NCBI RefSeq assembly: GCF_002737755.1
Contig: NZ_PEGH01000010.1
Span: 62,001-126,000 of the forward strand
Length of the DNA: 64,000 bases
Reading direction: 5' to 3'
DNA from: Caulobacter sp. BP25
GTDB taxonomy: Bacteria > Pseudomonadota > Alphaproteobacteria > Caulobacterales > Caulobacteraceae
Shown here: piece by piece, positions 1 through 64,000 of the stretch
Layout: every line of letters begins with the position of its first letter
How positions within the stretch are numbered: position 1 is the stretch's first letter
The notes under the pieces: model-generated
What the model saw: only the letters and a program-made list of their open reading frames with translations
What the model was told of the DNA's origin: nothing
The model's database searches: none
Made by a program: the position numbers and the translations under genes

Positions 1-529
1 TGCGCCAGACGGCTATGACGTTCAGCGCGTTCTCGTTTCGCAGCAGGAAGAGGTTGCAGCCCGAGTATCGGCCGTCGCGGAACTTCAGATAGGTCCGCTT
101 GGTCTGTGGCGCGGCCGCCTGAACACGTTCTTCCGAGGCCAGCAGCACGGCGACGTCTGCGTCGGCCGGCGTGTCCGCTAGGAACTGCGCGATCCACTCC
201 GGCTTGAGCAGGGCGTGGTCCACCGTCGTGACGACCAGCGGAAAGCCCAGCGTTGTCGCGCCATCGGCCACGCTCTGGCTGGGACCTGCGGCCGGCGGCA
301 GAACCTTCACGTCGGCGCCAGCCAGGGCCGAGCGGATTGTCTCGTCATTGGCGGAAACGCCGATCGTCTCCGCGCCGGCGGCCTGGACGGCGCCGAGCAC
401 CCGCTCCAGCAAGGTGTGGCCCTGCAGCACGATCAGGCCCTTGTGGGCGACGCCGGCATAGGCGGCGGCCGGATCGACCTCGCCGCCGCGCGAGCCGGCC
501 AGGATCAGCGCCTTGAAGGGGTGATTCAC
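1..529 (-). CDS. MobA-like nucleotidyltransferase (partial, C-terminus beyond left edge)
   Basis: The frame reads VNHPFKALILAGSRGGEVDP and continues off the window, so at least 176 residues are visible. The N-terminal LILAGSRGG stretch is the nucleotide-binding loop typical of MobA/GlmU-type NTP transferases, and TTVDHALL further on fits the metal-binding aspartate region. The GTG start overlaps the stop of the ceramide synthase gene (GTGA), so the two are translationally coupled. It is the last visible gene of the HIT-lptF-lptG-cerS unit, which suggests a role in sphingolipid headgroup or nucleotide chemistry. That role is inferred from context only; the substrate cannot be read from the sequence. 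Confidence 0.75.
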   Translation of the reverse strand, partial: MNHPFKALILAGSRGGEVDPAAAYAGVAHKGLIVLQGHTLLERVLGAVQAAGAETIGVSANDETIRSALAGADVKVLPPAAGPSQSVADGATTLGFPLVVTTVDHALLKPEWIAQFLADTPADADVAVLLASEERVQAAAPQTKRTYLKFRDGRYSGCNLFLLRNENALNVIAVWR

Positions 530-1683
530 AGAGCCTTCTCGTAGATCCGGTAGGTTTTGTAGTGCGTGCCGCCGACGTTCTCGGCGATGTGGCACATGGC
601 CTTGTTGTCCTCGAGCACCCACGAGATTTCATAGCGATTGTAGCCCAGGCTCATCGCCATATCCCGGCTGGCCTTCATCATCCAGAAGGGCAGCATGCGG
701 CCGCGCTGGGTGGTCGAGAACTTGCGCTTAACGCCCATCAGCGGGATGCGCGCTGACTTCACGCCCTTGACCTTCAGCCGCCACAACAGCTTGGCCCAGC
801 CAAACGGCAGCAGCTTGCCGTTCAGGTCGGCGATCGCCTCGTTGACGTTGGGCAGGAAGACCACAACGCCGGCGGCTTCGCCGTCGATCTCCGCGAACCA
901 GATCAAGCGCTTGTCGATCACCTGCCGCAGGGCCTTGCCCAATTGGGCGGTCTCGGCCTCGGTGGTGGCGGTGAAGCCCCAGTTGTCCTTCCAGGCGTCG
1001 TTGAGGATGTTGGTCAGGGTCTGGACCTCCTCGTCGTAGCGCTTCATGTCCAGTTGGCGCAGAACCACGCCCGCCGGTAGGCCGCGCTTGACCCGCTTCT
1101 GGGCGATCTCGGGAATGTCGCCGGTTTCGTCGGCGCGATAAGCGAAGACGTCCTTGGCCTTTACGTAGTCCTGCTCCTCGACGCGCTTGCCGGCATAGGC
1201 CGGGTCGTGGCCCATTAGGATCATCGGCGGCGTGTCGAAGCCGTGGACCAGCAGGCCGACCTCTTCGTTGATCGACAGGTTGAACGGCCCGACGATGTGG
1301 GTGCGGCCCCGGGCGCGCAGCCAGTCCTCAGCCTCGCGGAACAGGACCTGGAAGACCGCCGGATCGTCCTCCGCAGCGATCATGCCGAAGTGGCCGTCTA
1401 GCCGGCCCGGGGTCGGTTGCGGCGTCAGGCGGTCGATCTGGGCGCTTATCCGCCCGACGTCGCGTCCGCCGCGCGTAGCCAGGAACAGTTGCACCTCGGC
1501 GTGGGCGAAGAACGGGTTGGTCTTCGGCGTCAGCGCCTCGGTCCGCTCCATAAAGAGCGGCGTGATCCAGTTAGGGTCCTTGGCGTTGAGCCGGGCGGGC
1601 AGGGCGATGAAGCGCTTTAGCTCTGCCGGCGTCCTGACCGGGATGACGTGCAGGTCGGCGTTCGTCGAGTCGAAAGGCATCAC
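526..1683 (-). CDS. cerS: Bacterial ceramide synthase (GNAT-like sphingoid base N-acyltransferase)
   Basis: The 385-residue protein has the GNAT-like architecture of the YghO/bCerS family: an N-terminal part with GRISAQIDRL, a central NLSINEEVGLLVHGF segment and a C-terminal acyltransferase-like part ending in GGTHYKTYRIYEKAL. In Caulobacter the homologue (CC_1154, called bCerS or CerS) N-acylates the 3-keto-sphinganine made by serine palmitoyltransferase. Its ATG overlaps the lptG-like stop (ATGA) and its TGA overlaps the next gene's GTG start, placing it inside a tightly coupled unit. The identity rests on this family and on the neighbouring spt, cerR and cpg genes. Confidence 0.88.
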   Translation of the reverse strand: MMPFDSTNADLHVIPVRTPAELKRFIALPARLNAKDPNWITPLFMERTEALTPKTNPFFAHAEVQLFLATRGGRDVGRISAQIDRLTPQPTPGRLDGHFGMIAAEDDPAVFQVLFREAEDWLRARGRTHIVGPFNLSINEEVGLLVHGFDTPPMILMGHDPAYAGKRVEEQDYVKAKDVFAYRADETGDIPEIAQKRVKRGLPAGVVLRQLDMKRYDEEVQTLTNILNDAWKDNWGFTATTEAETAQLGKALRQVIDKRLIWFAEIDGEAAGVVVFLPNVNEAIADLNGKLLPFGWAKLLWRLKVKGVKSARIPLMGVKRKFSTTQRGRMLPFWMMKASRDMAMSLGYNRYEISWVLEDNKAMCHIAENVGGTHYKTYRIYEKAL

Positions 1684-2741
1684 CCCTCCAGGGCCAAGAA
1701 GGTGCGCGCCGCCAGAGCGCCGAAGATGGCGGGAGCCGCCCAGACGGCGAGGAAGGGCGACAGGGCGCCAGACTCGCCAAGGGCGGTCAGCATGCCGTTC
1801 GCCACAAGGAAGAGCAGCCCAGCGCCAAGACCCGCCGTCAGCAGGACCGCGCCCTGGCCGCTGCGGAAGTTGGCCAAGGCCACGGGCGCGCTCAGCAGCA
1901 GCATGACCAGCGAGACAAACGGACTGGCGAAGGCCGCCTGGAAGTGGGTCGCGTAGAAGCTCTCCGGTCGGTCGGAGCCGCCGTTCTCCAGTGCGCGGCG
2001 GGCCGAGGCGGCGGTCGGGGCGCTATCGTCGCCGAACAGGCCCTGGACGTCCTGCGGCCGAAGGGCGGTCGGCCAATTAGTCGAGGTGGCGGTCGACGTC
2101 TGGGCAATATCGCCGGCGAAGCGGGTGGTCTTGGGGGTCTCCAGAGTCCAGGCGCCATGAGCGTAAAGCGCCTTTGGCGTCTCGACCTTCTCGATAAGGA
2201 TGCCCTTGTCGTCGCGGCGGAAGATGGTGAGGTCGCTGATCTGACGGCCGTCAGCCGACGCATCGCCGCCGATGACCAGATCCCCGCCCGCCCGGAAGGT
2301 GCGGGGCGAAGGCGCCTTGCGCTCGGCGACGGGCGTCGTGTTCTTCCACCAGTCGGCCAGGGTCGGGTCGGCGCGCGGCGCCAGGACCTGGCCGCACAGG
2401 GCGTCCAGCAGCATGACCGCGATGACGGCGGGCATGGCCATGGCCACGATGCGATATCCAGAGATGCCGCTGGCGCGCATGGCGACGACCGCGCTCTCTC
2501 GCGCCAGCTGCGAGAAAGCGAACAGGCCTCCGGCCAGGACAGCGATCGGCGCGACCTGCTCGAACAGACGCGGCAGACGCAAGGCGGCGTAGTAGGCTAC
2601 GCCCGCAAGACCTAGGCCCCGATCGAGGATGTCGGTGGTGACGTCCAGCAGGTCCAGCATCTGCAGGATCGACATCAAGATCAGCGCCGCGCCGAGGATG
2701 CGGGTGGCGACTGTCCGCAGGACGTAGAGCTGCAGCTTCAT
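1680..2741 (-). CDS. LptG-like permease (YjgP/YjgQ family), sphingolipid-locus paralogue
   Basis: The 353-residue protein has the LptG plan: one or two N-terminal membrane segments containing MSILQMLDLLDVTTDIL, a helix pair around residues 60-115, a periplasmic domain in the middle (about 125-260), and three C-terminal helices. LptG normally pairs with LptF and the ATPase LptB to extract lipid from the inner membrane. Its start overlaps the lptF-like stop (ATGA) and its end overlaps cerS, so the pair was recruited into the ceramide operon. I infer that it moves ceramide lipids rather than, or in addition to, LPS. No LptB ATPase gene is present in the window. Confidence 0.85.
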   Translation of the reverse strand: MKLQLYVLRTVATRILGAALILMSILQMLDLLDVTTDILDRGLGLAGVAYYAALRLPRLFEQVAPIAVLAGGLFAFSQLARESAVVAMRASGISGYRIVAMAMPAVIAVMLLDALCGQVLAPRADPTLADWWKNTTPVAERKAPSPRTFRAGGDLVIGGDASADGRQISDLTIFRRDDKGILIEKVETPKALYAHGAWTLETPKTTRFAGDIAQTSTATSTNWPTALRPQDVQGLFGDDSAPTAASARRALENGGSDRPESFYATHFQAAFASPFVSLVMLLLSAPVALANFRSGQGAVLLTAGLGAGLLFLVANGMLTALGESGALSPFLAVWAAPAIFGALAARTFLALEG

Positions 2742-3955
2742 GCGGGTTGTCGCTTCGGCAGGGGCAGAGCGTGGACCACGCGCTTGACCAGATTGTTGAT
2801 GCGGCGCACCAGGCGCGAGACCGGCGTGTCGCCGGGACGCGTGCGGCTGCCCAGGAACAGCCAGACAGCGAATCCCGAGAAAAGCGCGAAGGGAATCCAG
2901 ATCGCCGGCGCGGCCGCGACTTTCTCGGCCTTGGCCAGGCTCTGGCCCAGCAAGAGAGTGTGCTGGAAAGCTAGCAGCAGCACGCCGGCCATGATCAGGC
3001 CCGGTGCGCGGTTGCCCCGTTTTGAGGCCAGCCCCAGGGGGAACGCCAGCAGGGGCAGGAACGGCAGGAACGCGGCTCGCGCCAGGCGGCCATAAAGTTC
3101 GCTCAGCAGCGTGGACTTCGGAACGATCGGATGTGGGGACTCAGCCTGCTTGGCCAGTTCGCCCAAGGTGAGTTCGCGCTCATCGCCGCCGCGGTCGCGC
3201 AGCAGGACGGCGGCGGTCGCCAGCGGGGTCTGGGTCGTCAGGGTGCTGAAGGCGAGGTTGCGATAGTCGCCAGCCGCGTCTCGAGCGATGCGGCGGCCAT
3301 CTTTGAGGTCCATGGTCACCGTCTTGCCGCCGGCGTCCATCTTCAGATTGGCCGAGGCGGCGGTGATGATCTCTTCCTGACCCTTGGCGTCGAGGCGGCG
3401 GATAAAGACGCGGGTCAGGCTCTGACCGGCGATATCGGCGCTGTCGGCTGTCAGCAGCGAACCCTTGTCGTCGATGAATGCTCCGCCGGCGAGGCGTCCG
3501 TTCCAGCCGGCGTTGACCGCGGCGTGCATCACCGCCCGATAGGCGTAGCGGCTGTAGGGCTGCATGTAGCCGAAGACGATCAGGCTGAAGACGCTGAGGA
3601 ACAGGCCGACGGCGAGGAACGGCGCGGCGATCCGCTCCAGCGACTGGCCACTGGCCAGCAGGGCGTCGACTTCGGAGCCGTCCGACAGTTTCACGATGAC
3701 GATGAACAGCGCCACGAAGAAGGCCACCGGCAAAGCCAGGCCCAGATAGTGCGGCACCAGGTTGGCCGCCAGCTGCGCGACATAGCCAAACCGCGCGCTG
3801 CTTTGTGACAGGGCGTCCAGCAGGCGCAGGATACGCTCCAGCAGCAAGGCGACCACCGTAACGCCCAGGCAGCCCACCAAGGGCCAGAACAGCAGGCGCA
3901 ACAGGTAGCGGTCGATCAGCCGCAAACCGCTGACGGAAGGGGTCTTGTCGCTCAC
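2738..3955 (-). CDS. LptF-like permease (YjgP/YjgQ family), sphingolipid-locus paralogue
   Basis: A GTG start at 3955 gives 405 residues beginning MSDKTPSVSGLRLIDRYLLR; the upstream extension of the frame is arginine-rich and lies inside the HIT gene. The N-terminal helix plus LLERILRLLDALSQ is typical of LptF. Helices near 60-125 (LPVAFFVALFIVIVKL, ALLASGQSLERIAAPF) are followed by a periplasmic region and C-terminal helices near 300-380. The GTG overlaps the HIT stop and the stop overlaps the LptG-like ATG. Together with the LptG-like and LptC-like genes it forms most of a second Lpt inner-membrane complex. Housekeeping lptFG copies are expected elsewhere. Confidence 0.85.
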   Translation of the reverse strand: MSDKTPSVSGLRLIDRYLLRLLFWPLVGCLGVTVVALLLERILRLLDALSQSSARFGYVAQLAANLVPHYLGLALPVAFFVALFIVIVKLSDGSEVDALLASGQSLERIAAPFLAVGLFLSVFSLIVFGYMQPYSRYAYRAVMHAAVNAGWNGRLAGGAFIDDKGSLLTADSADIAGQSLTRVFIRRLDAKGQEEIITAASANLKMDAGGKTVTMDLKDGRRIARDAAGDYRNLAFSTLTTQTPLATAAVLLRDRGGDERELTLGELAKQAESPHPIVPKSTLLSELYGRLARAAFLPFLPLLAFPLGLASKRGNRAPGLIMAGVLLLAFQHTLLLGQSLAKAEKVAAAPAIWIPFALFSGFAVWLFLGSRTRPGDTPVSRLVRRINNLVKRVVHALPLPKRQPA

Positions 3956-4389
3956 GCCTGGACCCAGGCCTTGGCGAAGCGCGCGGCGAGCCGCTCCACC
4001 GCCTCGGAAGACAGCTCGACGGCCGATCCCAGGGCCGGCGCCGCAGGCCAACCCGCGTCAGGGAAGGTCTGGCCCTCGTGCTCGCGGACGCCAGCGTAGC
4101 GTGGCAGCACGTGGAAGTGGACGTCTTTGTCGACCATCATCAGCATGAGGTAATTGATCTTTTCATAGTCGACCTGCGCCTTCAGCAGACGCTCGATGCC
4201 GGCCACGGCGACCTGCAGATCGGCGAAGGCTGCGGGACTCACCTCGGAGAACGCCTGGACAGCTTCCTTGCACACCAGCACCAAAGACCCAAATGTCGGC
4301 TGCTTGGGTCGGAGAAGAATCAGCCAGTGATCGGTCTCCGCGATCTTCGAACCGGGATAGCCGAACGCCAGGGCGGTGGGATTGGTCAT
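3952..4389 (-). CDS. HIT-family nucleotide hydrolase/transferase
   Basis: The ATG at 4389 gives a 145-residue protein (MTNPTALAFGYPGSKI...). The segment LMMVDKDVHFHVLPRY carries the HIT motif. Two of the three canonical histidines are present (VHFHV), while an aspartate sits where the first is usually found. The N-terminal WLILLRPKQPTFGSLVLVCKE matches the family's substrate-binding strand. HIT proteins hydrolyse or transfer nucleotide-linked phosphates such as Ap4A. This gene is first in the minus-strand unit that continues into lptF, lptG and cerS, and it is divergent from the DUF2141 gene with 63 bp between them. Confidence 0.8.
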   Translation of the reverse strand: MTNPTALAFGYPGSKIAETDHWLILLRPKQPTFGSLVLVCKEAVQAFSEVSPAAFADLQVAVAGIERLLKAQVDYEKINYLMLMMVDKDVHFHVLPRYAGVREHEGQTFPDAGWPAAPALGSAVELSSEAVERLAARFAKAWVQA

Positions 4390-4452
4390 GAGAAAGCCGG
4401 GAACTTCAGGCTGCTGTCGCCTGGGCGTAACAATAGGGATGCGGCGTTTTAG

Positions 4453-4944
4453 ATGAAAGCACGATCCGTTCTCATCGGCGCGATCTTCGCGACTTTGGCG
4501 GCCGGCTCGGTGCGCGCCGAGGGGCTCGGCGCGCCCCCGGCGGACCGCGATTGCGTTGGGCGCAAAGGCGACGTGCGTCTCGTGGTGCAGGTCGGAGCGT
4601 TGCGATCGAACGCCGGGGAGGTGTCGATCACCGTCTACCCCGCAGATCCGGAGCGATTTCTCGCGCCGCGCGGCAAGCTGTTGCGCCACCGGGTCAAGAC
4701 CTCGGCGCCCATGACCCAGGCCTGTTTCAATCTGCCGGTCGCCGACGCCTACGCGGTGGCGGTCTATCACGACGCCAACGCTGATCGGAAGTTTGACCGC
4801 AACACCTTGGGCGTACCAACCGAGGGCTATGGCTTTTCAAACGATGCGCCGACCCGATACGCGACGCCCTCGTATGACGCGGCCCGCTTCATGGTGAAGC
4901 CTGGCGACAACACCATCCGGATCAAGATCCGCTATCCGCGCTGA
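4453..4944 (+). CDS. DUF2141 exported protein
   Basis: The 163-residue protein begins MKARSVLIGAIFATLAAGSVRAEG, a clear Sec signal peptide with cleavage after VRA. The mature part has the DUF2141 signature: VAVYHDANADRKFDRN, then GVPTEGYGFSNDA and a C-terminal PGDNTIRIKI strand. The Asp/Asn-rich loop resembles a calcium-binding loop. The family is periplasmic or outer-membrane associated and of unknown function. It is transcribed away from the HIT/lptF/lptG/cerS unit and its 3' end overlaps the metallophosphoesterase gene tail to tail by 13 bp. Position in the sphingolipid island suggests an envelope role, which is not demonstrated. Confidence 0.85.
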   Translation: MKARSVLIGAIFATLAAGSVRAEGLGAPPADRDCVGRKGDVRLVVQVGALRSNAGEVSITVYPADPERFLAPRGKLLRHRVKTSAPMTQACFNLPVADAYAVAVYHDANADRKFDRNTLGVPTEGYGFSNDAPTRYATPSYDAARFMVKPGDNTIRIKIRYPR

Positions 4945-5843
4945 GCGGCGGCGTCGGACAGGCTGAAGCGGCCCAGTTCGGCCAAGCCGTCGCGGCCGGC
5001 CTCTATCCCCCGCGCCACGATCCGGACGTCGAAGCCGCCGCCAGCGCGCGGTTCGATCTCGATCGTGTTCCAGCGGGCTGGGCCGTGCCGGTTCGGGCGC
5101 GCCGAAGCGGACGGGACGCCCAGAACCGGGATCGTCGCGCCGTTCGGGCCGCGCAGGGCGCCCAGCAGCGCTTCGTGGGCGTGGCCATGCAGGACGAGAT
5201 TCACGCCGCGCCGCTCCAGCACCTCGCGCAGGCCATGGCGATCTTCCAGGGACTTGCGCTTGGAGACCGCGCCCTCCTGCGGTGGGTGGTGCAGCACGAC
5301 CAGGCGGAAGAGGCCTTGGTAGACGGGGTCGGCTAGCGCCGCGTCCAGTTTTCGAAGCTGTTCCTCGCCCAGGCGGCCGGTCGCCAGATGGGGCGCGGTT
5401 GGCACGGCCGAGCAGAGGTTGAAGATCGCGACGGGGCCGCGCACCCGGACCTGGGGAAAGTGGCTCTCGCCCGTATCGCCCAGCCAAGGCGCCCAGATGG
5501 CGAAACGCTCGTGGCCGCCGACGCCGGCCAGGGCGTCGTGATTGCCCGGGCTAACGGTGAAGTCGGCTGGCGCCCCCAGGGATTCCAGCCACTTGCGCGC
5601 TGCTGAAATCTCCGTGGGCGAAGCGAAGTTGGTGAGATCGCCGCTGATCACCACATGATCAGGCGCGGCGGCCTTCAGGTCCGCCACCAGCGCCGCCAGC
5701 ACTTCGGGCCGATGGACCTTGCGCTTCTTGCGCCAGGCGATGCGGCTCAGGAGGCGCTTGGTGAAGACGTCCTTCCAGCCAAAAGCGCCGGGCGGCGGCG
5801 GCAGGTGGGGGTCGGACAGGTGGGCGATGCGGTAAATGGACAA
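4932..5843 (-). CDS. Metallophosphoesterase (calcineurin-like)
   Basis: The 303-residue frame holds all metal-binding blocks of the family: LSDPHL near residue 10, ISGDLTN near 66, SPGNHD near 98, VVLHHPP near 188 and LHGHAH near 218. The start used is TTG (reading MSIYRIAHLSD), because no ATG lies before the first essential motif. The gene is divergent from cpgA with 77 bp between the starts. A phosphatase beside ceramide phosphoglycerate synthesis could act on a lipid or nucleotide phosphate in the same pathway. That is inference from position; the substrate is unknown. Confidence 0.82.
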   Translation of the reverse strand: MSIYRIAHLSDPHLPPPPGAFGWKDVFTKRLLSRIAWRKKRKVHRPEVLAALVADLKAAAPDHVVISGDLTNFASPTEISAARKWLESLGAPADFTVSPGNHDALAGVGGHERFAIWAPWLGDTGESHFPQVRVRGPVAIFNLCSAVPTAPHLATGRLGEEQLRKLDAALADPVYQGLFRLVVLHHPPQEGAVSKRKSLEDRHGLREVLERRGVNLVLHGHAHEALLGALRGPNGATIPVLGVPSASARPNRHGPARWNTIEIEPRAGGGFDVRIVARGIEAGRDGLAELGRFSLSDAAAQRG

Positions 5844-5920
5844 GATCTTTCGGGTCGTTCTGGTCGAAGCAGCCGAAGCTGCTTATCAATCGGCGCGGGA
5901 TTCAAGGGGTATATCGGTTC

Positions 5921-7062
5921 TTGAGCGCTGAAATTCAAAACACGGCCGCTGAGAGTGGTCCGCGAGCTGTGACCGTCGGCGAGGCTGACGGCCGCATCTG
6001 GGGCATGAGCTCCCGCGAGCGCCTGTCGCGCATCTATCGGCGTCTGGGCCTGGTCGAGACGCCGGCTGTCGACCTTTCGCACGCGGTGATCGCGGTCGAC
6101 GCCGGCTGGGTGTTCGACGAGTCGCTGATCAAGGCCCTGGCCGGCCGCGAGGGGGGGTGCTGGTCGACGAGACCGGACGCGCGGTGGCCGCGCACGCGCC
6201 TTCCGACCTGGCCTACGCCGTCTCTGAAGCGCTCGCCGCCGGGCAGGACCCGTCGGGCCTGGACGCCCGCCTGACGCGGCTCACGGCGCTGGAACTGGGC
6301 TCGGCCTACAACAGCGCGCTGCGCAAGCGCGAGCCGCCGGTGCTGGAGCGCTTGACGCCGGAGACGGTTCGCGCGGTCGAAAAGCGCCTGTTCCAGGGCT
6401 CCTACAAGGGCGTCACCGACTTCGTCACCAAGTACGTCTGGCCAGCGCCCGCGCGCGTCGTGACCCGCTGGTGCGCCCTGGCGAAGATGACGCCGAACCA
6501 GGTGACCTTCATCGGCTTTCTGATGGTGATGGCGGCCACCTGGCTGTTCTGGACAGGTCAGTTCGGCTGGGGCCTCGTTTGCGCCTGGATCATGACCTTC
6601 CTCGACACGGTCGATGGCAAGTTGGCCCGCGTGACCCTGACCTCGTCGAAGTGGGGCAACGTCTTTGACCACGGCATCGACCTTGTGCACCCGCCGTTCT
6701 GGTGGTGGGCCTGGTTCGTCGGCGTCTACGCGGTCGGCCAGTCGGTCCCCTATGCGACGCTCAGCCTGGCGATCGTGATCGGCGGCTATGTCGCCCAGCG
6801 GGTGGAGGAGGGGATCTTCCTGGCCCTGTTCAAGCTGGAGATGCATGCTTGGCGGCCGTTCGACAGCTTCTTCCGTCTGATCACGGCGCGTCGAAACCCG
6901 AACCTGATCCTGATGACAGCTTGCGCGTTGATAGGTCGCCCGGACGTCGGCTTCACCCTGGTGGCGATCTGGACCGCCGTGTGCCTCCTCGTGCACGCCG
7001 TCCAGATTCTGCAAGGCCTGGCCGCCCCCAAGGGCTCGATCCAATCTTGGCTGTCGAAATGA
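5921..7062 (+). pseudogene. cpgA: CDP-alcohol phosphatidyltransferase-type CPG synthesis protein, frameshifted at a G7 run
   Basis: Two abutting frames make one protein. The first (TTG at 5921, MSAEIQNTAAESG...) ends its meaningful part at LAGREGG. The second starts there as VLVDETGRAVAAHAP and runs to 7062. They join at seven consecutive G at 6151-6157; an eighth G would restore a 380-residue protein. The second frame carries the CDP-alcohol phosphotransferase signature D-G-K-L-A-R-x8-G-x3-D-x3-D (near residues 232-252) and several membrane helices. The N-terminal GEADGRIWGMSSRERL part resembles a nucleotidyltransferase remnant. In Caulobacter CpgA is needed for ceramide phosphoglycerate. 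Its stop overlaps the cpgB ATG. As given, the gene is broken; see findings. Confidence 0.82.
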
Positions 7063-7976
7063 GTCGCATCGCGGTCATCCGCAATCCGAAAAGCCACGGC
7101 AATCGGATGAACCCGCCCGGGCCGACGCCCGACGGGGTGCGGCTGGCCGAGCCTTTCGGGCGCGACGCCCTGCGGACGGTTCTCGAGGACTTCGCCCGCG
7201 ACGGTCTCGACCTGTTGGTCATCGACGGCGGCGACGGCACGGTGCGCGACGTCATCAGCCTGCTGCCACATACGTTCGGCGAGGACCCGCCGCTGCTTGC
7301 GGTGCTGCCCTCGGGAAAGACTAACGTGCTGGCGATCGACCTGGGCGCTCAACGCGACTGGCGGCTTGAGGAGGCGCTGAGCGCAGCCCGTCAGGCTGAG
7401 CCGCGGATCAAGTCGCGGCCGCCGCTTAGGATTAGTTGGGTCGACGGTCATCGCCCGTGCCTACAAGGCTTCTTCTTCGGGGTCGGCGCGCCCGTGAAGG
7501 CGACGAACCTCTCCCAGAAGGTCCACAAGGTCGGCTTCTTCCATAACCTGGCCGTCGCCGTGACCATTGTCACCGCAACCTTCGGCGCGCTGTTCGGCGG
7601 CACGCGCGATGAATGGCGCGAGGGCGTGCCGGCTAAGCTGACTCTGGACGGCGAGCGCCAGCCGGGAGATGAGCGGTTCGCCATAGTGGCGACGGCGCTC
7701 AAGCGCCTGCCGTTCGGTCTGAAGCCATTCGGCGCGCCGCGCGAGGGCCTCAAGATCCTGGACGTGGACGCGCCCCCTCGCAAGCTGCTCAGGGCTTTGC
7801 CCCTTGTCCTCAGCGGCAAGGCCGAGCCGAAGCTGGAGAGCTTGGGCTATCGCCGCCGCGATCCCCAGAGGGTCGGCCTGGCGGGCTGCGCGCCGTTCGT
7901 GCTGGACGGCGAGGTGTTCGAGGGCGGCGAGCTGATCATCGCCCTGGGGCCGGCCTTGAGGTTCCTGGTCGGATGA
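7059..7976 (+). CDS. cpgB: Ceramide kinase (diacylglycerol kinase family)
   Basis: The 305-residue protein starts at ATG 7059, overlapping the cpgA stop (ATGA). The N-terminus MSRIAVIRNPKSHGN is the first strand of the DAG kinase fold, and LLVIDGGDGTVRDV carries the GGDGT nucleotide-binding motif near residue 60. The C-terminal sheet domain ends VLDGEVFEGGELIIALGP, matching the family's conserved DGE region. The Caulobacter homologue (CCNA_01218) has been described as a bacterial ceramide kinase that phosphorylates ceramide before headgroup completion. It is co-transcribed between cpgA and cpgC with 4-nt overlaps on both sides. Confidence 0.9.
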   Translation: MSRIAVIRNPKSHGNRMNPPGPTPDGVRLAEPFGRDALRTVLEDFARDGLDLLVIDGGDGTVRDVISLLPHTFGEDPPLLAVLPSGKTNVLAIDLGAQRDWRLEEALSAARQAEPRIKSRPPLRISWVDGHRPCLQGFFFGVGAPVKATNLSQKVHKVGFFHNLAVAVTIVTATFGALFGGTRDEWREGVPAKLTLDGERQPGDERFAIVATALKRLPFGLKPFGAPREGLKILDVDAPPRKLLRALPLVLSGKAEPKLESLGYRRRDPQRVGLAGCAPFVLDGEVFEGGELIIALGPALRFLVG

Positions 7977-8854
7977 GCCGGTTGCGCGACCTGGTCGCGG
8001 CCGAGCTCGCCACGCCAACACCCGACCCGATCACTGCTTTCGCCGAGCATCTGGCGAGCGTCTTCCCCGGCGCGCGCGCGGTTTTGTTCTACGGCTCGAT
8101 CCTGCGGACAGGCGATCTGTCGGGCGTGCTCGACTACTACGTCCTGACCGAACGGCCGCCGGCTGGCTGGCGGGGCTTCTTCACCCGTATCCTGTGGCCG
8201 GACGTCAGCTATCACGAGCTCAAGCACGGTGGAGAGGTGCTGCGCGCCAAGGTCGCCTCGATGACGCTGGCGCAGTTCCAGCGCGCTGTAAGCGGCGCAG
8301 GGGCGGACACCACCATATGGGCGCGTTTCGTGCAGCCCTGCGCCCTTGTCTGGGCGGCCGACGGTGTCGGTGGCGCCGTCGTGGACGCGGTTGCCGAGGC
8401 GGCCCGCACCGCCGCTCGCTTCGCTCAGGCGCTCGGGGCGGAGGGGGCGGGGCCGCGCGCGCTGTGGACGGCGCTGTTCCAAGAGACCTACAAGGCCGAG
8501 CTGCGGGTCGAGAAGGCTGGGCGGGAGGTCTCCATCCTGGCCTATGATCCCGAGCGCTACGACCATGTGATGACCGCCGTCCAGAGCGACCAGGGCGGTC
8601 CGCTGGAGCCAGCGGATCGCGCGCGCCTTCGCAAGGCCTGGGGACCCCGCAAGCTGCTCGGCAAGCCTCTGAACGTCGCGCGGCTGATGAAGGCGGCTTT
8701 CACCTTTCAGGGCGCTGCGCGTTACGCCGCCTGGAAGATCCAGCGTCACACCGGCGTCGAGATCGAAGTCACGCCCTGGCGCGAACGCCACCCGATCCTT
8801 TCCGCGCCTGGCGTGCTGCTGAAGGTCTGGAAAGGGCGGCGTAAGGCGCTCTGA
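7973..8854 (+). CDS. cpgC: CPG synthesis protein with nucleotidyltransferase-like fold
   Basis: The 293-residue protein starts at ATG 7973, overlapping the cpgB stop. Near residues 42-58 it reads VLFYGSILRTGDLSGVLDYYVL. The GS followed about ten residues later by an acidic pair is what nucleotidyltransferase-fold proteins show. The rest is alpha-helical with a basic tail (VWKGRRKAL). By position and family it corresponds to Caulobacter CpgC, genetically required for ceramide phosphoglycerate; its exact chemistry I cannot deduce. It is the last gene of the plus-strand unit and ends 64 bp from the converging spt gene, across a shared hairpin. Confidence 0.85.
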   Translation: MSRLRDLVAAELATPTPDPITAFAEHLASVFPGARAVLFYGSILRTGDLSGVLDYYVLTERPPAGWRGFFTRILWPDVSYHELKHGGEVLRAKVASMTLAQFQRAVSGAGADTTIWARFVQPCALVWAADGVGGAVVDAVAEAARTAARFAQALGAEGAGPRALWTALFQETYKAELRVEKAGREVSILAYDPERYDHVMTAVQSDQGGPLEPADRARLRKAWGPRKLLGKPLNVARLMKAAFTFQGAARYAAWKIQRHTGVEIEVTPWRERHPILSAPGVLLKVWKGRRKAL

Positions 8855-8868
8855 GACCCAAAAACAAA

Positions 8869-8894
8869 AACGCCCGGGCCTGGACCCGGGCGTT
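8869..8894 (-). terminator. Intrinsic terminator of the acpR-spt unit
   Basis: A 10-bp perfect stem (AACGCCCGGG / CCCGGGCGTT) with a 6-nt loop lies between the converging cpgC and spt genes. Read on the minus strand it is followed by TTTTTGTTTTTGG, a good uridine tract, so it should stop the spt message. On the plus strand the tail is CTCGTAT, so it is a weaker terminator for cpgC. Confidence 0.85.
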
Positions 8895-8918
8895 CTCGTA
8901 TCAACGATGAGAGCGCTA

Positions 8919-10133
8919 TCAGGCTCGGGCGCGCTTAAGCGGCTCGATGACGCCCAGGGCCGCGCCGATTTCGGCGAAGGTCTTGAGGACAGCGTCGATC
9001 TGCTCGTCGGTGTGGGCGGCGCTGACGCTGGCGCGCAGCAGCGGACGGCTGTCCGGCGTGGCGGGCGGCAGGGCCAGGTTCAGGTACACGCCGCCTTGCA
9101 GCAGGGCGTTCCACATGGCGATGGCGCGTTCCTGGTCCGGCATGGTCGTGGCGACCACGGGGCTGGCCGTCGGGCCGGTATGGAAACCTAGCGTCGTCAG
9201 ACCGTCGTACAGGCGCTTGGCGTTGTGGTTCAGGCGGTCGCGCAGTTGCGGCTGCTCGATCATGCGGCGCAGGGCCGTGATGGTCGAGGCCACGACGGCC
9301 GGCGGCAGGGAAGCGGTGAACATGTAGGGGCGGCAGACGACGCGCATGACGTCGAAGTCGTCCATGTTCGAGACGCAGAAGCCGCCGATGGCGCCCAGGC
9401 TCTTGGAGAAGGTGCCGACGATGAAGTCGACGTCCTCTTCCACGCCCGCGGCTTCGGCCAGGCCTCGGCCCGTGGCGCCGAGCACGCCCATCGAGTGCGC
9501 TTCGTCGACCAGCAGGTAGCCGCCCAGCTCGCGCTTCACGGCCGCGATTTCCTTCAGCGGCGCGACGTCGCCGATCATCGAATAGACGCCCTCGACCACG
9601 ATCAGGCGCTCGCCGGGCGCGTCGCCCAGGCGGCGCAGGCGCTTGGCCAGGTCTTCGGGATCGTTGTGGCGGAAGCGGATGACCTCGGCCTGGCCCAGAC
9701 GCGAGGCGTCGTAGATCGAGGCGTGGCTGTCGGCGTCCAGGATCAGGTGGTCGCCGCGACCGACCAGGGTCGACAGCACGCCCAGATTGGCCTGGTAGCC
9801 GGTCGTGAAGACCATGGCGTGCTTACGGCCGTAGAATTTGGCCAGTTCCTGCTCGAGCTCGACGTGAGCTTCGAAGCTTCCGTTGGCGATGCGGGAACCC
9901 GTGGTGCCCGTGCCGCGTTCTTGCACAGCTTTCACCGAAGCGGCGATGGCTTGCTCGTCGAACGTCAGGCCCAGGTAGTTGTTGGTGCCGAGCAGAATGG
10001 TCGGACGACCGTCAACGACGCCTTCAGTCGGCGAATGCACCGCGTCGAAGCGGACCTTGAACGGGTCAGCCCCGGCGTCTTGGATGGCCTTGTACGCATC
10101 GCGATAGGCCAGGTGCTTATCGAATAGCCCCAT
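8919..10133 (-). CDS. spt: Serine palmitoyltransferase
   Basis: The 404-residue PLP enzyme belongs to the alpha-oxoamine synthase family. Visible features are the LGTNNYLGL substrate loop (48-56), the glycine-rich GTGTTGSRIANGS (74-86), VDEAHSMG with the PLP-ring aspartate (209-216) and GTFSKSLGAIGGF with the Schiff-base lysine K244. It condenses serine with an acyl thioester to make 3-keto-sphinganine. It lies 3 bp downstream of acpR, whose product carries the acyl chain, and is followed by a strong terminator. The neighbouring cerS, cerR and aasR genes exclude KBL or BioF as better assignments. Confidence 0.95.
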   Translation of the reverse strand: MGLFDKHLAYRDAYKAIQDAGADPFKVRFDAVHSPTEGVVDGRPTILLGTNNYLGLTFDEQAIAASVKAVQERGTGTTGSRIANGSFEAHVELEQELAKFYGRKHAMVFTTGYQANLGVLSTLVGRGDHLILDADSHASIYDASRLGQAEVIRFRHNDPEDLAKRLRRLGDAPGERLIVVEGVYSMIGDVAPLKEIAAVKRELGGYLLVDEAHSMGVLGATGRGLAEAAGVEEDVDFIVGTFSKSLGAIGGFCVSNMDDFDVMRVVCRPYMFTASLPPAVVASTITALRRMIEQPQLRDRLNHNAKRLYDGLTTLGFHTGPTASPVVATTMPDQERAIAMWNALLQGGVYLNLALPPATPDSRPLLRASVSAAHTDEQIDAVLKTFAEIGAALGVIEPLKRARA

Positions 10134-10136
10134 TAG

Positions 10137-10388
10137 TTAAGCCCTAGTCCGGAGATCGTTGATCAGTTTGGAAAGGTCGCCGGCGGTCTCGACAGAGGCC
10201 AGGCGATCCAGGGGGATGGAGATATCGAAGGTGTCTTCGAGCTCCATGATGATGTTCATGAGGGCCAGGGAGTCCACGGCGAGGTCACGGCCAATATGCG
10301 ACTCTGCGCGAACCTCGACCGGTCGCCCCAGAACCTTGCTCGCCGCTACCCCGATCTCGCGCAGGCTGAGATCCGTCACAGTTTCCAT
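10137..10388 (-). CDS. acpR: Dedicated acyl carrier protein for sphingolipid synthesis
   Basis: The 83-residue acidic protein carries the phosphopantetheine site in DLAVDSLALMNI (Ser40), followed by IIMELEDTFDISIP, the classic ACP helix II region. It is preceded by a GGAGG ribosome site ten bases before the ATG. Position 3 bp before spt and in the same locus as the acyl-ACP synthetase gene matches the Caulobacter system in which this ACP, loaded by AasR, supplies the acyl chain to Spt. Separate from the housekeeping fatty-acid ACP. Confidence 0.92.
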   Translation of the reverse strand: METVTDLSLREIGVAASKVLGRPVEVRAESHIGRDLAVDSLALMNIIMELEDTFDISIPLDRLASVETAGDLSKLINDLRTRA

Positions 10389-10415
10389 TCTAGATCAAAC
10401 CTCCGGGAGCCCCAC

Positions 10416-10468
10416 CCGTGACACTACTGTAACGGCGAGTCTGTCAGATAGCCGCCTCATTTGCGCAA
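10416..10468 (-). promoter_or_regulatory. Putative promoter and operator of acpR-spt
   Basis: On the minus strand TTGCGC (10463-10468) followed by GCTATC (10447-10452) resembles the Caulobacter housekeeping promoter (TTGAC-type box, then GCTANAWC), though the spacing is a little short. Immediately downstream, at 10416-10435, is a 20-bp dyad of the form CCGTnACAnnnnTGTnACGG, lying 28-47 bp before the acpR start codon. A dyad just past the transcription start would suit a repressor. The assignment is by pattern only. Confidence 0.4.
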
Positions 10469-10480
10469 GGCGACGAAATT

Positions 10481-11407
10481 TTAGGGCAGCCAACCCTGTT
10501 TTCGATACCAATCGACGGTGTGAGCAAACCCGTCGAGAAGACCGAATACGCTGGGTACTCTCTCCGCCTTCGGAGCGCTAGATGGGGTCCAATCGGCGTG
10601 AAACAACTCCCGCGCCTTGCCTAAACCGAACACGGTGGGTGTTCGAGTCGCGAAAGACCAAGCATCCACAAGGGCTCCGGCGGCGAGGATACCCGCCCGG
10701 GGAAGCCTTACCAGGCTTGGGTTTCGACCCATGACGGTCGCGGCCGCGCGCATGATTTCCGCCCAGGTGTAACCGTCGCGCCGCACATCCGACAGCTCAA
10801 CAAGGCCAGAGAGCGGGTCTTTGCAGTAGTTCGCAAGCTGCGCCGCCGCGTCATGGACATGGATCATGGCCACTCGCGCCGATGGCGACAGCACGGGCAG
10901 GATAGGGCTCGAAGCGGCCAGCTTGAAGACTTCCAGGGTCTCGGTGTCGCCGGGGCCATAGATCGCTGGCGGGCGGATGATCAGCGCATGGGGCGAGTCG
11001 GCGGACACGGCGTCTTCGCCGGCGCGCTTGCTGGCGGCGTAGTTCGACAGCGCCGGTTCGCGGGCGGCGTAGCTCGAAACGAGGATGAAGCGGGCTCCCG
11101 CCGCGCGGGCGGCGCGGGCGGCGGCCAGGGCGCCGTCGCGATTGACCGCGTTGAAGCCCTCCAGAGAGTTTGCCTTAATCAGGCCGGCCACGTGGACGAC
11201 GACCTCCGCTCCCTGGCTGAGCCGGTCGAGGGCGCCAGGCGTTCTGAGATCACCCGCGATGATCTCGACCTCGAAGTCGCCCCACAACGGATGGATCGGA
11301 TCGCGCCGGACCAGCACGCGTGGCGTCCAGCCGTCTTTCGCCAGGGCGCGGACCAAGTGTCGGCCCAAGAAGCCCGTGGCCCCGGTGACGGCGACGACGC
11401 GTGGCAT
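10481..11407 (-). CDS. cerR: NAD(P)-dependent epimerase/dehydratase family reductase of ceramide synthesis
   Basis: The 308-residue extended SDR starts MPRVVAVTGATGFLGRHL, giving the TGxxGxxG nucleotide-binding motif, and has a YAASK catalytic Tyr-x3-Lys near residue 135 after an upstream VSSYA serine. The gene starts at ATG 11407, overlapping the aasR stop by one base. In Caulobacter CerR reduces the 3-keto group of the ceramide precursor after acylation. The chain ends with DWYRKQGWLP, complete for the family. It lies 92 bp upstream of acpR with a probable internal promoter between them. Confidence 0.9.
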   Translation of the reverse strand: MPRVVAVTGATGFLGRHLVRALAKDGWTPRVLVRRDPIHPLWGDFEVEIIAGDLRTPGALDRLSQGAEVVVHVAGLIKANSLEGFNAVNRDGALAAARAARAAGARFILVSSYAAREPALSNYAASKRAGEDAVSADSPHALIIRPPAIYGPGDTETLEVFKLAASSPILPVLSPSARVAMIHVHDAAAQLANYCKDPLSGLVELSDVRRDGYTWAEIMRAAATVMGRNPSLVRLPRAGILAAGALVDAWSFATRTPTVFGLGKARELFHADWTPSSAPKAERVPSVFGLLDGFAHTVDWYRKQGWLP

Positions 11408-13125
11408 CAGTCGCCGTAGGTCCCGGCCAGATAGGCGGCGCGGGCCTTGGAGCGGCTTAGCTTGCCCGACGAGGTCTGGGGCAGGGCGTGGGCGCCGACC
11501 AGCTTGACCTTGGCGTCGACGCCGTGGCGCGTGCGCAGCAGGGTGGCCACTCGCTCGACAAGGGCGGCGCGGCTGTCTGCGTCGCCGCCGCGAGCCTGCA
11601 CCAGCACCACGATCTGGTCTTCAGGCTCGGCGGGAACGGCGAAGGCGCAGACGTCGCCGCTGCGCAGGCCGTCGATCTCGTGATCGGCCGTCCATTCCAG
11701 GTCCTGCGGCCAGATGTTGCGGCCGTTCAGGATAATCAGGTCCTTGGCGCGGCCGGTGATGACGATCTCGCCTTCGATCTTGAAGCCGATGTCACCGGTG
11801 TCGAGCCAGCCTTCGGCCGACAGCACGCGGGTGGTCTCGTCCGGATTGGCGAAGTAGCCGCTCATTACCGAGGGGCCCTTGGCGAAGATGTGGCCGACGC
11901 CGCGTTCGGGCAGGACCTGGCCGTCCTCGCCGCGCACTTCCAGGAAGTGATCGGGCAGGGCGGGGCCGCAACGGGCGAAGTCGCGGGCGCGTTCGGAGCC
12001 CTCCGGCGCGTCGACGGCCAGGGCGTCGCGCTCTAGGCGCTCGACGTCTAGGGTTTCGGCGCGCAGGCCCTTGCCCAGCGGGGCCATCGACAGGGCCAAG
12101 GTGGCCTCCGCCATGCCGTAGCTGGCCACGAACGCCTTGTCGGAGAAGCCGGCGGGACCGAACGCCTCGACGAAGGCCTTCAGCGGCGGCATGCGGATCA
12201 TGTCGCCGCCCAGGCCGGCGCTGCGCCAGTGCGACAGGTCGTAGGCGTCCAGCGGCTGGCCCTGCACGCGGCGGGCGCACAGTTCGTAGCCGAAGGTCGG
12301 GCTGTAGGCGATGGTGGCCTTGTTGCGACCGATCAGGTCGATCCACAGCAGGGGGCGGCGGACGAAGGCGCCCGTGGGCAGCAGATCGACCGACATCTGG
12401 CAGCTCAGCGGGCTCAGCAGGAAGCCGATCAGGCCCATGTCGTGATAGAGCGGCAGCCATGAGATGGCGCGGTCCGCCGCTTTAACCTGCAGCCCGTCGC
12501 GGGTGATGGCCACGCAGTTGGCCATCAGGGCCTTGTGCAAAACGAGGACGCCGGTCGGGGTTCGAGTGCTGCCCGACGAGAATTGCAGATAGCAGGGATC
12601 TTCCGGCGTGATGGTCGGCAGGGCCGCGCCGCCGTCTTCCGGCAGGTCGGCCAGGACGCCGGCGAAATCCAGGTCCGCGCGTTGGCCGATGTCGGTGACG
12701 AAGTCCTTCAAGCCCACGGGACCGATCAGGATCTTGGCCTTGGCCGAGCGGGCCAGGTTGCTGATCTGCTCGATATAGGCCTCGCGGCCACCCAGCGGGG
12801 TCGGCAGCGCCATGGGCGCGGGCAGCAGGCCGGCGTACTGGCAGGCGAAGAAGGCGCGCACGAAGTCGCCGTCGGTCTCGGCCAGCAAGGCGACGCTGTC
12901 GCCGACCTTGGCGCCGGTCGCCAGCAGGCGCCGCGCCAGGACCAAGGCCTCGTCCCGCAGCTTGGCGTAGGGCAGGGCTTCGACCAACTCGCCGCGCAGC
13001 GAATAGAGGTTGATCCCCGTCTCGCCGGTCGCGGCGAAATCGAGGGCCTGGGTCAGGGTCGGGAAGTCGGCGAACCGAACGGTGCGGTCAGACGCCGTGG
13101 GCGTGATCATACTTGGGGCCTTCAT
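11407..13125 (-). CDS. aasR: Acyl-ACP synthetase / fatty acyl-AMP ligase-like protein
   Basis: The 572-residue ANL-superfamily enzyme has the AMP-binding P-loop YLQFSSGSTRTPTGV near residue 185, SWLPLYHDMGLIGF (motif typical of FAAL-type ligases), ASYGMAEATLALS and the C-terminal DTGDIGFKIEGEIVITGRAKDLIILNGRNIWPQDLE. The FAAL-like sequence fits transfer of the acyl-adenylate to a carrier protein, matching Caulobacter AasR loading AcpR. ATG 13125 is used; an internal ATG at 13110 is possible. The first 38 bp overlap the end of the flippase gene. Confidence 0.9.
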   Translation of the reverse strand: MKAPSMITPTASDRTVRFADFPTLTQALDFAATGETGINLYSLRGELVEALPYAKLRDEALVLARRLLATGAKVGDSVALLAETDGDFVRAFFACQYAGLLPAPMALPTPLGGREAYIEQISNLARSAKAKILIGPVGLKDFVTDIGQRADLDFAGVLADLPEDGGAALPTITPEDPCYLQFSSGSTRTPTGVLVLHKALMANCVAITRDGLQVKAADRAISWLPLYHDMGLIGFLLSPLSCQMSVDLLPTGAFVRRPLLWIDLIGRNKATIAYSPTFGYELCARRVQGQPLDAYDLSHWRSAGLGGDMIRMPPLKAFVEAFGPAGFSDKAFVASYGMAEATLALSMAPLGKGLRAETLDVERLERDALAVDAPEGSERARDFARCGPALPDHFLEVRGEDGQVLPERGVGHIFAKGPSVMSGYFANPDETTRVLSAEGWLDTGDIGFKIEGEIVITGRAKDLIILNGRNIWPQDLEWTADHEIDGLRSGDVCAFAVPAEPEDQIVVLVQARGGDADSRAALVERVATLLRTRHGVDAKVKLVGAHALPQTSSGKLSRSKARAAYLAGTYGD

Positions 13126-14467
13126 CGTCTTTCGTCGTGCGTGCGGAGTCGTCCTCCGCCGCGAGTCGGGCGAGCCTACGGCGCGCCATCAAATACATGC
13201 CGATGGCCATCGCCAAGGCGGATGCGACCAAGGCCGCGCCCGCGCCGGTCAGGCCGAAGCGCTGGATAAGCGGAACAAGGGCGGCGAAATAGCAGATCAC
13301 GACCACAAGCCGAACCATTAACGCGGCGCCGGCGGCGCGCATCGAAACCAGCATGGGCTCCAGGGGCAGGGTCATGACCCCAATGGCGGCGGCGGCCACC
13401 TGCCAGTTCATGACCCCGGCGGCCGGGCCGAAGGCGGGGCCCATGACGGTCTCCAGGATCCAGCGGCCCGCCAGCAAGCTGACCAACAACAGGACGCCAG
13501 CAGCCGCGCCGCCGATCAGAGCGATCTGGATCGCCAGCTTGGTCATGGCTTGCTGGCCGCCGGATGCGCGCATCTTGGCCAGTTCCGGATACAGCGCCGG
13601 CACCATCAGCCGCGCGGGCTTGGCCATGCCGTCGGCGACCTGCTTGCCGATGCGCCAGAACGCCGCTTGTGCGGGACCCAAGAGAGCGCCGACCGCCATG
13701 GTCAGCACATGGGTGAAGCCGACATCCAGGGTGCTCGAGAAGTTCGTAGCCAGGGCGAAGCGCCAGACGCCGGGAAGGTCGCGGCTGGTCGGTCCCAGAA
13801 GGGTGAAGCCCTTCAGCAGGCCCCGGCGGTTCAGATCCCAGATGGCGATCGAGGCGACGTAAAAGAACGAGGCGAAGGTTCCGGCCGCCCAGGCCAGCAG
13901 AAAGTACTGGATCGGCGCCTGGGTCACCGCGCAGATCGCGCAGCCTACCATCCGCACGAAAGAACTGATCGCCTGCTCGGCGGCCAGGAACCGGAAGCGG
14001 TCGAACAGCCGCAGCAGTCCCACGCCCGTGGCCGAGGTCATCACCGCGATCGAGAGCGCGTAGAGCGCGCCGTAGCCGCTCATGCCCTCGGGCCAGCTCA
14101 GCTCCTGCCAGAAGAACCAGGCGCCGGCGACGCCCAGGCTTATGCCCAGCACCGCGCTGATGCCGTCCAGCAGCAACGACAGGCGCAGCACTTGCTGGAA
14201 CTTCACGCGCTCGCCGGCCATCAGCGGACCTGTCCCGTAGGTCAGGACGGTCTGCCAGGACTGAAAGTGCGCCACCTCGCCCAGGAACTGCGCGAAGGCG
14301 TTGATCAGCACCAGAACGCCCATCGCTTCCTTGCCGAGGCTGCGAGCAGTCAGGGCGATATAGGCCAGGCCCACGACGGCGTTGACGACCCTGCCGCTAA
14401 GCAACTGCCCCGCATTGGCCAGGACGCGCTTGATCGGAGAGACCTCCTGGTCCGGCTCGATGGTCAC
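13088..14467 (-). CDS. MOP/Wzx-like lipid flippase
   Basis: The 459-residue protein is largely hydrophobic with about a dozen membrane segments. It opens with VLANAGQLLSGRVVNAVVGLAYIALTARSLG, typical of polysaccharide flippases of the MOP superfamily, and ends in a charged tail (RRRLARLAAEDDSARTTKDDEG). Such proteins flip undecaprenyl- or lipid-linked substrates across the inner membrane. Its ATG overlaps the preceding gene's stop and its 3' end overlaps aasR, so it is embedded in the sphingolipid unit. A role in flipping ceramide or a headgroup donor is inferred from this setting. Confidence 0.8.
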   Translation of the reverse strand: MTIEPDQEVSPIKRVLANAGQLLSGRVVNAVVGLAYIALTARSLGKEAMGVLVLINAFAQFLGEVAHFQSWQTVLTYGTGPLMAGERVKFQQVLRLSLLLDGISAVLGISLGVAGAWFFWQELSWPEGMSGYGALYALSIAVMTSATGVGLLRLFDRFRFLAAEQAISSFVRMVGCAICAVTQAPIQYFLLAWAAGTFASFFYVASIAIWDLNRRGLLKGFTLLGPTSRDLPGVWRFALATNFSSTLDVGFTHVLTMAVGALLGPAQAAFWRIGKQVADGMAKPARLMVPALYPELAKMRASGGQQAMTKLAIQIALIGGAAAGVLLLVSLLAGRWILETVMGPAFGPAAGVMNWQVAAAAIGVMTLPLEPMLVSMRAAGAALMVRLVVVICYFAALVPLIQRFGLTGAGAALVASALAMAIGMYLMARRRLARLAAEDDSARTTKDDEGPKYDHAHGV

Positions 14468-15588
14468 GCGTGCGGCTCCAGCCGCTCCGCGATCGCCCGG
14501 GCGGCGCGCAGCGACGACGGCTCCTCGGTGATATCGAACGTCTCGGCGATGCCCTCGGCCTGGATGGGGCGGAAATCGGCATGGGTTGCGAGCGCGCGAT
14601 CGACGGCGTCGGGAAGGGCTTCCACGTCGTCCAGAACCGGCCCGAACAGCCAGTGGTGGAAGCTGGGATCACCGCGCCAGGCCGCGCCGCTGGCGTTGAG
14701 GAAAAGGCAGGGCTTGGGCGTGCGCAGGAACTCGTAGATCTGGCTGGAGACGTCTCCCAGATAGAGGTCAGCCGCGCGCGTGTAGGTCATGTCCGCCGCC
14801 GCCGGGCCGCCGAGATCGACGTGGATGCGAGGGTGCTCGGCGAAGCGCTCGAAGGCGGCGCGTTCGTCGCTGGAGGCGGTTTCGAACAGGCGGATATGGG
14901 GCGAGAAGATCAGGTTGTGGCGATCGCCGCGGGCGAAGGCTTCCAGCACTTCCCAGCCCCACTTCGGCCAGGAGCTGAGCTCTGGGTGGAAGTGCGGGTT
15001 GTACAGCACCACGGGGCCAGGGCGCTCGAAGCGCGGCTCTGGGCGCCGAGGCAGGGCGTCCACCAGGTCGAACTTCGGATAGCCGACCATGGCGCAGTTC
15101 TCGGGCTTGACCCAGCCTTCGCCGATCATCCGGTCGCGCTGTTTGGGTCCCGCCGCCATGACGAGGTTGAACACGCGAAGGCGCGGCTCGAACGGACCTT
15201 CGCGGTCGCCGGCGCCATGCTGGGTGTAGACGAGGGCGGGATGGCGAATGCCCAGCTTGCGCAGAAGGGCGGTGGTCCGCTCCGGCGTAATGACAGCATC
15301 GTAGCGCCCTAGCCTCAGGGCGTTGGCGATCAGCATCGGCGCCTTGGGTGGCGCGCCGCCGCCGCCGAACCGGCGCATCCAGGCCGGCGGCAGAAGGACA
15401 AGTTCAATCGGCGCCCCGCCAAGCTCCGCGAGCAGGCCTGAAACGTAGTCGAGCAGCTCGGGGGTGGTCGCGGCGATCTCGACCTTCAGCTCAGGCCAGC
15501 CGCGCGCCATGGCGACGGCCACCGACAGGCTGTGCCAGACCTGATGGTGTTGGGCGATATAGAGGAAGCAGACGCGTTTTTTGGCCAC
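14464..15588 (-). CDS. CDP-glycerol glycerophosphotransferase-like protein
   Basis: The 374-residue protein has a GT-B-like layout. The N-terminal MAKKRVCFLYIAQHHQVWHSL, the central VYTQHGAGDREGPF and C-terminal DLYLGDVSSQIYEFLRTPKPCLFLN match the TagB/TagF-like glycerophosphotransferase family, which uses CDP-glycerol or similar donors. In a locus that makes phosphoglycerate-headed ceramides, a transferase adding or extending a phosphoglycerate unit is attractive, but only the family is supported. Its stop overlaps the flippase start, and it starts one base after the LptC-like gene ends. Confidence 0.8.
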   Translation of the reverse strand: MAKKRVCFLYIAQHHQVWHSLSVAVAMARGWPELKVEIAATTPELLDYVSGLLAELGGAPIELVLLPPAWMRRFGGGGAPPKAPMLIANALRLGRYDAVITPERTTALLRKLGIRHPALVYTQHGAGDREGPFEPRLRVFNLVMAAGPKQRDRMIGEGWVKPENCAMVGYPKFDLVDALPRRPEPRFERPGPVVLYNPHFHPELSSWPKWGWEVLEAFARGDRHNLIFSPHIRLFETASSDERAAFERFAEHPRIHVDLGGPAAADMTYTRAADLYLGDVSSQIYEFLRTPKPCLFLNASGAAWRGDPSFHHWLFGPVLDDVEALPDAVDRALATHADFRPIQAEGIAETFDITEEPSSLRAARAIAERLEPHA

Positions 15589-15589
15589 G

Positions 15590-16228
15590 TCAGGGACGCG
15601 GCTCCAGGCGGGTGCGGACTCCGCCCTTCAGAATGACCCGGTCGCCCTTATCGGTGACGCTGTAGGCGTTGGCTCGGGTGCTGGCGTTGGGGCCCTGGCC
15701 CGCGACGCCGGCGTCTCCGCTGACTTCGCCGGTCCGCATGTCGATCAGGGCCTGAGGCGCGTCGAACTCATAGCCCTCGCCGCTGGTGATCTTCACGTCT
15801 TGTGTCAGTAGCAAGGTGCGTGCGGCCTCGCGGTAGACACCGCTCTTGGCGGTCGCCTGACTGGAGTCCGGCTGGCCGTAACCACGGACGAGCGTGGGGG
15901 CGCTGAGGCGGACCAGATCCGCGTCTTCGGAGTCGCGCTCGGCGCGCTCGGCGGTGATCAGAAACGGGCGGCCGTCCTTCAGCACGCCCGTGAAGCGGGG
16001 CTTCTCGAGCAGAAGAGGCGTCGAGGCCGCCTGAGTTTGCAGCTTGCTTGAGGCCAGGCTGCGCCAGGAGGCTTGCCCCACGACCGCCGCGCCGATGACG
16101 GTCGCGAAAATCGCCAGACCCAGACGCAGGCGACGGACCGGCGCCCGGCGCCGGTTGCGGGCCCGTTCTGCGGCGCTGAGCATTGGGATGGCGGCGGAGC
16201 CGTCGGTCTGGGTGAGCATTTCGGCCAT
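15590..16228 (-). CDS. LptC-like bitopic membrane protein
   Basis: The 212-residue protein has an arginine-rich cytoplasmic N-terminus, one membrane segment at about 34-52 (LRLGLAIFATVIGAAVVGQA) and a periplasmic beta-rich domain whose LLLEKPRFTGVLKDGRPFLITAERA and DAPQALIDMRTGEVSGD stretches match LptC/YrbK. LptC docks on LptFG and passes lipid to LptA. It heads the minus-strand series that ends at spt, so LptF-, LptG- and LptC-like proteins are all encoded here. I infer a dedicated sphingolipid export complex. No LptA- or LptB-like gene is seen nearby. Confidence 0.85.
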   Translation of the reverse strand: MAEMLTQTDGSAAIPMLSAAERARNRRRAPVRRLRLGLAIFATVIGAAVVGQASWRSLASSKLQTQAASTPLLLEKPRFTGVLKDGRPFLITAERAERDSEDADLVRLSAPTLVRGYGQPDSSQATAKSGVYREAARTLLLTQDVKITSGEGYEFDAPQALIDMRTGEVSGDAGVAGQGPNASTRANAYSVTDKGDRVILKGGVRTRLEPRP

Positions 16229-16317
16229 GGATAGTCCTACGCCGCCGTTCGCCCAAGACCTTTGTTTCCGGTTCGCCCGGTTGCCTCCGCGCGCGCGATC
16301 GCTGAAAGCGATCTATC

Positions 16318-16339
16318 GACACTTATTGTGTCACTATAT
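16318..16339 (+). promoter_or_regulatory. Putative TetR operator and -10 region upstream of the sulfatase
   Basis: GACACTTATTGTGTC is a perfect GACAC-N5-GTGTC dyad, directly followed by ACTATATAAG, which could supply a -10 element. The same dyad type and the same trailing TGTCACTATAT recur at 20402-20424 before the TetR gene. The site is 33-54 bp before the sulfatase ATG. The shared site suggests that the TetR protein encoded at 20508-21131 controls both promoters. Confidence 0.6.
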
Positions 16340-16371
16340 AAGCTGGTCGCCGCGAGCGAGGGAAGGCGAGT

Positions 16372-18027
16372 ATGAGGGTCCTAAAGGCGTTTTGCGCGGC
16401 GGCGCTGGCTCTGGGCGTGACCGGCGCGGCCCTGTGGTTCTTCCGCTTCGACCTGATCATCCTCTATGCCCGCCTCAATCAGTCGAAGATCGAGGCCTAT
16501 CGCCCCGTCTCCTGGAGCCAAGGGGCTGAGACGCCGCCATCCGCGACAGGCCGCCCGCCGAACGTGGTGTTCATCCTGGCCGATGACCTTGGCTACAACG
16601 ACATCACGCTGAACGGTGGCGGCGTGGCGGGCGGGGCGGTCCCGACGCCCGCGATAGATTCCTTGGCCCATGACGGCGTGACCTTCGCCAACGGCTACGC
16701 GGGCAACGCCACCTGCGCGCCGTCGCGCGCCGCGATCATGACGGGCCGCTACGCCACCCGGTTCGGCTTCGAATTCACGCCCACGCCCGTAGCCTTCTCA
16801 CGAGTCGTCGGGGGGCATGCTGGGGATACTCTGCATCCCTCGCGCTTCAACGCCGCCGAGGTCAAGAACGCGCCCAAGGATGACAATACCGAAGTCGTAC
16901 CGCCGACTGAGGTGACCATCGCCGAGGTGCTGAAGACACGGGGCTATCACACGGTCCACCTGGGCAAGTGGCACCTGGGCGGGATCAAGGGCTCGCGGCC
17001 AGAGGATCAGGGCTTTGACGAGAGCTTGGGGTTCATGGCCGGAGCCTCGCTGTTCGCGCCGGTTGGCGATGCGTCTGTCGTCGAGTCACGTCAGGACTTC
17101 GACCCGATCGACAAGTTCCTGTGGGGCGCGTTGCCCTATGCGGTGCAGTACAACGGCGGACCGCTGTTCCACCCGAACCGCTACATGACCGACTACTTGA
17201 CCGATCAGGCGGTCGCGGCGATCGACGCCAACCGTAATCGGCCCTTCTTCCTCTACCTGGCCTATAACGCCGTCCACACGCCGTTGCAGGCGCCCAAGGC
17301 GGATTACGACGCCCTCTCGGGGGTCAAGGATCACCGTCTGCGCGTCTACGCCGCCATGGTCCGCAACCTGGACCGCAATGTCGGACGCGTGCTGCAAGCG
17401 CTCAAGGATCGAGGACTGGACGACAACACCCTGGTGATCTTTACCTCCGACAACGGCGGGGCGAACTATGTCGGACTGCCGGACCTGAACCGACCCTATC
17501 GCGGTTGGAAGGCGACGTTCTTCGAAGGGGGGATCAAGGCGCCTTTCCTGCTGCGCTGGCCCGCCCAGCTGCCGGCCGGCGCGATCTATCGCAGCCCGGT
17601 GGGCCACGTGGACATCTTCGCAACCGCCGCCGGCGCGGCCGGCGCCAGCCCACCAGCCGACCGCGTGATCGACGGCGTCGACCTGGTTCCGTTCGTGAAG
17701 GGACGGGCCTCGGGCGATCCGCACAAGGCGATGTACTGGCGGTCGGGCCGCTACAAGGTCGTGATGGCGGGCGGGTGGAAGCTGCAGGTCGCCCAGGAGC
17801 CGAACCGGGTCTGGCTGTTTGACCTGGCCAACGATCCGACCGAACAGCGCGAGCTTTCCAAGGCGCGTCCTGACAAGGTTCGCGAGCTTCGGGCGATCCT
17901 GGCGCAGCTGGACAGCCAGATGGTCAAGCCGGCCTGGCCCTCGCTGCTGTCGGGCGCGATCTATGTCGACCACCCGAGCGGTCAGCCGTCCACGCCTAGC
18001 GACGAGTATGTCTATTGGGACAACTGA
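16372..18027 (+). CDS. Type I sulfatase (formylglycine-dependent), membrane-anchored or exported
   Basis: The 551-residue protein starts MRVLKAFCAAALALGVTGAALWFF, an N-terminal signal anchor, and then has NVVFILADDLGYND with the metal-binding Asp pair near residue 70. The maturation motif is C115-A-P-S-R, the substrate of formylglycine-generating enzyme, followed by MTGRYATRFG. Further blocks are HLGKWHLGG, FFLYLAYNAVHTPLQ and VIFTSDNGG, all active-site parts of arylsulfatases. The FGE gene overlaps its 3' end. A GGAAGG ribosome site precedes the ATG. The substrate sulfate ester is unknown; the TetR and dehalogenase neighbours suggest a catabolic module. Confidence 0.92.
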   Translation: MRVLKAFCAAALALGVTGAALWFFRFDLIILYARLNQSKIEAYRPVSWSQGAETPPSATGRPPNVVFILADDLGYNDITLNGGGVAGGAVPTPAIDSLAHDGVTFANGYAGNATCAPSRAAIMTGRYATRFGFEFTPTPVAFSRVVGGHAGDTLHPSRFNAAEVKNAPKDDNTEVVPPTEVTIAEVLKTRGYHTVHLGKWHLGGIKGSRPEDQGFDESLGFMAGASLFAPVGDASVVESRQDFDPIDKFLWGALPYAVQYNGGPLFHPNRYMTDYLTDQAVAAIDANRNRPFFLYLAYNAVHTPLQAPKADYDALSGVKDHRLRVYAAMVRNLDRNVGRVLQALKDRGLDDNTLVIFTSDNGGANYVGLPDLNRPYRGWKATFFEGGIKAPFLLRWPAQLPAGAIYRSPVGHVDIFATAAGAAGASPPADRVIDGVDLVPFVKGRASGDPHKAMYWRSGRYKVVMAGGWKLQVAQEPNRVWLFDLANDPTEQRELSKARPDKVRELRAILAQLDSQMVKPAWPSLLSGAIYVDHPSGQPSTPSDEYVYWDN

Positions 18028-19042
18028 AGACGTCGCTCTCTTGGTTCGCGGGCGCGGTTATCGCCGTCTCGTTGGCGGCATGTGGTCCGAAGACGCCCAA
18101 GGCCTGCCGGGTCGACCTGCCGGTTCCGGACCCGGCCCATCGCACGGCGGGCATGGTTCGGTTGTCTGGCGGGGATTTCCTGATGGGCGGCGCGCCGATC
18201 CGCCCGGAGGAGGGCCCCCGGAGACGGTCCGCGTCGCGCCGTTCTGGATCGACCGCACCGAAGTCACCAACGCCGCCTTCGCGCGGTTCGTCGCGGCCAC
18301 GGGCTACCGCACCGTGGCCGAACGGCCGCTCGATCCCGCGCGCGACGCCTCGTTGTCGGCGGCGCAGCGGCGTCCGGCCTCGCTCGTTTTCGTGGGGGAA
18401 AAAGGAGCGAGGTCGGACGATCCTTCGCAATGGTGGCGGGCCATCCCCGGCGCCGACTGGCGGCATCCCGAAGGACCGGCCTCCAGCATCCGGGGCAAGG
18501 AGGCCTGGCCTGTCGTCCATATCGCTTGGGAGGACGCCATGGCCTACGCGCGCTGGCTGGGCCGCGACCTGCCGACCGAGGCTGAGTGGGAGTACGCCGC
18601 GCGCGGCGGCCTGGTCGCCAAGCGCTACGCCTGGGGAGATCAGCCGCAGGACGCCGGACGTCCCAGGGCCAACACCTGGCAGGGCGTCTTTCCCGCCCAG
18701 GACCTCGGCGAGGACGGCTTCAAGGCAAGGCCGGCGCCCGTGGGCTGCTTTCCTCCCAATGGCTATGGCCTCTCCGATATGGCCGGCAACGTCTGGGAAT
18801 GGACCAAGGACTGGTTCAAGCCCGGCCTGGAGCCCGCTAGCGTGATCGAGACGGGCGGACCGCCCGAGGTTCGGGCGCTGGACCCGGACGAGCCGAACGT
18901 CGCCAAGCACGTGATCAAGGGCGGCTCGTTCCTGTGCACGGACGACTACTGTTTCCGCTATCGCCCCGCCGCGCGCACGCCGGGGCCGCCGGATAGCGGG
19001 GCCTCGCACGTTGGCTTCCGCACTGTTCTGAGGGAGCGCTAG
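18015..19042 (+). pseudogene. Formylglycine-generating enzyme (SUMF1/EgtB-like), lipoprotein, frameshifted at a C5 run
   Basis: The N-terminal frame (TTG 18015, MGQLKTSLSWFAGAVIAVSLAACG) reads through VRLSGGDFLMGGAPIRPEEGP, then the frame must change at CCCCC (18215-18219). One extra C would give ...EEGPPETVRVAPFWIDRTEVTNA and a 342-residue protein. The second frame carries the family core: LPTEAEWEYAARGG, NVWEWTKDWF, and GGSFLCTDDYCFRYR with the two active-site cysteines (C308 and C313 after repair). The start has a lipobox (LAAC), implying export. It is the obvious activator of the overlapping sulfatase. As written it is broken, possibly a sequencing indel. Confidence 0.85.
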
Positions 19043-19455
19043 AAGCCCGGTCCCGGCCGTGTGCGGATGTTCAACTGGCCGGCCAAGCCAGCTTTGCGGT
19101 GGTGCTCGATGGCGTGCATCTCCGGCGACATGGCCATGGCCTGGAAGGCGGCGAGCGACGGATACTCGGCCAGGGCGACCGCGTCCCATAGCTCTTCGAC
19201 CTCGCCCAGCAGCAGACCCGTCACCGCGCCGCTGTAGCGGATGCGTCCGCCCAGACCTTCGACCAACTTGCTGACCAGCTCGCCGTAGCGGGCGTAGGCC
19301 TCACGACCGGAAAGATGGCTGTCCGAGCCGTCCGGATACTGAGCCTTCTCATGGAACTTCAGCAGGTTGACCATCACGAACGGCCCGTCCTCTGGCGCAC
19401 CGAAGAAGGTCGCGATCTGCTCAGGACCGGGAAAGACTGCGTTCTCGACCTTCAC
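19039..19455 (-). CDS. DUF1330 family protein
   Basis: A GTG start at 19455 gives 138 residues ([18 protein letters not shown]...). The text [39 protein letters not shown] and the small ferredoxin-like alpha/beta pattern match DUF1330 dimeric alpha-beta barrel proteins. The GTG overlaps the stop of the dehalogenase-like gene (GTGA), so the two are co-translated, and its 3' end meets the FGE gene tail to tail with a 4-bp overlap. Function is unknown; partners of this type are often small enzymes or stress proteins. Confidence 0.8.
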
Positions 19456-20372
19456 GCGACCATCTCCGGCTGGGGCAGGGAGGCTACGAGCTCGTCCAGC
19501 AGGGCCGCGATCTCGGCGGGGGCGTCTTCTTGGATGAAGTGCCCGCCCTTCAGCGTCACGTGCTTGGATTTCTGGGTCGCCGGCACGCGCGCCTGGAAGA
19601 TGGCTTCGCCGCCGCGGGTGATCGGATCGCCGTCCGAGAAGGCGGTCAGGAATGGCTTGTCGAAGCGCTCCAGAACCTTCCAGGCCGCTTCGTTCTCGGC
19701 CACGGAGGCGTGTTCGAGCGTGATCGGCACCAGAGCCGGGAACTGCCGGGCGCCCTCCTTGTAGCGCTCGTCCGGGAAAGGCGCGTCGTAGGCGGCGCGT
19801 TCGGCGTCGGATAGATCGCGCGCCGTCCCGCCGTTCAGGATGAAGCCGATCGGCATCTCTGGCACGTTCTGGCTGAAGTTCAGCCAGGCCTCGAAGCCCT
19901 CGGTCTTGCCATAGCCCACCGGCATGCCGGTGTTGGACACGACCACCGCCGCGAAGCGTTCGGGGAAGGCCGCCACGAGGCGAAGGCCGATCAGGCCGCC
20001 CCAGTCCTGGCAAAAGAGGACGATGTCCTTCAGGTCGTTGCGGACGAGCCAGTCGCTCATCCAGGCCACGTGTCGCTCGTAGGTGTAGTCGGTTCGGGAC
20101 GCCGGCTTATCCGAGCGGCCGAAGCCGACAAGGTCGGGAGCGACCGCTCGGCGGCCCCGGCCGGCCAGGTCGGCGATGATCTTGCGATATAGATAGGCCC
20201 AAGAGGGCTCGCCATGCATCAGCAGGATGGGGCGCTGGTCGCGCGGGCCCTCGTCGACATGATGGATCCGCAGGCGCGTCCCGTTCGCATCGGTGATTTC
20301 GGTGTAGCCGGGGGCGTAGGTCCAATCCGCCAAGCCCTCGAACCGCTCATCCGGCGTCCGCAGCACATCCAT
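19452..20372 (-). CDS. Haloalkane dehalogenase-like alpha/beta hydrolase (HLD-I type)
   Basis: ATG 20372 with a GGGAGAG ribosome site gives 306 residues. Visible catalytic parts are the oxyanion region LLMHGEPSW (H53-G-E-P), the nucleophile elbow CQDWGG (D123 with halide-binding W124), the acid region FSDGDPIT near 245, and the base histidine in GGHFIQED (H278). An aspartate nucleophile followed by Trp is the mark of haloalkane dehalogenases rather than esterases. It is divergent from the TetR gene across the operator at 20402 and co-translated with the DUF1330 gene. The true substrate may not be halogenated. Confidence 0.85.
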
Positions 20373-20401
20373 GGCGTCTCTCCCTTCGATCTCTGCATTA
20401 T

Positions 20402-20424
20402 TGACATAATGAGTGTCACTATAT
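20402..20424. promoter_or_regulatory. Putative TetR operator in the divergent dehalogenase/TetR promoter region
   Basis: TGACATAATGAGTGTCA is a perfect TGACA-N7-TGTCA dyad at 20402-20418, continued by CTATAT. Reverse-complemented, its 15-bp core differs from the site at 16318 at only two positions. It lies 30 bp before the dehalogenase ATG (minus strand) and about 90 bp before the TetR TTG start, the usual place for an autoregulating TetR repressor. Confidence 0.65.
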
Positions 20425-20507
20425 CGCCTGCTGTCAAGCACGACAGCCGCGAGGCGGGTGGCGGTCGTGGCTGTCGGACGCTAAGCAAGGGGAAGGAGGC
20501 TCCGGAT

Positions 20508-21131
20508 TTGGACCGCGCGCGCTATCTTCTTCCCCATCCGCCCCACGATGAGCTGTCCCCCGATGGGCGGCGGCGGCGGGGACAGGACAGCCGGGCCCGC
20601 ATCGTCCAGGCGATGCTGGACTTGGTTCGCGAAGGCCATGTCTCGCCCTCCGCCGAGCTCGTGGCGTCGCGGGCGAACGTTGGCCTGCGCACCGTGTTCC
20701 GGCACTTCAAGGATCTGGAGAGCCTCTATCGCGAGATGTCGGGCGTCATCGAGGCCGAACTGGTCGCCTTGGCTGACACGCCTTTCAAGGCCGTCGGCTG
20801 GCGCGAGCGGGTGCTAGAGCTGGTCGAGCGTCGCGGCTGGGCCTACGAACGCATCGCTCCGTTCAAACGGGCCTCGGCGGTCCATCGGCATCAATCCTCG
20901 GTTCTGACCTTGGACAACGCCAGGCTGGTCGCCGGCGCTCGCGACATTCTGAGGCGTGAATTGCCGGCCAGCCTGACGGGCGCCCGCAATCTTTTCGAGG
21001 CGATTGATCTGTTGCTGAGTTTTGACGCCTGGCGACGGCTGCGTCAGGAGCAGGAGCTTTCCGTCGAGGCGACGACCGAAGTCCTTCAGGCGGCAATCTC
21101 GGCGCTACTGGATCGCGCCGACGCTGCTTGA
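20508..21131 (+). CDS. TetR-family transcriptional regulator
   Basis: The frame is open far upstream but the only well-placed start is TTG 20508, eight bases after AGGAGG, giving 207 residues (MDRARYLLPHPPHDEL...). Residues about 25-75 form a TetR helix-turn-helix: SRARIVQAMLDLV, then SAELVASRANVGLRTVFRHFKDLESLY. The C-terminal ligand domain is not recognisable. It is divergent from the dehalogenase gene and shares operator-like dyads with the sulfatase promoter, so it probably represses both units and itself. A GC-rich inverted repeat follows the stop. Confidence 0.85.
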   Translation: MDRARYLLPHPPHDELSPDGRRRRGQDSRARIVQAMLDLVREGHVSPSAELVASRANVGLRTVFRHFKDLESLYREMSGVIEAELVALADTPFKAVGWRERVLELVERRGWAYERIAPFKRASAVHRHQSSVLTLDNARLVAGARDILRRELPASLTGARNLFEAIDLLLSFDAWRRLRQEQELSVEATTEVLQAAISALLDRADAA

Positions 21132-21154
21132 GGCATCGTCCCAGCGCGAAAGGG

Positions 21155-21186
21155 GCCGGCCGGAGCTGCTCAATTCCCCGGCCGGC
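21155..21186. repeat. GC-rich inverted repeat after the TetR gene
   Basis: GCCGGCCGG and CCGGCCGGC form a perfect 9-bp stem around a 14-nt loop, 24 bp after the TetR stop. There is no uridine tract on either side, so it would be at most a weak or factor-assisted terminator. Confidence 0.5.
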
Positions 21187-21285
21187 GGGCATCCGACCGT
21201 AAGGGGCGATCGGAGGCCTTGCCGAAGAAAGACGGCGCCGCGCGAAGCGATCCTCCATGCCTTGCTCCCAGGTCTCGCGCGCTTC

Positions 21286-21302
21286 CTGACACGCCCTGTC
21301 AG
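21286..21302. promoter_or_regulatory. Inverted repeat upstream of the EgtB-EgtD gene
   Basis: CTGACA and TGTCAG (6+6, 5-nt spacer) sit 104 bp before the egtBD ATG. The half-sites resemble those of the TetR operators at 16318 and 20402, but the spacer is shorter (5 rather than 7), so binding by the same regulator is uncertain. Nothing else regulatory was recognised in the 274-bp gap 21132-21405. Confidence 0.3.
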
Positions 21303-21405
21303 CAGCGCGAGCCGATGCGGGTTGCCAGCACAGGTTGGAACGCCGAGGTTTCGCGAGCGTTGTCGTCGCCTGGACGGGCAAGCGCCACCACGCCCGAGGA
21401 GCTCC

Positions 21406-23565
21406 ATGACCCCCGACGACCTGCCCGTCATAGATATGGCCGATGTCGAGGCTTCCGCCGCAGCCGAGCGCTATCGCCGGGTCCGCCGGCGCACCGAGGC
21501 CCTGGCCGCGCCCTTGTCGCCCGAAGACCAGGCCGCTCAGTCCATGCCGGACGCCAGCCCGACCAAGTGGCATCGGGCCCATACCACCTGGTTCTTCGAG
21601 ACCTTTCTTCTGGTCCCGTTTCTGCCCGGCTACGCCGTTCATGACCGCGACTACGGCTACCTATTCAACTCCTACTATGAGGCCGTCGGGCCTCGGCAGC
21701 CTCGGCCTGAGCGCGGCTTGCTGACACGACCGTCGACACCGGCGATCGGCGCCTATCGCGCTCACGTCGACGCGGCCATGGAGCGCCTGCTGGTCGGGCC
21801 CCTGACCGCCGAGATCAGCGAGCGCCTCGAGCTTGGCCTGGCCCATGAGGAGCAACATCAGGAGCTGATCCTGATGGACATCTTGCATTTGTTCGCCCAA
21901 TCGCCGCTCAGCCCGGCCTACCAATCGGCCGCCGCCGGGCGCGCTGATCCGGGAGCGCAACGTTTCCATCGCTTCGAGGGCGGGGTTGTCGAGATCGGCG
22001 CCGAGAAAGCAGGTTTCGCCTTCGACAATGAGCGCCCCCGACATCGCGTTTATGTCGCGCCCTTCCGCCTGTCGGATCGCCTGGTGACCAATGGTGAGTG
22101 GATCGCGTTTATCGACGCCGGGGGCTATCAGCGCGTCGACCTCTGGCTTTCCGAAGGGTGGACCAGGGCTCGGGAAGAAGGTTGGACCGCGCCTGCCTAT
22201 TGGCGACGGGAGGAAGACAGGACCTGGACCGCCATGAGTCTGCAGGGGCGGCGGCCTGTCGATCCTAACGCTCCGGTCGTCCACGTCAGCTATTATGAGG
22301 CCGCCGCCTTCGCGGCCTGGGCTGGCCGACGGCTGCCCACCGAGGCCGAATGGGAAGTGGCCGCTACGGCGCCGGGAGGTATGGCGCCGCGGCAGCTTTA
22401 TGGAGCGGCCTGGCAGTGGACCTCCAGCGCCTATGCTCCCTATCCAGGCTTCAAGCCGGGGCCTGGAGCGCTGGGCGAGTACAATGGCAAGTTCATGGTC
22501 AACCAGATGGTGCTGCGCGGCGGGTGCCAGGCCACGCCGCCTGGTCACTCGCGGGCGACTTACCGGAACTTCTTCCATCCTGATCGGCGTTGGATGTTCG
22601 CAGGGGTTCGGCTGGCCGACGACGATGGTCTGGACGAGGCGACGCCTGCCAGTTCTTTCCTTGACGAGGTCGTCGCGGGCCTTTCGGCGACGCCCAAGAC
22701 CCTTCCGGCCAAGTACTTCTACGACGCCGAGGGTTCCCGTCTGTTCGAACAGATCTGCGCGCTGCCGGAGTACTATCTGACCCGGACCGAGACGGCGCTG
22801 TTGCGCGAGATCGCGCCGGAGATCGCCGCGTGCATCCCGGGTGATGCGGCTCTCGTCGAGTTCGGCAGCGGCGCCAGCACCAAGACCCGCATCCTGCTAG
22901 ATGCGGCGCCGCAGGTGTCGGTCTATGCGCCGATCGACATCAGTCCAACCGCGCTGGACGCGGCGGCCGCCAGCCTGCGGGCGGACTATCCCAATCTGAC
23001 GGTCGCGCCTCTGGTCGGGGATTTCACCAAGGCCTTATCGGCGCCGGAAGGCGCGCGAGGGCGCCCGATTGTGGGTTTCTTTCCCGGGTCGACGATTGGA
23101 AACTTCTCACCCGACGAGGCTGAGGTCTTGCTGCGCCAGGCGCGCGAATGGCTGGGTGAGGGCGCCATATTCGTCATCGGCGCGGACGTCGCAAAGGACC
23201 CGGGTGTGCTGATCCCGGCCTATGACGACGCGCGGGGTGTTACGGCGGCCTTCAATCGCAACATCCTGGTCCACATCAATCGTGAACTGGGCGGGAGCTT
23301 TGATCCGGAGGCCTTCGCGCACCGCGCCGTCTGGAACGCCGAAGAAAGCCGGATCGAGATGCATCTGGAGAGCGTCCGCGACAAGATCGTTATGGTCGGC
23401 GATCGTGGCGTGCGCTTCGCTAAGGGCGAGACCATCCACACGGAGAACTCCTACAAGTATCGGCCGGAAGCATTCGAAGCCATCGCCGGTCGCGCGGGCT
23501 GGACCGTGGCGCGGCGCTGGGTCAGCCCAGATCCCGCCTTCGCGGTCTACATGCTGGCGGCTTGA
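21406..23565 (+). CDS. EgtB-EgtD fusion: hercynine sulfoxide synthase joined to histidine trimethyltransferase
   Basis: ATG 21406 follows GAGGAG and gives one 719-residue frame. Residues 1 to about 405 are EgtB. They comprise a DinB-like domain with the iron ligands H56 and HEEQHQE (H147, H151), then an FGE-sulfatase-like domain (VTNGEWIAFIDAGGY, LPTEAEWEVAA, GGCQATPPGHSRATYRNFFHPDRRW split over the fold). From about 416 the protein is EgtD: FLDEVVAGLSATPKTLPAKY, then EFGSGASTKTR (SAM motif near 485) and VGDFTKAL. EgtD trimethylates histidine to hercynine and EgtB adds the sulfoxide sulfur, both steps of ergothioneine synthesis. OvoA is less likely because the methyltransferase is EgtD-type. 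Bacterial genes are normally separate, so the fusion is unusual. Confidence 0.9.
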   Translation: MTPDDLPVIDMADVEASAAAERYRRVRRRTEALAAPLSPEDQAAQSMPDASPTKWHRAHTTWFFETFLLVPFLPGYAVHDRDYGYLFNSYYEAVGPRQPRPERGLLTRPSTPAIGAYRAHVDAAMERLLVGPLTAEISERLELGLAHEEQHQELILMDILHLFAQSPLSPAYQSAAAGRADPGAQRFHRFEGGVVEIGAEKAGFAFDNERPRHRVYVAPFRLSDRLVTNGEWIAFIDAGGYQRVDLWLSEGWTRAREEGWTAPAYWRREEDRTWTAMSLQGRRPVDPNAPVVHVSYYEAAAFAAWAGRRLPTEAEWEVAATAPGGMAPRQLYGAAWQWTSSAYAPYPGFKPGPGALGEYNGKFMVNQMVLRGGCQATPPGHSRATYRNFFHPDRRWMFAGVRLADDDGLDEATPASSFLDEVVAGLSATPKTLPAKYFYDAEGSRLFEQICALPEYYLTRTETALLREIAPEIAACIPGDAALVEFGSGASTKTRILLDAAPQVSVYAPIDISPTALDAAAASLRADYPNLTVAPLVGDFTKALSAPEGARGRPIVGFFPGSTIGNFSPDEAEVLLRQAREWLGEGAIFVIGADVAKDPGVLIPAYDDARGVTAAFNRNILVHINRELGGSFDPEAFAHRAVWNAEESRIEMHLESVRDKIVMVGDRGVRFAKGETIHTENSYKYRPEAFEAIAGRAGWTVARRWVSPDPAFAVYMLAA

Positions 23566-23590
23566 TCGTCGCCGGCGACGCGCGAACACG

Positions 23591-23626
23591 AAAAAGCGCC
23601 GGTTCCGAGGGGCTCGGAACCGGCGC
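23591..23626 (-). terminator. Intrinsic terminator of the KGG-protein gene
   Basis: A 13-bp perfect stem (23596-23608 with 23614-23626, beginning GCGCCGGTTCCGA) closes a 5-nt loop. On the minus strand it is followed directly by TTTTT, a proper terminator for the gene ending at 23649. It also separates the converging EgtB-EgtD gene, for which the T-tract is absent. Confidence 0.85.
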
Positions 23627-23648
23627 GTTCGAACCGGAGTTCGACGAT

Positions 23649-23855
23649 CTAAAGCCCGCGCTGGCCGGGACGACCGCTGCGCGAAGACGATCCGCCCTTG
23701 CGGCCGGCGTTGGCGGCCAGGTCGCGATCCTTGGCGAAGCTGCGCTTTTCACTCGGTACGCTCGCTCCGCCTTTCCTGGCGATCTCGCGACGGCGTTCCG
23801 GGTCCATGGCGGCGAAACCGCGACGACCGCGGGGACGTTCGCTATCGGTGTCCAT
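23649..23855 (-). CDS. KGG-motif stress-induced small protein (YciG-like)
   Basis: The 68-residue basic protein (MDTDSERPRGRRGFAAMDPE...) contains the KGG domain twice: RREIARKGGASVP near residue 27 and AANAGRKGGSSSRS near 52. Such glycine/lysine/arginine-rich proteins (YciG, con-10-like) are induced by general stress in many bacteria, and their molecular action is unknown. It starts 9 bp after the stop of a small proline-rich frame and is followed by a strong terminator, so the two may share a message. Confidence 0.85.
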   Translation of the reverse strand: MDTDSERPRGRRGFAAMDPERRREIARKGGASVPSEKRSFAKDRDLAANAGRKGGSSSRSGRPGQRGL

Positions 23856-23864
23856 CTGGGGCTC

Positions 23865-24032
23865 CTAGTCGGGACTGGTCACAGGCGGTACGGGCGAGGG
23901 CGCGACGCCATAGGGACGATCGTCCCTAGGATCGACCGGCGGCGAGGTTGGGGGCTCCTCGACGGGGACGACGCCGGGCTCGTATTCGGGCGGCTTGGGC
24001 TCGATCGGGGGCGGGGCGTCGGTGTCGGTCAT
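23865..24032 (-). CDS. Small proline-rich acidic protein (55 aa)
   Basis: The minus-strand frame begins MTDTDAPPPIEPKPPEYEPG and ends PPVTSPD before TAG, 55 residues. About a quarter of the residues are proline, with many Asp and Glu, and there is no hydrophobic segment, so it is probably disordered. It stops 9 bp before the KGG protein start, suggesting co-transcription as a stress pair. No family was recognised. The MTDTD and MDTDS openings of the two proteins are similar. It could be a non-coding frame, but the open, codon-regular stretch and tight spacing favour a gene. Confidence 0.5.
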   Translation of the reverse strand: MTDTDAPPPIEPKPPEYEPGVVPVEEPPTSPPVDPRDDRPYGVAPSPVPPVTSPD

Positions 24033-24151
24033 CTGGCTTCGTTTCCTGCGCGTTCCGGTGAAGTAACCAGCGAAGACGCTTTCGGTTCACCATGAAGCCG
24101 CACTAATTACGCCGGAGCGGGAATGTCCGTGCGCCAAGGAGTCGTCCGAGA

Positions 24152-24820
24152 ATGCCGCGCAGCACCAAGCAGACGCTCTCTCGCGCCATGTCTCATTGGC
24201 GTCTGGCCGCCGCCTTCGCGACCGGGATCATCGCCTGGGTCACGGCGACATATTTCGACGCGCCGCGTGAAACCCACCTTCTGCTGGCCTGGGACAGCGG
24301 TGCGCTCGTCTATCTCTTGACGATGTGGACCCTGTTTATTCGGTCCGACGAGGCTGAGCTGAAATCGCGAGCGGCCCTCTACGACGAGGGCGTCCCAGTG
24401 CTGATGTTGATCGTCTTGACGGCCATAGCCGCCAGCCTCGGCGCGGTGGTCGACGCAATGATCGTGGTCAAGGAAGCGCTGAGCGGCGCCAGGGCCGTCA
24501 TCATCGGCAGCGCCATGGCGACGCTGATCCTGTCCTGGCTGGTGCTGCAGACGGTGTTCGTCCTGCATTACGCGCATCGCCATTTTGGGGCCGGCAAGGA
24601 CAAGGGCGGCATCCAGTTTCCCGGGGAGCCGCCCACCAGCTATCTCGACTTCGCCTATCTGGCCTTTAGCGTGGGCGCGACCTTCCAGGTGTCGGATAAC
24701 AGCATCCTGACCTCGAAGCTGCGTCGCCTGGTCACCGCCCACGCGGCGGCAGCGTACTTCTACAACACCGCCGTGCTGGCGCTGGGCATCAACATCATTG
24801 CCAGCCTGATCGGCGGATAG
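24152..24820 (+). CDS. DUF1345 integral membrane protein
   Basis: The 222-residue protein has about five hydrophobic helices (WRLAAAFATGIIAWVTATY, LLAWDSGALVYLLTMWTLF, VLMLIVLTAIAASLGAVV, IIGSAMATLILSWLVLQTV, AVLALGINIIASLIGG). The conserved EPPTSYLDFAYLAFSVGATFQVSD block is diagnostic of DUF1345. Function is unknown. It stands alone on the plus strand and its stop lies 2 bp from the end of the converging EF-hand gene. Confidence 0.88.
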   Translation: MPRSTKQTLSRAMSHWRLAAAFATGIIAWVTATYFDAPRETHLLLAWDSGALVYLLTMWTLFIRSDEAELKSRAALYDEGVPVLMLIVLTAIAASLGAVVDAMIVVKEALSGARAVIIGSAMATLILSWLVLQTVFVLHYAHRHFGAGKDKGGIQFPGEPPTSYLDFAYLAFSVGATFQVSDNSILTSKLRRLVTAHAAAAYFYNTAVLALGINIIASLIGG

Positions 24821-24822
24821 GC

Positions 24823-25593
24823 CTATCGGCGGGGCGGACGCCCGCCCCGCTTGTCTCGATCCTTGCCGCCCTCGGCCATCTTCTGGGCCGGAGTCTTGGG
24901 CAACTCTTCCAGCTTCAGCAGGCCGTCCTTGTCGGTATCGAGCAAGGCAAAGCGGGTCTTGGCGGCCTTGGTCGCCTCGTCCTTGGTGATGCGACGATTG
25001 AAGTCGGCGTCTGCGCCCATGACCGGTTGAGGCTCGGCGATCAGGCCGTACAGTGAGGCGCCCTGAAGCATGTTTGCCCCCATGCTCCGCCGACGAGCCC
25101 CGCTCGGTCCCTCGCCGCCGCCGCTCGGGCCCATGCCGCCTCCGGGCGGGCCGCCGCCGCCGGGACCCTGTCCTGCGGGACCACGTCGCATCGAGGGCGC
25201 CGCGCCACCGACGATCTCGGGCGCGATGCGCGTCTCGTAGGCCGAGACCTCGAAACCGTCGATGACTCCGTCACGGTCCGCGTCGACCACAGCAAAGAAC
25301 CGCAGGGAGTCGGCGACGAACTCCTCCCGGCTCAGGGCGCCGTCATGGTTGGCGTCGGCGCCGGCGAACCAGGTCGTGACGGGGTAGGGCTGGCCGGGCG
25401 GTGCGCGGAACGGCTCGCCAGCGGGGCTGATGAATAGTTGCGGACCGCCGCCTGGGCCACCCGGACCGCCCCGACCAGGCGGTCCGAAGTCAGAACCATC
25501 CGGGTCAGAGGGGCCGCCGTCGGGCGGGCCGCTGGCGCAGGCGGACAGGGCGGCGGCCAGGATCGCGGACAGGGCGAGAGCGCGTAACATCAT
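24823..25593 (-). CDS. EF-hand calcium-binding lipoprotein
   Basis: From ATG 25593 (GGAG eight bases upstream) the protein begins MMLRALALSAILAAALSACASG, a lipoprotein signal with the cysteine after LSA. A Gly/Pro-rich linker follows. Four EF-hand loops are visible: DANHDGALSREEF, DADRDGVIDGFEV, DADFNRRITKDEA (imperfect) and DTDKDGLLKLEEL. A second Gly/Pro-rich stretch separates loops two and three. It lies 109 bp downstream of the histidine kinase gene on the same strand, hinting at a Ca-related or envelope-stress link. An upstream ATG at 25608 would also keep the lipobox. Confidence 0.85.
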   Translation of the reverse strand: MMLRALALSAILAAALSACASGPPDGGPSDPDGSDFGPPGRGGPGGPGGGPQLFISPAGEPFRAPPGQPYPVTTWFAGADANHDGALSREEFVADSLRFFAVVDADRDGVIDGFEVSAYETRIAPEIVGGAAPSMRRGPAGQGPGGGGPPGGGMGPSGGGEGPSGARRRSMGANMLQGASLYGLIAEPQPVMGADADFNRRITKDEATKAAKTRFALLDTDKDGLLKLEELPKTPAQKMAEGGKDRDKRGGRPPRR

Positions 25594-25595
25594 CG

Positions 25596-25630
25596 AGGGG
25601 GTCTCCATCGCCAAGCTTTGAAGACCCCCT
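25596..25630. promoter_or_regulatory. Inverted repeat at the EF-hand gene start
   Basis: AGGGGGTCT (25596-25604) and AGACCCCCT (25622-25630) are perfect 9-bp complements separated by 17 bases, directly before the chosen start. It could be an operator or a leader hairpin that hides the ribosome site (the GGAG lies in one arm). It has no terminator features. Confidence 0.4.
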
Positions 25631-25702
25631 GGATTGCCGGCCAATGTCAGGGGTGATGGCGGCCTTTACGGCGGCGCAACAATCGGTTGGTTCCCGCAAG
25701 TC

Positions 25703-27118
25703 TCAGGCAGGCAGGCGCACGCTGGCCCGCAAACCGCCCTCCGGCCGGTTGACCAGGGTGACGTCGCCGCCATGGGCGCGCGCCAGAGAGCGGACCACCG
25801 CCAGGCCCAGGCCCATGCCGCCGGTTTCGCGATTGCGCGAGGGCTCCCCGCGATAGAAGGGCTCGAACACCCGCTCCACTTCAGCCGGCGGCACGCCGGG
25901 GCCATCGTCGTCGATCTCGATGATCGCCATGCCGTCCTCGGCGTAGACGCGTCCGCGCGCGGCGCCGCCGTATTTCAGGGCGTTCTCGACCAGGTTCTGC
26001 ACCAGGCGTTTCAGCGCCACGGGGTCGCCCTCGATGATCGTTTTCTCGGCGCGCTCGACCGTGGCGTCGCCGCCGGTCTCCGCTGCTTCGTCCATCACGC
26101 TTTCCAGAAGCGAGGCCAGCTCCAGCTTGGTGCGCTCGGCCGGACGGTTGGTGTCACGGACGAAGCCCAGCGTGGCGGCGATCATGGCCTCCATCTGGTC
26201 GATATCGGCCGCCAGTTTCGGGCGAATGTCGTCGGGCGCGGCTTCGATGCGGAACTTTAAGCGGGTGAGGGGCGTGCGCAGATCGTGGGCGATCGCCCCG
26301 ACCATGGCCGTACGATCTTCGACGTAACGCCGCAGACGCTCCTGCATCATGTTAAAGGCCGACGCGGCGGCGACCACCTCGGTCGAACCCGAGAGGTTGA
26401 GTGGCGGCGTGCGCGGATCTTTCCCCAAACGCTCTGCGGCGTCGGCGAAGGCGGTAATCGGCTGCGACAGGCGACGGGCGAACAGCCAGGCCAGCGGCGT
26501 CACGGCGATCACCGACAGCAGCAGGATCAGCAGAATCCGCTGCTGCCAGCTGTCCAGGCGGAAAGTGGGCTTGGGCTCCACGACCAGCCAGTGGCCGTCG
26601 CTCTGCCGGACGCCCAGCTTGAAGTCGCCGAAGATCAGTGGCTCGTCACGGCCGCGCGCGCCTGACGGACCGCCAGCGCCGGGCTCCCGGGCGAACGGCT
26701 CGCGGGGAGGGCGGCCATCGGGAGGCGGGCGATCGCCATCCGACATCTTGGGCGGGTTGACGGGGCTACGGCGGACGAAGAAGCGCGGACCGTTGTCGAT
26801 CTGCAGCTCGACGCGATTGGCCGGAACGCCGATCGCGCGCGCTATGCCCGCCTTGAAGTCCGCGCGGCGGATGCTGTCCTGCCCATTGGAGCGAAGGGCG
26901 CTACGCTCCTTGACCACCAGCAGTCGGCCGTCGCGAGGTTGGACGGGCTGGCCGGTCTTGAGCGCGCGGACGATCTCGGCGGATCGGTAGAATTCGGGCG
27001 GCGGAGGCGGCAGGTTGAAGATGACCGCGATCGCGATCAGCTGGGCCGCCACCAAGGTGACGATGACGAGGCCGAGCGCCTGAACGAACAGCGGCGCGCC
27101 GCGCCGAAACATCGTCAT
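25703..27118 (-). CDS. Sensor histidine kinase (HAMP-HisKA-HATPase)
   Basis: The 471-residue protein has a first membrane helix at 12-35, a periplasmic domain to about 190 with a disordered Pro/Gly/Arg-rich stretch (120-160), a second helix at 193-215, then HAMP. The H-box is AIAHDLRTPLTRL with H278 as the phospho-accepting residue, followed by N-box NLVENALKYGG, the G1 box DDGPGVP and the G2 region GGMGLGLAVV. It starts at ATG 27118, overlapping the response regulator stop, so the pair is co-translated. The signal is unknown; the adjacent EF-hand lipoprotein may be a target or modulator. Confidence 0.92.
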   Translation of the reverse strand: MTMFRRGAPLFVQALGLVIVTLVAAQLIAIAVIFNLPPPPPEFYRSAEIVRALKTGQPVQPRDGRLLVVKERSALRSNGQDSIRRADFKAGIARAIGVPANRVELQIDNGPRFFVRRSPVNPPKMSDGDRPPPDGRPPREPFAREPGAGGPSGARGRDEPLIFGDFKLGVRQSDGHWLVVEPKPTFRLDSWQQRILLILLLSVIAVTPLAWLFARRLSQPITAFADAAERLGKDPRTPPLNLSGSTEVVAAASAFNMMQERLRRYVEDRTAMVGAIAHDLRTPLTRLKFRIEAAPDDIRPKLAADIDQMEAMIAATLGFVRDTNRPAERTKLELASLLESVMDEAAETGGDATVERAEKTIIEGDPVALKRLVQNLVENALKYGGAARGRVYAEDGMAIIEIDDDGPGVPPAEVERVFEPFYRGEPSRNRETGGMGLGLAVVRSLARAHGGDVTLVNRPEGGLRASVRLPA

Positions 27119-27879
27119 GGGGTGCGCACGACCTTGGCGGTGAACATGTAGCCTTCGCTGCGGATCGTGCGGATCAATTCGCCGCCGCCGCCGTCGTCCA
27201 GCTTGCGTCGCAGGCGGCTGATCTGGACGTCGATGGCGCGGTCATAGGCGTCGCTGTCGCGGCCTCGGGCGAGGTCCAGCAGCTGGTCGCGGGTCAGCAC
27301 GCGCTGCGGACGCTCCACGAAGGCGCGAAGCAGCGAGAACTCGCCGCTGGAGAGGTTCACGACGACCGACTGCGGCGAGCGCAGCTCGCGCCGGACAAGA
27401 TCCAGTCGCCAGCCGGCGAACTCGCACGCAGCGCCCATGGCGTCATCGGCCACGCGGGGCTCCTGGCGTCGGCGCAGCACGGCGCGGACACGGGCTAGCA
27501 GTTCGCGCGGGTTGCAGGGCTTGGGCAGGTAATCGTCGGCGCCGAGTTCGAGGCCGACGATCCGGTCGGTTTCCTCGCCCATGGCCGAGAGCATGATGAT
27601 GGCCGGGCCATCGGTTGCGGACGACAGGCGGCGACAGATCGCCAGGCCGTCCTCGCCGGGCAGCATGACATCCAGCACCACCAGGTCGATCGGGCCTCGC
27701 GCCAGGACCTGCTCCATGGTGCGGGCGTCTTGCGCTGTCTCCACCGCGTAGCCGTGGCGGGTGAGGAAGTCGGAGACCACGTCACGGATCCCGGGGTCGT
27801 CATCGACGATCAGGATGCGCGGCGCCGCGCCCCGGGGGGCGTCTGGATCGCCTTGGACGGTGTTTTGGGCATTTTCCAT
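27115..27879 (-). CDS. OmpR-family response regulator
   Basis: The 254-residue protein has a receiver domain with the acidic pocket IVDDDPG, phospho-acceptor D70 in VVLDVMLPGEDG, the switch LSAMGEE and lysine in DYLPKPCNPREL. A winged-helix DNA-binding domain follows (SSGEFSLLRAFVERPQRVLTRDQLLDLARG, DVQISRLRRKLDD). AGGA precedes the ATG by nine bases. It is the cognate partner of the kinase immediately downstream, with a 4-bp overlap. Confidence 0.93.
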   Translation of the reverse strand: MENAQNTVQGDPDAPRGAAPRILIVDDDPGIRDVVSDFLTRHGYAVETAQDARTMEQVLARGPIDLVVLDVMLPGEDGLAICRRLSSATDGPAIIMLSAMGEETDRIVGLELGADDYLPKPCNPRELLARVRAVLRRRQEPRVADDAMGAACEFAGWRLDLVRRELRSPQSVVVNLSSGEFSLLRAFVERPQRVLTRDQLLDLARGRDSDAYDRAIDVQISRLRRKLDDGGGGELIRTIRSEGYMFTAKVVRTP

Positions 27880-27968
27880 TGGGCTTTCCTGTCATGGCCC
27901 CGTCACGCTCTGATTTCATCTCTGAAACAGCCGCGCAACCCTCGCAAGACGTCCAGATTTCGCCGACC

Positions 27969-28688
27969 TTAGCCTGGCGAGTGGTTTTTGGGCGCGTGGT
28001 AGCGTTCGCCCTGAGCCTTCATGGCCGCCACGGCGCGGTCGCCGACAAACGGGTTGCTGCGGCGTTCGGCCCCGAAGCTGGACATCGGGCCGTGACCCGG
28101 CACGAAGCGCACGTCGTCGCCCAGCGGCCAGAGCTTCTGGGTAATGGCGTCGATCAGGTCCTGGTGGTTGCCCAACGGAAAGTCGGTCCGTCCGATCGAG
28201 CCCTGGAACAGTACGTCGCCGACCTGGGCGAACTTGGTCTCGCGATGGAAGAAGACGACGTGGCCCGGCGTGTGGCCCGGGCAGTGAAGCACCTCGAACT
28301 CGGTCTCGCCCAGCGTGACCTTGTCGCCGTCCTGAAGCCAGCGATCGGTAACGAAAATGCGAGCCTCGGGCATGCCGTACATCTCGCCGCTCTGCTGGAT
28401 GCGGTCGATCCAGAACTGGTCGGCCTCGTGCGGGCCCTCGATCGGGACGCCGGTGCGCGCCTTCAGCTCGGCCGCGCCGCCGGCATGGTCCATGTGGCCG
28501 TGGGTGATCCAGATCTTCTCCAGCGTCAGCCCCTTTTCGGCCAGCGCCTTCAGCAGGCGATCCACCTCGCCGCCCGGGTCTATGATCGCGGCCTTCATCG
28601 TCTTCGCGCACCAGACGATCGTGCAGTTCTGCTGCAGCGGCGTGACCGGGGCGATCACGGCGGCGATGGGCATGGCGGGCGAAGTCAT
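27969..28688 (-). CDS. MBL-fold hydrolase (glyoxalase II-like)
   Basis: ATG 28688 with GAGGAG upstream gives 239 residues. The zinc site is ITHGHMDHAGG (HxHxDH), followed by CPGHTPGHVVFF, GDVLFQGSIGRTDFP and FVPGHGPMS, the metallo-beta-lactamase fold blocks seen in hydroxyacylglutathione hydrolase-like proteins (YcbL type). The length matches the short YcbL branch rather than full glyoxalase II. It is monocistronic by spacing, with the APC transporter terminator just upstream. Confidence 0.87.
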   Translation of the reverse strand: MTSPAMPIAAVIAPVTPLQQNCTIVWCAKTMKAAIIDPGGEVDRLLKALAEKGLTLEKIWITHGHMDHAGGAAELKARTGVPIEGPHEADQFWIDRIQQSGEMYGMPEARIFVTDRWLQDGDKVTLGETEFEVLHCPGHTPGHVVFFHRETKFAQVGDVLFQGSIGRTDFPLGNHQDLIDAITQKLWPLGDDVRFVPGHGPMSSFGAERRSNPFVGDRAVAAMKAQGERYHAPKNHSPG

Positions 28689-28737
28689 CAGCGGCTCCTC
28701 TTTACGCACAGCATAAGGAGTCGCGCGCGGATAAAGA

Positions 28738-28767
28738 AGAAGGCCCAGGATCGCTCCCGGGCCTTCT
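28738..28767 (-). terminator. Intrinsic terminator of the APC permease gene
   Basis: AGAAGGCCC (28738-28746) pairs with GGGCCTTCT (28759-28767) around a 12-nt loop. On the minus strand the hairpin is followed by TCTTTAT. It lies between the permease stop and the MBL hydrolase start. Confidence 0.75.
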
Positions 28768-28789
28768 GAGACGACGCTGAGCGCGTTGT

Positions 28790-30427
28790 CTACTTCACGT
28801 CGTCGACGCCGCGGCCCATGGCCTCGGCCGGCGAGTTCATCTCGGTGTCTTCGGTGATGTCGATGCCCTTGGCCAGCTTGGAGTGCCAGAAGCCGTAGGC
28901 GATGTAGATCACCGCGCCGACCGCCGCGTAACCGCCCAGGATCATCAGCGGCAGCGGGTTGTCGTTCATCGCGTGAACGATCATCGGCTGGAAGTTCTGA
29001 TAGGCCAGGAACAAGCAGGCCGCGATGCCCGCCGCTGCGGTGAACACGCCGCCCGGCACCTTGAACGGACGCGGCAGGTCGGGGTGCTTGATGCGCAGAT
29101 AGATCACCGACAAGCAGACGATCGAGAAGGCGACTGCAGTGCCCAGCGACACCAGGTCGCCCAGCAGGCTGATCGGCAGGAACGAAGCGGCGATGGCGAT
29201 CACCACGCCCAGCAGGATGGTGCCCATCCAGGGGGTGCGGAACTTCGGGTGGATCTCGGCGAACACCTTCGGCAGCAGGCCGTCGCGGGCCATGGTGTAG
29301 AAGATGCGGGTCTGGCCGTAGCACAGCACCAGCATAACCGACGAAAGACCCGTGATGGCGCCGATCTTGATGGCGAAGCTGAGCAGGTTCAGCTTGCCGC
29401 CTTCGGCCGCCGCGTACGGGATGTCGGCCCATTCCAGGCCCATCCGGTCGATGGCGACGGCGATCGGGGCCGGGCTGGCCAGTTCACGGAAGGGCACCAC
29501 GCCGGTCATCACGGCCGCGACGGCCATGTAGATCAGCGTACAGATCACCAGGGCGCCCAGGATGCCGATTGGCACGTCGCGCGAGGGGTTCTTGGCTTCG
29601 GCGGCGGCGGTCGAAACAGCTTCGAAGCCGACATAGGCGAAGAAGATGATGGCGGCGCCGCGGAAGATGCCGCCGATGCCGAACTCGCCGGGCTGGCCGG
29701 TCGGCTCGGGGATGAAGGGGTGCCAGTTGGCCGGGTTGATGTACTGCGCTCCTACCGCGATGAACGTCACCAGCACGATCACCTTGATGACCACGATGGC
29801 GTTGTTGACGTTGGCGGATTCGCTGACGCCGACCACCAGCAGGGCCGAAACCATGGCGATGCCGATGGCGGCCACCAGGTTCAGCGTGCCGGTCATGGCG
29901 AACATGGTGCCGCCGCCGGGCGCAGCCACGGCTTGGATCAGCGGCGTCGCCCACATCGGCGCGTCAGCACCGGCGACCTGGATCATTGGGAAGTTTATCC
30001 CAAGGGCATGCAGGGTGCTGACGACATAGCCCGACCAGCCGACCGCGACGGTCGAGGCGGCCACGCCGTATTCGAGCACGAGCAGCCAGCCCATGATCCA
30101 GGCGAAGACTTCGCCCAGCGTGCCGTAGGCATAGGTGTAGGCCGAGCCCGACACCGGCATGGTCGAGGCCAGTTCGGCGTAGCACAGGCCAGCCAGCGCG
30201 CAGGCGATGCCCGCGACGATGAACGACAGCATGATGGCGGGGCCGGCGTTCGCCGAAGCGACCTGACCGGTCAGCACAAAGATGCCGGCGCCGATGATGG
30301 CGCCGACGCCCAAGCTCATGAGGTTGATGGGACCAAGCGTACGCTTGAGTTGGCTATGGGCGGCTTCCTTTTGGATGCTCGCGATCGATTTTTTCAGGAA
30401 TAGCCTGTTTCCGGCCATGTCGTTCAT
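28790..30427 (-). CDS. APC-family amino acid permease
   Basis: ATG 30427 (MNDMAGNRLFLKKSIASIQ) gives 545 residues with about twelve membrane helices. The first helix carries GVGAIIGAGIFVLTG, the unwound substrate-binding motif of the amino acid/polyamine/organocation superfamily, and FAYVGFEAVSTAAAEAKNPSRD is the conserved helix 6-loop region of the cationic amino acid transporter-like group. The frame extends 12 codons upstream, but GGGG before this ATG supports the start. It is divergent from hrpB and ends at a hairpin terminator. The substrate is not determinable. Confidence 0.9.
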   Translation of the reverse strand: MNDMAGNRLFLKKSIASIQKEAAHSQLKRTLGPINLMSLGVGAIIGAGIFVLTGQVASANAGPAIMLSFIVAGIACALAGLCYAELASTMPVSGSAYTYAYGTLGEVFAWIMGWLLVLEYGVAASTVAVGWSGYVVSTLHALGINFPMIQVAGADAPMWATPLIQAVAAPGGGTMFAMTGTLNLVAAIGIAMVSALLVVGVSESANVNNAIVVIKVIVLVTFIAVGAQYINPANWHPFIPEPTGQPGEFGIGGIFRGAAIIFFAYVGFEAVSTAAAEAKNPSRDVPIGILGALVICTLIYMAVAAVMTGVVPFRELASPAPIAVAIDRMGLEWADIPYAAAEGGKLNLLSFAIKIGAITGLSSVMLVLCYGQTRIFYTMARDGLLPKVFAEIHPKFRTPWMGTILLGVVIAIAASFLPISLLGDLVSLGTAVAFSIVCLSVIYLRIKHPDLPRPFKVPGGVFTAAAGIAACLFLAYQNFQPMIVHAMNDNPLPLMILGGYAAVGAVIYIAYGFWHSKLAKGIDITEDTEMNSPAEAMGRGVDDVK

Positions 30428-30547
30428 TTCCCCATCGACCAGCGAACCCCGCCGGCCAGGCACTGGGCGGCGACGTTAGTCAGCTCGCGGCGGCCGCGCA
30501 ATGCCTTGCGGTGACGAGCCGCTCATGAGGGACTATGTCTGCGCCTG

Positions 30548-32989
30548 ATGCTGCCTATTGAGAATGTTCTGCCCGCCCTGAGAGCGGCCCTGCTTGGTTC
30601 GCAAGCGACGGTTCTTGTCGCCCCGCCGGGCGCGGGCAAGACCACAGCCGTTCCCTTGGCGCTCTTGGAAGAGCCGTGGGTTCAGGGCCGCAAGCTGATC
30701 GTCCTGGAACCTCGACGCCTGGCCGCACGGGCGGCGGCCTCACGCATGGCGGCCAATCTGGGCCAGAGCGTCGGCGAAACCGTGGGCTTTCGCGTGCGCC
30801 TGCAGTCCAAGGTGTCGGCCCGGACGCGGATCGAGGTCGTCACCGAGGGCGTCTTCACCCGGATGATTCTCGACGACCCGGGCCTGGACGGCGTCGCGGC
30901 CGTGCTGTTCGACGAGTTCCACGAGCGCAGCCTCGACGCCGATCTTGGCCTGGCCTTCGCCCGTGATGTGCAGAGCGTGCTGCGCGACGACCTGCGCCTG
31001 CTGGTCATGTCCGCGACCTTGGACGGAGCCCGCATTTCGGCCCTGCTGGACGACGCTCCGGTGGTCGAGAGCCAGGGGCGGATGTTCCCGGTCGACACCC
31101 GCTATCTTAGCCGCGACGAGCGGCAGCGCTTGGAAGAGCGGGTCGGCCGCGCCGTCGAGCGCGCCCTGGCCGAGGAGGGCGGCTCGGTCCTGGTCTTCCT
31201 GCCTGGGCAGGGCGAGATCCGCCGGGCCGAGACCTGGTTGAACGAGCGCCTTCGCCGACCTGATGTCGATATCGCGCCGCTGTATGGGGCGCTAGAGCCG
31301 GCCGCCCAGGACCGCGCGATCTCGCCCGCGCCCGCCGGCCGCCGCAAGGTTGTGTTGGCCACCTCGATCGCGGAGACCAGCCTGACCATCGAGGGCGTGC
31401 GCGTCGTGATCGACGCGGGCCTCGCGCGCGTGCCGCGCTATGACCCGGCCTCGGGCATCACGCGGCTGGAGACCGTGCGGGTCAGCCGCGCCGCCGCCGA
31501 CCAGCGCCGAGGCCGCGCCGGCCGGACCGAGCCGGGCGTCTGCTACCGCCTGTGGGACGAGCCCGAGACCCGCGCTCTGCCCGCCTTCGCCCGACCCGAG
31601 ATCTTGGAGGCCGACCTGTCGCGGCTGGCGCTGGATCTCGCCCGCTGGGGCGCGCGCGACGCGGACGGCCTGACCTTCCTCGACCCGCCGCCGGCCGCCG
31701 CCTTCGCCGAGGCGCGGGGCCTCTTGACCCGCATCCAGGCGCTGGACGCCCAGGGCGACCTGACCGCCCACGGCAAGGCGTTGGCTGACATGCCTCTACC
31801 GCCGCGTCTGGCGCATATGGTCGTGCGTGGCGCGGCCTCCGGCCAGGCGCGCGAGGCCGCCGAGGTCGCCGCCGTGCTGACCGAGCAGGGGCTGGGCGGC
31901 AAGGACGTCGACCTGCGTCGGCGGCTGGAAAACCTACACCGCGACCGCTCGCCGAGGGCCCGCGACGCCATGGCACTGGTCGAGCGCTGGGCCCGCGCGG
32001 CCGGGAAGCCCTCGGGCGCCAAGGAACTAGAAGTCGGGCTGATGCTGGCCGAGGCCTATCCCGAGCGCGTCGCCAAGGCGCGCGGCAAGCCGGGCGAGTT
32101 CCAACTGGCCGGCGGACGCGGCGTCTATCTGGAACCCACCGATCCCCTGGCGCGCGAGCCCTGGCTAGCCGTCGGCGAGCTGGGCGGTGGCGATAGCCGT
32201 GACCGCATCCTGCTGGCCGCCGCCGTCGAGGAAGCCGACCTGCGCGAGACCTTCGCCGATCGCCTCGTGGCCGAGGACCGCCTGGAGACCGCCGGCGGCA
32301 AGGTGCGCGCCAAGCGGCTGCTGCGCCTGGGCAAGCTGGTCCTGGAAGAGCGGCTGATCGAGAACCCCGACCCCGCGATGATCGCCGGCGCGCTGCTGGA
32401 CCAGGTTCGCGCCGAGGGCCTTTCGGCGCTCCGCCTGGGCGAGCGGGGCAGGGCGCTGCTGGACCGCGTGGCCTTCCTGCGCGAGGTCGATGGCGACGAC
32501 TGGCCCGATCTGTCAGAGGCCGCCCTGGTCGAACGCCTCGACGAGTGGCTGGAGCCGCTGCTGGCCGGTCGCTCGTCGCTATCGAGCCTGGATGAGGGGA
32601 CGCTGCACGACGCGCTGAAGACTCTGGTCACCTGGGACCTGCAGCGGAAGATGGACGCCCTGCTGCCCGCCCGCTTCGAGGCGCCGACCGGCAACAGCTT
32701 CGCCATCGACTATTCCGCTGAAGGAGGACCCCGCGTCGAGGTCCGGGTCGGGGAGCTCTACGGCCTGGCCGAACATCCCAGCGTCGCGGGCGGCAAGGTC
32801 CCGCTGACGCTCGCCTTGCTGTCGCCCGCCCACCGCCCGATCCAGATCACCAAGGACCTGCCGGGTTTCTGGAAGGGCTCGTGGCGCGAGGTGAAGGTCG
32901 AGATGAAGGGCCGCTATCCCCGGCACGTCTGGCCGGATGATCCGGCCAGCGCCGCGCCAGTGACGCGGGCGAAGCCGAGAGGGACGTGA
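30548..32989 (+). CDS. hrpB: ATP-dependent helicase HrpB
   Basis: The 813-residue DEAH-family helicase shows VAPPGAGKTTAVP (Walker A, about residue 26), LFDEFHERSLDADL (the DEFH variant of motif II), MSATLDG (motif III), ATSIAETSLTIEGV and DQRRGRAGRTEPGVCYRLW (motif VI). A ratchet-type helical domain and the long HrpB-specific C-terminus follow, including PVDTRYLS and LDPPPAAAF. Length and order match bacterial HrpB. RNA substrate and cellular role are poorly known for the family. It is divergent from the APC permease and followed by a palindromic repeat. Confidence 0.93.
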   Translation: MLPIENVLPALRAALLGSQATVLVAPPGAGKTTAVPLALLEEPWVQGRKLIVLEPRRLAARAAASRMAANLGQSVGETVGFRVRLQSKVSARTRIEVVTEGVFTRMILDDPGLDGVAAVLFDEFHERSLDADLGLAFARDVQSVLRDDLRLLVMSATLDGARISALLDDAPVVESQGRMFPVDTRYLSRDERQRLEERVGRAVERALAEEGGSVLVFLPGQGEIRRAETWLNERLRRPDVDIAPLYGALEPAAQDRAISPAPAGRRKVVLATSIAETSLTIEGVRVVIDAGLARVPRYDPASGITRLETVRVSRAAADQRRGRAGRTEPGVCYRLWDEPETRALPAFARPEILEADLSRLALDLARWGARDADGLTFLDPPPAAAFAEARGLLTRIQALDAQGDLTAHGKALADMPLPPRLAHMVVRGAASGQAREAAEVAAVLTEQGLGGKDVDLRRRLENLHRDRSPRARDAMALVERWARAAGKPSGAKELEVGLMLAEAYPERVAKARGKPGEFQLAGGRGVYLEPTDPLAREPWLAVGELGGGDSRDRILLAAAVEEADLRETFADRLVAEDRLETAGGKVRAKRLLRLGKLVLEERLIENPDPAMIAGALLDQVRAEGLSALRLGERGRALLDRVAFLREVDGDDWPDLSEAALVERLDEWLEPLLAGRSSLSSLDEGTLHDALKTLVTWDLQRKMDALLPARFEAPTGNSFAIDYSAEGGPRVEVRVGELYGLAEHPSVAGGKVPLTLALLSPAHRPIQITKDLPGFWKGSWREVKVEMKGRYPRHVWPDDPASAAPVTRAKPRGT

Positions 32990-33003
32990 GGCGTGATCAA
33001 GAT

Positions 33004-33118
33004 CCTCCCCGCGTTGCGGGGGAGCTGTCGCGGAGCGACTGAGGGGGCAAGCTGGACGCATGTGGCGTTAGCCCCCTCCGGCCCTCTGGGCCACCTCCCC
33101 CGCAAGGCGGGGGAGGAA
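33004..33118. repeat. Intergenic palindromic repeat (CTCCCCCGC / GCGGGGGAG type), copy A
   Basis: Outer arms of the type CCTCCCCGCGTTGCGGGGGAG and CCTCCCCCGCAAGGCGGGGGAGG flank an inner block containing GAGGGGGC...GCCCCCTC and GGCCCTCTGGGCC. A closely related copy lies at 57121-57240 and a longer palindrome at 56431-56547. It sits between hrpB and the converging SpoU methyltransferase gene. Short frames through it (reading [10 protein letters not shown]) are repeat artefacts. Confidence 0.85.
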
Positions 33119-33127
33119 CTTCGACCG

Positions 33128-33919
33128 CTACCCCGTCACCGTATAGATCATGATCCCCGTCGCCACCGACAGGTTCAGGCTGTCGGCCCGGCCGCGCATC
33201 GGGATCTTCACGTTGACATCGCACGCCGCCGCCAGCTCGGGCGGCAGGCCCTGTTGCTCGTTGCCCATCAGGATCAGCGACGGCTTCACATAGTCGGCGG
33301 ACTTGTGATCGACCGTGGCGGTCAGCAGCGTCCCCACCACGCTGCCGGGCCAGGTTTCGCGCCAGGCCAGGAACTCGGGGATGGTGGCCTTGGCGATCTT
33401 GACCGCGAAGATCGAGCCCATGGTCGCGCGCACGCCCTCGACCGAATAGGGATCGACGCAGTCGCCGACCAGGATCACCCCGCCGCAGCCGGCCGCGTCG
33501 GCGGTGCGGATGACGGTGCCGAGGTTGCCCGGATCGCGGACGGCCTGCATGGCGACCCAGCAAGGCGCGCTTTCCGGGGCGATGGTCGAAAGCGGCGTGA
33601 ACACTTGGCGGAAGACGGCGACCACGGCCTGCGGGTTGTCGCGGCGCGAGACCTTCTCGAGGATTTCGCGATTGACCTCAATGACTTCGCCGCCGGCCTT
33701 CAGGCAGGCGGCGACGGCCTTCTTCAGCATCGGATGCTCGGCGGCATCGGGGCCGTACATGACGATCTTGGGCGCATGGCCGCAGTCGATCGCCTCGATG
33801 ACGATCTTCAGGCCCTCGGCCAGGAACAGGCCGCTGTCCTCGCGTTCCTTGCGCATGTGCAGGGCGCGGACGGCCTTGACGGTGGCGTTGGTCAGGGAGG
33901 TGACGGTCTTGGTGCTCAT
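33128..33919 (-). CDS. SpoU/TrmH-family RNA 2'-O-methyltransferase
   Basis: The 263-residue protein has an N-terminal substrate-binding part (GLFLAEGLKIVIEAI) and the SPOUT knot. AVRDPGNLGTVIRTADAAG is motif 1, LILMGNEQQGLP motif 2 and PMRGRADSLNLSVATGIMIY motif 3. These are the SAM-binding trefoil-knot signatures of rRNA/tRNA ribose methyltransferases (RlmB/TsnR-like). It is 5 bp downstream of another RNA methyltransferase gene on the same strand, so the two form a small RNA-modification operon. Confidence 0.92.
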   Translation of the reverse strand: MSTKTVTSLTNATVKAVRALHMRKEREDSGLFLAEGLKIVIEAIDCGHAPKIVMYGPDAAEHPMLKKAVAACLKAGGEVIEVNREILEKVSRRDNPQAVVAVFRQVFTPLSTIAPESAPCWVAMQAVRDPGNLGTVIRTADAAGCGGVILVGDCVDPYSVEGVRATMGSIFAVKIAKATIPEFLAWRETWPGSVVGTLLTATVDHKSADYVKPSLILMGNEQQGLPPELAAACDVNVKIPMRGRADSLNLSVATGIMIYTVTG

Positions 33920-33924
33920 CTGAC

Positions 33925-34836
33925 TTATCCCTCCGACGACCAGCGGGCGAAGAAGGAGAGACCGATCTGCCGGTCGCCCCTGTCCTCGACCAGCGAAAGC
34001 TCGCCCCAGTCGATGACGCCGCCCCTGCCTTCCAGCTCCTGCGCCAGCAGGCCTGACATCGCGGCGCCCGAGACGCGGGCGGCATAGGCGTTCATCAGCA
34101 GGAACGAAGCATCTTCGTTGAGCAGGGCGGCACAGTCCTTGGAGAGGGCCGCCAGGTCCTCGAACAGGCGCCAGACCTCGCCGTCGGCGCCGCGGCCGAA
34201 CTTGGGTGGATCTAGGATAATGCCGTCATAGACATTGCCGCGCCGGACCTCGCGCGCCACGAACTTGCGGGCGTCCTCGACGATCCAGCGGATCGGCTTC
34301 TCCGCAAGGCCCGCGAAGGCGGCGTTCTCGCGCGCGAAGCCGACGGACTTCTTGGAGGCGTCCACGTGCGTGACAGCCGCGCCGGCGGCCGCGCAGACCA
34401 GCGAGGCCACGCCCGTGTAACCGAACAGATTCAAAATCTTGGGCTGACGTCCCGAGGTCTTGGCGAAGGCGCGCACGCGCTCGTCCTGCCAGGCCCAGTT
34501 GGCCGCCTGCTCGGGGAAGAAGGCCAGGTGGCGGAACGGCGTGAACTGGCCGTGGAACTTGGCGCCGCCCCATCCAAGCGGGAACTTCTCGATCGGTGCG
34601 CCCTTAAAGCGCCAGCGGCCGGCCTCGTCCTCGTCGGTGGGGTCGAAGACGGCGTCGGCGTTGTCCCAGGCCTTCTGGTCCAGGCGCGGCGCCCAGAAGC
34701 ACTGCGGCTCGGGACGCACGACGGTGTAGCGGCCATAGCGCTCCAGCTTCTTGCCGTGACCGCTGTCCAGCAGGGCGTAGTCGGCCCAGCCGGTGGTGCG
34801 CATGACGATGGGGGCGGGAGCGATCTTCGGAGCCAT
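33925..34836 (-). CDS. Class I SAM-dependent rRNA methyltransferase (RlmI/RlmL-like)
   Basis: The 303-residue protein has LNLFGYTGVASLVCAAAG as SAM motif I (about residue 137), THVDASKKSVGFARENAAF as motif II and IILDPPKFGRG as the catalytic motif IV (DPPK). This pattern is the m5C/m2G rRNA methyltransferase group of COG1092. ATG 34836 is used; ATG at the twelfth codon is possible. Its product and that of the next gene act on RNA, in keeping with co-transcription. Confidence 0.88.
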   Translation of the reverse strand: MAPKIAPAPIVMRTTGWADYALLDSGHGKKLERYGRYTVVRPEPQCFWAPRLDQKAWDNADAVFDPTDEDEAGRWRFKGAPIEKFPLGWGGAKFHGQFTPFRHLAFFPEQAANWAWQDERVRAFAKTSGRQPKILNLFGYTGVASLVCAAAGAAVTHVDASKKSVGFARENAAFAGLAEKPIRWIVEDARKFVAREVRRGNVYDGIILDPPKFGRGADGEVWRLFEDLAALSKDCAALLNEDASFLLMNAYAARVSGAAMSGLLAQELEGRGGVIDWGELSLVEDRGDRQIGLSFFARWSSEG

Positions 34837-34853
34837 CGCCCGCCCATACCTGT

Positions 34854-36310
34854 TTACAGCCTGACCCGTCCAGAGCGCGGGACGTGCAGCGTCTTGTCCC
34901 AGCGGTGCGGGGCGGTCACGAACTGATGTAGCGCCTTGGCCGCCGCCACGCTCTGCAGCAGCCAGTAGAGGGGCATGCCCAAGAGGTGCAGGGCCTTGGG
35001 CTTGCCCTGGGCGCGCAGCATGCCGCGCGCGCCGGCGAGGGCCGCCGCGCTCCAGCCCAGGGCGTAGAGCACGAGGTCGGCGGCGGGAATGTCAAAACTG
35101 GCGTCGGGCCAGTAGTCGATGGCCGCCGCCACGATCGCCGCCGCCATCACCGGGCCATGCAGGTGCGAGGACGCCACCGACTGGGCCAAGGTCAGGAGCA
35201 GGGCCGTGGCGTTCCGCGCCTGACGGACGACGCGGCCGCGCGAGTGGACGGCCAGGGTCTGCATGTGTCCCTTGATCCAGCGCGCCCGCTGGGGAAGCCA
35301 CTGGCGCCAGGTGGTCGGGGCGGTCTCCCAGGTCGGCTTGGAAATGACGCCCAGCCGATAGCCCGCTGCGGCCAACCGAAAGCCGACGTCCGCGTCCTCG
35401 GTGACGTTGTAGGCGTCCCAGGCGCCGATTTCGCGTAAAGGACCGACCTTGAAGTGGTTGCTGGTGCCGCCCAGCGGAAAGGCCAAGCCCCACTTCGCCA
35501 GGGCCGGCAGCAGCACTTCGAAGTGGGCCGCGTACTCCAGGCGAAACTGGGAAGGAGAAAGACGGAAAATCCCGGGTCTTCGATCCGCAGCGGCGCCTGC
35601 AGGCAGGCCAGGCGCGGGTCAGAAGCGGCGAAGCGGGCGGCCGCCTCGCGAAGTTGGCCAGGATCAGGCATATCCTCGGCGTCGTAGATCACCACGAGGT
35701 CGCCCCGGGCCCGCGCCAGGGCGTGATTGCAGGCGCGAGGCTTGGTCTTGGGCGTTCCCGGCGGGACCACCAACACCTGGACAAAGGCCGGCAGGTCCAA
35801 GGCGCGCACGGCCGTCAGAGTCTGGGTATCGTCGGCTTCCAGCACGATCAGCGCTTGCAGCCGGTCGCGCGGATAGTCGATCGCGGCGAGGTTCTGGAGC
35901 AGCTCGCCTACGACCTCGGCCTCGCGGTAGAGCGGCGCGATGATGGTGTAGGCGGGCAGGTTTCCATCGGCCAGGGGCGGTGAAGAAAGGGGCTCCAGCG
36001 GTGTGCAGGCGGCCGCCAAACGTGTCAGGCCGCCCAGCAAGAATACGGCGAAGAACAGGTGATGCACGCCGATCAGGCCGGTGCTCGGCGCCAGCGCCAG
36101 GGTGACCGCGATCGCTAAGCCCGTCAGGCCTATGCCCGCAGCCTGGGCTCGCGACAGGGAAAGGTGAGCGCCATCCCGTACAATCCTCGCGCGGGAATCT
36201 TCGCTCGAAGGCGCTCGCGTCGCCGTATCGTGCTCAAAGCTTTGAACTCCGGGCGCAAGTCCGCCCGCCGGCGCAAGCGCCGGTTCTAAACGCCGTTCTT
36301 CACGCGCCAT
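34854..36310 (-). pseudogene. GT2-family membrane glycosyltransferase, frameshifted
   Basis: The 5' frame (36310 down, MAREERRLEPALAP...) has a membrane segment at about 60-100, then PAYTIIAPLYREAEVVGEL and VVIYDAEDMPDPGQL (the DxD-like acidic motif) as far as IEDPGFSVF. The 3' frame continues QFRLEYAAHFEVLLPALAKW with GGTSNHFKV, TEDADVGFRL (TED) and QRARWIKGHMQT (QxxRW), then C-terminal helices. The join is at the A run 35558-35560. Adding one base would read ...FSVFSPSQFRLEY and give 485 residues. The motifs match cellulose synthase-like GT2 enzymes. It is broken as given: either a real null allele or a base-calling indel. Confidence 0.82.
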
Positions 36311-36519
36311 CGTCGCCCCAAGACGCCAGATCGCCCCAACGGCGTGGATAACGGTATCTCAACCAAAAAGTGTCAAATGGAAAAACACGCGTTTTAGGGC
36401 TCTTCCTCGCGCGCGCGAAGTCACAGGGGCGGAAATTCTTCCCGTCACGCACGTTCTTGCGACGGCTGGGTGATTCCCGTTTAGTGTTGGACTGGGGAAA
36501 TGCAGGGGAAGCGAGTTCC

Positions 36520-37155
36520 GTGACGGTTGTTCTGAAGAAGCCTCAAAAGTCTGCGCGTAAGCCCAAGGGGGATGGGCATCTTAGGCGCGGAGAAATCCTG
36601 GAGGCCGCCGAGAAGATTTTCATCGCCGAAGGCTATTCGGGCGCGACGATCCGCAAGATCGCCGACGCGGTCGGCGTGTCGTCGACGGCGCTCTACATGC
36701 ACTTTCGCGACAAGGACCAGATTCTGATGGAGATCAGCAACGACGCCATCGAGCGTCTGCTGGCTCTGAACATCCAGATCGCCGCCCAGCCGGTCGACCC
36801 GGTAGCGCGCGTGCGCCTGATGCTGGAGGCGTACATGACGTTCGCGCTCGACAACCCCAACACCTACCAACTGGTGTTCTGCAGCACCGGCGAGCACATC
36901 TCGCAGGACAAGATCTCCGACCTCCTGTCGCTGGGTGACCGCTGCTTCGAGAAGTTCAGTGAGCCGGTGCACCAGATCGCCGCCCAGGGCCGCCTGCGCT
37001 CTGGCTCGGCGGTCGAGGCGGCCGAGGTGCTGTGGGCGGGTTGCCATGGCCTGGTGTCGCTGCTGATCACCAAGCCCTCGCGCGGCTGGTCTTCGTCCGA
37101 GGGGCTGATGAAGGTAATGCTGGACGGTCTGCTGCACGGCCTGGTCACGGACTGA
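36520..37155 (+). CDS. TetR-family regulator upstream of an ABC importer
   Basis: A GTG start at 36520 gives 211 residues (MTVVLKKPQKSARKPKG...). The helix-turn-helix is clear: RRGEILEAAEKIFIAEGYSGATIRKIADAVGVSSTALYMHFRDKDQIL. The C-terminal domain (MTFALDNPNTYQLVFCSTGEH) is of the TetR_C type with a WHG-like region. The frame extends 50 codons upstream without a convincing ribosome site. The next gene starts 4 bp after its stop, so it is probably co-transcribed with the BtuFCD-like importer. Confidence 0.85.
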   Translation: MTVVLKKPQKSARKPKGDGHLRRGEILEAAEKIFIAEGYSGATIRKIADAVGVSSTALYMHFRDKDQILMEISNDAIERLLALNIQIAAQPVDPVARVRLMLEAYMTFALDNPNTYQLVFCSTGEHISQDKISDLLSLGDRCFEKFSEPVHQIAAQGRLRSGSAVEAAEVLWAGCHGLVSLLITKPSRGWSSSEGLMKVMLDGLLHGLVTD

Positions 37156-37159
37156 TTTC

Positions 37160-37966
37160 ATGAGCGCCGCCAAGGCCTTGTGCGCCCTTGTGGCGGCGCT
37201 GGCGCTCGCGCCTGGCTTCGCCCTGGCGGCTCCGCGCGTGATGTCGCTGGACTCCTGCGCCGACCAGTATGTGCTGGCCCTGGCCCCGCGCGACAGCATC
37301 GTCGGCCTGTCGCACCGCGCCGTTTCGCGGGACAGCTATATGCGGGGCGCGGCGGCCGGCCTGCCTTTGCGGCGGGCGACGTTCGAGAGTCTAGTCGCCG
37401 CGCGCCCAGATGTGGTGGTGCGCCTGTGGGGCGGCGACGCCCGGCTGTCCAAGGCGATCGAGAAGAAGGGCGTGGCGACCGTGACGCTGGACGACGCCGC
37501 CGACTTCGACGGCGTCCGCGTCAATGTGCGCAAGGTGGCCATCGCTCTGAACCGTCGCGCCGAGGGCGAGGCGGTCATCGCCCGAATGGACGCTCAACTC
37601 ACCAGCGCGGCGGGAGCGGGGAAGGGGCGGTCGGCGCTCTATCTGACACCGGGCGGCTTTACGGCCGGATCGGGCACGCTGATCGACGCCATGCTGAAAT
37701 CGGCCGGCTACGCCAACGCTTCCAAGACGCCATACTTCGCGCCCGTCTCGCTGGAGGGGCTGGTGATGACGCCGCCGACGGCCGTGGTGCTGGGGCTGTT
37801 CGACATGGCGTGGGCGGGGGCGGACCGTTGGGGGCCGGGACGCCACGCCGCCCTCCAGCGCGTGGTCGCGACCCGTACGGCAGCCTCGCTGCCCGCCTCG
37901 GTGGTCGGTTGCCCCGGCTGGTTCGCGGCCGACGGCGCGCGGATGCTGGCGGAGGCGTCGCGATGA
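37160..37966 (+). CDS. Periplasmic substrate-binding protein (BtuF/cluster A type)
   Basis: The 268-residue protein has a signal peptide (KALCALVAALALAPGFALAAPR) followed by VMSLDSCADQYVLALAPRDSIVGLSHRA, the first half of a class III (BtuF/FepB/FhuD-type) binding fold, and RPDVVVRLWGG. It is smaller than average but complete. The stop overlaps the permease start (ATGA). A cobalamin, heme or siderophore ligand is likely for this family and cannot be resolved here. No TonB receptor is adjacent and no cobalamin riboswitch was recognised upstream. Confidence 0.82.
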   Translation: MSAAKALCALVAALALAPGFALAAPRVMSLDSCADQYVLALAPRDSIVGLSHRAVSRDSYMRGAAAGLPLRRATFESLVAARPDVVVRLWGGDARLSKAIEKKGVATVTLDDAADFDGVRVNVRKVAIALNRRAEGEAVIARMDAQLTSAAGAGKGRSALYLTPGGFTAGSGTLIDAMLKSAGYANASKTPYFAPVSLEGLVMTPPTAVVLGLFDMAWAGADRWGPGRHAALQRVVATRTAASLPASVVGCPGWFAADGARMLAEASR

Positions 37967-38949
37967 GCCTTGTTAGACTTTGCCTGCTGATGCTGCTGGT
38001 CCTGGCGCTGGCCGCGATCGCGGCGGTGGCGCTGGGCGAGACGCCTTTGACCTGGAGCCAGTACGTCCAGGCGCTGACCCAGCCGGGCTCGCCGCCTGGA
38101 GAGGTGTTGTGGACGATCCGCGCGCCGCGCGTCGCCGTCGCGGCCCTGGTCGGCGCGGCTCTCGGCTTGGCGGGCGCGACCATGCAGGGCCTGCTGCGCA
38201 ATCCGCTGGCCGACCCCGGCGTGCTGGGCGTCTCGGCGGTGTCGGGCCTGGGGGCCGCGATCGCCATCTCGGCTGGTCTCGCCGCCATTCCCGGCGCGAT
38301 CGAGCTGTCGGCCCTGGTCGGCGCGTTGGTCGCTGGCGGCTTGGTCGTGACCCTGGCCGCGCGGTTCCGCGAGCCTGAGGTACTGATCCTGTTTGGCGTC
38401 GCCCTCTCGGCGTTCGGCGGCGCCCTGACGGCCCTGGTGTTCAACCTGTCGCCCTCGCCGGTTGCGACGGCCGAGATTTTGGCCTGGCTGATGGGCTCGG
38501 TGCAGAACCGCGACGCCATGGACGCCCTGCGAGCCCTGATCCCCATGGCCATCGGCGTGGCGCTCTGCCTGCGCGCCGGAGACGGCCTGCGGATGCTGAC
38601 CCTGGGCGAGGAGGCCGCGCGGATGTCGGCCCTGCCGATGGCGCGGCTGCGGGTCTATGCGGTCGCCGGCGCGGCCCTGCTGACTGGCGCGGCGGTGGCG
38701 GCGGCGGGCGTGATCGGCTTCGTCGGTCTGGCCGCCCCGCATCTGGTGCGGGCGCTGGTGCGCGATGATCCCAAGCGCATCCTTTGGCCCTCGGCCCTTG
38801 CGGGAGCGCTGCTGCTGGTCGTGGCCGACCTCGCCGCGCGTCTGATCCCGACCGAGCAGGAGCTGAAGCTGGGCGTCGTCACCGCCCTGTTCGGCGCGCC
38901 CGCCTTTGGCCTCCTGGCCTGGCGCGCCGCGCGGAGCTGGCGGTCATGA
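37963..38949 (+). CDS. FecCD-family ABC transporter permease (BtuC-like)
   Basis: ATG 37963 overlaps the binding-protein stop and gives 328 residues with 8-10 hydrophobic helices. The family blocks LWTIRAPRVAVAALVGAALGLAGATMQGLLRNPLADPGVLGVS (read in pieces) and GVIGFVGLAAPHLVRALVRDDPKRI, the coupling-helix region, are intact. These are the hallmarks of vitamin B12/iron-complex importers. Its stop overlaps the ATPase start. Confidence 0.92.
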   Translation: MSLVRLCLLMLLVLALAAIAAVALGETPLTWSQYVQALTQPGSPPGEVLWTIRAPRVAVAALVGAALGLAGATMQGLLRNPLADPGVLGVSAVSGLGAAIAISAGLAAIPGAIELSALVGALVAGGLVVTLAARFREPEVLILFGVALSAFGGALTALVFNLSPSPVATAEILAWLMGSVQNRDAMDALRALIPMAIGVALCLRAGDGLRMLTLGEEAARMSALPMARLRVYAVAGAALLTGAAVAAAGVIGFVGLAAPHLVRALVRDDPKRILWPSALAGALLLVVADLAARLIPTEQELKLGVVTALFGAPAFGLLAWRAARSWRS

Positions 38950-39701
38950 GCGCGATTTGGACGCTCGACGCGGTGACCGCTCGCCAGGGGCGAAAGACGG
39001 TTCTGGAGGCGGCGAGCCTGCGCGTCGTCTCTGGCGAGGTTGTCGGCATCGTCGGACCAAACGGCGCGGGCAAGACCAGCCTGCTGCGCGCGGGTCTTGG
39101 CCTCCTGCCGCTGGAGGCGGGGCAAGCGCGGCTATCGGGGCAGCCGGTGACTTCGCTGAAGCCCGAAGCGCGCGCGCGCCTGGTCGGCTACCTGCCGCAG
39201 GAGCGCCGCGCGGCCTGGAATCTGCCCGCCCGGATGATCGCCGCGCTGGGGGCGAGCGATCTTTCCGACACGGAGGCCGACGCGCTCGCCCGAGCCTGCC
39301 TGACGCGCGTCGGCGCTGGCGATCTGGCCGATCGTGGCGTGCTCGACATGTCGGGCGGTGAGCGGGCGAGGGTGCTGTTGGCGCGGCTGCTGGCGACCCG
39401 CGCGCCGCTGCTGGTGGCCGACGAGCCGGTGGCGGGCCTTGATCCCGACGCCCAGTTGCTGACGCTGGACCTTCTGCGCGCCGAGGCGGCGGGCGGGGCG
39501 GCGGTGGTGGTGACGCTGCACGACCTGGGTCTCGCTGCGCGGGCTTGTGATCGCGTGGTTGTCGTCTCTCAGGGCCGCATCGTCGCGGAGGGGGCGCCGC
39601 GCGAGGCGCTGTCGAAGGACGTTCTGGCGCAGGTGTTCGGGCTGGATGGCGGCCTGGTCGAGACGTCGGCCGGCTTGGTGCTGGCGGCTCGGCGGGTTTA
39701 G
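38946..39701 (+). CDS. ABC transporter ATPase (BtuD/FecE-like)
   Basis: The 251-residue ATPase has Walker A GPNGAGKTSLLR, Q-loop GYLPQERR, signature MSGGERARVLLARLL, Walker B LLVADEPVAGLD and the switch VTLHDLGLAARACDR. It begins at ATG 38946, overlapping the permease. It completes the TetR-binding protein-permease-ATPase unit. A palindromic repeat lies 20 bp after the stop. Confidence 0.93.
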   Translation: MSAIWTLDAVTARQGRKTVLEAASLRVVSGEVVGIVGPNGAGKTSLLRAGLGLLPLEAGQARLSGQPVTSLKPEARARLVGYLPQERRAAWNLPARMIAALGASDLSDTEADALARACLTRVGAGDLADRGVLDMSGGERARVLLARLLATRAPLLVADEPVAGLDPDAQLLTLDLLRAEAAGGAAVVVTLHDLGLAARACDRVVVVSQGRIVAEGAPREALSKDVLAQVFGLDGGLVETSAGLVLAARRV

Positions 39702-39720
39702 CCATGATATCAAAACTCTC

Positions 39721-39806
39721 GTCATCCCGGGCGGCGAAGCCGACCCGGGGGGCAGTGCGGCGGCCCCTGGGGCCCGGCTCTCCGCTGCGCTGCGGGCCGG
39801 GATGAC
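39721..39806. repeat. Intergenic palindromic repeat (GTCATCCCGG / CCGGGATGAC type)
   Basis: GTCATCCCGG at 39721-39730 pairs perfectly with CCGGGATGAC at 39797-39806. The interior contains further complementary GC blocks (GACCCGGG, GGGCCCGG). It separates the converging ABC and lytic transglycosylase genes, a typical setting for REP-like elements, and may serve as a transcript end. Only one copy of this class was noticed in the window. Confidence 0.75.
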
Positions 39807-39842
39807 AAGGTATTGTGAAGCCCTTTGTCCGCCAGCTAACCC

Positions 39843-41918
39843 TTAAGGCTGCGCCGCCACCGTCTCGGCCGAGGCTACCGCCGCGCTGTAGCTGTAGCCG
39901 CCGCGCTTTAAGTCGCTAGAGAGCGTCAGGGGCGTGGCGCCGCCGCTTAGCCGCGCGCGATAGACCATGGTCGTCTCCAACGTCCGCATCACGTAGTTGC
40001 GGGTTTCGGAGAACGGGATGCACTCGATGAAGTCGAGCGGGTCGGTCGTCGCGCCGCGCGGGTCGCCGCATTGGTTGACCCATCGCGCCGGACGGCCAGG
40101 GCCTGCGTTGTAGGCGGCAGCGGCCATGATGTACGAGCCGCTGAAGGTGTTGACCATCTGGCCCAGGTACACCGAGCCCAGGCGCATGTTGTACGAGGCG
40201 TCGGATAGGCGATCGAGCGAGTGGTCTTCGCCCAGCTTGCGCGCCACCAGCGAGGCGGTGGCCGGCATCAGCTGCATCATGCCGCGCGCGCCGACGCCAG
40301 AGCGGGCCTCGGGGTCGAAATTGCTTTCCTGGCGCGAGATCGAATAGACGAAGGCCGTCTCGGCGGCGCCGGGAATTGGCGTGAAGTGGTGGTGCAGCAG
40401 CGGATAGCCGCGCTCAGGTAGGACAAAACCCCTCTGAGCAGCGGCGCGCACGGCGCGCATGGCCAGGTCCTGGTCGCCATAGCCGCGCGCCATGTCGACC
40501 AACAGGGCGATCTCCGGGAGGCTCGGCAGGACGTCGTCGATATAGAGCATCAGGCTGCGGAACTGGTCGCGCGCGCCGATGTCGGCCAGGATCCGCGCGG
40601 CGCGCACCTGCTCGCGGCTATAGAACCGCGCCCGATCAGCGGCGGTGATCACCGGATCGCCCTCAAGGCGCAGCTCCTGGAGCCCCGCCTTCTCGGCCGA
40701 GAGTTGCCCGTAGAAGGTGGTGATGTAACGCGAGCCTTCGAAGTAGAAGGCCTGGGCCGCGATCGGGTCGCCTTGCGCCTCGGCGGCGCGGCCTTGCCAG
40801 TAGAGTGCGCGGCCCTTGGTGATCGGCGAGGCGCCGACGGCGGCGATCTGGGCGAAGTGGGCGGCGGCGGCGTCTGGATTTCTCAACCGCGAGAGCGCGA
40901 TCCAGCCAGCGAAGAACTCTGACTCGGCGATCTCGGTGGGCGTCAGGGCACGGGTGTTGCTGGCGGCGGCGTAGGCGCCGACGTTGTCGCCAGCCTGCAG
41001 GGCCGCGACGACCAGCTGTTTGCGCTCCTTCCAGATCGTGGTCGAGGCCTCTTCCGTCGGCGGGGCCGGGAAGTTCGCCACCATCGGCAGGGCCAGGGTC
41101 TCCATGCCCTTGCGGCGCAGATAGGCCGCGCGCTCGAAGACCACGCCAGGCGAGTCCTGCAGGTCTGGGGTCAGGCCGTTGTAGAGATCGTTCGCGTTGG
41201 CCGCGCCCTGGCGATAGGCGATGCGCGTGCGGGAGGCCGCTTGCTGCGTCTCCGACAGCATCGCGACGATCTCACGCGCCGCCGGGCCTTGCTGGCCGTA
41301 GAGCAGAATGTCGGCGCGGCGGACGTAGTCGTCCGGCGTCAGCATGGCGCCGAACCGCGCGATCATGGCGCGCTGGGCGTCGGCTTCGAACACCTTGTCG
41401 CGGAAGGTGCGGCGTATCAGGTCCGTCGCCTCTTGCTGGCGGCCGGTCGCCTGCAGGGCGCTGGCCAGGGTCATGACGCCCTCGGCCGTCGCCGGCTGAG
41501 CGCCACCGAACCACGCGACGATGCGGGCCGGATCTAGGCCCGAGGTGCCGAGGGCTCGCTCGACGGCCGCGTCGCGACGGGCGCCGCGCGGCCAGTCGGC
41601 CAGTTCTCGACGCGCCGAGTCGAGATCGTAGAAGCTCAGCGCCTCGGCGTTGGCGTCGACCAGCGCCCACAGGGCGATCTTGCGCGCGACCGGATCACCA
41701 AGGCTGGCCATGGCTGATCGCGCGCCCGAGACGTCGCCTCGTTTGGCGGCGGACAGGGCTGTGCGCAGGGTGGAGGCGTCGGTGTCGGAGATAAACGCCG
41801 CGCCCGCGCTGAACGACGCATTGGCGAGGTCGGGCGTGGTCGTCTGGGCGTCGGCGACGCCGCAAACGGCGACGATGCAAGCCCCTCCGAGCATGATGCG
41901 GCGTAGAACTGAAGCCAA
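39843..41918 (-). CDS. Soluble lytic murein transglycosylase (Slt70-like)
   Basis: The TTG at 41918 preceded by GAGGAG gives 691 residues with a signal peptide (LGGACIVAVCGVADAQ). A long alpha-helical superhelix of repeated units spans about 30-500, then the lysozyme-like catalytic domain: SISRQESNFDPEARS with catalytic E531, GVGARGMMQLMPATA, YNMRLGSVYLGQM and AAYNAGPGRPARW. The order and length match Slt70, a periplasmic enzyme that cleaves peptidoglycan glycan strands to 1,6-anhydro products. It is divergent from dapA. Confidence 0.93.
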   Translation of the reverse strand: MASVLRRIMLGGACIVAVCGVADAQTTTPDLANASFSAGAAFISDTDASTLRTALSAAKRGDVSGARSAMASLGDPVARKIALWALVDANAEALSFYDLDSARRELADWPRGARRDAAVERALGTSGLDPARIVAWFGGAQPATAEGVMTLASALQATGRQQEATDLIRRTFRDKVFEADAQRAMIARFGAMLTPDDYVRRADILLYGQQGPAAREIVAMLSETQQAASRTRIAYRQGAANANDLYNGLTPDLQDSPGVVFERAAYLRRKGMETLALPMVANFPAPPTEEASTTIWKERKQLVVAALQAGDNVGAYAAASNTRALTPTEIAESEFFAGWIALSRLRNPDAAAAHFAQIAAVGASPITKGRALYWQGRAAEAQGDPIAAQAFYFEGSRYITTFYGQLSAEKAGLQELRLEGDPVITAADRARFYSREQVRAARILADIGARDQFRSLMLYIDDVLPSLPEIALLVDMARGYGDQDLAMRAVRAAAQRGFVLPERGYPLLHHHFTPIPGAAETAFVYSISRQESNFDPEARSGVGARGMMQLMPATASLVARKLGEDHSLDRLSDASYNMRLGSVYLGQMVNTFSGSYIMAAAAYNAGPGRPARWVNQCGDPRGATTDPLDFIECIPFSETRNYVMRTLETTMVYRARLSGGATPLTLSSDLKRGGYSYSAAVASAETVAAQP

Positions 41919-42205
41919 AACACACTCCTCAACCCGGCCCTGAGCCAGGGCCTTCGAACCATCCGCCAGCCGGATACGCGCCAGCGTAAGGGTCGTCCTC
42001 GAATCGCAAATCCGGATCCGAAATAAGATCAGGCCGGATTATGTTTAAAGGAGGGTTGGCGGGACTTGACCCGAGGGCCTCGTCCGATCAAACCGCTCCA
42101 GCCTCGACGCGCCCGGTTGCGGGACGGCGGGGCAGGGACATATTGTCCGCCTCCTTCGTCCTGCCGCAACCGACGCGGCGCCATTCTCACGGCAATTTGC
42201 AAGTC

Positions 42206-43090
42206 ATGGTCCATTCCCCGTTCAAGGGCGTCATTCCGGCCCTCGTCACGCCGTTCAAGGACGGGGAGGTCGATGAGAAAGCCTTCGTGGCGCTGGTCGA
42301 GCGCCAGATCGCGGGCGGCGTGCACGGCCTTGTGCCCGTCGGCACCACCGGCGAGACCTCGACCCTTTCGCACGAAGAGCACATGCGGGTCGTCGAACTG
42401 TGCGTGAAGACCGCCGCCGGCCGCGTGCCGGTGATCGCCGGCGCGGGCAGCAACTCGACCGACGAGGCCATCATGCTGGTCCGTCACGCCAAGACCGTCG
42501 GCGCCGACGCCGCGCTGGTGGTGACGCCCTATTACAACCGCCCCAGCCAGGAAGGCCTCTATCGCCATTACGAGGCGATCAATAACGCCGTCCAGCTGCC
42601 GGTGTTCGTCTACAACGTGCCGGGCCGCACGGGCGTCGATATCTCCAACGAAACCCTGGCGCGCCTGTCCAAGCTGCCCAACATCGTCGGCATCAAGGAC
42701 GCCACCGGCGACCTGACCCGCATCAGCTTTCAGCGCCTGATGTGCGGGCCCGACTGGATCCTGCTGACTGGCGACGATCCGACGGCGCTGGGCTACATGG
42801 CCCATGGCGGTCACGGGGTGATCTCGGTCACCGCCAATGTCGCGCCAGAGGCCTGCGCCGCCTTCATGAACGCCTGTATGCAAGGCGCCTGGGAGACCGG
42901 CCTCTACTGGCAGGATCGCCTGGTGCGCCTTCATAAGGCTCTGTTCCTGGACTCCTCGCCGGCCCCGACCAAGTTCGCCTTGTCGCATCTTGGCCTGTGC
43001 GCGGAGGACGTCCGCCTGCCGATCACGCCCTGCGCGCAGGCCGTGCGTCCGACGATCCTGGACGCCATGCGCGAGGCCGGTCTCGAATAA
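42206..43090 (+). CDS. dapA: 4-hydroxy-tetrahydrodipicolinate synthase
   Basis: The 294-residue TIM-barrel enzyme shows [26 protein letters not shown], catalytic Y136 in [11 protein letters not shown] and Schiff-base K164 in VGIKDATGD. It condenses pyruvate with aspartate semialdehyde in the lysine/diaminopimelate pathway that feeds cell-wall synthesis. The start at 42206 is chosen by family length; the frame is open 55 codons further and no strong ribosome site is visible. Its stop overlaps the smpB start by one base. Confidence 0.95.
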
Positions 43091-43548
43091 TGACCAAGCC
43101 GATCGCGGAGAACCGGCGCGCCCGGTACGACTACTTCATCGAGGAGACCTTCGAGGCCGGCATCATGCTGACCGGCACCGAGGTGAAGTCGCTGCGCGTC
43201 GGTCGGGCCAACATCGCTGAATCGTACGCCTCGGTCGAAGGGCGTGAGATCAAGCTGATCAACGCCGATATTCCGCCCTACGGCCACGCCAACCGCTTTA
43301 ACCACGAGCCGCGCCGCCACCGGAAGCTGCTGCTGCATCGCAAGCAGATCGACAAGCTGATCGGCGCGGTCCAGCGTGACGGCCGGACGATGATCCCGCT
43401 GAAGCTCTATTGGAACGAGAAAGGTCTGGCCAAGCTTGAGATCGGCCTGGCCAAGGGCAAGAAGCTGCACGACAAGCGCGAGACCGAAGCTAACCGCGAC
43501 TGGCAGCGCGACAAGGCGCGCCTGATGAAGGGCGACCGCGGCGACTAA
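43090..43548 (+). CDS. smpB: SsrA-binding protein
   Basis: The 152-residue protein starts [19 protein letters not shown] and has [20 protein letters not shown], the tmRNA-binding core, with the basic C-terminal tail [17 protein letters not shown] that enters the ribosome decoding site. It is translationally coupled to dapA. The tmRNA gene itself was not found in this window. Confidence 0.96.
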
Positions 43549-43584
43549 GAGAGGTCGTCCGCGATCGTCGTGGCTTTGTCTTGT

Positions 43585-43701
43585 TCAGCCCAGGCCGAAT
43601 ATCATCAAGAAGCCCAGCGCCATGCCGAGGCAAAATCCGGCGACACTGGCGATGAGATACCGGCGGACGTCCGCGCGGACGTCGGTACGCGTCTGGGCCA
43701 T
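43585..43701 (-). CDS. 38-residue single-pass membrane protein
   Basis: The frame reads MAQTRTDVRADVRRYLIASV then AGFCLGMALGFLMIFGLG before TGA. The first 15 residues are charged (Arg/Asp) and the rest form one hydrophobic helix with a GxxxG-like LGMALGF, so a bitopic inner-membrane micropeptide is likely. A perfect FNR/FixK box lies 68-81 bp before the ATG on the same strand. No family was recognised. Oxygen-regulated small subunits of terminal oxidases are one possibility, but no oxidase genes are adjacent. Confidence 0.55.
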   Translation of the reverse strand: MAQTRTDVRADVRRYLIASVAGFCLGMALGFLMIFGLG

Positions 43702-43768
43702 CTGTAGTCCCGCTCCCACACGCCTCTTGGGCGTGACGAATCAATCCACGATTCAGTTTTAGCGTGAC

Positions 43769-43782
43769 TTGATCCTGATCAA
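43769..43782 (-). promoter_or_regulatory. FNR/FixK-type box
   Basis: TTGATCCTGATCAA matches the FNR/FixK consensus TTGAT-N4-ATCAA exactly. The only gene start nearby in a suitable direction is the 38-aa membrane protein at 43701 on the minus strand; the nearest plus-strand gene begins 2.9 kb away. The 5' leader between the box and the gene contains ACGCC-TCTTG-GGCGT, a short hairpin. Caulobacter uses FixK to induce genes under low oxygen. Confidence 0.7.
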
Positions 43783-43936
43783 CGGGGGTCAATACGCGGG
43801 CGCGACGATTGTTCGCAGCATAAACCCCCGGGGAGGTCGCCAATCGAGTCCGTTTCGGGAGTCTTGTGCTTGGCGGAAGTCCAAGATTGCCAACGCTGTC
43901 AAATGATCATCCAGCGTCGATTACTTCGATGATGGA

Positions 43937-44932
43937 TTAGCCATTCTCCAACGCCAAAAGGGCAAAGGTCGCCAACCAGTGTTCGCCCATGTAGTCGCCG
44001 GAAACATGCGGGATCGCGGCGGCCAAATGGTTCACCGCAGCGCTGATCGCATGGGGTTTAGCCGGGTCGGCTTCAGACATCGCGCTGGCCAGCGTGCGCC
44101 AACACCAGGCTCTGGACAGGTTCAAGCCGTCGAGGTGGGCGATTTTACCGTCAGTGCGGTCGCTGACCCGCGCGGGCGTGAACAGTGTGGCCGGCTGCTT
44201 GCGCGCCAGGTCGGGCAGGAAGCGCGGGAACCATAGCTCGAAGCGCTCGGGCGGCAGCAGCCGGCGCATGGCCTCTGCTTCGATCAGGGCCGGGGACAGG
44301 AAGTCGTCGCCCGACGGCTCCCAGGCCTGGCAGGCGGCGTCCTCGCCGTACCAAACGAGGGCGCGGTTGCGCATGAGCTCGTAGAGCGCCTGGTCGCCCG
44401 TCATCTCGGCGTACTCGTAGGCCAGCACCAGAGCGAAGGCGGTGTTGTAGTGGGTCCCGGCTCGGACCGGATAGTCGGCGATCGGCAGGAAGGCCTCGAA
44501 GCGGGCTTTGAACGCTAGGGCGAGGGGGGCGTGGGCGCCGGCCCAGGGGCGGCTGTGGCGCAGCAGCTCGGCCTGCAGCATCAGGCTCCACGCCCAGCCG
44601 TAAGGACGTTCGAAGCCCCGGCTTTCGGGGCGCGCCAGATAAGCCACCTCGCCGGCGACCTTCTCCGTGGTGAAAGCGTCGTCAAACAGGGCGACGATGG
44701 TGTCGGCCTCGGGCATCTCGGGACGCAGGCGCAGCAAGGTGGCCAGCAGCCAGTAGCCATGCACGCACGAGTGCCAGTCGAAGCTGCCGAAGAAGATCGG
44801 ATGCAGTTCGCGCGGCGAGCGGACGTCTTCCGGCCCGCCCATGACGTGGTCCAGCTTGTTGGGGTACTCGCGGGTCAGGTGCCCCAGCGCGATCCTGGCG
44901 AAGCGCGAGGCCGTGGCGCGGGCCAGACTCAT
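43937..44932 (-). CDS. DUF2891 family protein
   Basis: The 331-residue soluble protein reads HPIFFGSFDWHSCVHGYWLL and FERPYGWAWSLMLQAELLRHS, with RAGTHYNTAFALVLAYEYAE and LSRAWCWRTLA later. These His/Trp-rich helices are typical of DUF2891, probably an (alpha/alpha) toroid. No signal peptide is visible. It follows the DUF979 gene by 12 bp on the same strand, so it belongs to the DUF969-DUF979-DUF2891 unit. Function unknown. Confidence 0.85.
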   Translation of the reverse strand: MSLARATASRFARIALGHLTREYPNKLDHVMGGPEDVRSPRELHPIFFGSFDWHSCVHGYWLLATLLRLRPEMPEADTIVALFDDAFTTEKVAGEVAYLARPESRGFERPYGWAWSLMLQAELLRHSRPWAGAHAPLALAFKARFEAFLPIADYPVRAGTHYNTAFALVLAYEYAEMTGDQALYELMRNRALVWYGEDAACQAWEPSGDDFLSPALIEAEAMRRLLPPERFELWFPRFLPDLARKQPATLFTPARVSDRTDGKIAHLDGLNLSRAWCWRTLASAMSEADPAKPHAISAAVNHLAAAIPHVSGDYMGEHWLATFALLALENG

Positions 44933-44944
44933 GGGCGGCCGGTC

Positions 44945-45901
44945 TCAAGCATGGAAGGCGAGGGCGTTCATCAGGATCACATTGACGATCAGCATCAGGA
45001 CCGCTGTCGGCGCCTGGGCGCGGATCACGGCGTAGCGGTCCTTCAACTGCAACAGGGCGGCCGGCACAAGGTTGAAGTTGGCCGCCAGCGGCGTCAGCAG
45101 GGTGCCGCAGAACCCCGACAGCATGCCGATGGCGCAGACCACGGCCGGGTCGCCGCCAAATCTGCCGATGACCAAGGGCAGGGCGATGCCGCCCGTCATC
45201 ACCGGAAAGGCGGCGAAGGCGTTGCCCATCATGATCGTGAAGACGGCCATTCCTAAGCAGTAGGCGGCGACGGCGGCGAAGCGGCTATCGGCGGGCGTGA
45301 TCATCACCGCGAGCTCGCCGATCGTCTTGCCCACCCCCGCCAGGGCGAAGACCGCCCCCAGGGCCGCCAGCATCTGCGGCAGCAGGGCGGCCCAGCCGAC
45401 CAGGTCCATCAGCCGACGCCCCTCCTGCACGGCCGAGGCGGGAGGCTGGCGGAACATGACCTGGGCGAGGACCGCCGCGACCAGGGCGGCCAGGGCCAGC
45501 GAGATCAGCGTCGCTTGCTTGGGATCGACCAGCGGGGTCCCGTGAAGGGTCAGGCGCTTGAAGACCAGGGAGCCCGCCAGGACCAAGACGGGAATGACCA
45601 GGGCGGGAACGAACAGGCGCGCGCCATACCGAGCGGCCAGGCTTTCGCGCTGGTCGGGCGAGGTGGTCTTCGGAACTCCGACGCCCAACTGACCCGCTCC
45701 GGCGATCACGGCCAGGGCCAGCGCCAGGACGCCGTTGCCAAGGTCGCCCAGGTGGTCTCCGGCCAGGAAGCTCAGGGCGAACAGGCCCCAGAAGGCGGCG
45801 TTGCCAAGGCGCTTGGGATTCTCGCGGTCCGCCAGGCTGAGGCCCGCGAAGGCGGCGAACATCACGCCGGACAGCAGATAGACGAGCGGCAGGCCGATCA
45901 C
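44945..45901 (-). CDS. DUF979 integral membrane protein
   Basis: The 318-residue protein has about nine hydrophobic segments. VGKTIGELAVMITPADSRFAAVAAYCLGMAVFTIMMGNAFAAFPVMTGGI (read in pieces) and MLSGFCGTLLTPLAANFN match DUF979. It almost always pairs with DUF969, and together they resemble the two halves of a dicarboxylate-type permease. Its ATG overlaps the DUF969 stop. The pair probably forms one transporter; the substrate is unknown. Confidence 0.87.
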   Translation of the reverse strand: MIGLPLVYLLSGVMFAAFAGLSLADRENPKRLGNAAFWGLFALSFLAGDHLGDLGNGVLALALAVIAGAGQLGVGVPKTTSPDQRESLAARYGARLFVPALVIPVLVLAGSLVFKRLTLHGTPLVDPKQATLISLALAALVAAVLAQVMFRQPPASAVQEGRRLMDLVGWAALLPQMLAALGAVFALAGVGKTIGELAVMITPADSRFAAVAAYCLGMAVFTIMMGNAFAAFPVMTGGIALPLVIGRFGGDPAVVCAIGMLSGFCGTLLTPLAANFNLVPAALLQLKDRYAVIRAQAPTAVLMLIVNVILMNALAFHA

Positions 45902-46560
45902 GCGGCGTCCTCCGCCTGGGGCTTCAGCGTGCGGTCGAACAGCAGCAAGCGGGCCCCGTGGATCAGGAAGGCGGCGATGGCGGACGGGATCGCCCAGACC
46001 GACAGGGCCAGCGGCTCGACCGTGATCCCGCTCTGGTCCAAGAAACCGACGATCAGCAGGATCGAGCCGATCGCCAGGAAGATGTCCTCGCCGAAGAACA
46101 GGCCGATATTGTCGGTCGCCGCGCTAATCGCCCGCACACGCTGACGGTCGTCGTCGGACAGCGGATCGGCCGCCGCCTCAGCCATCGGCGCCAGCAGCGG
46201 ACGCACGGTCTGGGCTTGGCCGGCCACCTGGGTCAGGCCCAGCGCCGCCGCGATCTGGCGCAAGGCCAGATAGGCCAGGAGGATGCGGCCGGCGGTCGCC
46301 GCACGCAGGCCTTGGATCGTCCGCCGCGCCTGCTCGCGCAGTCCGGCTCGCTCCAGAACGCCTATGGCCGGCAGGACCAGCCAGGCGACGCTCACATAGC
46401 GATTGGTGTTGAAGGCCTTGCCGAACGCCGCCAGCACCTCGACCGCCGTCAGCCCTGCGGCCAGCCCCGACGTCATCGCGGCGGCAATCACGACCAGCAG
46501 CGGATTGAAGCGCAGGGCAAAGCCCAGCACGATTACCGCCACGCCCAGAAGGGTCAGCAT
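45898..46560 (-). CDS. DUF969 integral membrane protein
   Basis: ATG 46560 (MLTLLGVAVIVLGFALRFNP) gives 220 residues; a longer frame to 46602 exists, but GGGGAG precedes this start and matches the family N-terminus. Helices include FNPLLVVIAAAMTSGLAAGLT and SVAWLVLPAIGVLERAGL. The loop ERAGLREQARRTIQGLRAAT and NIGLFFGEDIFLAIGSILL are DUF969 features. It is the first gene of the DUF969-DUF979-DUF2891 operon and divergent from the aldolase gene. Confidence 0.85.
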   Translation of the reverse strand: MLTLLGVAVIVLGFALRFNPLLVVIAAAMTSGLAAGLTAVEVLAAFGKAFNTNRYVSVAWLVLPAIGVLERAGLREQARRTIQGLRAATAGRILLAYLALRQIAAALGLTQVAGQAQTVRPLLAPMAEAAADPLSDDDRQRVRAISAATDNIGLFFGEDIFLAIGSILLIVGFLDQSGITVEPLALSVWAIPSAIAAFLIHGARLLLFDRTLKPQAEDAA

Positions 46561-46714
46561 CCCCAACGACTCCCCGTGTCCGATGCGACCGTCGGACGCC
46601 AAGGCGGTGCTGGCAAGGCCATAGGGCCAAACCGCATTCGGCGAGGTTGGACTTGACGCCTCGGCGCCCTGGCGCGACGCTCAAGTCAACAATGATAACC
46701 TACGGGAGGCACCC

Positions 46715-47488
46715 ATGGCCGACGGCTCACTGCCGATTACATCCCTGAAGGGCAAGGTCAGCGACGCCGAGTGGCAGGCGCGCGTGGACCTGGCGGCCCT
46801 TTACCGCCTGGTCGCCCTGCACGGCTGGGACGACATGATCTTCACCCACATCTCGGCCCGCATCCCGGGGCCCGAGCATCACTTCCTGATCAATCCCTAC
46901 GGCATGTTCTTCGGCGAGATGACCGCCTCGTGCCTGGTCAAGGTGGATCTGGACGGCAACATCGTCGACAAGACGCCGTACTTCATCAATCCGGCGGGCT
47001 TCACGATCCACTCGGCCGTTCACGGCGCGCGCGACGACGCCCAGTACGTCATGCACCTGCACTCAGACCAGGGCGTGGCGGTCTCGGCCCAGCGCGATGG
47101 CCTGCTGCCGTTGACACAACATGCGCTGATCGTCTTGCCTCAACTCGCCTATCACGACTATGAAGGTGTTGCGCTCAACTTGGGAGAGCGAGAGCGGATC
47201 GTGTCCGATCTCGGCGACAAGAAGCTGCTGATGCTGCGCAACCACGGCACGCTGTCGGTGGGCGCAACGGCCGCTGAGTGCTGGTTGGGGATGTTCTTTC
47301 TGGAGCGGGCGTGCGCGCAGCAGGTCATGGCCTTGTCGACCGGACGAGACAACGTCCTTCTGGCGCCGGAATCGGCTCAGGAGGAGGTGCGTCGCCAGAC
47401 CGGCATGGGCATGGGGATGATCGGCGGCCTGGCCTGGCCCGGCTGCCTCAGAAGGCTGGACCGCGAGCTGCCCGGTTACGCGGAGTAG
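46715..47488 (+). CDS. Class II aldolase/adducin family protein
   Basis: The 257-residue protein starts after GGGAGG. The fold blocks are LYRLVALHGWDDMIFTHIS, FLINPYGMFFGEM, the metal site in YVMHLHSDQGVAVS (His-x-His) and MLRNHGTLSVG (third His), as in L-fuculose-phosphate aldolase-like proteins. The branch resembles bacterial adducin-type proteins with no assigned substrate. A GC-rich hairpin follows the stop. Confidence 0.9.
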   Translation: MADGSLPITSLKGKVSDAEWQARVDLAALYRLVALHGWDDMIFTHISARIPGPEHHFLINPYGMFFGEMTASCLVKVDLDGNIVDKTPYFINPAGFTIHSAVHGARDDAQYVMHLHSDQGVAVSAQRDGLLPLTQHALIVLPQLAYHDYEGVALNLGERERIVSDLGDKKLLMLRNHGTLSVGATAAECWLGMFFLERACAQQVMALSTGRDNVLLAPESAQEEVRRQTGMGMGMIGGLAWPGCLRRLDRELPGYAE

Positions 47489-47508
47489 GCGCGCCTTCCA
47501 CGGCTTCG

Positions 47509-47543
47509 AGAGCCGCCGCGATCCTTTTGGGTGCGGCGGCTCT
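47509..47543 (+). terminator. Hairpin after the aldolase gene
   Basis: AGAGCCGCCGC pairs perfectly with GCGGCGGCTCT (11 bp) around a 13-nt loop, followed by only TTC. It begins 21 bp after the aldolase stop, a good place for a terminator despite the short T-tail. It overlaps the apparent signal-peptide region of the next reading frame, which complicates both calls. Confidence 0.5.
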
Positions 47544-48276
47544 TTCATGTCTGGGCGGGGGTAGGGCCTTTGCTGGGGCGTGGCCCATGGAGCCGGGGCG
47601 CGCCCAGGTGATCGTCAAGTACGAGCGCGCGACCGCCGATCGGGGCTATGATCTTGGCGGCGGGCTGACGCCGATCGCGCCTCGGCGGGATGAGGTTCTG
47701 TCGGTGTTCGTCGAGCGGGGCCTGACGCCTCGCCTGACGCTTCAGGCCAAGGCGGGCGCGACTCGCGGCCACGACCCTTGGGTCGACTATTCGGGCCGGG
47801 GACCGATCGAGGTCGGGCTTCGATGGACCGCCCAGCGCGGTCCCCGCTCATCGCTTGCCGTTTATCTAGGCGCCGGGGAAGCCGGTGTGGGCCGAAACGC
47901 GGGCTACGCGGCGCCTGGAAAGGGCAGTCTGGATCTTGAGGCGCGGGTCCTCTACGGCCGCTCGGCCGTCTGGCGGGGACGCGAGGCGTTTGTCGACCTG
48001 GAGGCCGCTCGGCTCAAGCGAGAGGGTCTGGCGGACGAAACCCGGATCGACGCGACGCTCGGTTTCAGACCGGCCAAGTCCTGGCTTTTGCTGGCCCAGA
48101 CCTATGCGGGCCAGGCCGATCGCGGCGAGCTCGATGCGCGCTGGATCAAGGCTGAGCTGTCTGTGGTGCGGAGCTTTGGCGACTGGAGCCTTCAGGCTGG
48201 ATGGCGTGATACGGTCTCTGGTCGGGAGACCGCGCGGGATCGTGGCGTCGTCCTTGCCGTCTGGCGTCGCCTCTAG
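47527..48276 (+). CDS. Exported protein of unknown function, start uncertain
   Basis: The frame downstream of the aldolase reads SRAAAILLGAAALSCLGGGR then AFAGAWPMEPGRAQVIVKYE. That is a convincing signal peptide with cleavage at AFA, followed by GAW-x-x-PG-x-x-Q, a common mature start of outer-membrane proteins. The rest alternates short strands (LDLEARVLYGRSAVW, SVVRSFGDWSLQAGWRD), consistent with a small beta-barrel. No ATG or GTG precedes the signal. TTG 47527 cuts into it and ATG 47587 loses it. The coordinates use TTG. An indel upstream or a non-standard start is possible. No family recognised. Confidence 0.6.
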   Translation: MGAAALSCLGGGRAFAGAWPMEPGRAQVIVKYERATADRGYDLGGGLTPIAPRRDEVLSVFVERGLTPRLTLQAKAGATRGHDPWVDYSGRGPIEVGLRWTAQRGPRSSLAVYLGAGEAGVGRNAGYAAPGKGSLDLEARVLYGRSAVWRGREAFVDLEAARLKREGLADETRIDATLGFRPAKSWLLLAQTYAGQADRGELDARWIKAELSVVRSFGDWSLQAGWRDTVSGRETARDRGVVLAVWRRL

Positions 48277-48280
48277 CTTG

Positions 48281-48294
48281 TTTCAGGGTTGAAA
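48281..48294. promoter_or_regulatory. Dyad upstream of the RND pump genes
   Basis: TTTCAGGGTTGAAA is a perfect TTTCA-N4-TGAAA dyad, 98-111 bp before the adaptor start and just after the preceding gene. It could be an operator for a local regulator. No regulator gene adjoins the pump. Confidence 0.3.
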
Positions 48295-48391
48295 TAGTCC
48301 GTCATCCGCCTGTCACTGGACGCCGCTTTAGGCTGAGGTCATATCTCGCCGCACCCATAACTTCGCCGCTCGTGGCGCCCGGAGCTGTTCG

Positions 48392-49498
48392 TTGATCCGC
48401 AGGCACTTCTTTCTGATCCTGGCCCTGGTGGCTGTCGTGCTGATGCTGGTTGTCGGCGGCTTCAAGCTGGCCTTCGCCGGCAAGGAGAAAGCCGGGGCCG
48501 GCGGTGGCGGCGGGCGCGCCACGCCCGTTTCTCAGCTGGTGGTGGGGCAGCGTCCGTTCACGGATCGCATCGAGGTGCTGGGCGTCGCCAAGGGGCGTCA
48601 GTCCGTGACCATCACCTCCAATACGGCCGAGATGATCACGGCCGTGCATTTCAGCGATGGCCAGGCCGTGTCCCGCGGTCAGGTGCTGGTCGAGCTGAAG
48701 GCCGACCAGGAGAACGCCGGAATCGCCGAGGCGAGGGCGAGTTTGGCCCAGGCCGAGCGAGATTATCAGCGCTGGAAAGCCCTGGCCGAGAAAGGGATCG
48801 CTCCCCGCGCCACGGCCGAGCAGTATCTTTCGGCCTATGAGACGGCCAAGGCCGCCGTCGCCTCCGCCCAGGCCCAGAAGCTGGACCGCGTGATCCGCGC
48901 GCCGTTTTCGGGCCGGGTCGGCATCTCCGATATCGCGCCAGGCGCGCTGATCAGCCCCGGAACGGCGATCGTCACGCTGGACGACACCTCGGTCATCCGC
49001 GTCGACTTCTCGATTCCCGACCGTTATTTGACGACCCTCCGCGTGGGCCTGCCCATCAACGCCAGGCCGGACGCCTTGCCGGGCGAAACATTCCAGGGGC
49101 GAATCGCCCAGATCGATACGCGCATCGACCCGGCGACCCGGGCGATCAAGGCGCGCGCCGAGTTCCCGAATTCCGATGGCCGCCTGCGGCCGGGCATGCT
49201 GGTCAAGGTCGGGATCGACCAGGGCGTGCGCCAGTCCGTGGCTGTGCCCGAGGCCGCCGTGCAGTTCGAAGGAACCCAGGCTTCGGTGTTCCTGATCGCC
49301 AAGGGTCCCAAGGGCCAGATCGCCCGCCGGACCAATGTCGAGACCGGTCTCGACCAGGGCGGCTATGTCGAAGTTCGCTCGGGCCTCAAGGCGGGCGACA
49401 AGATCATCGCGGACGGTCTGAACCGCGTGCAGGACGGGGCGCCTGTCGGCGGCGGCCAGGGCAAGCCGGGTAACGGCGGCGAGCGCAAGGCTCCCTGA
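48392..49498 (+). CDS. RND efflux periplasmic adaptor (membrane fusion protein)
   Basis: The TTG start at 48392 with GGAG eight bases upstream gives 368 residues. An N-terminal anchor helix (FFLILALVAVVLMLVVGGF) is followed by a glycine-rich linker, the lipoyl half (TAVHFSDGQAVSRGQVLVEL), a coiled-coil hairpin (ARASLAQAERDYQRWKALAEKG), the second lipoyl half (VIRAPFSGRVGISDIAPG) and a beta-barrel with RAIKARAEFPN. It bridges the RND permease to an outer-membrane channel. Its TGA overlaps the permease ATG. No channel gene is linked. Confidence 0.92.
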   Translation: MIRRHFFLILALVAVVLMLVVGGFKLAFAGKEKAGAGGGGGRATPVSQLVVGQRPFTDRIEVLGVAKGRQSVTITSNTAEMITAVHFSDGQAVSRGQVLVELKADQENAGIAEARASLAQAERDYQRWKALAEKGIAPRATAEQYLSAYETAKAAVASAQAQKLDRVIRAPFSGRVGISDIAPGALISPGTAIVTLDDTSVIRVDFSIPDRYLTTLRVGLPINARPDALPGETFQGRIAQIDTRIDPATRAIKARAEFPNSDGRLRPGMLVKVGIDQGVRQSVAVPEAAVQFEGTQASVFLIAKGPKGQIARRTNVETGLDQGGYVEVRSGLKAGDKIIADGLNRVQDGAPVGGGQGKPGNGGERKAP

Positions 49499-52400
49499 TG
49501 ATTTCCGATCTTTCTGTCCGCCGTCCGGTTTTCGCCGCCGTCGCGGCGATCATCCTGTGCGTCATCGGTCTGGCCGCCTTCACCGGCCTGCCGATCCGCG
49601 AACTGCCGAACGTTGACCCGCCGGTCGTCTCGGTCTCGACCAGCTATCGCGGCGCCTCGGCCGAGGTTATCGAAGAGCGCATCACCCAGGTGATCGAGCG
49701 CCAGGTGGCGGGCATCCAGGGCATTGACCGGGTGAACTCGTCCTCGCGCGACGGCCGCTCGCAGATCAACATCACCTTCACCCTGGACCGCGACCTCGAC
49801 GATGCGGCCAACGACGTGCGCGACGCGGTCAGCCGGGTCACCTCGAACCTGCCCGATCAAGCCGACCCGCCCCAGATCGCCAAGGCCAACGCCGACAGCT
49901 CGCCGATCATCATTCTGAACCTGACCTCGTCGACCCTGTCGCCGCTCGAGCTGGCCGACTATGCCGACCGCTATCTGGTCGAGCGAATGTCGACGGTGCC
50001 GGGCGTGGCCCAGGCGGGCCTCAATGGCCAGCTCTACGCCATGCGCATCTGGCTCAATCCGGACGCCATGGCCGCTCGCGGCGTGACGGTGGACGACGTC
50101 GAGACGGCATTGAACACCGAGAATGTCGAACTGCCCGCCGGTTCGCTCGAAAGCGCCGCCAAGGACTTCACGATCCGCGTCAGCCGCTCCTATTCGAAGC
50201 CCGAGGACTTCGCCCAGCTGCCGGTCCGCGCCGCCGACGCCAACGGCTTCATCGTCCGCCTGGGCGAGGTGGCTCGCGTGGAAGAGGGCTCGGACGAGCG
50301 CCGCAAGATCTTCCGCGGGAACGGCCAGAACCAGGTCGGCATCTTCCTGACCCGCCAGTCCCAGGCCAACGACGTGGCCATCTCCAAGGTCGTGGACCAG
50401 GAAATCAAGGCGATCAACCAGACGCTGCCGCCCGGCACCCAGCTGATCAAGGCGGTGGACAACTCGATCTTCACCGCCGAGGCGATCCACGAGGTCTGGA
50501 TCACCATGGGGATTTCGGTGGTCCTGGTCGCGCTCGTGAACCTGGTGTTCCTGGGTAGCTGGCGGTCGGCCCTGATCCCGTCGATCGTCGCTCCGATCTG
50601 TATTCTTTCGACCTTCATCGTCCTGGCCCCGCTGGGCTTCTCGCTGAACCTGCTGACGCTGCTCGCCCTGGTGCTGGCGGTGGGCCTGGTGGTCGACGAC
50701 GCCATTGTGGTGGTCGAGAACATCCAGCGCCGCGTGGACGAGGGCGAGCCGGCGCCGGTTGCGTCCCTGCGCGGAACGCGGCAGGTGTTCTTCGCCGTCG
50801 TGGCCACGACCATCGTGCTGATCTCGGTGTTCGCGCCCCTGATGTTCCTGCCCGGCTATACCGGCCGTCTGTTCGTCGAGCTGGCCGTGGCGATCGCCGC
50901 CGCCGTCGGCTTCTCGGCCCTGCTGGCCTTCACCCTGTCGCCGATGCTGGCGTCCAAGCTGCTGAAGCCCGCCCAGGGCGACGGCTGGCTGGCGCGACGC
51001 GTCGACTCCGCCATGGACAAGCTGCGCGATAGCTATCGCCATTCGCTGGAGCTTCTGCTGGGCGCGCGGGCGGCGGGCTGGGCCACGGGTCTGGTCGTCC
51101 TGATCCTCGCCGTCGCGGCGACCGGTCTTTTCATCGCTCTGCCCAAGGAGATGGTGCCAGCCGAAGACCGGGGCCGGGTGGATGTCTCGATCAGCGGCCC
51201 CGAGGGCGCGGGTTTCGACTACACCACCCAGATCGCCAATCAGGTGGAGAAGGAACTGGCCAAGTACCGGGAGCAAGGGGTCGCCGACCGCACGATCATC
51301 GCCGTGCCGCGCTTTGGCCAGAGCCAGTTCAATACGGGCAATGGCGTGCTGGTGCTCAAGGACTGGGGCGAACGCGACAAGACGGCGGATGAGGTCGCCG
51401 CCGAACTGAACAAGACTCTTAGCAAGATCACCGGCGCTCGCGCTGTAGCGACCGTGCGCGGCGCTTTTCAGCGTGGCGCGGGCGGCGGCGGCACCAATGT
51501 CGACCTGATCGCCGTGGGCAACGACTACGTCCAGCTCGCCAATTGGCTAAAGCCGATCCTGGAGGCCGCCCAGGACAATCCGGGCTTCTCGCGTCCGCGC
51601 ATCGACTACGAGCCGACCTCGCCGCGTCTGTCGGTGCAGATCGACCGCGACAAGGCCGCCAGCCTGGGCGTGTCGACCCAGTCGATCGGCCGCGCGCTGG
51701 AGACCATGTTCGGTTCGCGCCAGGTGACGACCTACATCAAGAACGGCCAGGAGTACGACGTCATCCTGCAGTCCGAACTTGAGCAGCGTCGCAGCATCGA
51801 CAACCTCAACCAGCTGCAGGTGCGCACCGAGGCCGGAACCCTGGTGCCGCTGTCGACGGTGGTGACCACCGAGCTGCGGGGCGACACGCCCGACCGTCCG
51901 CGCGTCGACCGCCTTCGCTCGGTGACGCTGACGGCGCAGCTGGCGCCCGGATTCACGGTCGAGGACGCCGTCAGCTTCCTGCAGGCCCAGGCCGACGCCA
52001 ATCCGACGCCCGGCGTCAGCGTCAAGTGGGGCGGCCAGGCCAAGGATTATCTGGAGGCTTCCGGCGCGGTCGGCATCGCCTTCGGCTTCGCCCTGCTGCT
52101 GGTCTTCCTGGTGCTGGCGGCGCAGTTCGAAAGCTGGATCCACCCGGCCGTCATCATGCTGACCGTGCCGCTGGCGGTGCTGGGCGGCCTGTTCGGCCTC
52201 CTGATGATGGGCTCGACCATCAACACCTACAGCCAGATCGGCCTGATTATCCTGGTGGGCATCGCCGCCAAGAACGGCATCCTGATCGTCGAGTTCGCCA
52301 ACCAGCTGCGCGACGAGGGGTTGAAGGTGCGCGAAGCGGTCATCGAGGCCTCGGCCCTGCGTCTGCGCCCGATCGTAATGACCTCGATCGCCACGGCCAT

Positions 52401-52632
52401 GGGCGCGCTGCCGCTGATGCTGTGGACGGGGGCCGGCGCCGGCAGCCGCCAGACCATCGGCTCGGTGATCTTCATGGGCGCGATCGTGGCCACGGTGCTG
52501 ACGCTGTTCGTTGTGCCGGTCTTCTACAACCTGCTGGCGCGCTTTACGAAGTCGCCGGAGTGGATGTCGCGTCAGATCGAGGAATACGAGGCCAAGGAGA
52601 AAGCTGGCGAGGGCGAAGGGTCTCCGGCCTAG
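49498..52632 (+). CDS. RND multidrug efflux permease (HAE1/AcrB-like)
   Basis: The 1044-residue protein starts DLSVRRPVFAAVAAIILCVIG, the typical first helix. Proton-relay aspartates are in VGLVVDDAIVVVENIQRR (helix 4), and a repeat of the fold begins in the second half (LVFLVLAAQFESWIHPAVIM; GIAAKNGILIVEFANQLRDEG; RLRPIVMTSIATAMGALPL). The two large periplasmic loops are complete. It is co-translated with the adaptor. Substrates cannot be predicted from sequence. Confidence 0.94.
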   Translation: MISDLSVRRPVFAAVAAIILCVIGLAAFTGLPIRELPNVDPPVVSVSTSYRGASAEVIEERITQVIERQVAGIQGIDRVNSSSRDGRSQINITFTLDRDLDDAANDVRDAVSRVTSNLPDQADPPQIAKANADSSPIIILNLTSSTLSPLELADYADRYLVERMSTVPGVAQAGLNGQLYAMRIWLNPDAMAARGVTVDDVETALNTENVELPAGSLESAAKDFTIRVSRSYSKPEDFAQLPVRAADANGFIVRLGEVARVEEGSDERRKIFRGNGQNQVGIFLTRQSQANDVAISKVVDQEIKAINQTLPPGTQLIKAVDNSIFTAEAIHEVWITMGISVVLVALVNLVFLGSWRSALIPSIVAPICILSTFIVLAPLGFSLNLLTLLALVLAVGLVVDDAIVVVENIQRRVDEGEPAPVASLRGTRQVFFAVVATTIVLISVFAPLMFLPGYTGRLFVELAVAIAAAVGFSALLAFTLSPMLASKLLKPAQGDGWLARRVDSAMDKLRDSYRHSLELLLGARAAGWATGLVVLILAVAATGLFIALPKEMVPAEDRGRVDVSISGPEGAGFDYTTQIANQVEKELAKYREQGVADRTIIAVPRFGQSQFNTGNGVLVLKDWGERDKTADEVAAELNKTLSKITGARAVATVRGAFQRGAGGGGTNVDLIAVGNDYVQLANWLKPILEAAQDNPGFSRPRIDYEPTSPRLSVQIDRDKAASLGVSTQSIGRALETMFGSRQVTTYIKNGQEYDVILQSELEQRRSIDNLNQLQVRTEAGTLVPLSTVVTTELRGDTPDRPRVDRLRSVTLTAQLAPGFTVEDAVSFLQAQADANPTPGVSVKWGGQAKDYLEASGAVGIAFGFALLLVFLVLAAQFESWIHPAVIMLTVPLAVLGGLFGLLMMGSTINTYSQIGLIILVGIAAKNGILIVEFANQLRDEGLKVREAVIEASALRLRPIVMTSIATAMGALPLMLWTGAGAGSRQTIGSVIFMGAIVATVLTLFVVPVFYNLLARFTKSPEWMSRQIEEYEAKEKAGEGEGSPA

Positions 52633-52709
52633 GCGCTCCACATAGGAGCCAGAACGGGCGCAGGGCGCGTCGGCGCAAGCTGACGCGTCCGAATTCCGAC
52701 GAGACCGGC

Positions 52710-53087
52710 CTACCGCCGGGGGCGCTCGACGTCCAGGACCTCCATGCGCCAGAAGAGGTCGTCACGCAGCGTGTAGCGGTGGCGCGCCATCAGGTCCGAC
52801 CACAGCTTGCCCGCCAGGTTCCAGACTACCACGTTGGCCAGGACGACGATGCGATCCTCGTCGTCGATCTCGACCGTGACCGGCGTCATTTCGATCCGCA
52901 GCGCCCGATCATTGTAGACCCAGTAGGCGCGGACGGCCGCAGGGGTCTTCAACAAGCCGCCACGCGTCACGTCGGGCCATTCCAGGTGTGGATGCACGAG
53001 GGCGCGAAACCCTTCGAAGTCGCGCCGCTGGTTGGCGTCGTAGAGACGCTCGACCCGCGCCTGGATGTCGGGTGAAGCCGGTCTCAC
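52710..53087 (-). CDS. SnoaL/NTF2-like small protein
   Basis: A GTG start at 53087 gives 125 residues (MRPASPDIQARVERLYDANQ...). RRDFEGFRALVHPHLEWPDVTRGG, AAVRAYWVYNDRALRIEM and the terminal beta strands fit the SnoaL-like cone fold of the NTF2 superfamily. Members range from polyketide cyclases to binding proteins, so no reaction is assigned. It lies 1 bp downstream of the cytochrome c gene on the same strand. Confidence 0.75.
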   Translation of the reverse strand: MRPASPDIQARVERLYDANQRRDFEGFRALVHPHLEWPDVTRGGLLKTPAAVRAYWVYNDRALRIEMTPVTVEIDDEDRIVVLANVVVWNLAGKLWSDLMARHRYTLRDDLFWRMEVLDVERPRR

Positions 53088-53088
53088 G

Positions 53089-53580
53089 TCACGGCGCCGG
53101 CTTGTAGCCCGTCTCGACCTTTAAATAGGCGATCAGGTCAATCCGGTCCTTTGGATCCTTCAGGCCCGCGAAGGTCATTTTTGTGCCGGGCATGAAGCCG
53201 CGCGGATCCGCCAGCCACTTGTCCAGATGCTCGGCGTCCCAGACGAAGCCCGCAGCCTTCACCACGTCCGAATAGTTATAATCGGCCTTGGCCCCGGCCT
53301 TGCGTCCGAACACGCCGTAGAGGTTTGGCCCGGTCAGGTCGGGGCCACCTTCGGTGATCGTATGGCACGAACGACAGAGGGCGAACTTCCTCTGGCCGTT
53401 GGAGAGGTCGCCGGTGTTGTAGGGCGCGGGCAGGGCGGCTAGCGCCGCGGCCTTCTCGGCGTCCGTGGGGGCTGAGGCCGGCGCGTCGGCCGGCGGCGCC
53501 GACGAGCTGCCGCCGTCCCTGGAACAGGCGACCGCCGAGATGGCGAGGGCGGCTAGGGCGACCAATTTCAGCGTTCGCAT
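53089..53580 (-). CDS. Lipoprotein-anchored class I cytochrome c
   Basis: ATG 53580 gives 163 residues. The signal MRTLKLVALAALAISAVACS has a lipobox with C19, followed by a Ser/Pro/Ala-rich linker of about 40 residues. The heme motif is FALCRSCHT (C69, C72, H73), and the distal methionine lies in GFMPGTKMTFAG. TGPNLYGVFGRKAG is the conserved loop of mitochondrial-type cytochrome c. It is likely an envelope electron carrier between the bc1 complex and an oxidase. It is divergent from gcrA. Confidence 0.9.
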   Translation of the reverse strand: MRTLKLVALAALAISAVACSRDGGSSSAPPADAPASAPTDAEKAAALAALPAPYNTGDLSNGQRKFALCRSCHTITEGGPDLTGPNLYGVFGRKAGAKADYNYSDVVKAAGFVWDAEHLDKWLADPRGFMPGTKMTFAGLKDPKDRIDLIAYLKVETGYKPAP

Positions 53581-53640
53581 GAGGGTTCCCGACTGACGTT
53601 TCGTCGCGGGTTCTGCGACGCCGCGACGCATTCCAAAACC

Positions 53641-53850
53641 TTATAAAATCTGGGCCCCGACCTTGTCACCTAACAAGGGTCCCTAACAGTCAAGCCTGCG
53701 ACAATTGGCGATATCTATGTGATTCTCTAAGTGAAAAGTGAAATCGCAAACCGTGGGTTCGCACATAACCATTTGACGCTTGTTAACCATAAATCTTACC
53801 CCTTTTTCCACGGAGCGGGCTGGCTCCGGGCAGGGCTGGAAGACAAGATC
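53641..53850 (+). promoter_or_regulatory. gcrA upstream regulatory region
   Basis: The region before gcrA is AT-rich for this genome. It contains one GANTC methylation site (GATTC, 53721-53725), a TTAACC half-site (53783-53788) like the CtrA recognition half, and TTTTCCACG (53804-53812), which matches the DnaA box TTATCCACA at seven of nine positions. In Caulobacter gcrA is known to be activated by DnaA and repressed by CtrA, so these elements are plausible, but each match is short. A full TTAA-N7-TTAA CtrA box was not seen. Confidence 0.45.
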
Positions 53851-54357
53851 ATGGACTGGAGCGAAGAACGCACAGCGACCCTCAAGAAGCTGTGGCTGGA
53901 GGGCCTCAGCGCGAGCCAGGTCGCGCGGCAACTGGGCGGCGTCAGCCGCAGCGCGGTGATCGGCAAGGTGCACCGTCTGGGCATCACCGTCCGCGAAACC
54001 CCGGTCCGACAGCGCGCCTCGTCCATCCGCGTGTCCTCGCGCATGGCTTCTCGCCAGCGGCCCGCCCGTGAGGCGACGACCGCGGCCCGTCAGGTTCCGA
54101 CATTCGAGCGCGTCGAGGAGGATCTGCTGCCGACCTCCGGCATCCTGGGCCTGGGCGCCCACTCCTGCCGCTGGCCGATCGGCCATCCCGACAGCGATGA
54201 CTTCGGCTTCTGCGGTCGTCCCAAGGTCAGCGCCCGGGGCTCGTATTGCGAGCAGCACAGCCAGGGCGCCTTCCGTCGGGTCGGCTCGAGCCAGGCCCTC
54301 GAAGCCTGGGCGCTGAAGGGCGTCAACGAAAAGCGCGTCCAGTCCATCCTGGGCTGA
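53851..54357 (+). CDS. gcrA: Cell-cycle regulator GcrA
   Basis: ATG 53851 gives 168 residues starting MDWSEERTATLKKLWLEGLS, then ASQVARQLGGVSRSAVIGKV and HRLGITVR, the conserved GcrA helix-turn-helix domain that recognises methylated GANTC. A variable basic linker follows, then the sigma-70 interaction domain (SCRWPIGHPDSDDFGFCGRP, SYCEQHS). GcrA recruits sigma-70 RNA polymerase at CcrM-methylated promoters during S phase in Caulobacterales. The frame opens 40 codons earlier, but that part is not conserved. Confidence 0.96.
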   Translation: MDWSEERTATLKKLWLEGLSASQVARQLGGVSRSAVIGKVHRLGITVRETPVRQRASSIRVSSRMASRQRPAREATTAARQVPTFERVEEDLLPTSGILGLGAHSCRWPIGHPDSDDFGFCGRPKVSARGSYCEQHSQGAFRRVGSSQALEAWALKGVNEKRVQSILG

Positions 54358-54409
54358 GTTCGATCACTCCCATCCTATCAACCTCACGTACGATCGCCGA
54401 GACAATCCC

Positions 54410-54625
54410 ATGAACATGGTCCTGATCGAGAACGCCGCCGGCAGCAGCCAAGTGATCACCATTATCGAGGAGTTCGCCGGCCATTCGGTGTCGCGCGACC
54501 TCAATCCCGGTGACCACGCCGAGATCCCGGTCACCCAGTTCAAGTCGATCACCGTGCGCGAGACCTATCCCGACGACTGGCTCACCCGCGGTCGTCAGCG
54601 GAACCGGGCCGCGATCGACGCGTGA
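54410..54625 (+). CDS. Small conserved-looking protein of unknown function (71 aa)
   Basis: The protein MNMVLIENAAGSSQVITIIE continues EFAGHSVSRDLNPGDHAEIP and ends RQRNRAAIDA. It is acidic and soluble, with alternating short beta strands, and has no signal or membrane segment. It starts 53 bp after gcrA and ends 54 bp before a strong terminator, so it is probably on the gcrA message. No family recognised. Confidence 0.7.
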   Translation: MNMVLIENAAGSSQVITIIEEFAGHSVSRDLNPGDHAEIPVTQFKSITVRETYPDDWLTRGRQRNRAAIDA

Positions 54626-54678
54626 CCGTCTAGCGCCGTGTCGATAGGGCTATTTCCCGCCTAGATTGAAAGGCATGA

Positions 54679-54705
54679 CCCCGCGAAGCCTTTCGCGGGG
54701 TTTTT
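54679..54705 (+). terminator. Intrinsic terminator of the gcrA unit
   Basis: CCCCGCGAA pairs with TTCGCGGGG around a 4-nt loop (GCCT), then TTTTT: a textbook rho-independent terminator, 54 bp after the 71-aa gene. Confidence 0.93.
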
Positions 54706-54789
54706 CGTTGCGCCGGGGGGGCGCGCTGATTGCGTGGCCGTTAACCTTATGACAGACAAGTCGCCGCTTTGTGGGGGGCGAAAAAGATT

Positions 54790-55323
54790 ATGCGTGAGGG
54801 GGAAGAGCGCGCGGCGATGGTAGAAGACCATGCGCTGCCGCTGCCGAGTTACCTGAGCTATCTGCTCTACCAGACCGAGCAGCATCGGCGGGCCATGGCC
54901 GCCGACCTGCTGGCGCGTCATGGCCTGAGTTTCGCCAAGTGGGTGGCGATGATTTCGCTGCGCCGGTTCGGGGATCTGTCGATGACCCGCCTGGCCAAGC
55001 TCGCCGCCACCGATCGCACCACCTTGACCCGCTCGATCGACAGCCTGATCGTCGACGGCTTGGTGATGCGCGAGACCTCGACCGCCGATCGGCGCATCGT
55101 CGTCATTCGCCTGACCGAGGCCGGACGCGCCCTGCTGGCGACGATCCGCGCCGAGATCCGGCCGCTGAACCACGACATCTGCGCTCATCTCACGCTTGAC
55201 GAGCAGGCTGTGATGACCCGCGCCTTGCAGAAGATGCTGGGGGGACTGATCGCCGAGCCGGACTGGAAGGACGACGTCCTGGCCTTTTCCGCGCCGGCGC
55301 CCGTGGCGCCCGTGGCGGCTTAG
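54790..55323 (+). CDS. MarR-family transcriptional regulator
   Basis: From ATG 54790 the protein has 177 residues. The winged helix is LSFAKWVAMISLRRFGDLSM then TRLAKLAATDRTTLTRSIDS (recognition helix) and GLVMRETSTADRRIVVIRLTEAG (wing), all typical of MarR. The N-terminal YLSYLLYQTEQHRRAMAADLL helix forms the dimer interface. ATG 54817 is an alternative start. It ends tail to tail with arfB, overlapping by 4 bp. Target genes are unknown. Confidence 0.88.
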   Translation: MREGEERAAMVEDHALPLPSYLSYLLYQTEQHRRAMAADLLARHGLSFAKWVAMISLRRFGDLSMTRLAKLAATDRTTLTRSIDSLIVDGLVMRETSTADRRIVVIRLTEAGRALLATIRAEIRPLNHDICAHLTLDEQAVMTRALQKMLGGLIAEPDWKDDVLAFSAPAPVAPVAA

Positions 55324-55745
55324 TCGTCGAACCTCACCCGTCCGCGCCCTGACTTCACCGTCCCGCGCTTGGCCTTGCCTTCCAGTCGCTTGAGCTTGCT
55401 GGAATAGGTCGGCTTGGTCGCCTTGCGAGGCTTGGGTTTCTCGGTGGCGCGGCGGATCAGGTCCACCAGGCGCGCCTGGGCGTCCTGGCGGTTCATTTCC
55501 TGCGAGCGCGAGCCCTGGGCGAACAGGATCAGCACGCCGTCCTGGGTCAGGCGGCTGCCTGCCAGCGTCTCCAGCCGCGCCTTGACGTCCTCGGGCAGGG
55601 ACGGGGAGCCTCGCACGTCGAACCGCAGCTCCAGCGCCGTGGACGTCTTGTTGACGTGCTGGCCGCCAGGGCCCGAGGCGCGCGCGGCCTTCCAGACCAG
55701 CTCGTCCTCGTCGATGCGCAGCCAGGAGGTGATGTCGATCGTCAT
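55320..55745 (-). CDS. arfB: Alternative ribosome-rescue factor (ArfB/YaeJ-type peptidyl-tRNA hydrolase)
   Basis: The 141-residue protein has the release-factor GGQ motif in ASGPGGQHVNKTSTALELRF (G27-G28-Q29) and a basic C-terminal tail (ATKPTYSSKLKRLEGKAKRG) that binds the empty mRNA channel. Length and tail match ArfB, which rescues stalled ribosomes without a stop codon, backing up the tmRNA/SmpB system whose smpB gene also lies in this window. Its ATG overlaps the preceding DUF188 stop. Confidence 0.92.
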   Translation of the reverse strand: MTIDITSWLRIDEDELVWKAARASGPGGQHVNKTSTALELRFDVRGSPSLPEDVKARLETLAGSRLTQDGVLILFAQGSRSQEMNRQDAQARLVDLIRRATEKPKPRKATKPTYSSKLKRLEGKAKRGTVKSGRGRVRFDD

Positions 55746-56218
55746 GGGCGCCGAGGGGGCGGTGGGACCACCCGCTTGGCCTTGACCACCAGCTGATCCA
55801 ACGCCTGCAGGAACCGCGAGCGGTCGGCGTTGGCGAAGGCGGCCGGGCCTTTGGTGACTTCGCCCATCGAGCGCAGGTGCTCGCCGATCGAACGTGAGGC
55901 CAGGGCCGAGCCGATCGTATCGAGTGTGAACACCCGTCCGTTCGGCGCCACGGCCGCGCCGCCGGCCTTCAACACGCGGTCGGCCAGGGGAATGTCGTTG
56001 GTCACCACCACGTCGCCCGGCCCGCAGCGTTCGGCGATCCAGTCGTCGGCGATGTCGGGGCCCGCGTCGACCACGACCTGCTCGATCGCCGGCGTCAGCG
56101 GCACGCGGATCCAGCTATTGGACACTACGAAGGTCTTGAACCCATGCCGCGCGGCGACCTTGTAGGCCTCGTCCTTCACGGGACAGGCGTCGGCGTCGAT
56201 GAAGAGCGTGGCGGTCAT
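55742..56218 (-). CDS. YaiI/YqxD family (DUF188) protein
   Basis: The 158-residue protein starts LFIDADACPVKDEAYKVAAR and has VVTNDIPLADRVLKAGG and RSIGEHLRSMG, the conserved acidic (NYN/PIN-like) blocks of the DUF188 family. A nuclease-like fold is suggested by the Asp residues; function is unproven. It is coupled to arfB by a 4-bp overlap and lies just downstream of tRNA-Thr on the same strand. Confidence 0.9.
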   Translation of the reverse strand: MTATLFIDADACPVKDEAYKVAARHGFKTFVVSNSWIRVPLTPAIEQVVVDAGPDIADDWIAERCGPGDVVVTNDIPLADRVLKAGGAAVAPNGRVFTLDTIGSALASRSIGEHLRSMGEVTKGPAAFANADRSRFLQALDQLVVKAKRVVPPPPRRP

Positions 56219-56243
56219 CGCGCGACCCGAGGAAAGAGAATGG

Positions 56244-56315
<72 letters not shown>

Positions 56316-56430
56316 ATGCCCGACGCGAAGCCGAGCGGGCGTCTTCCTTAGCGAGCGATGTGGGTCTGGGCAAGCCGGCCACCGTCGCAGGCCCCCACCT
56401 GACCACGCTTTGCGTGGTCGTCCGCCCCAA

Positions 56431-56547
56431 TCCTCCCCCCAGCGGGGGAGGTGTCCGCGCAGCGGACGGAGGGGGAAGTGTTGCTGGCCCTGCCTCTTCC
56501 CCCTCCGTCGTCTCTTCGAGCCGACACCTCCCCCGCTGGGGGGAGGA
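56431..56547. repeat. Intergenic palindromic repeat, copy with 25-bp arms
   Basis: A 25-bp sequence at 56431-56455 (TCCTCCCCCCAGCGG onward) has its exact reverse complement at 56523-56547. Inside, further complementary blocks (GACGGAGGGGGAAG / CTTCCCCCTCCGTC) extend the stem. It ends in TTTTA, so it could terminate plus-strand transcripts. It belongs to the same class as copies at 33004 and 57121. Confidence 0.88.
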
Positions 56548-57120
56548 TTTTACGAGCGTTCGCGGCGCTCTATGATCCGCGTATCCGTAATCGAAGTCAG
56601 CGATTTCAACGACTTCTCACTTTTACACGCTGCTGTGTGATCCGCGTTGAAACCGCGCGCACAATCATAGCCATCCCCGTCGCGGGGGAGGGCGTATGGA
56701 TCCGGCCCAATACGGCGGCGGGGCTAGGTTGAGCGGGGCCGCGTTCGGCGCCTGGGAGGCTTTGTCTGGTCGTGCGGCTTACTCTTTAGGAGCGCGCACG
56801 AGGGGCCGGGCCGCTCGGGATCACGTCGAACGCGGAGCGACAGGGCGGTGATCGTATAAGCCGCCTATCGTGGATCGTCGGGCTGGAGACGGAGGAGCCG
56901 ATCCAGTTGGTCCGCGCCCGTCCGGGGGTAGCGAAGTCCCGAGCAGATAATGCTCACGCCCGTCGCCCTCACGGACAAGAACAGCCTGGCGGAGCGGACG
57001 ATCGAGCCGAAACGCACAACACACTCACGGTCTCCGGGTTCGCCCGGCCGCTCCGTCGCCTCCCCACACCTTCAGCGAGCGATCGCGTGAAGCCGAGACG
57101 CCGTGTCCGCTTCAGTCAGT
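56548..57120. other. Long non-coding stretch between repeats; possible structured RNA
   Basis: This 573-bp stretch has no convincing coding frame. From about 56808 to 57052 there are many potential pairings: GGCCGGGC near 56811 with GCCCGGCC near 57044, GGCGG-GCCGCC around 56860, GAGCA-GATAA-TGCTC near 56941 and CCGGG-TTCG-CCCGG near 57037. TTGTCTG then GCTTACTC near 56762-56784 could be a promoter. I could not match it to 6S, RNase P, tmRNA or SRP RNA. It may hold a small RNA or degenerate repeats. Confidence 0.35.
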
Positions 57121-57240
57121 TCCTCCCCCGCGATGCGGGGGAGGTGGCCCAGAGGGCCGGAGGGGGCCAACTCGGCCGACCTCCAGCTCGCCCCCTCCGT
57201 CGGCTCCGCCGACACCTCCCCCGTGTCACGGGGGAGGAAC
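57121..57240. repeat. Intergenic palindromic repeat, copy B
   Basis: TCCTCCCCCGCGATGCGGGGGAGG on the left and CCTCCCCCGTGTCACGGGGGAGGA on the right are each palindromic and also pair with one another. The interior carries GGCCCAGAGGGCC and GGAGGGGGCC/GCCCCCTCC blocks shared with the copy at 33004-33118. It ends directly at the stop of the aldehyde dehydrogenase gene, where it could act as a terminator. Confidence 0.87.
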
Positions 57241-57241
57241 T

Positions 57242-58765
57242 TCAGAGATCGAACCGCACGCCCTGCGCCAGCGGCAGGGCCCCCGAGTAGTTCACGGTCG
57301 CGGTCTGGCGGCGCATGTACTGCTTCCAGCTGTCGGAGCCGCTTTCGCGACCGCCGCCGGTCTCCTTCTCGCCGCCGAACGCGCCGCCGATCTCGGCGCC
57401 CGAGGGGCCGATATTGACGTTGGCGATGCCGCAGTCGCTGCCGGCGGCCGACAGGAAGGCCTCGGCCTCGCGGACGTCGTTGGTCATCACGCAGGAGGAA
57501 AGGCCCTGGGGGACATCGTTCTGGATCGCCACAGCCTCGTTGAAGTCCGCGTAGGGCACGACATGCAGCAGCGGCGCGAAGGTCTCGCGTTGCATGCACG
57601 GCGCGGGGGCGGGCAGGCGGGCCAGGGCCGGGCGGACGTAGAAGGCCTCGGGCCACTGATCGGCCAGCAGGCGCTCGCCGCCGCTGACGGTCCCGCCCTC
57701 GGCGCGGACGGCGTCCATGGCCGCGACGAAGGCCTCATAGGCGGCGCGGTCGATCAGCGGGCCCAGCAGCGTCTTGCCCTCGCGCGGATCGCCGACCGGC
57801 AGGCGCTGGAAGGCGGTCTCGACCGCGTCCGAGACCTTGTCGACCAGGCTTTCGTGGACGATCAGGCGACGCAGGGACGTGCAGCGCTGGCCCGCCGTAC
57901 CGGCGGCCGAGAAGACGATGGCGCGCAGGGCCAGGGACAGGTCCGCCGAGGGCGTGACGATCATGGCGTTGTTGCCGCCCAGCTCCAGGATCGAGCGGCC
58001 GAAACGCTCGGCGACCACGGGGGCCAGCGCCTTGCCCATCCGGGTCGAGCCTGTGGCGCTGACCAACGGGATGCGCGGGTCGCGGGCCAGCCGCTCGCCG
58101 GCGTCACGTCCGCCCTGAACCACGCTGGCCAGGCCCTCGGGCGCGTCGCCGAAGCGGGCGATGGCGCGTTCGAGGATGGCGTGCGTGGCCAGCGCCGTCA
58201 GCGGCGTCTTCTCGGACGGCTTCCAGATCACCGGATCGCCGCAGACCAAAGCGAGGCACGCGTTCCAGGCCCAGACGGCGACCGGGAAGTTGAAAGCGCT
58301 GATCACCGCGACCGGACCCAGCGGATGCCAGGTCTCACGCATGGCGTGGCCGGGACGCTCCGAGGCGATGGTCAGGCCGTGCAGCTGGCGCGACAGGCCG
58401 ACGGCGAAGTCGCAGATGTCGATCATCTCCTGAACCTCGCCGGCCGCCTCGGAGGCGATCTTGCCGGCTTCCAGGGTGACGAGTTCGGCCAGATCGGTCT
58501 TGGCCGCGCGCAGCTCCTCGCCGAACAGTCGCACCAGCTCGCCGCGACGCGGGGCGGGCACGACGCGCCAGGCGTCAAAGGCGCGGCGGGCGGCCGCGAC
58601 CTTGGCCTCGATCTCGCGGGCGTCGTCGAAGGCGACGTGGGTCAGGACGGAGCCGTCGATCGGGCTGCGCACGGGCTGGCCGGCGTCGGCGGGGCGGGCC
58701 GGGACGCCCAGCGCGTCCAAGAGGTCGCGGGCATGGGCGGCGGGAGTCGGGAAGGGCTGGGTCAT
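57242..58765 (-). CDS. ALDH7-type aldehyde dehydrogenase (alpha-aminoadipic semialdehyde dehydrogenase-like)
   Basis: ATG 58765 gives 507 residues. NAD-binding and catalytic blocks are [51 protein letters not shown] (catalytic Glu) and [14 protein letters not shown] (catalytic Cys). The C-terminal [20 protein letters not shown] segment is characteristic of the ALDH7/AmaB group, which oxidises 2-aminoadipate semialdehyde in lysine catabolism. It is divergent from folD with 102 bp between them. Confidence 0.88.
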
Positions 58766-58867
58766 GGCCTTGGAAAACGCTCCCCGACGGTTCGGGTCAA
58801 GCCCTTGGCGGCGGCGTTGCGCGACGCGCGTCGAGCGGCTAGGGACGCGGGAAGCAGGAGAACCGAC

Positions 58868-59761
58868 ATGGCGCAGGCTAAACTCATCGACGGCAAGGCT
58901 TTCGCGGCCGATCTGCGGGCCAAGATCGCCGGCGAGGTCGCCGAGCTGAAGGCCAAGCATGGCGTCACGCCGGGCCTGGCCGTCGTGCTGGTCGGCGAGG
59001 ATCCGGCCAGTCAGGTCTATGTCCGCAACAAAGGCGAGCAGACGCAAGCCGCCGGGATGTACTCCGAGACCCACCGCCTGCCGGCCGAAACGACCCAGGA
59101 CGAACTCCTGGCCGTCGTCGCCAAGCTGAACGCCGATCCCAAGATCCACGGCGTGCTCGTGCAGTTCCCGGTGCCGCCGCATATCAGCCAGATGGACGTC
59201 GTGGCGGCCCTTTCGCCGGACAAGGACGTCGATGGCCTGACCGTGACCAACGCCGGGCGCCTGGCCAGCGGCCTGCCGGCCCTGACGCCCTGCACGCCGC
59301 TGGGCTGCATGATGCTGCTGACGGACACGCTGGGCGACCTTTCCGGCAAGAGCGCCGTGGTCATCGGCCGCTCGAACCTGATGGGCAAGCCGATGGCCCA
59401 GATGCTGCTGGCCGCCGACTGCACCGTCACCATCGCCCACTCGCGCTCCAAGGACCTACCGGGGATCGTGCGCCAAGCCGACATCGTCGTGGCCGCCGTG
59501 GGCCGGGCCGAGATGGTCAAGGCCGACTGGGTCAAGCCGGGCGCGACCGTGATCGACGTCGGCATTACCCGCTATCCAGCCCGCGACCCCGCTGCTGCGG
59601 CGGCGGGCAAGACCCGTCTTGTCGGCGACGTCGCCTTCGACGAGGTTAGCCAGGTCGCCGGCGCGATCACGCCGGTTCCGGGGGGAGTGGGGCCTATGAC
59701 CATCGCATGCCTGCTGGCCAATACGCTGACGGCGGCCAAGCGCCTGTCGGGGATCGCCTGA
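58868..59761 (+). CDS. folD: Bifunctional methylene-THF dehydrogenase / methenyl-THF cyclohydrolase
   Basis: The 297-residue protein shows [22 protein letters not shown] with the catalytic Tyr and Lys of the FolD active site, [37 protein letters not shown] (NADP-binding) and [13 protein letters not shown]. It interconverts one-carbon forms of tetrahydrofolate. ATG 58868 follows GGAGAA. The stop overlaps the start of the cytochrome-type lipoprotein gene (TGATG). Confidence 0.95.
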
Positions 59762-60120
59762 TGAAGCGGGTGGCCGTCCTTCTCGCGTCCGCCCTCATCC
59801 TCACCGCGTGCGGGGCCAAGCCCCCGCCGCCGCCCACGCCCGAGCAGGCCTTGGCCCTGCGTCCGGCCGACGCGCGGCTGGCGGCGCTCTACGAAACCTC
59901 CTGTCGCGCGTGCCACGCCATGCCCGAGACGGGCGCGCCGATGGTGCACGATCGCGCGGCTTGGGACCCGCGCTGGAAGCAGGGCGAGGCCGTATTGCTG
60001 GACCACACCATCCAAGGCTTCAACGCCATGCCGGCCACCGGCCAATGCGCGACTTGCACGCCGGACGATTTCAAGGCCCTGATACGGTTCATGGCGGGGC
60101 GCGAAGACTCCGCGACGTAA
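59761..60120 (+). CDS. Small cytochrome c-type lipoprotein
   Basis: The 119-residue protein starts [20 protein letters not shown], a lipoprotein signal with C17, followed by a proline-rich linker. The single heme motif is ETSCRACHAMP (C48, C51, H52), with FNAMPATGQCATCTPDD, which offers a methionine ligand and an extra CxxC. Coupled to folD by ATGA-like overlap and 22 bp before an exported sugar-lactone oxidase gene, it could be the electron acceptor of that flavoenzyme. That link is inference. Confidence 0.85.
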   Translation: MKRVAVLLASALILTACGAKPPPPPTPEQALALRPADARLAALYETSCRACHAMPETGAPMVHDRAAWDPRWKQGEAVLLDHTIQGFNAMPATGQCATCTPDDFKALIRFMAGREDSAT

Positions 60121-60142
60121 CAAACAACAAGCGGGCGGAAAC

Positions 60143-61546
60143 ATGATCTCCAGGCGTGGGGCCCTGATCGCGGGCGGAACGGGTGTGGCGGTGGTCGCCG
60201 GCGGCGCGGCCGCCTACAAGGTCGCCACCGGAGACAAGCCCGAGCCGCCTTCGCCGCCCTCGGTCAACGCCGACGGCAAGGTCTTGTGGCGCAACTGGTC
60301 GGGCATTCAGAACGCCTATCCCGCCGCTCGTCTCGCGCCCAAGGACGAGGGCGAGCTGGCCCTGGCTCTGAAGACCGCGCCCGCGCCGATCCGCCCCGTC
60401 GGCTCGGGCCACTCCTTCACCGCCCTGGCGCCGACGAGCGGCGCCCTGGTCTCGCTGGACGCCATGTCCGGGATCGTCGGCTGGGAGGGCGACGAGGCGA
60501 TCGTGCGAGCCGGCACGCGGCTAGGCGCGCTGGGGCCGATGCTGGCCGAGAAGGGCCGGGCGCTGCCGAACCTGCCGGACATCAACAAGCAGTCCCTGGG
60601 CGGCGCCCTGGGTACTGGCACCCACGGCACGGGCGTGAAGATCCCGGCGCTGCACGGGGATGTCACAGGCCTTCGCCTGGTCACGCCCTCAGGCCAGGTC
60701 ATCGACGCGGACGCCCAGAAGAACCCCGAGATCTTTCAGGCCGCGCGCGTTTCGCTGGGATCGCTGGGCGTGATCAGCCAGGTGCGGATCAAGACCAGCG
60801 CCAACCGCCGCTTGCGCCGCCGCGTCTGGCTTGAACCGTTCGAGGAGGCGCTGGCCAACGCCGAGGCGCGCTGGGCTCAGCATCGGAACTTCGAGTTCTA
60901 CGCCGTGCCGTTCACGGGGCTGGCGGTGAACATCAGCCACGACGAGACCGACGATCCAGCCCTGCCGCGCGGCCCCGATCAGGACACCGAGTTCCTCGAG
61001 GCGCTCAAGGGCCTGCGCAACCTGCTGGGCTTTGCGACCCCGGTGCGCAAGGCCGCCGCCAAGGCGCTACTGTCGACCGCCAAGCCCGAGACCGCCATCG
61101 ACGAGGGCTGGAAGCTGCTGTCGACCGAGCGGCCGGTACGCTTCAACGAAATGGAGTTCCATCTGCCGGCCCAGAACCAGCTGAAGGCGCTGGAGGAGGT
61201 GGTTCGGACCATCGAGAAGGAACGTCCGGACGTCTTTTTCCCCATCGAGGTGCGCCGGATCGCGCCCGATGATGCTTGGCTCTCGCCTTTCCAGGATGGG
61301 ATACGCGGGTCGGTGGCGGTCCACGCCTACTATCGGGACGACTTCACGTTCCTCTACAGCCTGATCGAGCCGATCTTCCGCCGCTACGAGGGACGCCCGC
61401 ACTGGGGCAAGCTGCACACGCTGAGAGGTCGGCAGCTAGCTGCGCTCTATCCACGCTGGGACGACTTCCTGGCCGTGCGACAGGAGCTGGATCCGGAGGG
61501 GCGGATGCTCAATCCGTACCTCAGGGGTCTGTTTGGCCTTGCCTAG
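60143..61546 (+). CDS. FAD-linked sugar-1,4-lactone oxidase (ALO/GULO-like), exported
   Basis: The 467-residue protein begins MISRRGALIAGGTGVAVVAG, a twin-arginine-like leader (SRRGALIAG). The FAD PCMH domain has IRPVGSGHSFTALAPTSGAL, NLPDINKQSLGGALGTGTHGTG and the C-terminal ALO domain ends with GRPHWGKLHTL, the HWxK motif of aldonolactone oxidases. It would oxidise sugar lactones such as gulono- or arabinono-1,4-lactone in the periplasm. A small cytochrome lipoprotein precedes it. It ends tail to tail with the Hpt gene. Confidence 0.9.
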   Translation: MISRRGALIAGGTGVAVVAGGAAAYKVATGDKPEPPSPPSVNADGKVLWRNWSGIQNAYPAARLAPKDEGELALALKTAPAPIRPVGSGHSFTALAPTSGALVSLDAMSGIVGWEGDEAIVRAGTRLGALGPMLAEKGRALPNLPDINKQSLGGALGTGTHGTGVKIPALHGDVTGLRLVTPSGQVIDADAQKNPEIFQAARVSLGSLGVISQVRIKTSANRRLRRRVWLEPFEEALANAEARWAQHRNFEFYAVPFTGLAVNISHDETDDPALPRGPDQDTEFLEALKGLRNLLGFATPVRKAAAKALLSTAKPETAIDEGWKLLSTERPVRFNEMEFHLPAQNQLKALEEVVRTIEKERPDVFFPIEVRRIAPDDAWLSPFQDGIRGSVAVHAYYRDDFTFLYSLIEPIFRRYEGRPHWGKLHTLRGRQLAALYPRWDDFLAVRQELDPEGRMLNPYLRGLFGLA

Positions 61547-62022
61547 CCGAGATAGTCGGCGACGCGGGCTTCCAGCTCGGTGACGAGCGGGCGGCCGACC
61601 GGGTGAGTATCGACCCGGATGTCGTCGCGGACGCAGGCCTTGATCGCGTCGATGTGCGCATCGACCAGGAACATGGGCGCCGAAAGACGCGTCGCCGGGT
61701 CGTCGATCAGCTTGCAAAGCGAGGCGGCCAGGCGCGTGATCAGGGGGAACTCGTAGGTGGCGCCCAAGCCCTTCAGGTCGTGGGCGCGCAGGTAAAGGGT
61801 CTCGACCGTTTCGGCCGTAAGGCCTTCGCTGCGGACGCCTTGGCGCGCCGCCTCCAGCTTGACGATCTCGTCATCCAGCCATTGGGCGAAGTTGCCGGAC
61901 AGGCTCTTGAGCGCGGCTTCGGCCTTGGCGATGGCGGCCATGTCTATGCCGCCACGCCCGCCCACCTTGAGCTTGAGCATGTTCGGCACCTGGATCACCT
62001 CTGCGGTGGTCTTACTCGTCAC
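61543..62022 (-). CDS. Histidine phosphotransfer (Hpt) domain protein
   Basis: A GTG start at 62022 with GGAGG six bases upstream gives 159 residues. The Hpt motif is LYLRAHDLKGLGATYEFPL with phospho-accepting H81, followed by a helix (LITRLAASLCKLIDDP). A stand-alone Hpt is a phosphorelay intermediate between a hybrid kinase and a response regulator; Caulobacter has such relays (ShpA, ChpT), but which one this is cannot be told from sequence alone. No kinase or regulator adjoins it. Confidence 0.87.
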   Translation of the reverse strand: MTSKTTAEVIQVPNMLKLKVGGRGGIDMAAIAKAEAALKSLSGNFAQWLDDEIVKLEAARQGVRSEGLTAETVETLYLRAHDLKGLGATYEFPLITRLAASLCKLIDDPATRLSAPMFLVDAHIDAIKACVRDDIRVDTHPVGRPLVTELEARVADYLG

Positions 62023-62114
62023 GGTCGCCTCCCCAGCGGCGGGATATTCGCGAGTCGGTACCATAGCAGGCGTTAACATTGAGTGAGACCACACCTAACG
62101 TGCGACCCAACGCC

Positions 62115-62897
62115 TCAGGCCGAGAATTGCTCGGCCAAAACCCGCTCCTCCAGGCTGCGGCCGGCGTCGAACAGCATCGACAGCGAGGTGCCGCGGTCCT
62201 CGGAGATGTGAACCTCCATGACGTCCCGCACCTCGAAATTGTCGGCGACGGCGCTGACAGGACGTTTGTCGGCTTCGAGAATCTCGAAGGTCACGCGGGC
62301 CGATTGCGGCAACAGCGCCCCGCGCCAGCGGCGGGGGCGAAAGGCGCTGATCGGGGTCAGGGCCAGTACATGCCCGTGGATGGGAATGATCGGGCCGTGC
62401 GCCGAAAGATTGTAGGCGGTTGAGCCGGCCGGCGTGGCCAGCAGGGCGCCGTCGCAGACCAGCTCGCCCATGCGCACCTTGCCGTCGATCGAGATGCGAA
62501 GCTTCGCCGTCTGCCGGGTTTGGCGCAGCAGCGAGACCTCGTTGATCGCCAGGGCGCGATGCTGCGTCCGGCGCGAATCGATCGCCACCATCGCCAGCGG
62601 ATGGATGACTGCTCGTTCCGCCGCGTTGATCCGCTCCAGCAGACCATCCTCGCTGTACTCGTTCATCAAGAAGCCGACCGAGCCCCGGTTCATGCCGTAG
62701 ATCGGCGTCTGAGACGCGATCGCCTCGTGCAGCGTTTCCAGCATGAAGCCGTCGCCGCCGAGGGCCACGATGACTTGAGCCTTGTCCTCACCGACGTCGC
62801 CATAGCGGGCGGTGAGTCGTTCGCGAGCTTCCTGGGCTTCGGGCCGGTCGCTGGACTTGAACGCCAGGCGAGTCACGAAAGGTTGCGGCTGGTACAT
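62115..62897 (-). CDS. nadK: NAD kinase
   Basis: From ATG 62897 the protein has 260 residues. The ATP/NAD motifs are [14 protein letters not shown] (GGDG), [32 protein letters not shown] (NE), and [16 protein letters not shown]. These are the hallmarks of NadK, which phosphorylates NAD to NADP. The frame extends three codons further to ATG 62906. It lies 92 bp upstream of the Hpt gene on the same strand. Confidence 0.95.
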
Positions 62898-62929
62898 GCC
62901 CGCCAAGAGGCGACAAGCCTATGCGCTTG

Positions 62930-64000
62930 TCAAACCGCTCCGACGGCCTGGCGGAAGGCCATGCCGGCGATGTCCGGCGTGAAGGGACCGAAGGCGCTGT
63001 TGGCGCGGCGCAAGCCCTCGTCGCCGCCGCCCGGACGGCCGCCGTTCAGCTGGCGCACATGCTCAAGAATGGTCGGAAACACGCTGCGGTCGATGCCGAC
63101 GGCCGAGCAGGCGAGCGCCAGGAGCTCGGGCTTGGCGCTGTCGATCGCGCGGCGGATCTGTGGGGGCTCGAACTCGCCCAGTCGCGCCAGGGCCATGATG
63201 AACAGCTGTAGCCGGCCCTCGCGCAGCACCCGCAGCAGGTAGCCCGGTCGGAGCTGTCCCGCCGAGTCGAGCTTCTCGATCAGCGAGCGCTCCATGTCTT
63301 CGCGCTCCTCATCCTGTTCGACGGGGGCGATCTCGATTTCGCTTTCGCCGCGATGGGCGGCGCGCAGGACCTCTTCGAGCGCGCTCTGCATGCGGGCGGT
63401 GTCGAGATTGAAACGGGTGGCGAGGGCCTCGCGCAGGGCGCGGCCGACCAGAACATAGAGCTGTTCGGCAAGATCGCTGGACATCCGCGGATGTCTGGCC
63501 AGTGGCGAGCGCAACGCGACGACGTCGCGAGAGCGGTCGACAAGGCGCTGCATGGCCTGGTCGGAGATGTCCGCCGTCTCGTTCGCCGCCAGAGCGGTTA
63601 GGACGGCCGGCTCGTCGCGGTCGATGATCGCGTCCACGACCGGGGGCGAAAGACGCGGGCGGCGGGCGATCTCGATCTGGTGCTCCAGTGTCGCCTGGAC
63701 CAGCAGGCGGACCAGATCGTGATCATTAAGGACAGGGCTGCGGGCGATGATCGGTCGGGCGATCTCGATCTCGTCCAGGGCCATGATGTTGATCAGGGCG
63801 GACGGCGCCCAGTCGGCGTCCGCGAGCCGTTCCGACAGGCGATGGCGGATATCCCGCTCAGCCTCGACAACCAGCGTCATGAAGATCGAGTTGAGCAGGG
63901 CCTGGACGTCGGGATGGGTCGGCTCGCCATTGGCGCGGCCGGCCTCGCACAGGTCGATGATCCCGGTGAGCAGGCGTTCGCGGTCACCTGGCTCGCGACT
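62930..64000 (-). CDS. DUF2336 family protein (partial, N-terminus beyond right edge)
   Basis: The frame is open to the window edge (visible 5' part: SREPGDRERLLTGIIDLCEA) and ends AFRQAVGAV, at least 356 residues. It consists of alpha-helical repeats (HEAT-like): IARPIIARSPVLNDHDLV, AVLTALAANETADIS and SPLARHPRMSSDLAEQL are repeat units, as in DUF2336. A charged spacer EIAPVEQDEEREDMERS precedes a second helical part. It is common in alphaproteobacteria and of unknown function. It lies 32 bp upstream of nadK. Confidence 0.85.
   Translation of the reverse strand, partial: SREPGDRERLLTGIIDLCEAGRANGEPTHPDVQALLNSIFMTLVVEAERDIRHRLSERLADADWAPSALINIMALDEIEIARPIIARSPVLNDHDLVRLLVQATLEHQIEIARRPRLSPPVVDAIIDRDEPAVLTALAANETADISDQAMQRLVDRSRDVVALRSPLARHPRMSSDLAEQLYVLVGRALREALATRFNLDTARMQSALEEVLRAAHRGESEIEIAPVEQDEEREDMERSLIEKLDSAGQLRPGYLLRVLREGRLQLFIMALARLGEFEPPQIRRAIDSAKPELLALACSAVGIDRSVFPTILEHVRQLNGGRPGGGDEGLRRANSAFGPFTPDIAGMAFRQAVGAV

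Follow-up and report, generated by a model that had tools for sequence, protein, structure and literature searches.

The window analysed here, a 64-kb stretch of a 4.29-Mb genome (labelled G000), carries on its minus strand, in this order, a gene with a DUF2891 domain (44932-43937; Pfam E 2e-135), an intergenic stretch containing a palindrome of the FixK/FNR type (43769-43782), and an ATG-initiated frame of 38 codons and a stop (43585-43701, with the ATG at 43701 and the stop ending at 43585), which converges on smpB, a plus-strand gene ending at 43548. The 38-residue translation of the frame is MAQTRTDVRADVRRYLIASVAGFCLGMALGFLMIFGLG. The palindrome reads TTGATCCTGATCAA on the plus strand and TTGATCAGGATCAA on the minus strand, and the exact fit to FNR/FixK claimed in the original prediction was borne out, with 10/10 positions agreeing with TTGAT-N4-ATCAA. 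According to the list of open reading frames, this box could serve the micropeptide gene only, since smpB terminates ahead of it and the plus strand has no further likely gene until one that starts at 46715. The ATG frame had also been said to contain the only start downstream of the box, which is not strictly so: an in-frame GTG would yield a 44-residue product, and another frame holds a GTG-initiated ORF of 38 residues. The ATG is the conserved start, with M1 present in 17/17 aligned rows and A2 and Q3 in at least 90% of them.

Upstream of the ATG, a Shine-Dalgarno-like region (GGGAGCGGGAC, 43707-43717, minus strand) can be read directly from the sequence, and between this region and the promoter block described below there is a leader hairpin (CACGCC/GGCGTG, 43719-43735, minus strand). 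As judged by reading the folds, a G+C-rich stem of differing bases occurs at the position of the hairpin in about 12 of the 17 leaders, while none is found in G003, G008, G272, G264 and G265. No Rfam family reached its gathering score in the region 43400-44000, where a match to SNORD107 at E 0.19 was taken as chance, and with nothing at cut-off the possibility of an RNA gene was rejected. In several relatives, a protein of 61-65 residues, resembling DUF2188 below the cut-off, is encoded between the DUF2891 gene and the peptide gene (L056 1208-1393, L060 1183-1380, L058 1088-1282, L049 479-673). No such protein was seen at the window locus; there, the gap contains the FixK box.

A search with a profile built from seven members, with membership set at E<=1e-10, detected the gene in 17 of 390 family genomes, all of them belonging to one genus (17 of its 75 genomes). 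Weak matches, which extend to 319/390 genomes at E<=1 and many of which, among those listed, are short stretches inside frames of about 470 residues, were left out, as were the diverged smpB neighbours in G279 and G296. A short membrane-type ORF following smpB was additionally sought by script in 28 of 30 smpB loci, the other two having no usable stop. smpB itself was found in 71 of the 75 genus genomes. Convergence of the peptide gene on smpB was observed in 17/17, with 12 to 444 bp separating the match ends of the pair. Three named matches to the peptide were retrieved, two from Caulobacter and one from an uncultured Caulobacterales bacterium, and on this basis the genus was assigned to Caulobacter.

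Selection on the frame was assessed in seven ORF pairs, of which one (G008 and G272) is identical and the other six differ, with dN/dS values ranging from 0.07 to 0.20. Between G000 and G003, 14 substitutions have led to three amino-acid changes against 9.3 expected (dN/dS 0.067), a number as low as this being reached in 0/5000 randomisations. Significant values were also obtained for G003-G271 (dN/dS 0.160, P 0.0020), G000-G271 (11 differing sites, dN/dS 0.178, P 0.0086) and G031-G030 (dN/dS 0.069, P 0.016), and the pairs G001-G281 (0.177) and G295-G293 (0.197), with three changes each, were not significant. The frame is a genuine protein-coding gene under purifying selection, limited to part of the genus. 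A chance open frame might be suspected from the shortness of the ORF and from the lack of a match to any curated family, and is hardly credible for a frame, start codon and position that are kept in 17 genomes with dN/dS far below 1. These same observations confirm the micropeptide gene as first called; a lack of codon conservation in relatives had been named as grounds for abandoning it, and conservation is what the dN/dS comparison revealed.

The predicted peptide agrees with the earlier description of a charged N-terminus followed by one hydrophobic helix, as arginines precede the hydrophobic part and AlphaFold returned a single helix spanning residues 3-36 (mean pLDDT 85, from a 4-row alignment). 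By the positive-inside rule, the N-terminus would be oriented toward the cytoplasm. An alignment of 17 rows, comprising 16 distinct members (G272 being equal to G008) and the diverged G279, showed M1, F23, G26, G30 and F31 to be invariant and A2, Q3, R9, R13, L16 and S19 almost invariant. Every row has either Gly or Ala at residue 22, which together with G26 and G30 creates a small-xxxG-xxxG face. Such a pattern suggests that the helix packs against that of a membrane partner, and the best reading of the product is a glycine-zipper micropeptide of the inner membrane.

Searches of curated collections were negative: in Pfam, four members and the relative G279 gave no match at cut-off and only sub-cut-off matches to DUF2613 and PetM, NCBIfam gave none for four members, PHROGs none for two, and the peptide had no match in PADLOC or in plasmid records. 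PDB sequences returned only PetM at E 0.32, taken as chance, and PDB folds returned no match, in a comparison that is uninformative for one helix. No publication on the peptide appeared among the papers listed by the literature searches. The micropeptide is a real gene that is missing from the curated libraries searched, and it adds a well-supported family to a model genus with known roles for tiny membrane peptides.

Among such peptides, single-helix membrane proteins of 29 and 71 residues have been described in Caulobacter as damage-induced division inhibitors (PMC4211646). By description, these proteins (SidA and DidA) offer a functional analogy, being tiny single-helix membrane peptides placed under a stress regulator, and they differ from the present peptide in the regulator concerned and in their induction upon DNA damage. 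This precedent and the small-xxxG-xxxG face could speak for a small membrane-active regulator or toxin-like peptide, acting on division in the manner of SidA/DidA or as a type I toxin. Such a role is improbable, since the candidate promoter is of a housekeeping type, unlike that of a tightly repressed toxin, and a type I toxin is further disfavoured by the absence of any Rfam RNA family at cut-off in 43400-44000, Rfam having been the only search for an antitoxin RNA.

Within the window, the box is the only match to TTGATNNNNATCAA with at most one mismatch. With 0.28 such matches expected in 64 kb and 24 of 100 shuffled sequences reaching one, it is unremarkable when the window alone is considered. 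At the scale of the genome, TTGAYNNNNRTCAA occurs 16 times, compared to a single occurrence of the reversed control, and 15 of these 16 boxes were read as loci. One is next to a gene of the Crp family, taken for fixK, and to a receiver-type gene named fixT by reading only, with no Pfam match. Another separates cydA (Pfam Cyt_bd_oxida_I) from an ABC gene taken for cydD or cydC, and two others precede a COX2 gene of cta type and a COX2/COX_ARM gene of cyo type (Pfam). Three are close to TonB-receptor genes, and the rest are situated beside other genes or inside frames. In addition, a 9/10 box precedes ccoN in the cco operon (Pfam COX1, FixO, FixQ, FixP). Among the FixK targets reported for Caulobacterales are the cco, cyd and cta operons as well as fixK itself (PMC4999443). 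FixK-type boxes are real in this genome, and searches of eight relatives yielded 5-20 such boxes each, against 1-2 for the controls. The three perfect boxes of the window's own genome in L031, L041 and L045 (1501-1514 in each) were noted near genes for TonB-dependent receptors (Plug domain), and the box in L042 lies inside a gene of this type. The box in L043 (1501-1514) separates a Sir2-like frame from a 375-residue frame, for which the name nrdB was considered and set aside, given only a sub-cut-off match to AurF in Pfam.

The occurrence of boxes at several oxidase genes, along with the size and single helix of the peptide, could favour a role as stabiliser of a terminal oxidase, as suggested earlier, or as a small subunit of one (CydX or CcoQ type). 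The peptide does resemble CydX, CydY and CydZ, the small subunits of cytochrome bd, in having about 40 residues and one hydrophobic helix, and its gene shares the presence of a FixK-type box with the cyd operon of this genome. It differs from CydX in lacking the conserved tryptophan and in lying outside the cyd operon, and the genome possesses its own CydX-family gene (Pfam YbgT_YccB, 39 residues, E 1e-14), which follows cydB at L109 11062-11181. As the peptide contains no tryptophan, the CydX motif YxxWxxGx15E/D (PMC4325964) is absent, and a missed cydX was rejected on these grounds together with the position beside smpB rather than cydB. CcoQ/FixQ of the cbb3 oxidase is likewise a small single-helix protein, encoded in an operon with the 9/10 box. 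A missed ccoQ was also rejected, with a separate FixQ gene located between fixO and fixP in the cco operon (L114 3646-3813, E 3e-19) and no FixQ match to the peptide up to E 1 in a Pfam scan of four members. The peptide gene adjoins smpB and not an oxidase gene in all 17 genomes, and an oxidase role has very little probability.

The regulatory meaning of the box depends on its placement with respect to a candidate housekeeping promoter. The RpoD consensus in Caulobacter has been described as a -10 element GCTANAWC and a -35 element TTGACGS or TTGNCNS lying 10-19 bp before it (PMC8144410). On the minus strand, five bases after the box, the sequence GCTAAAAC (43756-43763) is a full match to this -10 (10/10), a score reached by 3 of the 127,986 positions scored when the two strands of the window are taken together. 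The left half of the box, TTGATCA, doubles as a candidate -35, giving TTGATCA-N12-GCTAAAAC as a candidate promoter; counted by eye, this -35 keeps TTGA and agrees with TTGACGS at 4/7 positions, and the TTGNCNS form fails. In 64 kb, TTG-N14-18-GCTANAWC occurs once, at this site (0.17 expected from a Markov model, with at most 2 in any of 60 simulations), TTGA-N13-17-GCTANAWC once against 0.00 expected, and the looser TTG-N14-18-SCTANAWY once against 0.53 expected, which is not unusual, these patterns all having been written after the site was seen. When 15 of the 16 genomic boxes were considered in 30 orientations, a full -10 at RpoD spacing was encountered at this box only, the next best scoring 7/10. 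The -10 scores 8/10 in G003, 7/10 in G271 and 8/10 in G288. The box likely overlaps a predicted RpoD promoter, and as 93% of mapped RpoD motifs begin at -34 to -37 (PMC4287350), transcription is predicted to start at 43745-43748, with the centre of the box at -27.5 to -30.5.

Most activating Fnr boxes in Sphingopyxis are centred near -41.5, with some located far upstream, at -60.5 or -93.5 (PMC7713065), and pioABC of Rhodopseudomonas is most likely activated through a FixK box at -44.5 (PMC3050613). One Fnr box in Sphingopyxis is centred at -29.5 and has been suggested to repress (PMC7713065). This promoter, that of SGRAN_1582, is similar to the one described here in that the box covers the -35 region, and it differs in that the protein is Fnr rather than FixK and the target is a regulator gene (PMC7713065). 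With the box lying over the candidate -35 and spacer, and its predicted centre at -27.5 to -30.5 rather than at -41.5, the simplest prediction from the geometry is repression. The induction of the gene by FixK that was originally envisaged is not supported by this placement, which is usually wrong for activation and plausible for repression. A perfect FNR box should not by default be taken for an on-switch, and its placement in the promoter has to be considered first.

The leading explanation, put forward tentatively from the sequence, is that of a micropeptide of aerobic growth whose expression in this species FixK lowers when oxygen is scarce. RpoD would transcribe the gene from the candidate promoter, with a start near 43745-43748, and the peptide would enter the membrane as a single helix, its arginine-rich end remaining on the cytoplasmic side, and the small-xxxG-xxxG face may pack against a membrane partner or against another copy of the peptide. 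FixK made at low oxygen would then bind over the -35 and spacer and block RNA polymerase, the site over the -35 existing in this species and, in a less perfect version, in G003. The expected outcome would be a peptide made in air and lowered in hypoxia, and at this locus it could be tested cleanly whether FixK is a direct repressor when bound at a -35 site.

Activation of the gene by FixK at low oxygen would require a class II promoter with a start near 43734, from which the box centre is 41.5 bp distant and which would give a leader of about 33 nt. Such an arrangement could account for a perfect box with one possible target. At class II distance the best -10 here scores 6/10, while the better promoter match overlaps the box, and the box is not conserved among orthologues. 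Weak elements of this kind are common: at 11 of the other FixK boxes of this genome, the -10 at class II distance scores between 4 and 8 of 10. This leaves a low probability for activation by FixK through a second start near 43734.

The original prediction had named conservation of the box among Caulobacter as a check, and the box proved poorly conserved: within 400 bp upstream of the orthologous genes, a box of at least 8/10 was found in only 2 of 17 promoters, those of G000 (10/10) and G003 (9/10). In G003 the left half, which doubles as the candidate -35, has been kept and the right half is partly lost, and G271 and G288 show a degenerate box in the promoter alignment. G003 does not stand out as the nearest relative of G000; the ORF of G271 is closer to that of G000 than is that of G003 (11 versus 14 differing sites), yet its promoter has no such box. 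On this comparison, the box is a recent or drifting feature. The columns of the box vary while the downstream block CACGYTAARACTGAATCRKGGAYTGATTCGTCACGCC is kept in G000, G003, G271 and G288, and this block holds both of two GANTC (CcrM methylation) sites on the minus strand, GAATC at 43750-43754 and GATTC at 43738-43742, each kept in the same four genomes. Conserved promoter GANTC has been taken to indicate CcrM control (PMC3973325), and the window has three pairs of GANTC sites within 20 bp, of which this intergenic region holds two. The sites amount here to a lead only, as one falls before the predicted start, within about 10 bp of it, and the other follows it closely.

The palindrome may have arisen by chance, considering that 15 of the 17 orthologous promoters have no box of at least 8/10 and that it is degenerate in G271 and G288. 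Its TTGATC would then be a housekeeping -35 and expression would be independent of oxygen, perhaps timed by the two GANTC sites. This alternative is favoured by the retention of the -35 half in G003 at the expense of the right half, by the missing box in G271 despite its closer ORF, by the better conservation of the block holding the -10 and the two GANTC sites, and by the use of conserved promoter GANTC as a sign of CcrM control (PMC3973325). It is countered by the rarity of full palindromes (16 versus 1 control genome-wide) and by the 9/10 score that persists in G003, a score shared with the ccoN box of this genome, and the proposed timing is weakened by neither GANTC lying between -35 and -10. 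A fortuitous box is somewhat unlikely, and in the order of probability FixK repression comes first, followed by an inert box and then by FixK activation. It is a long shot that three inputs would meet at this promoter, namely RpoD, a FixK off-switch on the -35 (to which a second start activated by FixK might be added) and CcrM/GcrA acting at the two conserved GANTC sites; if so, the peptide would link cell-cycle stage and oxygen at the membrane. Of the original claim of a 38-residue membrane micropeptide behind an FNR/FixK box, the gene and the box proved genuine, and the low-oxygen on-switch and the oxidase role were not supported; the gene and FixK-type box are real and the box was over-read.

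Two further observations concern the intergenic region. Four GANTC sites are grouped there into two close pairs (43738-43754 and 43846-43863), compared to a density of 1.2 per kb in the window, and the pair at 43846-43863 is not kept in G003, G271 and G288, whereas the 43738/43750 pair is kept. Lastly, in about 9 of 10 aligned relatives without a box, a TTTACAATCGTTGACAAT-like element precedes the ATG by about 90-100 bp, for example at approximately 1401-1418 in L048.
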